Shown here: in pieces, positions 1-39,090 of the stretch
How the letters are laid out: every line of letters starts with the position of its first letter
Position numbering within the stretch: the stretch's first letter is position 1
NCBI GenBank assembly: GCA_030641715.1
Contig: DAOWGX010000017.1
Coordinates: forward strand, 1 to 39,090
DNA from: Nanobdellota archaeon
GTDB lineage: Archaea; Nanobdellota; Nanobdellia; Pacearchaeales; GW2011-AR1
Direction of reading: 5' to 3'
Length of the DNA stretch: 39,090 bases
The notes under the pieces: generated by a model
What the model was told of the DNA's origin: nothing
The model's input: only the letters and a program-made list of their open reading frames with translations
Database searches by the model: none
Translations under genes and position numbers: made by a program

Positions 1-448
1 CTTTGTAGATTCGACCGTCGAATTTTATTTCTCCGAGGTAAGTTCTGTTTGATAGAACTTTTTTTAGACCATTAACAGAGAGGTTGAAGTTTTTTGCGAG
101 AGAATTTAAGGAATATTTTCGGTTGAGGAATGTTCGGTATAATGAGTGGACTCGGGCAGCGTCTTCGTTTGGGATTAGGTTGCCGTTGGTGACGTCGTAG
201 CCGAGGGGGGCTCTGGTGACAACTCTACCGATGCTTGCTGTTTTGTCCATTCCGGATTTTTGTTTCTTACCGAAGCGTTGCCCATATTTTCTAAAAGTAT
301 CTAAAATTTTCCAGTCGATTTTTTCATCGATGTAATTTTGGAAGTCGGAGATTTTTTCGGGTGCGAATTTTGCACAGATGGGGCACAGGGGGCTTCCTAA
401 AATCACCACTTCTTTTTTGTCTTGATAACTGCATTTTTTACAGGTCAT
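1..448 (-). CDS. Recombinase-domain (serine-recombinase type) protein with N-terminal zinc ribbon; 3' end truncated by window edge
   Basis: Hand translation of the minus strand from ATG at 448: MTCKKCSYQDKKEVVILGSPLCPICAKFAPEKISDF...IGRVVTRAPLGYDVTNGNLIPNEDAARVHSLYRTFLNRKYSLNSLAKNFNLSVNGLKKVLSNRTYLGEIKFDGRIYK. Two CxxC pairs, then a PF07508-like pattern (PxGYxxxxGxLxPxxxEA...LxNxxYxGE). Open to the window edge. Confidence 0.6.
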   Translation of the reverse strand, partial: MTCKKCSYQDKKEVVILGSPLCPICAKFAPEKISDFQNYIDEKIDWKILDTFRKYGQRFGKKQKSGMDKTASIGRVVTRAPLGYDVTNGNLIPNEDAARVHSLYRTFLNRKYSLNSLAKNFNLSVNGLKKVLSNRTYLGEIKFDGRIYK

Positions 449-498
449 GATTTTGTAAGGATGAGAGATTTTATAAAATGTTTTGTCTTAAAAGATGT

Positions 499-927
499 AT
501 GAAAAAATTGGGAGGGGTATTGTTAATTATTGGAATTATCTTTATCGTGTTGGTCTTGGGGACGGGGATCTATTTTTATAATTTTCATATTTTCGGAACG
601 GTGCGACTTTGTGTCGGCGAGGTGAATGATATAGGTATACTTTGTGAGGTAACATTTGATTGTACTGATTTGATAAGGGGGGAAATAGCGGAGGATTTTA
701 GTGATGCACCTGATTTTATTCAAGAGAATTTTCAGAAGGTTATCGAAGAGATTGTTTATTGTGATGGAAATTGTTTTGTAAGGGACGTTCGTGGCATAGA
801 TTTAGAAACTGGGGAGTTTGAAATGTTGGATTCTTGTAGGGTTGAAGAGAAAGAAATTGTTATTGGGATTCGGGGGAAGGACGGTTTGGAAATTTGGAAA
901 TATTTGGAAAACAAAAAATTAGATTAA
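499..927 (+). CDS. Hypothetical membrane-anchored protein
   Basis: ORF 478-927. The in-frame ATG at 499 lies ~26 bp downstream of TTTTATAA (469-476), so 499 is the preferred start: MKKLGGVLLIIGIIFIVLVLGTGIYFY (N-terminal TM helix). Confidence 0.6.
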   Translation: MKKLGGVLLIIGIIFIVLVLGTGIYFYNFHIFGTVRLCVGEVNDIGILCEVTFDCTDLIRGEIAEDFSDAPDFIQENFQKVIEEIVYCDGNCFVRDVRGIDLETGEFEMLDSCRVEEKEIVIGIRGKDGLEIWKYLENKKLD

Positions 928-949
928 TATAAGTTTGTAGTAATTTCTC

Positions 950-1621
950 TTAAGGTTTCAACTCCTCACTCAAGACACTACCATGCGTCGCCCCGTTAAT
1001 CTTATCATAAAAATCAAAAATCAGCGCTGTCGGCATTTCGACGACAACTTGCAAATCCCCGTTGTTCTCCCACCTCTCCTCGACCATAAACTCCTTCACA
1101 AGTCCATACGCTTTCCCCGTATGAATCGCTGGAATTGTCAGCCGAACTTTTTTCATCTCAATCTTTATCGGCAATACCTTCGACAACTGATCCATAATCT
1201 CGTTAATTTGTGATTCGATGGGCTTATTCTTAACATTAACATGTGCTTCTTCTAAGGCTTTCATAATTTTATCGGGTGTATAGGGTCGTCCCTCCGCTGA
1301 AACTGCGTTCCTCGACAAAAAATCAACAATCTGCTTGTACTTCTGCTCGTGTTCCGCCTTCATCGAATCAGCAGTTCGAACAATCTCTCCACTCTTAATA
1401 ATTTTCTCGGCAACAATCATGATATCGTCACTATCGAATGCGTCCTTTAACTCACTCTCCGACGCATGCTCACCCGATTTCAAATTATGAAAAATCGCAT
1501 CGGTCAAAACCGCGACACCAAGATTCCCGTCACCTTTCTTAACTTTTATAGCTTCCTCCAAATCTACAAGAATCTCAAAATGCTTTCCTTCCTTTTTTAT
1601 CCTCGCAACTGTATTTGTCAT
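950..1621 (-). CDS. SBDS-family ribosome maturation protein
   Basis: Protein matches the SBDS/SDO1 family pattern (ARIKKEGKHFEILVD..., KIMKALEEAHVNVKNKPIESQINEIMDQLSKVLPI); sits directly downstream of psmA as in archaeal superoperons. Confidence 0.93.
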   Translation of the reverse strand: MTNTVARIKKEGKHFEILVDLEEAIKVKKGDGNLGVAVLTDAIFHNLKSGEHASESELKDAFDSDDIMIVAEKIIKSGEIVRTADSMKAEHEQKYKQIVDFLSRNAVSAEGRPYTPDKIMKALEEAHVNVKNKPIESQINEIMDQLSKVLPIKIEMKKVRLTIPAIHTGKAYGLVKEFMVEERWENNGDLQVVVEMPTALIFDFYDKINGATHGSVLSEELKP

Positions 1622-1656
1622 ATTGTAAATAAGAATCCAAACTTTATTAATCTTCC

Positions 1657-2355
1657 TTAATATTCTAGTTCCTTCCCGCTCAACTTCTCAATCTTGCCAT
1701 CTTCAACAATCCCGACATCAAACGTATTAACATCAAATTCGTCCCCCTGAACTTCTTTAAAAATACTCAATCCTAACTTTATAGCATCGTCGGAACTCAA
1801 ATCATTAACGTAACTCTCCCTCAAAAGTTTCTTGATTTTATCATCATCTTCGCCAATCGCGTTAGCCTTATACCTCAAATAATTTCCTGTGACATCAACA
1901 GTATAAAGAACTGGTTCTCCATTGTATCCCCCAAACATCATCGATGTACCAAAAGGTCTTGCCCCGCCGTACTGCGTGAATTGTTGTTGGATATCTGCGA
2001 TGTCTCTAATAACCGACTCAGTACTTGCTGCCGAATCATAAGTCACCCGATGCTGTTGAGCAATCATTCTAGCCTTCTCAACAAGAACTCTCGCGTCTGA
2101 AGTAATTCCTGCCGAAACAGCGATAATGTGCTCGTCAACCTCATTAATTTTATTTGCTGAGTTTTCAACGATTAAACTGTCTTTCTGTCTTCTATCTGAA
2201 ATAATCACAACGCAATCCTTCCCAAGAATTCCAATCGACGCAGAACCAAGCCGAACAGTCTTCTCTGCATACTCTACTTGCAAAATATGCCCGTCTGGTG
2301 CAAACATCGTCGCCGCCCTGTCATATCCCATTTGTTGGTGTTGAATATCTTCCAT
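1657..2355 (-). CDS. psmA: Proteasome subunit alpha
   Basis: MGYDRAATMFAPDGHILQVEYAEKTVRLGSASIGI... is the archaeal proteasome alpha N-terminus. Confidence 0.97.
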   Translation of the reverse strand: MEDIQHQQMGYDRAATMFAPDGHILQVEYAEKTVRLGSASIGILGKDCVVIISDRRQKDSLIVENSANKINEVDEHIIAVSAGITSDARVLVEKARMIAQQHRVTYDSAASTESVIRDIADIQQQFTQYGGARPFGTSMMFGGYNGEPVLYTVDVTGNYLRYKANAIGEDDDKIKKLLRESYVNDLSSDDAIKLGLSIFKEVQGDEFDVNTFDVGIVEDGKIEKLSGKELEY

Positions 2356-2402
2356 GTTATAAACAAAAAATTTGCCTTAATAAAATTTGTTATACTCTAT
2401 TT

Positions 2403-5400
2403 TTAAGCCTTTCCCCTGATTGTATTGGGGGTATTAATTGAACTAGAAAATTCCTTTCCCTTCTTCCCAACCTTCCGAAGAACCGTAAAAATTAACCCAG
2501 CAGCGATGAGAATTATAGTTACAATTGTAGGGTAGAACCAAGGGTTATTTTCTTTTATGTCGTCGACGATTTTTCCCGTTAGGGTTTTATCTTTTTTTAG
2601 GATTTCTGATTTGATTTCTTCGTTGATTTCCTGGATAAAAATATCCGCCCTGATTGAGGTCACGTTGTCGAGTCGGACTAATAAGTCATAAAAATTGTCG
2701 TCGTCGAGGTTGACTTTCCATTCTTCACCGACGGAGAGCGTTTTGGTTTGAGGTTCCGACGAGATTGTTATCGTCGCTGTTTTGTTGTCAGCGTTAAGAT
2801 TATCTATTTTTAATTGGTGGGATTCGGTTCCGGATTTGAAGTCTAGTTTCCAGAATCTTCCGAGTTGTCGAGAGTAACCTTGTCGGAGGTTTGATTCGGT
2901 AGGATAATATATTGGTGAGCCTGAGGAGCCTGATTGAGCGGTTGTTTCTGTTACAGGGGCAGATATACTGAAACTTACATTCTGAGTATTATTAACATTT
3001 CCTATAGTATCATTACAATAGAAATTTGTGACATAATCTCCATCAGGTAAACTTAAAGATTTTGTAAATGTCTGGTTATCAGAACTTTCCATAGAGGTAT
3101 TTGTCACACCTGCATCAAAGGAGTATAAACAAGTCCCATTCTCATTTAAAGTTGCGTTTAATAAAATCGAAGAAGTTGTAAATGATTGTTCTGATAAGGG
3201 CGAATTAATTATAATATTTGGAGAGAGTGTATCTTTAAAAAAGGTAATACTTGTTGAATTTAAATTTCCGACAGTATCATTAATATAAACCGTCCATGTA
3301 TTAATTCCCTCACTACTAACCAATCCTGTCCAATTTGTACCACAAGCCATAGCCGTCGAGTTCCAACCTCCGCCATTATTAGACCACCAACATTTGTCTG
3401 AATTAAGTTCTATAAAAGTATAATTCAAAACAGAGACATTAGTATTATAACTTATATTAGTTGGATAAACTATTATAACTTGGGGAGCAATTGTATCTAT
3501 ATCATAACTTAAAAAAATAGGAACATAATTATAAATTTCATTTATCAATTTAAAAGTCCCCTCAATAGGATATAAAATATAATCAGCTAAATTCCTTAGA
3601 CTCTTTAAAGTTCCATCATTACCCCATCCCGAACCATTAATAGTTCCATTAATTCCATTAACCCCCAAATTATGTGCAACAGTTCCATTGTTTTCATTAA
3701 AATTATAATGCCAAATTGCATCATCTTCTGTCTTAGCCAATGTTTTTGCTCTGATTGTATTTTCTCCTGAATTAAGAATCCCTTTAAAATAAAAATAATC
3801 TGAATTTTCATTTGCATTACTCATTCCTATTGTCCCAGCAGGGTATCCTTGATATTCATATTCTCTTGCGATATACCATGTAGTTCCATTATCTTCAGAA
3901 GCTACAATTACTGTTTTATCTGCTTGATAATAACTAAAATACATAACATCATTACTGTCCTTAACAGCATCATACCACCACCCTGTAATATCATGTTCAA
4001 ATACAGTTTCATAATTTACATCATCACTAGTTCTAAAAATTTTGCTATAACCAAGAGAAACATCTTCCCCATAAATTCTATATTCTTGTGTGAAAATTAA
4101 AGTTGTAGGTTGCCAAAAATATCCTAAATCCATATATTCTTGAAGTTTAACCCATGTAGTTCCATTATCAACACTTCTTAATAAATAGGTTGCATTTTGA
4201 TGTGTCGGAGTGCTATCACCAACAGAAACATAAACGTAATCACTATAGGGATCTACTTTAACAAAATGGATATGTCTTGCGTCCATACTATCATTATATA
4301 TAGTTTCGCATGTTTCAAAGTTATCCGAACTTCTATAAACAATCCCACTGTGATCTCCGGGATTCATATCTCCGTAAGTAGCAAAGAAAGTATAGTGCCC
4401 ATCAGAAGATTCGCTCATCCCATGCCCATGCCAAAAATAATTTTCTGAAAATGGCATTGTAAGAACTATTGAAAATTTTGTTAAATTATAACTTCCATCC
4501 CCATTTGGAGGGCTTCTATATAATTCATCCATACACCCAATATAGGTATAATTGTTTAAATCTTGATAAATTCCATTACAAGATGACTCTGTAAAATTAT
4601 AATTATTTACAAACGTACCACCATTATCATTGCTAAAATATGTTTTATTTTGAAATAAAACCAATAAAGATCCGTCGTTAAGGATCCAATTAAACCCCTT
4701 TTGTGCTAAATTTTTTGTTTCAACTGGTCTTACGTATTCGCCATCATTCCAAAGTAAATGATTTATTTCATCCCCACTTAAAGTTCTATTATATGTTTTG
4801 ATAAAATCTATACTACCATTGAAATAATCTCCATAACTCCCTTGATAATTAGAACCAATGACCCAATCATCCTCTGCAAAAAGACCTTCCCCAGCCTTAC
4901 TAATACTGGTCTTTACTGGATTTACACCAACTTTATAAGTAGTATTGTATTGATCTTCATACATTGTTTGATTTCCAGAAGTATCGTTGTAAGTACCTGC
5001 GATAAAAGACCAATTTTTATCTATACCATTGTTCCATAATGAACTTCTTGCAAGAGCAGAATCATTTGCACTAACAAAATATAAAACATCATCATAAATA
5101 TAAATCTTCGTTCCCCATTTTTGACTAAATAAATTATGACTTCCCGTATTATTATTTGACTTAAATTTTATAATGGTGGTAATATCTTGACTTGGAATTG
5201 ATAATTGATTTTCCAAAATTACATTATCATCAATTCCATCAAAATCTAACCAAGTATTATCATAAACTTGTGCAGTAAAATTAGCCAAACTCTGGTTATT
5301 TAAAGAAACATTATTAGAGTAATTTCCAGTAATATTTTGAAGTAAATTTCCTGCACTTACTAAATTAATCCCAACAAAAAACACAACCATCAACAACCCA

Positions 5401-5505
5401 ATCAGAAATCCTTTTCTAAAACCAAAACCTTTTTTATTATCTCTCGAGGCTCTTCGCCCCCCCCCCTAATACCGTATCAGCGACTGTAGGCTCCTCTTTT
5501 CTCAT
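2403..5505 (-). CDS. Large surface/secreted protein: LamG-like domain + Asp-box (BNR/sialidase-like) repeats + Ig-like repeats + C-terminal TM anchor; start interrupted by a G10 frameshift
   Basis: ORF track gives 2403-5396 from TTG. LamG-like WLDFDGIDDNVILENQ...; Asp-boxes SNDNGGTF, SVDNGTTW, SEDNGTTW; C-terminal TM plus basic tail. Upstream ATG at 5505, ~26 bp from a TTTATAAA box, is linked to the body only if the G tract (5457-5466) is 9 or 12 long. Confidence 0.85.
5457..5466 (-). repeat. G10 homopolymer (C10 on + strand) near the 5' end of the LamG/Asp-box gene
   Basis: Ten consecutive C on the + strand; the coding strand reads TTA-GGGGGGGGGG-CGAAGAGCC. Confidence 0.95.
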
Positions 5506-5525
5506 AACCTTTTTAACAGTTCCGT

Positions 5526-5536
5526 GTTTATAAAAC
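5526..5536 (-). promoter_or_regulatory. Putative TATA box for the LamG/Asp-box gene
   Basis: Minus strand reads GTTTTATAAAC, centred ~26 bp upstream of the ATG at 5505; this spacing recurs at many other genes in the window. Confidence 0.55.
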
Positions 5537-5585
5537 TTACCTCCTAAATTCCAAAACATTTTTATCTAATAATAATAAACAAATC

Positions 5586-5870
5586 TTATTTTGCTAATCC
5601 CTTCAACGTCCCGCTCACCTTCTCAATCCCAATCCCCGCCAAAGCCAACGCCGCCCGAACATTCTCCAACGATTTCACCAAACAACTCCCGACCAACTTA
5701 CCCGGAAAATCCTCTGTCCGAACTCTCATATAAGCCGCTTCCGCAAATCCAAGAACCCCGACGTATTCCAAAATCGCAGCTTCAACTTTATCATTCGTCG
5801 CCCTAACTAAAAAATACCTTCTCTTATCTCTCGCCGAGGGTTTAAGACTTAGTTTGTTTCTTTTTGCCAT
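5586..5870 (-). CDS. rnp2: RNase P protein component 2 (Pop5/Rnp2-like)
   Basis: MAKRNKLSLKPSARDKRRYFLVRATNDKVEAAILEYVGVLGFAEA...KLVGSCLVKSLENVRAALALAGI; fits the Pop5/Rpp14 family and the expected Pop5-psmA-SBDS gene order. Confidence 0.8.
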   Translation of the reverse strand: MAKRNKLSLKPSARDKRRYFLVRATNDKVEAAILEYVGVLGFAEAAYMRVRTEDFPGKLVGSCLVKSLENVRAALALAGIGIEKVSGTLKGLAK

Positions 5871-8625
5871 GTTTATCTTTGGAAATTAAACTTTTTAATT
5901 TCTTCCTATTTAACCTAAGGACAACGCAAAGGATTAGGATTAAAATAACGACCAAAAACACTATCACCCAAAGATAATTTTCAATCTCCATAATCTCAAC
6001 CACCGCCTCCTCGACAACCACATTCCCTGTAATAACATCAGGAGTCTTCATCTCGATCGCCTCATTAATTAGCTGAACCGTCAACTCCACCTCGCCAGCA
6101 ACTATCTTGTTCACCTTAATAAACAAATCGTAATAAACCGGCGACGTTAAATTCAATTTAACAGACTGCCCAACACCTAATGTTAAAATTATCGGATCGC
6201 TTTCAATAATAAGATTAACATAATCAACACCAACATTATCAATCGTCAATAAATGTCTTCCGCCCTTAAAATCAAAAATACTAAAATTAATCTTCTCATT
6301 ATTCTTCAAATTTCTAGTATACCCTGTAGAAATTTCGGCAACACTGACATCATAAATTTTTGGTGTGACAGAATTAACTCCCCCACCACCGCCTCCAGAA
6401 GTACTAGGGATAACAACCGCGGGGGCAGTTATAGTAAAGCTATTCTCCTCGGAAGAATTTACATTCCCTGCCAAGTCACTACAATTAATTTTCCAAACAT
6501 AAGTTCCCGGAGTAAATGTCTGGCTAAACGATTGTGTCACAGAAGCATCCATAGAAGAATTAGACAACTGAACAATTCCACCAATAATTAAACTACAACT
6601 ACCAATATTGTCGTCGGAAACGTTAAAACTAAACGTCCTCGAAATAGAATTCGACGTCGCACTCGAAGGCAAACTTGTTAATGCCAAACTTGGAGGGGTC
6701 ACATCGTAAATCACACTAAAATTGTTCTCCGCCGAAGAATTATAAGAGGCATTATTTACCCCCAAACAATTCCAACTATAATCTCCTTCTTTATCAAATG
6801 TCCAATTAAAAATGGTCGTATTATCAAACCCAGAAATTGCCTCAGTTAAATTGTGAACCAGATTACCACTCGAATTCCACAAATAAAAGGTCATATTACT
6901 TAGTTCACTATTCGTATCAGAAAGAACCTGACAACTAAAATTAGTAGTGTTAATATTCGTGTAATTTTCATCTGAAGGCGACAGCAAGTTCGCAGAGACT
7001 CCCCCGATTGTTAAACTATAATTCGTCGGAGCAAAATCAGAATTACCCTCACTATCGGCAGCCAAACAATTCCATAAATAAGTATCTTCCCCTATGTTTG
7101 TTAGACTAAATAAAGTTTCATTCGCTGTTCCCCTCAAGTTTTTCGTTTCATTATAATAAAGTCCCGTCGAATTCCAAACCTTTAAGGTTATATTTGCTAA
7201 CTGCCAATCCGTCGCATTGCAGGTAAGGGTTTGATTAACCGTTAAATTAACTTTATTATGTTTCGGTGAAACAAGTGTAACATTCGGAGTGTCGACGTCC
7301 AAGGACAAGATAGCAGAATAGATATCAATTCTCGAATAATTTAATCCGCTTCCAGAAATATCGTCGACCAATACACCAGTTTGATTAAGTATGGTCTCTA
7401 TTTCTTGAGGAGTCATTAGTTGACTTGTCAAGTTTAAAAATTGATTAAGGATTGCTATTGCCCCTGCAACCATCGGTGCTGCCATGGATGTCCCGGAGAA
7501 TGCAATATACGCTCCGTCTTTATATGTCGAACAAATTCTGTTAGAATCCATATTTCCAGGGGAACAACTTCCACCCCCTTCCAGCGTCCCTCCCGTCGCA
7601 AATAATTGAGTCATGTTATTCCTATTTGAAAAAGACGAAATACTGTTAGTTTTTGTTGATGAAGCAATTGGAGTCACATTTTCAATACATGCAGGAACTC
7701 CGATATGCGTTGTGTTTCCATCATTTCCAGAAGCAACTATAACAGAAATATTTTCAGCAACAGCAGCGTCGATAGCGTTCCGTAATCCAGAGAATTCAAC
7801 ATCACAATAACTGTCTCTTAAAAGGCTTGAGCCCCCATCAGACAATCCTAAACTCATTGTAATCACAGAAATATTATACACAGAAGCATTATTCACGCAC
7901 CAATCAATGGCAGAAATTATCATATCTGAAGTTCCATCTCCAGAATCATTAAAAACTTTCACCGCAACAATACTTACATTCGGAGCCATTCCAAAAATCC
8001 CTCCCGATGCCCCGACAATTCCTGCAACATGAGTTCCGTGTCCATTATAGTCCATAGGATTATTATCGTTGTCCCCAAAATCGTATCCTGCTATAACTCT
8101 TGAACAATTTCCCGCAAGAAAACTTTCACTCGAACAACCTCCTAAATCGGGATGAGAATAATTAACTCCTGTATCAATAACACAAACACTTTGATGAATT
8201 CCTGTGAGATTCAAGGAATTAATTTGCTTCGGCCAAATAGAACTTGTATTTGTTATATCAACAGCGTCGTCCAATAAAATTTCTATAGGATAATTGTAAC
8301 TTATCTCTTCTACATAATTTTCTTTTAGAAGGTATTCAATTTCTTCTTTAGTCAGCTCGGCGGAAAATGCATTTGAAGAACTAAATTTATTCTTTATCTT
8401 TTTATCCAACTTGTGCATGATTTTATTCTCGTTGAAATTATTAATTGTCGAAGCTATAATGTTACTATTTTCATTATCTTTTAATCGAACAATTACATTA
8501 ACTTTCCCCTCTTCTGCCAACTTTTCCAAAACGTTATCACTTATTTTTTCTTCTAAAGAAGGTTGCGAACTAACTACTGCAAAAAGCAATATCAAAATCG
8601 TCAAAGACCAAAAACCAAGTTTCAT
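5842..8625 (-). CDS. Subtilisin-like S8 serine protease with Ig-like repeats and C-terminal TM anchor
   Basis: Complete triad motifs: Asp in VCVIDTGVNYSHPDL, His in NGHGTHVAGIVGA, Ser in FSGTSMAAPMVAGA, plus IVASGNDGN. Signal peptide MKLGFWSLTILILLFAVVSS. C-terminal TM plus basic tail. Confidence 0.96.
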   Translation of the reverse strand: MKLGFWSLTILILLFAVVSSQPSLEEKISDNVLEKLAEEGKVNVIVRLKDNENSNIIASTINNFNENKIMHKLDKKIKNKFSSSNAFSAELTKEEIEYLLKENYVEEISYNYPIEILLDDAVDITNTSSIWPKQINSLNLTGIHQSVCVIDTGVNYSHPDLGGCSSESFLAGNCSRVIAGYDFGDNDNNPMDYNGHGTHVAGIVGASGGIFGMAPNVSIVAVKVFNDSGDGTSDMIISAIDWCVNNASVYNISVITMSLGLSDGGSSLLRDSYCDVEFSGLRNAIDAAVAENISVIVASGNDGNTTHIGVPACIENVTPIASSTKTNSISSFSNRNNMTQLFATGGTLEGGGSCSPGNMDSNRICSTYKDGAYIAFSGTSMAAPMVAGAIAILNQFLNLTSQLMTPQEIETILNQTGVLVDDISGSGLNYSRIDIYSAILSLDVDTPNVTLVSPKHNKVNLTVNQTLTCNATDWQLANITLKVWNSTGLYYNETKNLRGTANETLFSLTNIGEDTYLWNCLAADSEGNSDFAPTNYSLTIGGVSANLLSPSDENYTNINTTNFSCQVLSDTNSELSNMTFYLWNSSGNLVHNLTEAISGFDNTTIFNWTFDKEGDYSWNCLGVNNASYNSSAENNFSVIYDVTPPSLALTSLPSSATSNSISRTFSFNVSDDNIGSCSLIIGGIVQLSNSSMDASVTQSFSQTFTPGTYVWKINCSDLAGNVNSSEENSFTITAPAVVIPSTSGGGGGGVNSVTPKIYDVSVAEISTGYTRNLKNNEKINFSIFDFKGGRHLLTIDNVGVDYVNLIIESDPIILTLGVGQSVKLNLTSPVYYDLFIKVNKIVAGEVELTVQLINEAIEMKTPDVITGNVVVEEAVVEIMEIENYLWVIVFLVVILILILCVVLRLNRKKLKSLISKDKHGKKKQTKS

Positions 8626-8948
8626 TTAGCAACACAGCCTCCTTCAATATATTCGCACGATTCAATTTGACAGGCATAAAGAGCAATACAAACAAGATTT
8701 TCAGAACATTCAGACAAATTCATCTCATATTTTTCCACTTCACTTTCTAAGACACATTTCTCTTGCCCCCCCATATTACAAGGACAACATGTGGTCTGAA
8801 CTTTTATACACTTAACATCTTCCTCCTCACTCTTCCATTCGGGACCCGCAGGGTCATGCCCATTTGGGGCGCCAACAAACCAAAAAAATCCCAAGACTAG
8901 TAAAACCCCTCCAACGATAATCATTCCAATCAGTCCATTTTTATCCAT
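8622..8948 (-). CDS. Small Cys-rich membrane-anchored hypothetical protein, coupled to the S8 protease gene
   Basis: 108 aa with N-terminal TM and multiple Cys (CIKVQTTCCPCNMGGQEKC...CSENLVCIALYACQIESCEYIEGGC); 4-bp overlap with the protease start. Confidence 0.7.
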   Translation of the reverse strand: MDKNGLIGMIIVGGVLLVLGFFWFVGAPNGHDPAGPEWKSEEEDVKCIKVQTTCCPCNMGGQEKCVLESEVEKYEMNLSECSENLVCIALYACQIESCEYIEGGCVAK

Positions 8949-9019
8949 AAAATATTCAGTATCTCCCTGATTAAAAAGATTGCGATGATTTAAAAATGAG
9001 TATTCCTTTGTAAAATGAG

Positions 9020-10351
9020 ATGGTGAAAATATACACGGTTGGCGGATTCTCGGAGGTTGGGAAAAACATGGTTGTAGTTGAACTTGAAGAGGACGCGTTC
9101 ATTTTTGACGAGGGATTTTTTCTACCTGCGATTGTTTCGATGGAAGAGCGAGATAAGGTTATGACTGAGAAGAGATTAAAATCTATCAAAGCAGTCCCAG
9201 AAGATTCTGTAATTAACAAAATCAGACACAAGGTTCGGGCACAATTCATAAGCCACGCACATCTCGACCATGTTGGTGCAATCCCTTTTCTATCTGATAA
9301 ATACAATGCGCCAATTTATGGAACTCCGTTTACGATGCAAGTTCTTAATTCTCTCCTCGCTGACAACGATATTGTTCTTCGAAATAAAACATTTCCAATA
9401 AAACCGAACACAACATTTTATGTTCAAGGCAAAAACCGAAAATACAAAATCGACTTCATCAATATAACCCATTCAACAATCCAATGTTTAATGATTGCGA
9501 TTCAAACACCAAAGGGAACGATTCTTTATGCTAATGATTTCAAGATGGACGATACCCCCGTTTTAGGATTAAAACCTAATTATAAAAGATTAAGAGAAAT
9601 CGCAAAAGATGGGGTTCTTGCTTTTATCGTAGATTCGCTATACTCTGGTTCAGAAAAGAAAACCCCTTCGGAAAAAATCGCTAGGGCATTACTCCAAGAA
9701 GTTTTATTAACGATCCAAAATCGAAATGCCGGAATGATTGTAACAACTTTTTCATCGCATATAGCGCGGCTAAAATCAATTGTTGAATTTGGGAAAAAAC
9801 TAAATCGGGAGGTAGTTTTTCTCGGAAGAAGTTTAGATAAATATTCGACTGCTGCAAAAAACGTTGGTGCTGCACCTTTTTTAAAAGATATTAGGATTTC
9901 AAAGTACCGACGACAAGTAGAAAAAACCTTGCATAAAGTTGAGCGAAATAGAAAGGATTACATGATTGTTTGCACAGGTCATCAGGGTGAACCCGGTTCA
10001 ATTTTAGAAAGACTTTCACGTCATCAACTTCCATTCAAACTAAATCGTGACGATAATTTAATTTTCTCATCAAGTGTGATTCCGACAAAAGTTAATCAGG
10101 AACAGTTTGCAAAAATGGAAGCTCGTTTGAAAAAAAGCAAGCCGAGAATTTTTCGGGATGCTCATGTTTCGGGTCATGGGGGAAGGGAAGACCTTCGAGA
10201 CATCATGAAGATTATTTATCCCCGACATATAATCCCGTCGCATGGAGGTTTGGATAAAACAAGACCTATGGCAGATCTCGCTAAGGAACTTGGTTACAAA
10301 CTCGGAAAGCAATGCCATTTAATGCAAGACGGGGGCGTGTTAAAATTGTAG
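9020..10351 (+). CDS. Ribonuclease J-like metallo-beta-lactamase/beta-CASP nuclease
   Basis: MVKIYTVGGFSEVGKNMVVVELEEDAFIFDEG; HAHLDHVGAIPFL (HxHxDH); VCTGHQGEPGSILERLS; HVSGHGGREDLRDI; IIPSHGG. Confidence 0.93.
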   Translation: MVKIYTVGGFSEVGKNMVVVELEEDAFIFDEGFFLPAIVSMEERDKVMTEKRLKSIKAVPEDSVINKIRHKVRAQFISHAHLDHVGAIPFLSDKYNAPIYGTPFTMQVLNSLLADNDIVLRNKTFPIKPNTTFYVQGKNRKYKIDFINITHSTIQCLMIAIQTPKGTILYANDFKMDDTPVLGLKPNYKRLREIAKDGVLAFIVDSLYSGSEKKTPSEKIARALLQEVLLTIQNRNAGMIVTTFSSHIARLKSIVEFGKKLNREVVFLGRSLDKYSTAAKNVGAAPFLKDIRISKYRRQVEKTLHKVERNRKDYMIVCTGHQGEPGSILERLSRHQLPFKLNRDDNLIFSSSVIPTKVNQEQFAKMEARLKKSKPRIFRDAHVSGHGGREDLRDIMKIIYPRHIIPSHGGLDKTRPMADLAKELGYKLGKQCHLMQDGGVLKL

Positions 10352-10725
10352 AATCTGAAAACTCAAACAAGGCTAAAGAATTAATTGGAGGTTTGAAAAA
10401 TGCTTTTGAGAGGGGTGAATCTTTTGCAAAAGCCAAACAAAGTTTCATTAATGCAGGATATAACCCTCAGGAGGTAGAAATCGCAACACAGGAAATAAGA
10501 AAACTACTTTCTTCGACAAATCGTCCTGTAACCACTTCGGTTGAAACAAAATTTACACAGATTCCTAAAACATCTCAAACAAAACAATTACCCACGACAT
10601 CTAGTGGGTCTCCAACTCGGAAAAAAGGGATACCAAAAGCGTTAATTATTTTCTTAGTAATCTTCCTGATATTAATTGTCGTCGGTGCTGCGACTTTAGG
10701 ACTCTTTTGGGATCAATGGTTTTAA
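10312..10725 (+). CDS. Hypothetical protein with C-terminal TM helix
   Basis: 137 aa ORF overlapping the RNase J 3' end by 40 nt; Ser/Thr-rich linker then KALIIFLVIFLILIVVGAATLGLFW. Start uncertain. Confidence 0.6.
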   Translation: MPFNARRGRVKIVESENSNKAKELIGGLKNAFERGESFAKAKQSFINAGYNPQEVEIATQEIRKLLSSTNRPVTTSVETKFTQIPKTSQTKQLPTTSSGSPTRKKGIPKALIIFLVIFLILIVVGAATLGLFWDQWF

Positions 10726-10726
10726 G

Positions 10727-11251
10727 ATGACTGAAGTTTATTCGCCTGCAGAAGATTCATATTTTTTCTCAGAATTTTTAAAAAAATATATTTCTAAAAA
10801 GAGAATTAATTCCTATTTAGACATGGGAACTGGTTCGACCATCCTCTCTGATACGGTCTCTAAGGTTCTCAGTAGAAAAAACATTCTTGTCGCGGATATA
10901 AATCCTACAGCGGTAAGGCTTGCAAGAGAAAAAGGTTTCAATGCGATTGAAACAGATCTTTTCGAAAATATCAAAGACAAATTCGACTTGATAACGTTCA
11001 ACGCTCCTTATCTCCCAAAAGATCTTCGTGAATCGAAATCTTCTCAGCTAGCAACAACAGGAGGAAGGCGAGGAGATGAAATTTCTTTAAAATTTTTGGG
11101 ACAGGCAAAGAAACATCTTAAAAAGAATGGAAAGGTTTTTCTTTTAATCTCGAGTTTGACACCTTTGGATAAAATTAATAAATTTAATCCAGAGATTGTG
11201 GCCAGAAAAAAGATTTTTATGGAAGAATTGTTTATTTTGGAATTTTTTTAA
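10727..11251 (+). CDS. HemK/Mtq2-like N5-glutamine methyltransferase
   Basis: VYSPAEDSYFFSEFL, SYLDMGTGSTILSDTV (SAM motif), DLITFNAPYLP (NPPY-like) and length fit archaeal HemK2/Mtq2. Confidence 0.85.
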   Translation: MTEVYSPAEDSYFFSEFLKKYISKKRINSYLDMGTGSTILSDTVSKVLSRKNILVADINPTAVRLAREKGFNAIETDLFENIKDKFDLITFNAPYLPKDLRESKSSQLATTGGRRGDEISLKFLGQAKKHLKKNGKVFLLISSLTPLDKINKFNPEIVARKKIFMEELFILEFF

Positions 11252-11273
11252 TTAATATTGTGGAACATGTTAG

Positions 11274-11298
11274 TTAAATCATAACTATCTTTATATAC
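11274..11298 (+). repeat. Copy 1 of 25-bp direct repeat containing a TATA box (TTAAATCATAACTATCTTTATATAC)
   Basis: Identical 25-mer at 11685-11709; TATA box TTTATATA (11290-11297) centred ~26 bp before ATG 11319. Confidence 0.9.
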
Positions 11299-11318
11299 CT
11301 GTTTGAAATTCATTCTTT

Positions 11319-11633
11319 ATGGGTAGAGAATCGAATCCGGGGAGAAAGTTAGTAGATATAACTTTGGATGAGGCGGTTCAAGTTATTAGATTAGGGGAAG
11401 GACATTCAGAAAATATACGTTATAAATTAAGAAGAAAAGAAAATCCCTTCCGCGAGAATTTCACTCAATTATTTTATAAAGATAGCAAGGGAGAGGTTAT
11501 TGCAGCAAATTTTTTTGATGGTAAAGATGCCGTAACTCTTTGTCAGGGTAACTCCTATTATCGAACCTTTTATGGGATTGTTAAATATCTTGAGAAACAA
11601 GGATTTGATTTAGAATCTGCAAATTGTAAATAG
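11319..11633 (+). CDS. Hypothetical protein, 104 aa
   Basis: ORF with TATA box at leaderless spacing; no family recognised. Confidence 0.6.
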   Translation: MGRESNPGRKLVDITLDEAVQVIRLGEGHSENIRYKLRRKENPFRENFTQLFYKDSKGEVIAANFFDGKDAVTLCQGNSYYRTFYGIVKYLEKQGFDLESANCK

Positions 11634-11684
11634 AAGATTATTGTTTAAATCTTTAATCTAACCCTTCTTTTTTCAAAACATCCA

Positions 11685-11709
11685 TTAAATCATAACTATC
11701 TTTATATAC
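11685..11709 (+). repeat. Copy 2 of 25-bp direct repeat/promoter element, upstream of mre11
   Basis: TTAAATCATAACTATCTTTATATAC, identical to 11274-11298. Confidence 0.9.
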
Positions 11710-11752
11710 GTCGGCAGATTTCTAAAAACATGGACATAAGAGGGTATTTATT

Positions 11753-12949
11753 ATGGTAAAATTCGCACATTTGGCAGATTGTCATCTCGGAGGATGGAGG
11801 CAGGAAGAACTGCAAAAACTAAATTTCCGGTCATTTCAAAAAATCATCGAACGATGTATCCAGGAGAACATAGATTTTATGTTAATCTCTGGAGACTTAT
11901 TTGATTCTGCATATCCTCCAATAGAAATTCTCAAGGATTCATTTTCAGAGTTCAAAAAACTTCACGACGCTAAAATTCCTGTTTATCTAATCGCAGGTTC
12001 TCATGACTTTTCAGCGTCTGGAAAAACTTTTTTAGATGTTTTGGAAAAAGCGGGTTTTTGTAAAAATGTAGAAAATTGGGAGGTAGGGGAAGATGGAAGA
12101 ATTAAACTGATGCCCCATATGCACGAAGATATCGCAATCTATGGATATCCTGGGAGAAAATCAGGGATGGAGATTGAAGATTTGAGGAAAGTATATTTTA
12201 ACGAAATTCATCCATTTACAATTTTTATGGTTCACACCACTATCAAAGATGTCGTAGGCACAATCCCTATGGAATCGATAGAGAAACAAAAACTCCCGTT
12301 AGCAAATTACTACGCGATGGGGCATATCCATCAGCGTTATAAAACCCAAGAAGCAAATTCACATTACGTCTACCCCGGACCCACATTTCCAAATAATTTT
12401 CAAGAGCTGGTAGATTTAAACTATGGGGGTTTTCAATTAGTTGAGATTATCGGTGGAAATCTAAAAACTCAAAATATTCAAATCCCCCTTAAGGAAGTTG
12501 TTTGCATCTCGATAGAAATAGACGATGGACTGACTGCAACACAAAAAATAATTTCGGAACTAGATAAGTTTAATCTTAAAGATAAAATAGTTCTTTTGAG
12601 ATTAAAAGGTGTTCTGACTCAAGGAAAAACTGGAGACATACATTTTAATGAGATAGAAGAATTCGTAAGGAAAAAGGAAGCATACGTTTTTTTGAGAAAT
12701 ATTTCCTCGGTTCAAGTTCAAGATACTGGTTTTGAAACGGTCTCTCTGCCAACAGAAGATGTGGAGAACGTAGAACTAAAGATTATTGGAGAATATTCAC
12801 AAAAAAATCCGAGCAATTTCACAAAACATTTACCTCAGTTGATGACGGCTCTTTCAATGGAGAAAAATGAAGACGAAAAATCTTTTGTCTTCGAGGATAG
12901 ACTTCTATCGGAATTAAAAAACATACTCAAACTTTCGGAGGTACTCTAA
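11753..12949 (+). CDS. mre11: DNA double-strand break repair nuclease Mre11
   Basis: FAHLADCHLGGWRQEELQ, MLISGDLFDSAYPP, AGSHDFSASG, YAMGHIHQRY metallophosphatase motifs; followed by rad50 with TAATG overlap. Confidence 0.95.
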   Translation: MVKFAHLADCHLGGWRQEELQKLNFRSFQKIIERCIQENIDFMLISGDLFDSAYPPIEILKDSFSEFKKLHDAKIPVYLIAGSHDFSASGKTFLDVLEKAGFCKNVENWEVGEDGRIKLMPHMHEDIAIYGYPGRKSGMEIEDLRKVYFNEIHPFTIFMVHTTIKDVVGTIPMESIEKQKLPLANYYAMGHIHQRYKTQEANSHYVYPGPTFPNNFQELVDLNYGGFQLVEIIGGNLKTQNIQIPLKEVVCISIEIDDGLTATQKIISELDKFNLKDKIVLLRLKGVLTQGKTGDIHFNEIEEFVRKKEAYVFLRNISSVQVQDTGFETVSLPTEDVENVELKIIGEYSQKNPSNFTKHLPQLMTALSMEKNEDEKSFVFEDRLLSELKNILKLSEVL

Positions 12950-14991
12950 TGTTATTCAAAAAACTTCATATTCAAAACATCCGAAGCTATGAAGACTTAA
13001 AAATAGAATTCCCAAGGGGTTCCGTTCTTTTAGCAGGAGACGTCGGTTCTGGGAAGACTTCTATACTCCTCGGACTTCAATTTGCATTATTCGGATTACA
13101 GCCGGGGCAAAAGGGCTCGTCAATCTTACGGCATGGAACTGATAGTGCATATGCCTGTTTGGAACTTGTTATTGATGACGAAACGATAACTCTTGAAAGA
13201 ACTATAAAGAAAAGTAAAAACGGAAGTATAACTCAGGACCTAAACGTAATCACCGTCGGAACTGCAAGAGAAGAACTCTCAACCTCTGAAATGAAAGATC
13301 GCGTTATCCGTATTCTAAATTATCCAAAAGAGTTCGTAAAAAAATCTAACCTACTATACAAATTTACAGTTTACACACCTCAAGAAGAAATGAAATCAAT
13401 AATTCAGGAGAGGCCTGAAATTCGACTCGATACTCTGCGACATATTTTTGGGATTGACCGTTATAAAAGAATCAAAGATAATTCCCAAATTCTCCTACAG
13501 AAAATCAAGGAGGCAATCAAAATAAAAGAAGTTCTGGCATCTGAGCTAAATCTCTTGAAGGAAAAATTTACGTTGGAGAATGAGAAAAAAATAATTCTTT
13601 CAAGGGAAATAAATAATCTAAACCTTGAGTACCAAGGATTCTCGATTAAGAAACAAGAACTTGAGGAAAAATTAAGCTCTATACAAAAAATCATCGAGGA
13701 GAAAAGGGAAATAGATTCTGAAATTGCAAAACTCCAGGTTCTCATCCAGGGGAAAAAAGATTTGGAATCCCGAATGAAAAAAGATATAGTCCTCATGCAA
13801 AAACAAATCCATGAAAAAATTGATTTCTCCGAAGGAAGACTTCAGGAAGTTTCAAAACTTTTAGAGAAACATAAAACGCTTCTCGAAGAGAAAAATTCCC
13901 GATTTCTTTTAATCTCTTCGAAGATTTCGGTTCTCGATTCCAAAAAAGAGAGCCCTTTAAAAATGAAAGAAAAAATGATGACTCTGGAAAATTGCCCGAC
14001 GTGCTTCCAAACTGTAAGCCAAGAACATAAGAACAAGATTACTAAGAGAACACAATTTGATATAGAAGAAATTGATAGGGAACTTGAGCAGAAGATACAA
14101 GAGAAACAAATTCTTGTTAGGGATATAGAAAAAGAAAAAGAATTAATTAAAGGATACGAATTTGATAAAAATAATTTTCAGCAAGATAAAATAAAATTTG
14201 AACATCAAAAGATTATCGAGACGAAAATGAAAAGCGACGCATTTGTTTTAGACAGAGTTTCAAATGAGATTATTACATTACAAGAACAAACAGAACAACT
14301 AAAGATTAAGACTCAATCTTTTTCGCAGTCTCAAAAATTGTTTGATGATACAAAGTTTGAATACAAAAAAATTAATGAAGAGGCTCAGGCAAAAGAAATT
14401 TCCCTTGCTACAAAAAATAAGGAATTGGAAATTTTAAAGAAAAGATTGGAAGAACTTCAAAGGGATATCCAAGGTAAGGAAAAAATTCGTGAAGAGATTA
14501 ACTATCTTCGGAGATTACAGGATTGGGTCCAGGAAAAATTTATCGCGATGATAAACTTGACTGAGAAAAATGTTATGGTGAAACTTCGAAGTGAATTTTC
14601 CTCAATTTTCGGAGAATGGTTTTCCATGCTCGTTTCAGATTCTCTGTCAGTTAGATTGGATGAGGATTTTACGCCGATAATTATAAATCAAGATTATGAA
14701 ATTGAATACGATTTTCTTTCGGGGGGGGAACGAACTGCAGTCGCATTAGCCTATAGGTTAGCTTTAAATCAGGTTTTAAATTCTTTGTTATCAAAAATCA
14801 AGACGAAAGATATAGTCATCCTCGACGAGCCAACCGACGGATTCGCAACAGAACAAATCGATAAAATGCGAGATATCTTTGAGCAGCTTAAAGCCGAGCA
14901 AATAATTTTGGTAAGTCATGAACAAAAAATCGAAGGTTTTGTGGATCATGTGATGCATGTTAGGAAGGAAGGGGTTTCTCGGGTTGAATAA
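12949..14991 (+). CDS. rad50: DNA double-strand break repair ATPase Rad50
   Basis: Walker A GDVGSGKTSIL, zinc hook CPTC, signature DFLSGGERTAVALAYRLALNQ, Walker B DIVILDEPTDG. Confidence 0.96.
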   Translation: MLFKKLHIQNIRSYEDLKIEFPRGSVLLAGDVGSGKTSILLGLQFALFGLQPGQKGSSILRHGTDSAYACLELVIDDETITLERTIKKSKNGSITQDLNVITVGTAREELSTSEMKDRVIRILNYPKEFVKKSNLLYKFTVYTPQEEMKSIIQERPEIRLDTLRHIFGIDRYKRIKDNSQILLQKIKEAIKIKEVLASELNLLKEKFTLENEKKIILSREINNLNLEYQGFSIKKQELEEKLSSIQKIIEEKREIDSEIAKLQVLIQGKKDLESRMKKDIVLMQKQIHEKIDFSEGRLQEVSKLLEKHKTLLEEKNSRFLLISSKISVLDSKKESPLKMKEKMMTLENCPTCFQTVSQEHKNKITKRTQFDIEEIDRELEQKIQEKQILVRDIEKEKELIKGYEFDKNNFQQDKIKFEHQKIIETKMKSDAFVLDRVSNEIITLQEQTEQLKIKTQSFSQSQKLFDDTKFEYKKINEEAQAKEISLATKNKELEILKKRLEELQRDIQGKEKIREEINYLRRLQDWVQEKFIAMINLTEKNVMVKLRSEFSSIFGEWFSMLVSDSLSVRLDEDFTPIIINQDYEIEYDFLSGGERTAVALAYRLALNQVLNSLLSKIKTKDIVILDEPTDGFATEQIDKMRDIFEQLKAEQIILVSHEQKIEGFVDHVMHVRKEGVSRVE

Positions 14992-15012
14992 GATAAGATA
15001 TTGTTATCTAAA

Positions 15013-15066
15013 TTAAATGTTTTTTAGACAATTCTAGACGGATACCGCCAACTAAAAAACATTTAA
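15013..15066. repeat. Perfect 15-bp inverted repeat (arms 15013-15027 and 15052-15066, 24-nt spacer)
   Basis: TTAAATGTTTTTTAG ... CTAAAAAACATTTAA; the right arm runs into the TATA-like TTTAAATA preceding ATG 15094. Confidence 0.85.
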
Positions 15067-15093
15067 ATATGAGGGATTTGTTGTATTATTAAT

Positions 15094-18000
15094 ATGAAAA
15101 AGAAAAGAGGTTTGAAGCTTTCTCCAAATTGGGGGGGGGGCGAAGGGATTTTAATAAGATATCATTGTTATTCTTAATAACTTCTATTTCTATTATATTT
15201 ATAGTATCTGCACTCCCGACTTTAACTTTTGTTTCACCAATATTAGCGAATAATTCTTATACAAATAATAATTGGACTTTTGTGAATATAACATCAGATG
15301 AAAATTTGAATCAATCATTATTAGAATGGGGCAATTCTTCCGGATTTACAAATGTTAGTATGAGTAATAGTTCTTTAACTAACTGGTATAAAAATATGAC
15401 AAATCTTGCTGATTATACTTATACTTATAATTATACAACATGGGCTCAGAATACAAGTGGGAACTGGAGCCAATCAGGAAGACGCTTTGTGACTGCAGAT
15501 ACAATAAATCCAAATATAAATTTTACAAGTCCAACACCAAGTAATGGCTCATCTCAAAATAATACTAATATTTTTGTAAATGTTTCTGCGAATGATACTA
15601 ATAATATTTCAACATTTATTGATTTTGACAATTCTCTTGTTGGTTGGTGGAGATTTAGTGAATCTTCTTTGAATAATGGTTCAACTCTGGAGGATTTTTC
15701 TGGATATGGAAATAATGGAACTGTTTATGCAAATGATAGCTCTGGAAATCCAAGAGATATGAGTACTTCTGCTGGTTATTTTGGTAGGGCTGGTTATTTT
15801 GGTAGGGCTGGTTATTTTGATGGGGATGGAGATTATGTTGATTTGACAGATATAAATTTGAATGAATGGACTTGGACATCATGGATTTACACAAAAAGTT
15901 ATACTGGTGGCTGGCTTATGCCTATAGGTTCACGAGAAGGAGGTCCTGGGGATTTTATAGGAAGAAAAAGTGATGGGACTTTTAGAGTTTATGATGGTGA
16001 CAATAGTGAGATTTCTACTGATGTTCCTAACCTAAATCAATGGGAATTTTGGACAGTTGTATATAATACAACAAATTATCTTTTTTATATAAATGGAACC
16101 TTTAAAGGTAATTCTCCTGTTGCAACTGGAGAAAATTTTGATTTTGATTTAATTGGAGACGTATTTACAGGTGCTTATGATTTCAATGGCACAATCGATG
16201 ATGTAATGATTTTCAACAGAAGCTTAAGTGTAGCAGAAATCCAAGCACTTTATGCAAATCCTTCATCAAGATATTTAGAAAAGGATTTTACAGGCTTAAG
16301 TTGGGGCACTTATACATTTAAAGCTTATGCTCAAGATTTAGCTGGAAATGTGAATTCGACTGAAACAAGAGAAGTTGAAATAATAGAAAGAGTTATCCAA
16401 ATAGATTCCCCAGCTTATAATGATAGAGACTATCTTTCTCCAATAGATTTGAATGTGACAACAGGTTTTTATGCATCTTGTAAATGGACTAATGATAGTG
16501 GAGCAACTAATTATTCTATGAGTACAACTGACAATAGAATATTTAATTATACTGCATCTTTATCTATTGGAAGTTATACCATTGATTTTTATTGCAATGA
16601 CAGTACAGAAGAGGTCACAAACCAGACAAATTTTACAATAGTTGACCACTTGACTTATTATGTAGATAATTCTTCTGCTGCTTGTTCAGATTCTTATGAT
16701 AAAAACTATGCAACAAATGAAACCACTCCTTTTTGTAATATAAATAGTACTATTGGTCTTGCAAGTGCTAGTGATGAAATAGTTGTTAAGTATATTAACG
16801 GGGGATATTGTGAAGGAATAAATGTTGGTAGTTATGGTATAAATAGAACTACAAGTTCACCAATAATTATAAGGGGTGAAAATGATTCTCAAAGAACAAT
16901 ATTAAATGGAACTTGTGCTTCTCAAGTTAATGGCATTAGACTAACAGAAGAAGACAATTACATCTTTAGGTCTTTTTATATATATAATTTTAGCAATGAT
17001 GCTATGAATATCAAAGGAATTTCATTAGGGATTATATTTGAAAATATAACAGCAGTAGATAATGGTTATGCACATGAGTCTGGCAGTGGAGATGGAATTT
17101 CTTATCATAATGCTTCCACAGGTTACTCAAAAAATTTAAATGTAACAGGTGGCTATAAATCAACAATAGTAGATATAGAAAATTCTATAAGCAATTACAC
17201 AAATATTTATGGAAGAAATAACAGATTGTATGGGATTTTCTTTTATGGAGCTGGGAGTGGGAGAGGTTCAACCCCAAACGATATAACCTTACATTATGTT
17301 TGGAATGCTACAATAGAAGATTCGCCAGGATGTTATTGGTCTGAGGTTCAGTCTCATGCATATAATATAATTTGTAATAATATCTCTGGCGAAGCATTTT
17401 ATTTTGCTAATAGGGAAAATTCAGTTGAGTCATTTAATATAACAACAAACGGAGGTGTTTCTATAAACATAACAAATACCGGCAGTTATAATATTAGTTT
17501 AAAAGATGGAAGATTTAATGAAAATATAACTTTAGTTAATTCAACAAATGTAACCATTGTTAATGTAAGTTATGATATTTCTAATGAAAGTGTTGGTTCA
17601 GATTCTATCTTAACAAGAAAATGGTATCTTGATATAAGTGCAAATCTAGAAAATGTAACCATTTCTTGGACAAATGTTTCTGGCTCTTTATTAGGTTCTT
17701 CTTTGACAAATTCATCTCTTATAATTCCAAAACAGGAATTAACTGATTATATTAATAATGGGGGAACAAAAACATATTATTCAAATTATGCAATAACTGC
17801 CTCAAAATCTGGATATGATTCTCAAACCCAAAGCGTGAATATGTCAACAAATAGAGAGATTAGTTTTAGTTTGAGCCCGACAACCACAGAAGAAGAAACA
17901 ACAACTCTTCAAAGTGGTGGAGAACTACCAACTTACAAACCAACCCAAAAACAATTACAAGAAGGTTATGAAAAAGGTTTGAGGAAGAATTATAAGATGA

Positions 18001-18383
18001 AGTTTAACGTAAATAACGAATCTCACGAATTAAAAGTTGATGATGTAGGGGATAAAATGGTTACGATTACAATTTCGAGCGAGCCGCAGACTTTTGATTT
18101 GGGTGTTAATGAAACTAAGAAGTTGGATTTGGATAGCGACGGGTTTTATGATTTGGAAGTTTTTTTGAGAAGTATAAGTGGGTTTTCTTATTGGAGGAAG
18201 GCGAATTTGGTTGTTAGATTGGTTAGGGCAGAAGTTCCCTCCGAAGAGATTACGGAAAAGGAAGGGGGGCAAAAAATAATAGAAAATGTTATTGTCGAGG
18301 AATCTAATTTATGGTTGTGGGTTGTTTTGGGGTCGGGTTTTGTTTTGGTTGTTCTTCTGATTTTTAGAAAAAAGAAGAAATAA
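15094..18383 (+). CDS. Large surface/secreted protein: LamG domain, Ig-like region, parallel beta-helix-like region, C-terminal TM anchor; start interrupted by a G10 frameshift
   Basis: ORF track gives 15129-18383 from TTG. LamG motif AGYFDGDGDYVDLTDINLNEWTWTSWIY, repetitive beta-helix-like segment, C-terminal TM LWLWVVLGSGFVLVVLLIFRKKKK. ATG 15094, ~26 bp from TTTAAATA, joins the body only if the G tract is 8 or 11 long. Confidence 0.85.
15131..15140 (+). repeat. G10 homopolymer near the 5' end of the LamG/beta-helix gene
   Basis: AAATT-GGGGGGGGGG-CGAAGGGAT. Confidence 0.95.
15771..15824 (+). repeat. 18-bp in-frame tandem repeat (GCTGGTTATTTTGGTAGG x2 plus a diverged third copy)
   Basis: Encodes AGYFGR-AGYFGR-AGYFDG at the LamG strand motif. 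Confidence 0.9.
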
Positions 18384-18488
18384 TTTAATCAGAAACACTT
18401 AACTCCCTAGAGATGCCTACCGGGTAAAAACCCTGGTTTTTAAGAGCCTAACCAAAACCCTTTTAAACCAAATTCCGCCAATATATCT

Positions 18489-18743
18489 ATGGAAATCAAA
18501 ATCATAAAAGACGAAAAGAACGAACTCGATATCGAAGTGGGTAGTCTGACAATCGTCGAAGTTCTTAGAGTTTATTTGAACAAGCAAGGCGCAAAATTGG
18601 CGGCTTGGAAACGAGATCATCCAACAAAGAATCCTATTTTGCACATTGAGGGAGACAATCCGAAGAAGCTTTTGAAGGGTGCGATTGCAACACTTGAGAA
18701 AGAAATCGATAACGCGGTGGACGAGTTTAAGAAGCTTAAATAA
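18489..18743 (+). CDS. rpoL: DNA-directed RNA polymerase subunit L
   Basis: MEIKIIKDEKNELDIEVG...HPTKNPILHIEGDNPKKLLKGAI, characteristic RpoL (Rpb11-like). Confidence 0.93.
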   Translation: MEIKIIKDEKNELDIEVGSLTIVEVLRVYLNKQGAKLAAWKRDHPTKNPILHIEGDNPKKLLKGAIATLEKEIDNAVDEFKKLK

Positions 18744-18745
18744 TT

Positions 18746-18955
18746 CTAGTCAACCCACTTAACCCCTTCAAACTTATGTTTCGTAGAAATTAAAATTAAA
18801 TCAATTACATACCAAACACCAAATCCCCCGAATGTAATCAACTTCAAAATTCCAGTCCCAACCTTGCCCATCATAAACCTATCAACACCAAGTTGTCCAA
18901 AAACCGCAGACATAACCAAAATTACAACCCAATTAACACGCCTCTCTTTCACCAT
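18746..18955 (-). CDS. TM2 domain-containing protein
   Basis: VFGQLGVDRFMMGKVGTGILKLITFGGFGVWYVIDLILI is a TM2 domain signature. Confidence 0.9.
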   Translation of the reverse strand: MVKERRVNWVVILVMSAVFGQLGVDRFMMGKVGTGILKLITFGGFGVWYVIDLILISTKHKFEGVKWVD

Positions 18956-19014
18956 GTAGCTTTATGTTTTCAAACTATATAAATCCTTTTAACCGCTGAA
19001 GGGTTTAAATAATT

Positions 19015-19749
19015 ATGGCAACAAAAATTTCCACGGGTTCATTCGACCTAAACAAATTTCTCGACGGAGGATACGAATCCGACATCATCACAACACTCTA
19101 CGGTCCCGGAGGTTCCGGAAAATCAAACTTCGGAATAATCGTCGCGACGTCGCAAGCACGAAAAGGAAACAAGGTAATCTTCATGGACACCGAAGGCGGT
19201 TTCTCTTCCGACAGGTTCAAGCAGGTTCATCGTGGAACTAGAGACGAAATTGAAAGTTCATTGCAAAATATTTTACTTCTGAAACCGACTTCTTTCATAG
19301 AACAAGAAAAAGATTTTCTAAAATTGTTGACTCATGTAAAAAAGGGTGATGTGTCTTTGATTATTATAGATAGTATAGCGATGCTTTACCGACTTGAGTT
19401 AGGGGATGCAATAACTTCAAAAGATAATGAGAAAATTTCCGAGGTAAATCGAAAACTCGCGAAGCAATTAAGGTCGCTAAACGAGATTGCAAGAAAACAA
19501 AACCTTCCTGTTATTGTTACGAATCAGGTTTATTCTACGTTTGCCCAAAACGACGACGACCAAAACTTCGAAAGAAAAGTTTCTATGGTCGGGGGCGACC
19601 TCCTAAAATATTGGAGCAAATGTCTGATTGAACTTCAGGATTTTAGGGGGAAAAAGAAAATCGTTTTGAGAAAACATCGGAGTTTGCCTGTTAAGGAGTT
19701 GGCGTTTGAGATTATTAACGAGGGGATTCGGAAGAGGGGGTTGTTTTAA
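19015..19749 (+). CDS. radB: DNA repair and recombination protein RadB
   Basis: RecA-fold Walker A TTLYGPGGSGKSNFGI, LIIIDSIAMLYRLEL, ~244 aa lacking the RadA N-terminal domain. Confidence 0.93.
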   Translation: MATKISTGSFDLNKFLDGGYESDIITTLYGPGGSGKSNFGIIVATSQARKGNKVIFMDTEGGFSSDRFKQVHRGTRDEIESSLQNILLLKPTSFIEQEKDFLKLLTHVKKGDVSLIIIDSIAMLYRLELGDAITSKDNEKISEVNRKLAKQLRSLNEIARKQNLPVIVTNQVYSTFAQNDDDQNFERKVSMVGGDLLKYWSKCLIELQDFRGKKKIVLRKHRSLPVKELAFEIINEGIRKRGLF

Positions 19750-20528
19750 ACATTCGGAATTTCCATAGGAGAAACAGACTTTGTAACGACTTCTAATTTT
19801 TGATTTTTTAGATAATGACGAACTGCTTCATCCCCTACAATTAGTGAACGGTGAGGCTCAGAATCATACGTTATAGTCCCTCCAAATCTTCGTTCAGTAT
19901 TTCTTGGAGAAAATATATCAATATAAATTCCATCAAACTTATTCTGTTCAAATGTGGTGCGTATTGTTTTTTGTATCGCTTCTGCCAGTTTTGTTGACCC
20001 ATCATCCAAGTTATAAATAAAATCATTTAACAATATCTCTTTTTGGGAGCCTTTCCACCCCTTACTTTCCTTAAAAATTTTTAAATTATCAGTAAGCGTT
20101 TTCACCAATCTGTTTGGCATCTCAATAGAATACGCATCTTGTTGTAATCTTCCTAAAGAGATACTCCTTTCTTCATATCCTTCCATCCCACCAGGGGTAG
20201 TCTCCCCGTTGTGACCCATACAATTCTCTAAGATTAATTGATTACCATATTTTGAAAAGTTAGTAAAAAATTTCTTAATACCTTCGATTTTTCCATTAGC
20301 CCTAGAACCATAATGATAAAACGCATAATCTAGAATCTTATCCTCTAATTGTACTCCTTTGTCCATCAACTCTTGAGCGTACTCCACCGATTCATTTAAT
20401 CTTACGCCAGAAGACTTGAGCATGTCTTTAAGGAGGTCTATCTCTCGAAATTTTTTTGAAATTATCAAATTTTCATCAAAAATAGCCTTAACCCTTCCGG
20501 CTAAATCTTCGGAATCATTTATTGCCAT
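19746..20528 (-). CDS. Hypothetical protein, 260 aa
   Basis: Long ORF convergent with radB (4-bp overlap at 3' ends); no family recognised. Confidence 0.65.
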   Translation of the reverse strand: MAINDSEDLAGRVKAIFDENLIISKKFREIDLLKDMLKSSGVRLNESVEYAQELMDKGVQLEDKILDYAFYHYGSRANGKIEGIKKFFTNFSKYGNQLILENCMGHNGETTPGGMEGYEERSISLGRLQQDAYSIEMPNRLVKTLTDNLKIFKESKGWKGSQKEILLNDFIYNLDDGSTKLAEAIQKTIRTTFEQNKFDGIYIDIFSPRNTERRFGGTITYDSEPHRSLIVGDEAVRHYLKNQKLEVVTKSVSPMEIPNV

Positions 20529-20635
20529 TCAATCTAAACCTTCATTATCTTTATAAGAATTATTGTACCTCACTTTTTTATTATATTATTATAAATCACA
20601 CATTTATTTTTAAATAAAACACCCCTTTATTCTTC

Positions 20636-21082
20636 ATGAAAGATGGGAACTACTCTGCAAGACTTAATGACCGATTAGATGATTTTATAGAAATGAGGAA
20701 AATTTATACAAACCTAAGGGGGAAAAATTTAGATCTTTTTACTGTAAGTGGCAGACTTATAGCATTGCCCGATGCAGAGCGGGAACCACATAAATATTCA
20801 AGAGACTACCTTGTTATGAATGAAAAAGATTGGGAAAGATATTCTAAAATACTCAAGAAAACGACAGTAGCCGAAACACTTGCAAAAAGAGATTATTCTG
20901 ATAGGAACAAATCAGAGGAGGATTTAATTAGGGAAGGAATGGATCTTGCCAAAATGTTATTAGAAAGTAATGCTGAATCTGGAAGACCTGTGAAAAAATT
21001 TACTCATGATATATGTTGCACTTTTGGATTACAAGCACTAAAGGAAGCCGTAGCCGGAGGACTCCCCCTAATTGAATCTTAG
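20636..21082 (+). CDS. Hypothetical protein, 148 aa
   Basis: ORF divergent from 19746-20528 across an AT-rich intergenic promoter region; no family recognised. Confidence 0.6.
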   Translation: MKDGNYSARLNDRLDDFIEMRKIYTNLRGKNLDLFTVSGRLIALPDAEREPHKYSRDYLVMNEKDWERYSKILKKTTVAETLAKRDYSDRNKSEEDLIREGMDLAKMLLESNAESGRPVKKFTHDICCTFGLQALKEAVAGGLPLIES

Positions 21083-21084
21083 AT

Positions 21085-23292
21085 TTATGTTGATTTCTTC
21101 TTACGCTTTTTCTTAGGTTTAGTTTCCTTACTATGATCAACAACTTTCCCGTCGACAATCTCAACCTCACCACTCGCTAACTTCGCCTTAAACTCCGCCT
21201 TCTTCTTCATCGCCTCCTCATTAGTTTTACATTCAGGATTAAAACAAAACTTCCAGGGCGCTCTTCCCTTTTGAAAACTCATAACCATCGGAAATCCGCA
21301 TTCCCCACATACTTCTAAAGCGCCATCTTCCTTCCCAACCTCCTCAGCCGCCTTCTTCGACAACCGTGCTGGCTTCATCATCCCCCTCGGTGGCAAAGAA
21401 TAAATCGTCTTACATTCAGGATAAGCATCACACGAAACAAAATACCTCGAGAATCTTTTACCATACATCACTCTCAACTTCCCTTTATGACAAACCGGAC
21501 ATTTCGACATAGTATTCGCTTCCTTCTCTTGCTCCCAGACAATAGCATTAGCATCAGCCAAACTCTTCCCCATCGCATCTAAATTTTTACTCATGTCTTT
21601 AGCAATCTTACTAACAGCTTCTTTAGCTTCCCCCAAAATTACTTCTTCTTTCTCCTTAAAATTTCCTTTAGCAACCTCAATTTTCTCCAATTCCTTAGTC
21701 ATCTTTTTAGTCAATTTCTCATCCAAGATAATCGGAGAATACTTCTCCAAAGTCTCGACCATCCTCATTCCCAATTCTGTAACTTCAATACTCCTCTCCC
21801 GAGCATAACCTCTTGAATAAAGAGTTTCAACAATTGCAGATCTAGTAGCTTTCGTTCCCAGCCCTCTTTTTTCCAACTCCTTAACTAGGGATGCTGCTGA
21901 GTACCGTCGAGGAGGTTGTGTCTCCTTTTCCTCCGTCCGAATTTCCAACACGTCGACATCTCCTTCTATCGTCGGAACTTTTGACTCTTTAATCGAACTT
22001 GGATAAACATTCATCCAGCCCCTGTCCTTAATCTGCACGCCTTTCGCTCCAAAATCCAAACCACTAACAACAACTTTGATCCTTTTGTTCTCAACTTTCG
22101 CCACATCACAAAAACACGAGATAAATCTCTTAACAATTAAATCATAAATTTTCTTATCAACTTCCGAGATCTTTTTAATTTCGCCGGTGGGATAGATCGC
22201 GGGATGTGCCGGATCATTTTTCTTTCCCTCCGTCGGATTCTTGTTCATAGCATACTTAACCTGTGAAGTATATTTCTTCAACATTTTAAGAATTTTATCA
22301 TAGCCAATATCTTTAGGATATTTTTGACTCGAAGTTCGTGGATACGAAATCATCCCCGCAAGGTAAAGACTTTGTGCACTTTTTAGGGTTTGTGTGGGGG
22401 TAGACCCGTGATACCTATAAGCCTCCGTCTGTAACGTGGTCAAATCAAACGGAATAGGTGCCGCAACATTCTCATCTTTTACTGTCGTTGTAGCATCTCC
22501 TTTCTTCCCCTGCAGATGCTTAAACTTCAAAAGTTCCCCTTCATTAAAAATATCTTTCGGATGCTTAACCTCCACCTTCTGATTCTTAATATCCTTAACT
22601 TGCAAAAAAATCTGCCAATAAGGCTCTGACTTAAACTCTCCAATCTCTTTCTCCCTATCCGCAATAATCTTCAAAGCAGGACCCTGCACTCTTCCAATAG
22701 ACAAAATTCTGAACGTCCCCGTAGAAGACAACGCCTTCATCAAACCCCTCGACAAATTAATCCCATAAAACCAATCAATATAATGTCGTGTCTCTCCCGC
22801 AATCGCAGCACCCCAATTCAGCGTCGGCATCAGGTTCTTAAAACTCTCATCGAGTGCCCCCTTAGTCAAAGACGAAAACTTCATTCTTTTCGCATCCTTT
22901 TTCTTACAGATAAATCTCACAACGTTCCAACCAATAACTTCTCCCTCGACATCAAAGTCCGTCGCTACAATGAACTCGTCCGCCCCCTTCGCCAACTTCT
23001 TCAGCGTCGTCAAATACTTCTTTGTAAAAGCACCTCGCCCCTTCTGATGTGCTGGTTGCCAGTCGACCTCAAAATTCGGAAACGGTCCCCTTTTAGCAAT
23101 CTGTTGAATCCCAAACAAATGACCTACTGCACATCCAACGATATATTTTCGAGGACCTTCATAAAATTCATAATAAGCGACATTGTCTTTTGTTGTAATT
23201 TTCTCGTCGGTTGCATCACTCAAAGCTGCTGCAATTTTGGCAGCTGCAGCTGGTTTCTCTGTGATAATTAGTGTTGCTTTTTCTTTTGCCAT
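21085..23292 (-). CDS. topA: DNA topoisomerase I (type IA) with C-terminal zinc fingers
   Basis: TLIITEKPAAAAKIA, FIVATDFDVEGEVIGWN, GMISYPRTSSQKYP (catalytic Tyr), CPVCHKGKL and CGECGFPMV zinc motifs. Confidence 0.96.
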   Translation of the reverse strand: MAKEKATLIITEKPAAAAKIAAALSDATDEKITTKDNVAYYEFYEGPRKYIVGCAVGHLFGIQQIAKRGPFPNFEVDWQPAHQKGRGAFTKKYLTTLKKLAKGADEFIVATDFDVEGEVIGWNVVRFICKKKDAKRMKFSSLTKGALDESFKNLMPTLNWGAAIAGETRHYIDWFYGINLSRGLMKALSSTGTFRILSIGRVQGPALKIIADREKEIGEFKSEPYWQIFLQVKDIKNQKVEVKHPKDIFNEGELLKFKHLQGKKGDATTTVKDENVAAPIPFDLTTLQTEAYRYHGSTPTQTLKSAQSLYLAGMISYPRTSSQKYPKDIGYDKILKMLKKYTSQVKYAMNKNPTEGKKNDPAHPAIYPTGEIKKISEVDKKIYDLIVKRFISCFCDVAKVENKRIKVVVSGLDFGAKGVQIKDRGWMNVYPSSIKESKVPTIEGDVDVLEIRTEEKETQPPRRYSAASLVKELEKRGLGTKATRSAIVETLYSRGYARERSIEVTELGMRMVETLEKYSPIILDEKLTKKMTKELEKIEVAKGNFKEKEEVILGEAKEAVSKIAKDMSKNLDAMGKSLADANAIVWEQEKEANTMSKCPVCHKGKLRVMYGKRFSRYFVSCDAYPECKTIYSLPPRGMMKPARLSKKAAEEVGKEDGALEVCGECGFPMVMSFQKGRAPWKFCFNPECKTNEEAMKKKAEFKAKLASGEVEIVDGKVVDHSKETKPKKKRKKKST

Positions 23293-23405
23293 AACTAGGT
23301 ACTGTCCGGAAGGCTTTTAATATTTTCTAATTTAGATATTAGTGAAACACAAAAAACAAACTTATTTAAATCAATAAACATTCTAACCACTAGAGAGATT
23401 AAACT

Positions 23406-24167
23406 ATGAAAATTAAAATTAAACATCTTTTGTTTTTAGCAATCCTAGTATCTTTTTTATCATCTTACTTTTTCCCCGGAGTTGGGGACGATGTTATGGT
23501 TCAAAACTCGATAACATTCATCGGAATTCTTTTCGGTATAATCGTCGGATTTTTCATCGCAGATTTATATTCAAGATATCAAGGGATAAGGAGTAATGCC
23601 GGAACGGATTCCAGTTGTTTGTCTACTTTCTACTTCTTTGCGACAATTTTAGCAAGTGAAACCAAAAATAAAAAATGGTTAGGTGACGTAGAAAAAAGAG
23701 TTCACAATTACGTTAACAAATTTATGCCACTTCCTTGGGAAAGATATTCTGAAACGGAAAAAGAATTTGCCGATTTAGGAAAGTCTCTTAAAGAATTAAA
23801 ATATTCTGGAGAAAAAGCGAACGAAACTTATTCGAATATTTTAAATGTGTATAATCAACATTCCGAAGCGAGAGAAAAATTAGTTATGTTCGGGAAAGAC
23901 AAACTTTCCTGGGGAGAATGGCTGATTACTTTCTTTTTAGGAGGTCTATTGTTGGCTTCGTTATTCTATGTTAAAAACACTTCGTTAGTATCTATATTGT
24001 TTACAGGGGCAATTACCTCCGCAATCCTCCTCCTATTTATGGTTTTAAGAGACTTAAACAATCTTAATTTTGGGGAGAATATAGTTTCGATAGAACCCTA
24101 CGAAAGAGTTTTAGATGCTATCGGGAAGCCAAGATACTATAGTACTAAAAGAAGGGTAGTGGTTTAA
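23406..24167 (+). CDS. Integral membrane protein (DUF4239-like topology)
   Basis: Four predicted TM segments in a 2+2 arrangement around a soluble central region; family assignment tentative. Confidence 0.6.
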   Translation: MKIKIKHLLFLAILVSFLSSYFFPGVGDDVMVQNSITFIGILFGIIVGFFIADLYSRYQGIRSNAGTDSSCLSTFYFFATILASETKNKKWLGDVEKRVHNYVNKFMPLPWERYSETEKEFADLGKSLKELKYSGEKANETYSNILNVYNQHSEAREKLVMFGKDKLSWGEWLITFFLGGLLLASLFYVKNTSLVSILFTGAITSAILLLFMVLRDLNNLNFGENIVSIEPYERVLDAIGKPRYYSTKRRVVV

Positions 24168-24232
24168 TTTCTGGTATTTTCTTTTCAAGAAATTAGACTT
24201 TCAGAATGTTAAACGTAATTGATTGCGAGATC

Positions 24233-24529
24233 CTATCTAAAAAGATATACCGACAGTAAACGAGTACATTCGCACGGAGTTCTCAAATGGTTTTTTCGAA
24301 TATCTCTGGGAATATATCCTCGAGAATTTTTAATTTTAATTAATGTCTCATATTTTCTTGTCCTTCTTTTCCAAGTTTCCGTGAAATACCTCTTGAAAGA
24401 GAGTCGCTCATATCTATCAGGCACTAGTCTGGACCTCAAAGTATACAAACATGCATCTGGAATAGTAGCCCAATTAATTAACATCTTCTCAACAAGTGTT
24501 GCTCGAGGTTTAGTCTTGACAATCGGCAT
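24233..24529 (-). CDS. Small basic hypothetical protein, 98 aa (tentative)
   Basis: ORF with GGGAG just upstream of ATG 24529; competes with an antisense ORF 24219-24533(+). Coding status uncertain. Confidence 0.3.
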   Translation of the reverse strand: MPIVKTKPRATLVEKMLINWATIPDACLYTLRSRLVPDRYERLSFKRYFTETWKRRTRKYETLIKIKNSRGYIPRDIRKNHLRTPCECTRLLSVYLFR

Positions 24530-24618
24530 CTGATTCTCCCGTTATCGAAATCGCTATTTTCATAGATTCTCATAAAATGATTATATTTAATAAACTTACT
24601 AAATCCTCTTCCTAACAA

Positions 24619-25227
24619 TTAAATCTCCAAAATCTTCCCACGTCGGCCGACCTGCATAACTTTCGTCTTCCCGATCTTATCCTCAATCCCTTCGCCTTCA
24701 TGAATATGTGCGGCAATTAACAAATCAGGTTTAAAATCTTTCACCGCTTTTCTCAAAATTTCATCGCCAGAAATTCCGGAAAATTCCGCCTTAGTTCCCT
24801 TCGCATGCAGATGCGAAACCAAAACTTTCTTCTTTGTTTTCATACGCCCAAAATTCATTTTTATGTTCTCTAGGTCTCCCTCATCTAAACTTAATTTCCA
24901 ATTCGGACTTCCAATTCCAGTAATCCCAATACCCTTGTAAGTCACATAATAATTATGAATACTTTTCCCTTCTCGTGCCAACATCGCACACTCCTCGTTA
25001 AAATCACAATTTCCCGGAACAAAAACAATCTTCTGTCCCTCTTTTCTAAACGGTTCCAAAATCCCTGGCTCACCCTCGCTGTATCCATAAACATCTCCTG
25101 CAAGAACAACTAAATCTACCTTTCCTTTTTTCGCTTTCTTCGACAATTTTTTCGCTATATTCACATCCCCATGCAAATCCGCCGCTGCCAAAATCTTTAA
25201 CTTCGCCATAGAGTATTCAATCAACAC
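24619..25227 (-). CDS. Metallophosphoesterase
   Basis: KILAAADLHGDVNIAKKL, LVVLAGDVYG, VPGNCDF, VSHLHAKGTK, IAAHIHEGEG calcineurin-like motifs. Confidence 0.9.
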   Translation of the reverse strand: MLIEYSMAKLKILAAADLHGDVNIAKKLSKKAKKGKVDLVVLAGDVYGYSEGEPGILEPFRKEGQKIVFVPGNCDFNEECAMLAREGKSIHNYYVTYKGIGITGIGSPNWKLSLDEGDLENIKMNFGRMKTKKKVLVSHLHAKGTKAEFSGISGDEILRKAVKDFKPDLLIAAHIHEGEGIEDKIGKTKVMQVGRRGKILEI

Positions 25228-25257
25228 TTTTTTAAATAACTTCCCGTTTCAATTATT

Positions 25258-27642
25258 ATGCTAAAATTATCCGAAATAAAAAATTGGAATGTTGAAATAG
25301 AAAAAGAAATAACACGAAACTGGAAAGAGTCAGAGCTTTTCGCTTTCAATCCAAAAACGAAAAAGAAAATCTACTCCATCGATACACCCCCCCCTTACAT
25401 TAACTCTCCAATTCATATGGGACACGCTGTAACTTACTGCTTTATGGATTTTTTCGCGCGATACCGGCGAATGAAAGGAGAAGAAGTTTTGTTTCCATTA
25501 GGCTTAGATCGAAATGGACTTCCAATTGAGATGGCGACCGAGAAAAAATTTAAAATCTCGCCATTTAAAGCAGGTAGAGAAAAATTCACAGAATACTGTA
25601 AAAAACTCTTAAATGAAGCATCAACAGAATCAATCGATTCATTTGCAAGATTAGGAATCTCATTTTCATCCTATAAAGAAGACGATACAATAGGCTCTGT
25701 CTACAACACCGACTCTCCGGAATACCGAACCCTGACCCAATCAACTTTCATCGAACTTTACAAAAAAGGACTAATTTACGAAGCATCACGAATCAACAAT
25801 TGGGACCCAAAACTCAGAACCACCCTCGCTGACTCCGAAATTAATTACGAAGAAATCCAATCTACGTTCAATGATATTAAATGGGCTGTCAAGGAAACCG
25901 ACGAGGAAATCGTAATCGGGACAACGCGACCAGAATTAATCGCAACCTGTGGAATGGTTATCTACAATCCTGAAGACGAAAGATACAAGCATCTCGAAGG
26001 TAAAACTGCGATTTCTCCAATCTTCAACGAAGAAATTCTAATCAAGGCACACCCCCTTGCACAGATTGACAAAGGAACTGGATTGGCTATGATGTGTTCT
26101 GCAGGAGATTTGTCAGACATCCAGTTTTTCAGAGAAATGAAACTAACCCCCAGAATCGCAATTGGGCAAGATGGGAGGATGAACGAGAAAGCCGGAGTTC
26201 TCGAGGGTTTGAAAGTTAAAGAAGCAAGGGGGAAAATTATCGAACTCATTAAAGAAAAAGGCTTACTCATTAAACAGGAACAAATTATACATAGAACTCC
26301 AATCTCTGAAAGATCAAAAGCCGAAATAGAATTTATTGAAATGCCTGAGTTTTATTTAAAACAAAGGGATTTCAAAAGAGATATAAAAAAAATAATCAAA
26401 GATGTAAATTTTTATCCTAGAAGTTCAAAGAAAATCTTAGATAGTTGGATTGATTCCGTTTCAATCGATTGGCCAATTTCACGACGACGATACTATGCAA
26501 CTCCGATTCCTTTATGGTATTCCGAAAATCTGATTGCTTTAGCTCCGCAAGGAACTTATACAGAACCTTGGAAACAAAACCCTCCAAAAGAATCCGAAGT
26601 TCTCGATGTAAAAACAAAAAAAGTTTTAGGAACTGTCGCAGATTATCCGAAAAATAAATGGATCGGTGAAGAGAGAGTTCTAGATACTTGGTTTGATTCT
26701 TCAATCTCCGAATTGAATATGTTAAAATACAAATCTGACGACGAGTTTTTTAAAAAATCGTATCCTGCAACACTTAGACCTCAAGGAAAAGAAATCGTCC
26801 GAACTTGGTTATACTACACAATTCTAAGAGGATTTTTAGAAACCGGAAAACCTTGTTTTAAAGATACTTGGATTCATCAACATATCCTCGACGGCAACGG
26901 ACGAAAAATGTCAAAGTCCTCAGGAAATGTAATAGACCCGCAATTAATCTTAAATGAAGACGGAGCCGAAGCATTAAGATTCTGGGCAGCGACGGAAGGT
27001 GATTTATCTAAGGGAGATTTTGTTTGCTCACGAGAAAAAATACGGGCAGAAAGAAAATCTTTAAATAAATTATTAAACATTTCACGTTTTGTAATGATGT
27101 TTGAAAAGCCAAAGACAAAGCCAAAACTGACCTCGCTAGATACTTTGATGATAAATTATATCGAAGGACTAACTGCTTTATGTGACAAGTCTTACGAAGT
27201 CTACGATTTCAATCACCCCGCACAAGAATTAAGAAACTTTCTCTGGGAAATTTTTGCTTCAAATTATATTGAACTTGTGAAAAATCGAACCTACAATGAA
27301 GAAGAGAAATTTACGGAAGAAGAATCAGCTTCAGCGAGGTACACACTTCATTTTCTCCTCGAGAGATTGCTAATTTTACTATATCCCGTCATCCCCCAGA
27401 TAACTACCACTATTGCATGTGAAAAGGGAACAGATTTGTTAACGATGGGATGGCCTAAGGCAAAAAAAACGAAATTTAAGGAAGATGAGGGACTTATTAA
27501 AAGATTAACTGATTTCAATAGCATGGTTTGGAAAGCAAAAAAAGAATTGGGAATCTCACTAAGAGAACCCCTAAAAGATATCGAGATTCCAAAAGAATTG
27601 CAATCATTCAAGAAAGACTTGAAAGCGTGTCATAAAATATGA
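25258..27642 (+). CDS. valS: Valyl-tRNA synthetase
   Basis: SIDTPPPYINSPIHMGHAVTY (HIGH-like), KMSKSSGNVIDP, GTTRPELIATCG editing domain, GTGLAMMCSAGD as in archaeal ValRS. Confidence 0.88.
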   Translation: MLKLSEIKNWNVEIEKEITRNWKESELFAFNPKTKKKIYSIDTPPPYINSPIHMGHAVTYCFMDFFARYRRMKGEEVLFPLGLDRNGLPIEMATEKKFKISPFKAGREKFTEYCKKLLNEASTESIDSFARLGISFSSYKEDDTIGSVYNTDSPEYRTLTQSTFIELYKKGLIYEASRINNWDPKLRTTLADSEINYEEIQSTFNDIKWAVKETDEEIVIGTTRPELIATCGMVIYNPEDERYKHLEGKTAISPIFNEEILIKAHPLAQIDKGTGLAMMCSAGDLSDIQFFREMKLTPRIAIGQDGRMNEKAGVLEGLKVKEARGKIIELIKEKGLLIKQEQIIHRTPISERSKAEIEFIEMPEFYLKQRDFKRDIKKIIKDVNFYPRSSKKILDSWIDSVSIDWPISRRRYYATPIPLWYSENLIALAPQGTYTEPWKQNPPKESEVLDVKTKKVLGTVADYPKNKWIGEERVLDTWFDSSISELNMLKYKSDDEFFKKSYPATLRPQGKEIVRTWLYYTILRGFLETGKPCFKDTWIHQHILDGNGRKMSKSSGNVIDPQLILNEDGAEALRFWAATEGDLSKGDFVCSREKIRAERKSLNKLLNISRFVMMFEKPKTKPKLTSLDTLMINYIEGLTALCDKSYEVYDFNHPAQELRNFLWEIFASNYIELVKNRTYNEEEKFTEEESASARYTLHFLLERLLILLYPVIPQITTTIACEKGTDLLTMGWPKAKKTKFKEDEGLIKRLTDFNSMVWKAKKELGISLREPLKDIEIPKELQSFKKDLKACHKI

Positions 27643-27679
27643 CACAAAACTCTATAAATAAAATCTCTCATATCTAACC

Positions 27680-28774
27680 ATGGACGAAGCACAAAAATTT
27701 GAACTGGAAAACCTAGTAGAAGAACTTGAAGGCTACAGAGGACGACACACAGAGCTAATCACTGTTATGATTCCCGCGGGAGCAACGCTGACGCAGACAA
27801 CGAAACAACTTGAGAACGAAAAAGGGACGGCGACGAACATAAAATCAACAGGTGCGAGAAAAAATGTTATTAATGCCCTTGAGAGAGCAATACGAAAATT
27901 GAAGGAAATCGAAAGAACTCCTCCTAATGGATTAGCGGTTTTTTCAGGAAACGTATCGGACGTAGCAGGAAAAGAAGACCTCGAAGTCTGGGCAATCGAA
28001 CCGCCTAAAAAATTGAAAGTCAAGATTTATCGTTGCGACCAGACGTTCGTTTTAGAACCTTTGAAAGAAATGTTAGAAACCGACGAAGTCTATGGTCTCT
28101 TAATTATTGAACGAAACGAAGCGTCAATCGGACTTCTCGACGGCAAACACATAAAAGTTTTACAGCGTATGACTTCGGGGATACCTGGAAAGACACGGGC
28201 GGGCGGCCAAAGCGCTCAAAGATTCGCCAGAATAAGGGAGTCTGCAGCGAAAGAATTTTTCAAGCGAGTTGCAGAGGCAATGAAAAAACATTTTTGGGAT
28301 AATAAAAAATTAAAAGGAATTCTCGTCGGAGGACCAATTCCAACAAAAGATGAGTTTCTCGAACAAGGGCAATTGGTAACCGCACTAAAAGAAAAAGTAA
28401 TTGCGGTGAAAGATTTGGGTGGAACCGAGATGCACGGGTTGCAAGAACTTGTTCAATTATGTGGAGATGTTTTGGCAGAACAAGAAATTACGAAACAGAA
28501 GAAAATCCTCGATAACTTTTTTGAAAGACTTGCAAAAGAGCCTAACAAAATTGCTTACGGTGAAGCGGAAGTCGAAGATAGGCTGAACAGGGGGGCGGTG
28601 GACAAGTTGATCCTCTCTAAGTCTCTGTCTAAAGATAAAATAAAACTCTTAGAAACTTTAGCAAAAGCATCCTCGACAGAAATACATTTCGTCACGAAAG
28701 AAACCGCACAAGGAGTTCAATTTGATAATCTTGGTGGTGTTGGCGGTTTGCTAAGATTCGAAATACATGATTAA
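27680..28774 (+). CDS. prf1: Peptide chain release factor aRF1
   Basis: NIKS motif (TATNIKSTGARKNV) and GGQ motif (RAGGQSAQRFARIRE). Confidence 0.96.
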   Translation: MDEAQKFELENLVEELEGYRGRHTELITVMIPAGATLTQTTKQLENEKGTATNIKSTGARKNVINALERAIRKLKEIERTPPNGLAVFSGNVSDVAGKEDLEVWAIEPPKKLKVKIYRCDQTFVLEPLKEMLETDEVYGLLIIERNEASIGLLDGKHIKVLQRMTSGIPGKTRAGGQSAQRFARIRESAAKEFFKRVAEAMKKHFWDNKKLKGILVGGPIPTKDEFLEQGQLVTALKEKVIAVKDLGGTEMHGLQELVQLCGDVLAEQEITKQKKILDNFFERLAKEPNKIAYGEAEVEDRLNRGAVDKLILSKSLSKDKIKLLETLAKASSTEIHFVTKETAQGVQFDNLGGVGGLLRFEIHD

Positions 28775-28776
28775 AA

Positions 28777-29601
28777 TCAAAAATGTTTAGCTATGTCTTC
28801 TAAAACTTCATATCCTGCTTGAATTCTTTCTTCAGAAGTTTTGTGTCCTATTATCGCCCTTCCAACAACTACAATATCAGAACCATACTCGACAGCATTT
28901 CCTGGAGTAGCAACTCTCTTTTGGTCTGTCCCAGCAGAAGTCCTCGGACCCTTTATCCCCGGAGTAACGTATATAAAACCCCTTGGAAGCATATTTTTAA
29001 TCATAGGCAAATCTGTCGCCGAACAAACAATTCCATCAAGCCCGGCTTTATTCGTCAAACGTGCAAGGTATTGAACATGGTCTTCAACTCTTCCAGGGAT
29101 TCTCAATTCCTGATTAAGAATCTTGTCATCAATACTTGTCAAAACCGTAACGCCAACTATTTTTGGAAGCCTTGTCCCGTATTTCTTAGCTCCATCTCTT
29201 GCTCCCTCAACCGCAGCCCTCATCATCTCCAATCCTCCAGAGGCATGAACATTAAACATATAAACCCCTAATTGACTTGCAGCATCAGCCGCCCCTTTAA
29301 CCGTAGCTGGAATATCATGATATTTTAAATCAAGAAATACCTCAGCCCCATAATCTTGAACCGTCCTCACTACTTCAGGTCCAAACCTTGTATATGTTTC
29401 CTTACCAATCTTAAACAGCCCGACAACAGGACTTAATTCCTTCACTCTCGACTCAACACTTACTTCCCTCGAAGGAGCATCTCTCGCTTTTAAATAATAA
29501 ATTCCATCTAACGGCAAACACGTCCTCTTTCTTGCTCGTTGTTCTTTTCGTGTTAATTTCATTTTAGGATAATCAAAAATAACTTTATAAATTAACTCCA
29601 A
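28777..29601 (-). CDS. pyrF: Orotidine 5'-phosphate decarboxylase
   Basis: VFLDLKYHDIPATVKGA (DxKxxD active site), VCSATDLPMIK, VTPGIKGP, DIVVVGRAI. Start may be internal (MKLTRKEQR). Confidence 0.9.
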   Translation of the reverse strand: MELIYKVIFDYPKMKLTRKEQRARKRTCLPLDGIYYLKARDAPSREVSVESRVKELSPVVGLFKIGKETYTRFGPEVVRTVQDYGAEVFLDLKYHDIPATVKGAADAASQLGVYMFNVHASGGLEMMRAAVEGARDGAKKYGTRLPKIVGVTVLTSIDDKILNQELRIPGRVEDHVQYLARLTNKAGLDGIVCSATDLPMIKNMLPRGFIYVTPGIKGPRTSAGTDQKRVATPGNAVEYGSDIVVVGRAIIGHKTSEERIQAGYEVLEDIAKHF

Positions 29602-29629
29602 TAAAATTCATCTAAACCAAGTAATAAAA

Positions 29630-30118
29630 TTAAAACACCCGAACCACCCAATTTGGAATAACCCCTGTATCCCCACAATGATAAACCTTATGAAAAATTT
29701 CGTTCCAGGTTAAATCAACCTTTATCTCGTCCTTCATCCAATCGTTCTCCCCTATCCACGCAATCTGCGGTGGCTTAAACCTCCCCGGCTTAAATCCGAA
29801 ACACGCTTCGAAAATCTTAATTCCTTCACCCAAATATTCCTTATCACGGACTTCCGCAAACTCCTCGAACGAATGGTAAACTCCATGCATCCTTAACTCC
29901 TTATTTCTCCCCAAAATATCATCGCACCAATCCTTATCTGTCGACACATTCTCAAACTTTGGAATCACATAATAAACATCAGCTAAATCCAACAACTCCT
30001 CCTCGCAAAAAATCGAGGGAGAAACATCATCAATCTGGGTTGGTAAAATTAATCGTACAAAAAATAAACAAATTATAAGTCCTGTAGATACTATTGCAAT
30101 ATTCTTCAAAATCCCCAT
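29630..30118 (-). CDS. Hypothetical membrane-anchored/secreted protein, 162 aa
   Basis: N-terminal TM MGILKNIAIVSTGLIICLFFVRLI; no family recognised. Confidence 0.6.
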   Translation of the reverse strand: MGILKNIAIVSTGLIICLFFVRLILPTQIDDVSPSIFCEEELLDLADVYYVIPKFENVSTDKDWCDDILGRNKELRMHGVYHSFEEFAEVRDKEYLGEGIKIFEACFGFKPGRFKPPQIAWIGENDWMKDEIKVDLTWNEIFHKVYHCGDTGVIPNWVVRVF

Positions 30119-30166
30119 GTAAATTTATGTCGGTAATCTTTTAAAACTCTCTTACTAATAATCTGT

Positions 30167-30754
30167 ATGGAAGAACCTGAAACAAAAGAAGTAAGTTCTG
30201 TCCCAGTCATAACCGAGTCCACAGCAGAAGAACTTGATAATGTCTTCGAAGACAACGAACGAAACTCAACTGAAAAAGTAGAAGCCGCACTTTTTATTGC
30301 GGGGCGATTTCTGAACTTACAAGAATTGATTATGCTAACCGACATAAATCCTATAATGCTCAAGGAAATTTTACACCGCCTCGAAAAAAAATATTCCGAC
30401 GGCGTTCTCCGTTTAATCAATAGGAGTAATTCGTGGAAAATGGATGTTGCAGAAAAATATCATTACTTAATAAACAAATTGGCGACGGGAAGTGCAGAAT
30501 TTACTAAGGCTGAACAAGAAACCCTCGCCATCATCGCCTACAAGCAACCAATAAAACAATCAGTAATAATAAAAATTCGAGGCAACAAATCCTACGACCA
30601 CATTAAAAAATTTCGAGAACTTGGACTGGTCATCGCAAAACAAACTGGTCATACCCTAAACCTTTCGCTCTCCGAAGAATTTTACGAGTATTTTAATGTA
30701 CATAAAAAAGAGCCCCCTCAATATGAAGAAAATAAAAAAGAGAAATTAGAGTAA
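30167..30754 (+). CDS. scpB: Segregation and condensation protein B
   Basis: VEAALFIAGRFLNLQEL, FTKAEQETLAIIAYKQPIKQSVIIKIRG, tandem wHTH pattern of ScpB. Confidence 0.9.
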   Translation: MEEPETKEVSSVPVITESTAEELDNVFEDNERNSTEKVEAALFIAGRFLNLQELIMLTDINPIMLKEILHRLEKKYSDGVLRLINRSNSWKMDVAEKYHYLINKLATGSAEFTKAEQETLAIIAYKQPIKQSVIIKIRGNKSYDHIKKFRELGLVIAKQTGHTLNLSLSEEFYEYFNVHKKEPPQYEENKKEKLE

Positions 30755-31986
30755 TGGAATGGCTAACTGTTCTTTATCTGGTCTACACATTTATAGCCTT
30801 TTATTTTTTATTCTTATATATCTTAACCTATATGCAGAACCGAAAACAGATTTATGAAACCGTTAAGCCAGACAGAATCCGTTCATTATCTATCGTTATC
30901 CCGTGTTTCAATGAAGAGAAGAGTATCGGTAAAAACATTGAAGCATTCTTAGCATCAGATTACAAAGGATTAAAAAAATTAATCATCGTCGATGATTGTA
31001 GCACAGATAATTCTTATGATATAATAAAACAATACGCGAAAAAATATCCGAGAGTCATGGCACTGCAAACACCAGAAAATACGGGACGGGCGGCCGGTGC
31101 GAAAAATTTCGGAATTAAATACGTAAAAACAGAACTAATCGGATTCAGCGACGCGGATTCGTTACCGAACAAAAATGCTATCTCAAAGATGGTCGGTTTC
31201 TTCAATGACTCAAAAGTGGGAGGGGTTACATCGAGAGTCTTTGTAAATAGTCCAAAAAATTATTTAACAAGAGCCCAGGCAATAGAATATAAAATAATTG
31301 CATTCACTAGAAAACTGCTGGGATTTTTAGAATCAATCTATGTAACTAATGGGCCTCTGAGCATCTATAGGAAAAATGCTTTCGATCAAACTAGAGGTTT
31401 TGACAAGGGTAATTTAACCGAGGATATTGAATTGACGTGGCACCTGGTATCAAAGGGCTGGAAAATCCACATGTCGATTCCAGCGATTGTTCGCTCTTAT
31501 GTTCCGACGACGGTTAAAACCTGGTTTCATCAAAGGATAAGATGGAATGTCGGCGGAATCCAGACGGTTGCAAAATACCGAAAAAAATTCTTCCAATGCG
31601 GAATGCTCGGGCTATTTATAATGCCCTTTTTTATATTCTCCTGGTTCATTGGAATCACCGGCCTCTTCTTCCTAGGCTATCGTCTCACAAAATACATCAT
31701 GATGAAATTTCTCGTAGCTAAATATTCTGTAGCCGCCCAAGTTGCGCTGGTACCAATGAACGATTTTAATCTTAATCCAAGCATATTATTTATCTTCGGA
31801 ATGGTTCTATTCACTCTAGGGTTAATCTATACAATAACCGCATTATTTTACTCGAAAGAAAAAGGACGAATCACAGGTCATCCTTTTCGCGACATCTTTA
31901 TATACTCTTTTTTCTATTTGCTTATGTATCCTCCGTTGCTAATTGTCTCCTTTTACAAATACTTCAGGGGCTACAACACATGGTAA
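30754..31986 (+). CDS. Glycosyltransferase family 2, membrane-associated
   Basis: SIVIPCFNEEKSIGKNIEAFLASDY, IIVDDCSTDNS, GFSDADSLP, HQRIRWNVGG (QxxRW) and C-terminal TM helices. Confidence 0.93.
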   Translation: MEWLTVLYLVYTFIAFYFLFLYILTYMQNRKQIYETVKPDRIRSLSIVIPCFNEEKSIGKNIEAFLASDYKGLKKLIIVDDCSTDNSYDIIKQYAKKYPRVMALQTPENTGRAAGAKNFGIKYVKTELIGFSDADSLPNKNAISKMVGFFNDSKVGGVTSRVFVNSPKNYLTRAQAIEYKIIAFTRKLLGFLESIYVTNGPLSIYRKNAFDQTRGFDKGNLTEDIELTWHLVSKGWKIHMSIPAIVRSYVPTTVKTWFHQRIRWNVGGIQTVAKYRKKFFQCGMLGLFIMPFFIFSWFIGITGLFFLGYRLTKYIMMKFLVAKYSVAAQVALVPMNDFNLNPSILFIFGMVLFTLGLIYTITALFYSKEKGRITGHPFRDIFIYSFFYLLMYPPLLIVSFYKYFRGYNTW

Positions 31987-31987
31987 A

Positions 31988-32638
31988 ATGCTAAAAAGTA
32001 AAAAACATGTCTTTTGGGAAGCTCTCACCATCACGGTAGCAATCTTCTTAATCGGGTTATTTCTCGGAATGTTAATCGAAACGAGTAACTCAAGTAAAAT
32101 CAGCAACCTATATTTACAATCCGAAATAAGTCTCACAGATGCGATGGCAACTTCAAGACTAACAGAAGAATTCGAATTTGATTGCGATGCGATAAAGCAA
32201 AGCAATATAAATTTCGCAGACAGAATTTATCAAGAAGCAAGACTTCTCGAAAAATACGAAGAATCTGGAAGACTAACGGACAACCTGATTCTCCTCCATA
32301 AAAAATACGACCTCCTAAGAACAATCCTGTGGACGAGCAACCAAAATTCTTTAGAGAGATGCAACAACTATAATCTCGTAGTTTATCTTTACGAATATGA
32401 ATCCGAAGATGTAACGAAAAAGGCAACTCAAAATGTTTGGTCGAAAATTATACTCGATGTGAAAAATCAGAATGATGATATTTTACTTTTGCCAATCGCA
32501 GCAGACCAGAACCTAACATCATTAGACTTATTGATTAACGAACACGGCATAACACAATTCCCATCATTAGTAATTAACAACAACCAAGTTTTATACACTC
32601 TCGAAAACACCGCATCCATTGAACAGTTTCTTAACTAA
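31988..32638 (+). CDS. Membrane-anchored hypothetical protein, possible thioredoxin-like fold
   Basis: ORF 31943-32638; internal ATG 31988 (MLKSKKHVFWEALTITVAIFLIGLFLGM) avoids most overlap with the upstream gene. C-terminal FPSLVINNNQVLYT resembles thioredoxin-fold cis-Pro segments. Confidence 0.6.
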   Translation: MLKSKKHVFWEALTITVAIFLIGLFLGMLIETSNSSKISNLYLQSEISLTDAMATSRLTEEFEFDCDAIKQSNINFADRIYQEARLLEKYEESGRLTDNLILLHKKYDLLRTILWTSNQNSLERCNNYNLVVYLYEYESEDVTKKATQNVWSKIILDVKNQNDDILLLPIAADQNLTSLDLLINEHGITQFPSLVINNNQVLYTLENTASIEQFLN

Positions 32639-32691
32639 CATATACTTCCCAACACAACATTCTTTAAAAATAACCTCTTGCTCCTAATTTT

Positions 32692-33483
32692 ATGAGATGT
32701 GCGGTATGTAAAAGAGAAAGCGATGAAGTCAAACTATTCGAAGGAATTTTGAAGGCGGAGATGGTTCAGGTTTGCACAGAGTGCGCCGAAAAAGAAGGAA
32801 TCCCTTTAATCCACAAACCTTCTGAAGAACAACTGCAGAAGGCTGAAGAGCGATACTCCGTCCGAGAACGAATGGAACGCCTCTCCGGAATGAGAGACAC
32901 AACCGAAATAAGCGACGACCAAATAATCACTCAAGGAAATCTCGCAAAACTCCGGGCCCCTCCGAAGAAACAATACAATGATGAAGTTCTCGATAATTAT
33001 TACTGGACCCTAAACATCGCGCGACGAAGAAAAAAACTCAGTGTAAGTCAACTTGCAGGATTAATAAAAATCGAAGCTAATATCATACAATCAATCGAAA
33101 AAGGAAAAATCCCCGAGAACTTTAAAGAACTCTTCCTAAAACTCGAATCATTCCTAGGCATCAAACTTCTGAAAAATCACAAAACAAAAATCAATTTCAT
33201 AAGGACAAAAGACGAAGAGCAAGAAATTTTTAAATCAGTTAGAGAAAAAATGGGACAAGGAGAATCAGATAAAATCCCCTCCGAAGAAAAACGAGAAGTT
33301 ATTGAGAGGATTGCGAGGGGGGAGATTGATTTTTCGAAAAGAGAATCTCTCCAAGACGTAAATCTCAATGATTTAGTAGAGATGAAAAAAGCCCGAGAGA
33401 AAAAGAAGGTGAAAAGAAAGATTCAGATTCAGACTGATGCGATGTTAGGGGATGATATTGATTTGGATATTGATGAATTATAA
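32692..33483 (+). CDS. Multiprotein bridging factor type 1-like transcription factor (zinc ribbon + HTH)
   Basis: MRCAVCKRESDEVKLFEG...VCTECAEKEG zinc ribbon, then HTH NIARRRKKLSVSQLAGLIKIEANIIQSIEKGKIPEN. Confidence 0.9.
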   Translation: MRCAVCKRESDEVKLFEGILKAEMVQVCTECAEKEGIPLIHKPSEEQLQKAEERYSVRERMERLSGMRDTTEISDDQIITQGNLAKLRAPPKKQYNDEVLDNYYWTLNIARRRKKLSVSQLAGLIKIEANIIQSIEKGKIPENFKELFLKLESFLGIKLLKNHKTKINFIRTKDEEQEIFKSVREKMGQGESDKIPSEEKREVIERIARGEIDFSKRESLQDVNLNDLVEMKKAREKKKVKRKIQIQTDAMLGDDIDLDIDEL

Positions 33484-33498
33484 AGAAATTATCAATCG

Positions 33499-33714
33499 CT
33501 AAAAATCTTGGGCTTCAATAATATTATCTATGGATATCGTATTAACACCAACACGGCTTGCAAGCTGCCCGGAAATCTCTCTCCCAGCAATATCGACCGC
33601 ACTAACAACTAAATAATTATCTAAGAAATTACTAGATTCATAAACAATTACATCTCCTGGTTCAACACTCATAATATCTTCCTTCTTAAAATTCTTATCA
33701 TAAAGTTTTGCCAT
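33499..33714 (-). CDS. Small hypothetical protein, 71 aa
   Basis: Start overlaps the stop of the downstream-coordinate OB-fold gene (33714), suggesting an operon. Confidence 0.6.
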   Translation of the reverse strand: MAKLYDKNFKKEDIMSVEPGDVIVYESSNFLDNYLVVSAVDIAGREISGQLASRVGVNTISIDNIIEAQDF

Positions 33715-34349
33715 TATCCAAGATACCGCAATCTCCCCGGCCGTGGCTCATAAATCAGCCCCTCTTCCAGCAACTTCTTAATCTCGACATTAATCGAATC
33801 CGGACTCGCCTCGACATCCATAATAATCGTATCAACATCAATCCCTCCGTCAGCCTCCGCACCCTTAATCTTCTCCATAATCGAATTCTTCAAACCCGAA
33901 TCCCCCTTCTCCTCAACCGGCATATCCTTCCGGGCATTCTGAATCTCCAACTTCCGAACAAGCAACCACCGAGGGTCAACCTTCTTAATCACCTCAGGAA
34001 TCATATACAACTCACCATTCCACTCCCGAACATTCCCAATAACCTGCAACGTATCCCCCTGCAAAACATCCTTCAACGCCCCAATATCCTCGCCAAACGC
34101 CTTCAACTTTATCTGCCCCGACGCATCATCAACCGTCAACGACGCAAACTGCTTCTCCCCTTCCTGAACATACTTATCAACACAATTCGCAAGAACATTA
34201 ATCCGCACAACTTTCTTATCCCCTAATTCTAAGAATAGGAACTTCCCCTCGTCCATCATCGGCTTTCCTTTGAGGACGTCGCCAATTCGCATTTTATACG
34301 CGATGTTTCTCTTCCGAATCTCTTGCCCGACCGGCGTGTTTGGTTCCAT
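33714..34349 (-). CDS. RPA-like OB-fold single-stranded DNA-binding protein
   Basis: RINVLANCVDKYVQEGEKQFASLTVDDASGQIKLKAFGEDIGALKDVLQGDTLQVIGNVREWNGELYMIPEVIKKVDP is an OB-fold; C-terminal wHTH-like region. Confidence 0.85.
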   Translation of the reverse strand: MEPNTPVGQEIRKRNIAYKMRIGDVLKGKPMMDEGKFLFLELGDKKVVRINVLANCVDKYVQEGEKQFASLTVDDASGQIKLKAFGEDIGALKDVLQGDTLQVIGNVREWNGELYMIPEVIKKVDPRWLLVRKLEIQNARKDMPVEEKGDSGLKNSIMEKIKGAEADGGIDVDTIIMDVEASPDSINVEIKKLLEEGLIYEPRPGRLRYLG

Positions 34350-34394
34350 GTTTTAGAAAAGTAGCATTAGTTTTTAAGGATTATTGGGGTAGAG

Positions 34395-36479
34395 TTACAT
34401 TCTTTGGATGTAACCTCGCTTAGGCCGAAACAAATCCCCTGACCTCAACAACTTCCCAATCGCCTCGTCGACATCAGCAGCTTCAACCTTCCCCTTCAAC
34501 GCTTTCTCAACCTCCTCCAACGGAATCAACTTCCCCAACCGATTTTCTAAATCCTCAATCGCTCCGCGAACAACCGAAATCTTATTCCTCGCCGACGCTG
34601 GATTCCCACTAATCCTATCAATATCAATCGTCTTCGTTTCCTCATCATAACCGACCTGCATAAGATAACCCTTAACCAAAGCAATCGCAACCTGTGCATC
34701 CTCGACGCTAACTTTCTTCTTCAATCTCATCCGAGCGTGCGCCTCCGCCAAACGAACCAAGGCTTCCAACTGCCTCGCACCGATTGGAATCGGTTTATTC
34801 GGAGAATCCCCAATCTGTGGTTGATTACGCAACCCCACATAAAACTTCTTCATTTCCTTAATCGCCTCGTCGGTCAAAACAGGATTATATTTTTGTTTTG
34901 TGTAAGAGATATACTTCTTAAGAAGGGCCTTGTCAATTACACCGTGCTTAGCCTCTTGCTTGTGCTCTTGCAAAACGTGTGTCGCAATCGCTTCGTCCCT
35001 GTCTTTGCTAGGGATATCTCTCATAATAAAAATCGCATCAAAACGCGAGAGAAGGCTTGGTGGTAAATTTACTTGTTTAGGAATCGATTGTGTGGGGTCA
35101 AACCTTCCGAATTTTGGGTTGGCTGCGGCAAGAACCGAAGTCTGAGCCCTAAGCGTTGCCTGAACCGCAGCCTTCGAAATTGTTACGGTTTGTTGCTCCA
35201 TCGCCTCGTGCATCGTCGATCTATCCTCCTCATTCATCTTATCAAACTCATCGATACAAACTAAACCTTTGTTAGCAAGAACCATCGCCCCGGCCTCTAA
35301 ACTCCAACCCTTCAAAAACTCATCCTTAACAACAGCCGCCGTAAGCCCAACACCCGTCGCGGATTTCCCAGAAACGTACCTTGCCTTCGGAGCAACGCTC
35401 GAAATAAAACTCAGCATAACCGATTTCGCAACACCAGGATCACCAACTAACAAAACATGAACATCTCCCCTCATGGGCGTTCCGTCGCTCCTCTGTTTCT
35501 TCACTCCCCCGAACAACTGCAACGCAAGTGCTTTCTTAACCTCGCTGTGTCCCCAAATCGAAGGAGCAATACTCTCCGCCATCTTATTCATCAAATCAGG
35601 ATCCATCGATATCTCCCTAATCGCCTGCTCGTCCTCGTCGCTAATATCAATATCCTCGAAACTCTCCTCCAAAGGAATAATACTATTCGCTTCAATTGCT
35701 AGATCAAATCGGGTAAGCATCGCCCCCGATGAAGACGAGATCGCAATCTCTTTCAAAACACCGATAATCCTAATACGACTCCCTGGCGTAGTCCTAGTCT
35801 CCATTTTCGGATCGACCAAATCCTCCTTCAAAAAAATCACCATCCTCTTAGGCTGTTCACCGCCACTCAAATTATCCGACGCCTCCTCGATAGTCAAAAC
35901 CTGTGCATCAACCATATCCTTATTAATTTCTTTAAACCCTCCTCGACGACCACACGAACACCGACTCGGCTCCTTAAATTTCTTATCAATCTGCAAGACA
36001 GAAATAATCGTCCCACAACTCGGACACTCAAACTTCGCGTTCGTAACCTGTGGCCGAACCTCCGACGCCTGCCGAACAATACCATCAATACTAATCATTT
36101 TTCCCAAATGCTTCGCCCGAATATTTCTAATAAAAATCTCCTGCGTCGGAGAAATACTCATAAATCTCGCCCTTGCATCATTCGGTGCCCACGGAAGTTC
36201 CTCCAACGCAATCTCCAATAACTGAATCGTCTCCTCGGGCCTATCGATTAATTGTTCTGCTAACATCGGGGAATGAGCCGAAAAATCGTCAAAATCAATA
36301 TGGACAATTTTCTTCCCAGCCTTGGCAACCTTGCCAATCACCTTCCGGTTCATCTCAAAAAATTCTTTTGCATCTAGTAAGAATTCATCCTGATTAATCG
36401 CTCCCCCTTTTTGCTCCTCTTTATCTTTATCCATATTAGAAACAAGAAAACGCCCCTTAAAAATAAATCTATGCTTCAA
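34395..36479 (-). CDS. mcm: Replicative minichromosome maintenance helicase MCM
   Basis: VHVLLVGDPGVAKSVML Walker A, LVCIDEFDKMNEEDRSTMHEAMEQQ Walker B, LLSRFDAIF Arg finger, zinc finger CPSCG...CSCG. True start probably internal (MDKDKEEQ). Confidence 0.97.
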   Translation of the reverse strand: MKHRFIFKGRFLVSNMDKDKEEQKGGAINQDEFLLDAKEFFEMNRKVIGKVAKAGKKIVHIDFDDFSAHSPMLAEQLIDRPEETIQLLEIALEELPWAPNDARARFMSISPTQEIFIRNIRAKHLGKMISIDGIVRQASEVRPQVTNAKFECPSCGTIISVLQIDKKFKEPSRCSCGRRGGFKEINKDMVDAQVLTIEEASDNLSGGEQPKRMVIFLKEDLVDPKMETRTTPGSRIRIIGVLKEIAISSSSGAMLTRFDLAIEANSIIPLEESFEDIDISDEDEQAIREISMDPDLMNKMAESIAPSIWGHSEVKKALALQLFGGVKKQRSDGTPMRGDVHVLLVGDPGVAKSVMLSFISSVAPKARYVSGKSATGVGLTAAVVKDEFLKGWSLEAGAMVLANKGLVCIDEFDKMNEEDRSTMHEAMEQQTVTISKAAVQATLRAQTSVLAAANPKFGRFDPTQSIPKQVNLPPSLLSRFDAIFIMRDIPSKDRDEAIATHVLQEHKQEAKHGVIDKALLKKYISYTKQKYNPVLTDEAIKEMKKFYVGLRNQPQIGDSPNKPIPIGARQLEALVRLAEAHARMRLKKKVSVEDAQVAIALVKGYLMQVGYDEETKTIDIDRISGNPASARNKISVVRGAIEDLENRLGKLIPLEEVEKALKGKVEAADVDEAIGKLLRSGDLFRPKRGYIQRM

Positions 36480-36487
36480 AGCATATA

Positions 36488-37369
36488 TCAGTTATAAACA
36501 AACTCACTTCTCCCGAAAATCTCCTTCGTTGTCCGAATACTCCTGGGAGATTTATCACTTCTCCCATAAACACCAATAAATCGCCCCACACAAAAAACTG
36601 CGAAAACATCCCCTTTCTTAAAATTAGGAGCATCGACAACATCGCCCAAAAACAACGGCTTCCCAGTCCACAACGATTTAACCACTCGCTTCTCAACTTG
36701 AATAATAGGTAAAACTTTCTTAATCGCATCCTCTGCAGGTATAAGCATCCTCCGCAGTTTCTTCTCGTCGCCATTTTTCCACTCATCAACAGCGTCCTCA
36801 AACTTATTCAAATCATAAATCTTATCTTCGCTAAAAATTCCCGCTGCAGTCCGACGCAATTCACCCATATGCGCACCACCAACCATCTCACCCAAATCCG
36901 AACACAACTTCCGAATATAAGTTCCGCCTTCAACTTTACATTCAAACAAAAAATCCCTGCCGTTCTCAGACGCTTCCAACAAATTCCAATTGTAAACTTC
37001 CCTCTCCCGTTCCGCTCTTTTAACAGCCGACCGATGCGGAGGAGTCTGCAAAATCTTCCCAACAAAATTCGCATCAATCAACTTCTGCAACTCTATAATA
37101 TTCTGTTCCTTATGGGTGTGCAAAATCCCGACATAACTCTTATCATGCTTGATAAAATACCCTGCCAACTTACAAGCCCGCCCAAGAGTAATCGGTAAAA
37201 CTCCTGTCACCTTCGGGTCAAGCGTCCCCATGTGCGAAGTCTTTTTCAATCCTAATTCTCGTCGGACGAATTCTGAAACTGAATACGATGTTGGTCCGGC
37301 AGGCTTGTCAATATTTATCAAACCGAAATTCAGTAAGGTTGTTATATCTTCCATAATTAAAATCATCAA
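36488..37369 (-). CDS. cbf5: tRNA/rRNA pseudouridine synthase Cbf5/TruB family
   Basis: INIDKPAGPTSYSVSEFVRRELGLKKTSHMGTLDPKVTGVLPITLGRACKL contains the TruB catalytic GTLDPxxTGVL motif; C-terminal PUA-like region. Confidence 0.94.
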   Translation of the reverse strand: MMILIMEDITTLLNFGLINIDKPAGPTSYSVSEFVRRELGLKKTSHMGTLDPKVTGVLPITLGRACKLAGYFIKHDKSYVGILHTHKEQNIIELQKLIDANFVGKILQTPPHRSAVKRAEREREVYNWNLLEASENGRDFLFECKVEGGTYIRKLCSDLGEMVGGAHMGELRRTAAGIFSEDKIYDLNKFEDAVDEWKNGDEKKLRRMLIPAEDAIKKVLPIIQVEKRVVKSLWTGKPLFLGDVVDAPNFKKGDVFAVFCVGRFIGVYGRSDKSPRSIRTTKEIFGRSEFVYN

Positions 37370-37440
37370 TAGGACTTTTTAAATTTTTAATTGCCTTGCA
37401 ATTATTACTCTAACGATTAAACCCTAATTTCCTAAAAGAT

Positions 37441-38139
37441 TTACTTTTTCAAAGCCTTCCGAACCGGCATCGACTTCTTCAAATGAGCACCCTTCGCTGT
37501 ATGCTTCTGAGTCTTAACCATCGCCTTCTCGACCTTCTCATCCAACTCCGCACCAGCCTTAACATCTTCCTTCTCCTCAACTTTTTCCTCTTCAGTTTTC
37601 TTCGCTTCAGGAACGTCTTTCGAAACCTTAACTTTCTTATCCCCAACTACAGCATTTTTCTTCTCGTCCCACGCCTTAGCAAACCTAACAGCCTCGGGAA
37701 CATCAGCCAATTCGACATAAACAATACCTTCCTTTTTAACAGCTTTAACTTTTATTTTACTCACAGGTTTCTTAATTCCTCTAAACCACAATTCGTTATT
37801 CAAATAAGTATCAATTTTAACTTTTTTCAAGTCTCTATTTTCAACCCTCATATGTCGAGCCAAAAATTCCTTCAAAGTCTTAACAGCCTTCTTCGCTCGT
37901 CGATACCGAGGAACATTCAACGAACCCTTTTTTAACGGAACAACATATTCTCTTTCAAGTTCAACCTTAGGAGCAACATTCTTTTTCTCAACCTTAAGCT
38001 TACTTTTTTCAACAGCAGGTTTAGATTTTTCATCATCTCCAGCAATAATCTTCTTATTCTCCTCGCTGTTTTTGAACTCTTCGAGCTTTTTAGGCTCTTC
38101 AACTTTCTTTTCCACATTAGTCTTTTTTTCTTCAGCCAT
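37441..38139 (-). CDS. rpl31e: Ribosomal protein L31e with long charged N- and C-terminal extensions
   Basis: Core EREYVVPLKKGSLNVPRYRRAKKAVKTLKEFLARHMRVENRDLKKVKIDTYLNNELWFRGIKKPVSKIKVKAVKKEGIVYVEL is L31e; flanks are K/E/A-rich low complexity. Confidence 0.88.
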   Translation of the reverse strand: MAEEKKTNVEKKVEEPKKLEEFKNSEENKKIIAGDDEKSKPAVEKSKLKVEKKNVAPKVELEREYVVPLKKGSLNVPRYRRAKKAVKTLKEFLARHMRVENRDLKKVKIDTYLNNELWFRGIKKPVSKIKVKAVKKEGIVYVELADVPEAVRFAKAWDEKKNAVVGDKKVKVSKDVPEAKKTEEEKVEEKEDVKAGAELDEKVEKAMVKTQKHTAKGAHLKKSMPVRKALKK

Positions 38140-38354
38140 TATCCTAAATGTTTTTTCTTCGTAGTCCTTGGTTTAATTTTTAACTTGCTTCTATACCAGC
38201 TTCGCTTAACATGTGTAATACTCGAAGGATGAATCTTCTTGCCCTTTCCAAACTTTTTTAAAACTGTCCAAAACGGAGCCCACTTGGTCTGTCTCTTCGC
38301 CCTATCAAGGTGTCTTTTCTTACTACTCTGTGCCTTCGCTTTTCTACTTACCAT
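38139..38354 (-). CDS. rpl39e: Ribosomal protein L39e
   Basis: RAKRQTKWAPFWTVLKKFGKGKKIHP...KRSWYRSKLKIK matches L39e. Confidence 0.88.
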   Translation of the reverse strand: MVSRKAKAQSSKKRHLDRAKRQTKWAPFWTVLKKFGKGKKIHPSSITHVKRSWYRSKLKIKPRTTKKKHLG

Positions 38355-38880
38355 CGTTTATACTCTCCCCCTTATCTTCAATTCCATTAACAGGTCCAGA
38401 TGTATCTTCCTGAATAATTTCAACAGGCCTAATGTTAATAGTTTCAAAGTTCAACCCTTCCTTCGCTTCAACTTCAATCGAATCCAATAACTTTCTACCT
38501 GTTGCAGTCAATCTTCGACCATGTTGCATCCTCAAAACCTTTTCAACCAAGCCTGCCTCTTCCGCTTGCTGTAAAATCACACGAATAATCTTCCCACCAG
38601 ATTTCTTAAACTTACTTTTCTTCCCACCCCTGTCCTTTCTCGAACCATAACGAGTTCTCAATTTACCGACACCGACGATACCTTTAATGTACAACTGTCT
38701 TAAAATCGAAGCCGCTCGAGTATACCAGAAATCGTCATTAACCGGAGGTCTTTCACGCGAAACCCCAGACTTAACAAAAGCAGCCCATTCAGGAACCTCG
38801 AATTCTTCCAAACCTTTTAACGCCTCGGCTAAAGCTGGGATAAACTTTACAGGGTCTTTTGCATAAATTGTCTTTGCCAT
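38344..38880 (-). CDS. rps19e: Ribosomal protein S19e
   Basis: LKGLEEFEVPEWAAFVKSGVSRERPPVNDDFWYTRAASILRQLYIKGIVGVGKLRTRYG...AGLVEKV...GRRLTATGRKLLDSI. Confidence 0.95.
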   Translation of the reverse strand: MAKTIYAKDPVKFIPALAEALKGLEEFEVPEWAAFVKSGVSRERPPVNDDFWYTRAASILRQLYIKGIVGVGKLRTRYGSRKDRGGKKSKFKKSGGKIIRVILQQAEEAGLVEKVLRMQHGRRLTATGRKLLDSIEVEAKEGLNFETINIRPVEIIQEDTSGPVNGIEDKGESINDGK

Positions 38881-38990
38881 ATTATTCGGGCTCTCTTTGC
38901 AGAGATAGATAAGCCGAAGCTCATTAACCTAATAATTACTCAAAAAATCACTTTATAAAGATTACTATAGAACAAATTAATGTAGAAGCA

Positions 38991-39006
38991 GGTGACATAT
39001 GTCACC
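38991..39006. repeat. 16-bp perfect palindrome GGTGACATATGTCACC at a probable IS end
   Basis: Equal to its own reverse complement; located 2 bp beyond the transposase stop codon. Confidence 0.85.
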
Positions 39007-39008
39007 CC

Positions 39009-39090
39009 CTAAAATAGCAATCTAAAATCATTATAAACTTCATCAGGCGTCTTATTCCCCAAACTCATATGCGGTCTAAAATGATTATAA
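39009..39090 (-). mobile_element. C-terminal end of a DDE (IS3/IS481-like integrase core) transposase, truncated by window edge
   Basis: Minus-strand translation YNHFRPHMSLGNKTPDEVYNDFRLLF* has the typical YNxxRPHxxLGxxTPxE rve C-terminal motif. Confidence 0.85.

What the first reader, a model, noticed from the sequence alone, without database searches (positions are those of the whole stretch)
5384..5540. Candidate phase-variable start of the LamG/Asp-box surface protein: G10 tract breaks the reading frame
On the minus strand, a TATA-like TTTATAAA is followed ~26 bp later by ATG (5505): ATG AGA AAA GAG GAG CCT ACA GTC GCT GAT ACG GTA TTA, then G10, then CGAAG. With G10 the ATG frame ends quickly (MRKEEPTVADTVLGGGAKSLER*). 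The signal-peptide frame (GGGRRASRDNKKGFGFRKGFLIGLLMVVFFVGINLVSA) is reached only with 9 or 12 G. The upstream in-frame ATG at 5559 gives the same result. The body ORF has no good start of its own; the ORF caller used an internal TTG inside the hydrophobic stretch. A long G tract at the 5' end of a surface-protein gene is the classic bacterial contingency-locus layout (Neisseria, Campylobacter). I do not know of it being described in DPANN archaea.
Basis: partly seen in the sequence, partly recalled or inferred. Interest (0 to 1): 0.88.

Follow-up and report, generated by a model that had tools for sequence, protein, structure and literature searches.

The report
Slippery G-run switches archaeal surface genes
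In a tiny, probably symbiotic archaeon, several surface-protein genes carry a run of about ten Gs just after the start codon that puts most of them out of frame, as expected of a genetic on/off switch known from bacterial pathogens but, as far as I could find, not reported in these archaea.

Summary
The window gene has ATG (5505), 13 codons, G10 (5457-5466), then an intact 1,017-codon LamG surface-protein frame reached only with 9 or 12 G. It is not alone. All five G>=10 tracts in the 731-kb assembly, two of them in this window, sit 34-43 nt after an ATG that lies 29 or 32 nt downstream of a TATA box, directly before a signal peptide. Four are out of frame and one (G11) is in frame. A sister-species orthologue of one out-of-frame gene shares promoter, start and 5' peptide, and is in frame. 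The out-of-frame bodies show purifying selection (dN/dS about 0.06-0.2), so they are not old pseudogenes. Relatives without the tract start MKK plus hydrophobic stretch. Best explanation: simple-sequence (slipped-strand) phase variation, a multi-locus contingency system in a Pacearchaeota-like DPANN archaeon.

Unexpected extension: in the same GTDB family, the reverse transcriptase genes of confirmed diversity-generating retroelements carry the same kind of tract. It is G9-13, or sometimes (AG)n or C11, mostly in one loop before motif 4. Of 24 G-tracts, 20 are out of frame. Switching itself was not observed: no reads and no strain pairs were available.

The parts
5527..5534 (-). TATA box TTTATAAA, 29 nt before the ATG (leaderless spacing)
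   Evidence: same 29 or 32 nt spacing in 10 of 12 tract genes
5467..5505 (-). 5' module: ATG plus 12 codons (MRKEEPTVADTVL) upstream of the tract
   Evidence: homologues without tract lack such a module and start MKK + hydrophobic
5457..5466 (-). G10 tract, proposed slipped-strand switch; frame open only with 9 or 12 G
2403..5456 (-). Body frame of the LamG surface protein: RRASRDNKKGFGFRKGF, hydrophobic signal segment (about 5352-5411), Laminin_G_3 domain, conserved C-terminal domain, TM anchor; out of frame with the ATG at G10
15062..15069 (+). TATA box TTTAAATA of the second tract gene, 32 nt before its ATG
15094..15130 (+). 5' module of the second tract gene (MKKKRGLKLSPN + T)
15131..15140 (+). 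Second G10 tract, followed by CGAAG; frame open only with 8 or 11 G
15141..18383 (+). Body frame of second LamG surface protein (about 1,080 codons, signal segment, TM anchor), out of frame with its ATG at G10

Best explanation
The G10 tract is the switch of a simple-sequence contingency locus. Transcription starts at or next to the ATG (leaderless), and translation enters a short charged 5' module that reads through the G tract into the signal peptide. Replication slippage adds or removes a G. With 9 or 12 G the full anchored LamG protein is made and exported; with other lengths translation ends after about 20-35 residues. The genome carries five such genes, so a population would be a mixture of on/off combinations of surface proteins. 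Shown: anatomy, frames, paralogue and orthologue length differences, intact bodies with low dN/dS. Inferred: slippage in living cells, reversibility, effect on expression, and the selective reason (variation towards host cell, virus or predator).
For: All five G>=10 tracts of the genome share one layout: TATA, 29 or 32 nt, ATG, 34-43 nt, G10-11, C[G/A]AAG, signal segment. Four are out of frame and one, G11 at C17, is in frame. Needed lengths differ (9/12 versus 8/11). Twelve such genes with long bodies in five relatives plus this genome: 6 in frame, 6 out, tracts of 8-11. The sister-species orthologue of the C4 gene is in frame, with the same promoter, start and peptide MEKTSD. Bodies are intact for about 580-1,090 codons. 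dN/dS is about 0.06 between the C-terminal domains of two genes that are both out of frame (window gene and C27), and about 0.2 for C4 against its in-frame relatives. The peptide W-GGG-[RQ]-R in any codons occurs once in 16 genus genomes, so the tract is not kept for a common peptide. Tract-less homologues start directly at the signal peptide. The same family uses long tracts in DGR reverse transcriptase genes, with 20 of 24 out of frame.
Against: No direct length polymorphism within a strain or population. The assembly is a MAG, and a G10 call may be off by one. Most genomes of the genus lack such tracts, so it is a lineage-specific device. Transcriptional slippage on the tract could give some product at any length.
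Confidence: 0.8

Rival explanations
1. Recoding: the G tract is a site of transcriptional slippage or ribosomal frameshifting, so part of the product is always made and the tract tunes expression rather than switching it.
For: G10-11 tracts are slippery for polymerases (established knowledge), and several bodies stay conserved although out of frame.
Against: The required shift is not constant: the window gene needs one G fewer, the others one G more; in RT genes the residuals are 11 of one sign, 9 of the other and 4 in frame. No fixed heptamer or conserved structure was looked for in depth. In-frame members exist (C17, G007, G012, G015, G053).
Confidence: 0.1
2. Assembly or sequencing error: the true tracts are in frame (9/12 or 8/11) and constant.
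For: MAG from short reads; homopolymers are the classic error site; 84% complete draft.
Against: Four of five loci would have to be wrong, in two directions; two out-of-frame genes in G179 and 20 of 24 DGR-RT tracts in other assemblies would also have to be wrong. The tract itself, rare and always at the same place, needs an explanation even if its length were miscounted.
Confidence: 0.06
3. Translation starts downstream (TTG 5396 or ATG 5390) and the tract is untranslated.
For: An ORF caller picks TTG 5396.
Against: Starts at 5396 or 5390 cut the signal peptide's charged n-region. The other four bodies run from the tract straight into the hydrophobic stretch with no ATG. TATA spacing points to the upstream ATG in all, and the orthologue in G012 conserves start and peptide upstream of the tract and is in frame.
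Confidence: 0.03
4. The out-of-frame genes are decaying pseudogenes.
For: Truncated 5' relics with the same element exist nearby (C17:8756, G035:C14, G053:C24 and C38).
Against: Bodies of 580-1,090 codons have no other lesion, and dN/dS is about 0.06-0.2.
Confidence: 0.02

Closest known systems
Poly-G/poly-C contingency loci of Neisseria, Campylobacter and Helicobacter (slipped-strand phase variation)
   Same: Homopolymer of 8-13 G near the 5' end of surface-protein genes, frame-dependent product, several loci per genome, mixed frame states.
   Different: Archaeon with leaderless TATA-box genes; a conserved C[G/A]A(A) after the tract across unrelated genes and reading frames; switching not demonstrated. 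(Bacterial loci from general knowledge; reviews PMC11868660, PMC3711429.)
Homopolymeric tracts at 5' ends of prokaryotic coding genes (2010 survey, PMC2831843)
   Same: Location near the 5' end; 18 archaeal genomes were included.
   Different: That survey found poly(A)/poly(T) up to about 8 nt, and states that poly(C)/poly(G) and tracts above 8 were not placed significantly nearer the 5' end. Here the tracts are G>=10, exclusive to one gene class.
Diversity-generating retroelements of DPANN archaea (surveyed in PMC8144416)
   Same: RT with GMPLGNLTSQ and YVDD motifs, adjacent repeats with A-specific substitutions.
   Different: RT genes here carry a frame-breaking tract at a fixed loop; no mention of frameshift or homopolymer in that survey. 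The window genome itself has no detectable RT.

Membership tests
Simple-sequence contingency locus (phase variation) | Long homopolymer or short repeat inside coding region or promoter | tested here: met
   G10 at 5457-5466; expected 0.03 per window, 2 seen
Simple-sequence contingency locus (phase variation) | Unit gain or loss toggles the reading frame of an otherwise intact gene | tested here: met
   Full protein only at n=9 or 12; body intact, low dN/dS
Simple-sequence contingency locus (phase variation) | Tract length varies between strains or cells | tested here: inconclusive
   Paralogues 10 versus 11, orthologue 9 interrupted; no strain pair or reads available
Simple-sequence contingency locus (phase variation) | Reversible high-frequency switching of expression | not testable with these tools
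   Needs reads, amplicons or culture
Simple-sequence contingency locus (phase variation) | Enriched in surface or defence functions, several loci per genome | tested here: met
   Five of five G>=10 tracts in surface genes; DGR RT genes in relatives
Programmed frameshifting / transcriptional realignment | Conserved direction of shift at a conserved site | tested here: not met
   Required shift differs between genes
Diversity-generating retroelement (related RT loci only) | RT of the DGR type plus TR/VR repeats differing at template A | tested here: met
   Each of the 12 RT loci scanned has a near-repeat whose mismatches fall all or nearly all at template A, e.g. 17 of 17 in L113
Diversity-generating retroelement (window genome) | RT gene present | tested here: not met
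   No RVT_1 in G000, 84% complete

The most novel reading that the evidence does not exclude
These archaea run a two-tier, multi-locus diversification programme. Simple repeats switch surface proteins on and off and, in relatives, also switch the hypermutating DGR reverse transcriptase itself. The shared G(n)-CGA element, conserved in three unrelated contexts and in different reading frames, would then be a sequence signal read by a trans-acting factor that drives or restrains slippage.
Probability: 0.12. Interest if true: 0.93.

Novelty: new variant of a known kind. Interest (0 to 1): 0.76.

Why it matters
A 2025 review notes that multi-locus phase-variable genomes seem restricted to pathogens, and that their spread in archaea is an open question (PMC11868660). 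Five tract genes in one DPANN genome from outside the pathogens would answer part of that, and would imply that these cells face fluctuating selection on their surface, from hosts or viruses. A frame-switch on the DGR reverse transcriptase would mean that a mutator is itself under stochastic control. It could also make gene callers and DGR surveys miss or truncate these genes.

Tried and rejected
Peptide-level conservation (WGGGRR kept for function): rejected; any-codon search finds it once in 16 genomes, and relatives read the element in another frame as GGGEG. Downstream start: rejected. Viral contigs as a source of near-identical copies: 54 RT relatives found, but no tract at the switch loop. 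Near-identical pair L259/L260: same sequence, no length difference at the loop. The best 80 RT hits from genome contigs are biased to intact frames (all 8 tracts of G>=7 in frame), so the on/off tally uses the pattern searches only. RT in the window genome: none. The G9 in G000:C19 is in frame within a SecD-like GLDLRGG motif and unrelated.

Full report
Observation. The sequence at 5384-5540 is as described. The minus strand reads TTTATAAA (starting 29 nt before the ATG), ATG (5505), 13 codons, G10 (5466-5457), CGAAG, then an open frame of 1,017 codons to 2403. With G10 the ATG frame ends after 22 residues; only 9 or 12 G join it to the body. By dinucleotide shuffling 0.03 such tracts are expected in the window; two are present.

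The tract is one of a set. The assembly (731 kb, 30 contigs, 84% complete) has exactly five tracts of G>=10: C4:20156, C10:5457, C10:15131, C17:10317 (G11) and C27:11653. All five lie 34-43 nt after an ATG that is 29 or 32 nt downstream of a TATA box, the spacing of a leaderless archaeal transcript (spacing measured; the reading as leaderless is general knowledge). All five are followed by C[G/A]AAG and then directly by a signal-peptide hydrophobic stretch of a long Asn/Ser/Thr-rich protein. The two bodies in this window carry a Laminin_G_3 domain, and all five genes, or an ORF just downstream, match the window protein's C-terminal domain. Four are out of frame; C17 with G11 is in frame. The window gene needs 9 or 12 G, the other out-of-frame ones 8 or 11. 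The G8-9 tracts checked elsewhere in the genome mostly encode ordinary in-frame Gly pairs.

The upstream ATG is the real start. First, TATA spacing is constant (29 or 32 nt in 10 of 12 tract genes across six genomes). Second, sister species G012 holds an orthologue of the C4 gene with the same promoter, ATG and first codons (MEKTSD), a 9-G tract after an A, and an open frame through it. Third, homologues without a tract start with a short MKK-type n-region directly before the hydrophobic stretch, so the tract genes carry an added 5' module of 11-15 codons (8 in G053). Starts within the hydrophobic stretch (TTG 5396, ATG 5390) would remove the charged n-region and have no counterpart in the other four genes.

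The genes are not dead. Bodies of about 580-1,090 codons have no lesion besides the tract. dN/dS in the best-aligned 80 codons is about 0.055 between the window gene and the C27 gene, which are both out of frame (dS 0.64), and about 0.21 for C4 against C17 or the G012 orthologue. The stretch was chosen for high identity, so these values lean low, but synonymous change is ample.

Relatives. In 16 genus genomes only three show G8+C[G/A]AAG, and in 186 family genomes 13 do: 21 sites against 4 for the reversed pattern. Tract surface genes with long bodies were found in G000 (5), G007, G012, G015, G053 (2) and G179 (2): 6 in frame and 6 not, with tract lengths 8-11. In G053 the element is read in another frame (GGGEG instead of GGGRR), so it is the DNA, not the peptide, that is alike. 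The any-codon peptide W-GGG-[RQ]-R occurs once in the genus.

Unexpected second context. Many long G tracts in the family lie in a reverse transcriptase gene (RVT_1 with GMPLGNLTSQ and YVDD; some with C-terminal HTH_40). All 12 of these loci that I scanned have an adjacent near-repeat whose mismatches fall all or nearly all at template A (17/17, 16/16, 16/16 in the clearest), the mark of a diversity-generating retroelement. Of 24 distinct RT tracts (G9-13), 20 sit in the loop just before motif 4 and 4 just after motif 5. Only 4 are in frame, 11 are off by one residue class and 9 by the other. The loop is 18-fold enriched in simple repeats relative to the rest of the gene in 75 RTs, and the repeat type varies: G tracts or (AG)4-6, and in one more RT C11. 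Different repeats at one site argue for selection on slippage rather than on a peptide. Named records place these RTs in Candidatus Pacearchaeota and Woesearchaeota; G085 and G117 match Pacearchaeota records. So the window's organism is most probably a Pacearchaeota-like DPANN archaeon, an inference from family membership. The window genome has no RT detected.

Flank. In a family-wide search not conditioned on the 3' flank, about 17 of some 40 G>=10 tracts are followed by CGA or CAA (my count), far above the few percent expected. It occurs at the two RT sites, at surface genes and at a few intergenic sites, in different reading frames. I have no explanation; common ancestry explains part of it (within RT site 1, and within paralogous 5' modules).

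Interpretation. The best reading is simple-sequence phase variation: replication slippage on G10 toggles the surface protein. Recoding by slippage of RNA polymerase is the main rival; a programmed, directional frameshift is disfavoured because the needed shift differs between genes. Error in the assembly may affect any single tract but not the pattern. Within-population variation remains the missing proof.

Literature. Searches of the open-access library found no paper joining Pacearchaeota, Woesearchaeota or DPANN with phase variation by repeats (the DPANN hits that I opened mention it only in passing or in references). The 2010 survey of homopolymers (18 archaea) reports no 5' bias for poly-G/C or tracts above 8. 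The DGR survey PMC8144416 does not mention frameshift or homopolymer. Subscription journals are not covered.

Noticed in passing
L107-L116, L119, L120 (DGR loci in G085, G034, G117, G118, G175, G060, G176, G177, G173, G028, G172, G045): DGR reverse transcriptase genes of Pacearchaeota/Woesearchaeota carry G9-13 tracts, 20 of 24 out of frame, at two sites; the loop before motif 4 also hosts (AG)n and C11 repeats: a possibly phase-variable mutator.
   Followed up: partly
G000:C17:8756 (L104 8756), G035:C14 (L100 8945), G053:C24:14497 (L098 5498), G053:C38:6760 (L099 6765): Truncated 5' copies (promoter, ATG, G6-9 tract, start of signal peptide, then the frame ends), in G000:C17 and G053 on the same contig as full tract genes; the 5' module seems to recombine or be shed as a unit.
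   Followed up: no
table; L079, L080, L087, L093: C[G/A]A follows about 40% of G>=10 tracts in the family, also at sites outside the RT and surface genes, often as ATC-G(n)-CGAA; unexplained.
   Followed up: partly
window 15771-15819: In-frame 18-bp tandem repeat (2.7 copies, 100% match) in the second LamG gene, encoding AGYFGR units; may vary in number.
   Followed up: no
window 5842-8625 (-): Neighbouring subtilase-family (Peptidase_S8) surface protein shares the C-terminal domain of the tract genes but has an ordinary signal-peptide start without tract.
   Followed up: no
L259/L260 (JAHJEM010000106, JAHIYL010000154): C10 run inside a DGR RT gene outside the usual loop, identical in two marine assemblies.
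   Followed up: no
L349 (G138:C43), L122 (G091:C19): Other G9-10 tracts early in genes for exported or small membrane proteins (G138 in frame, G091 out of frame).
   Followed up: no
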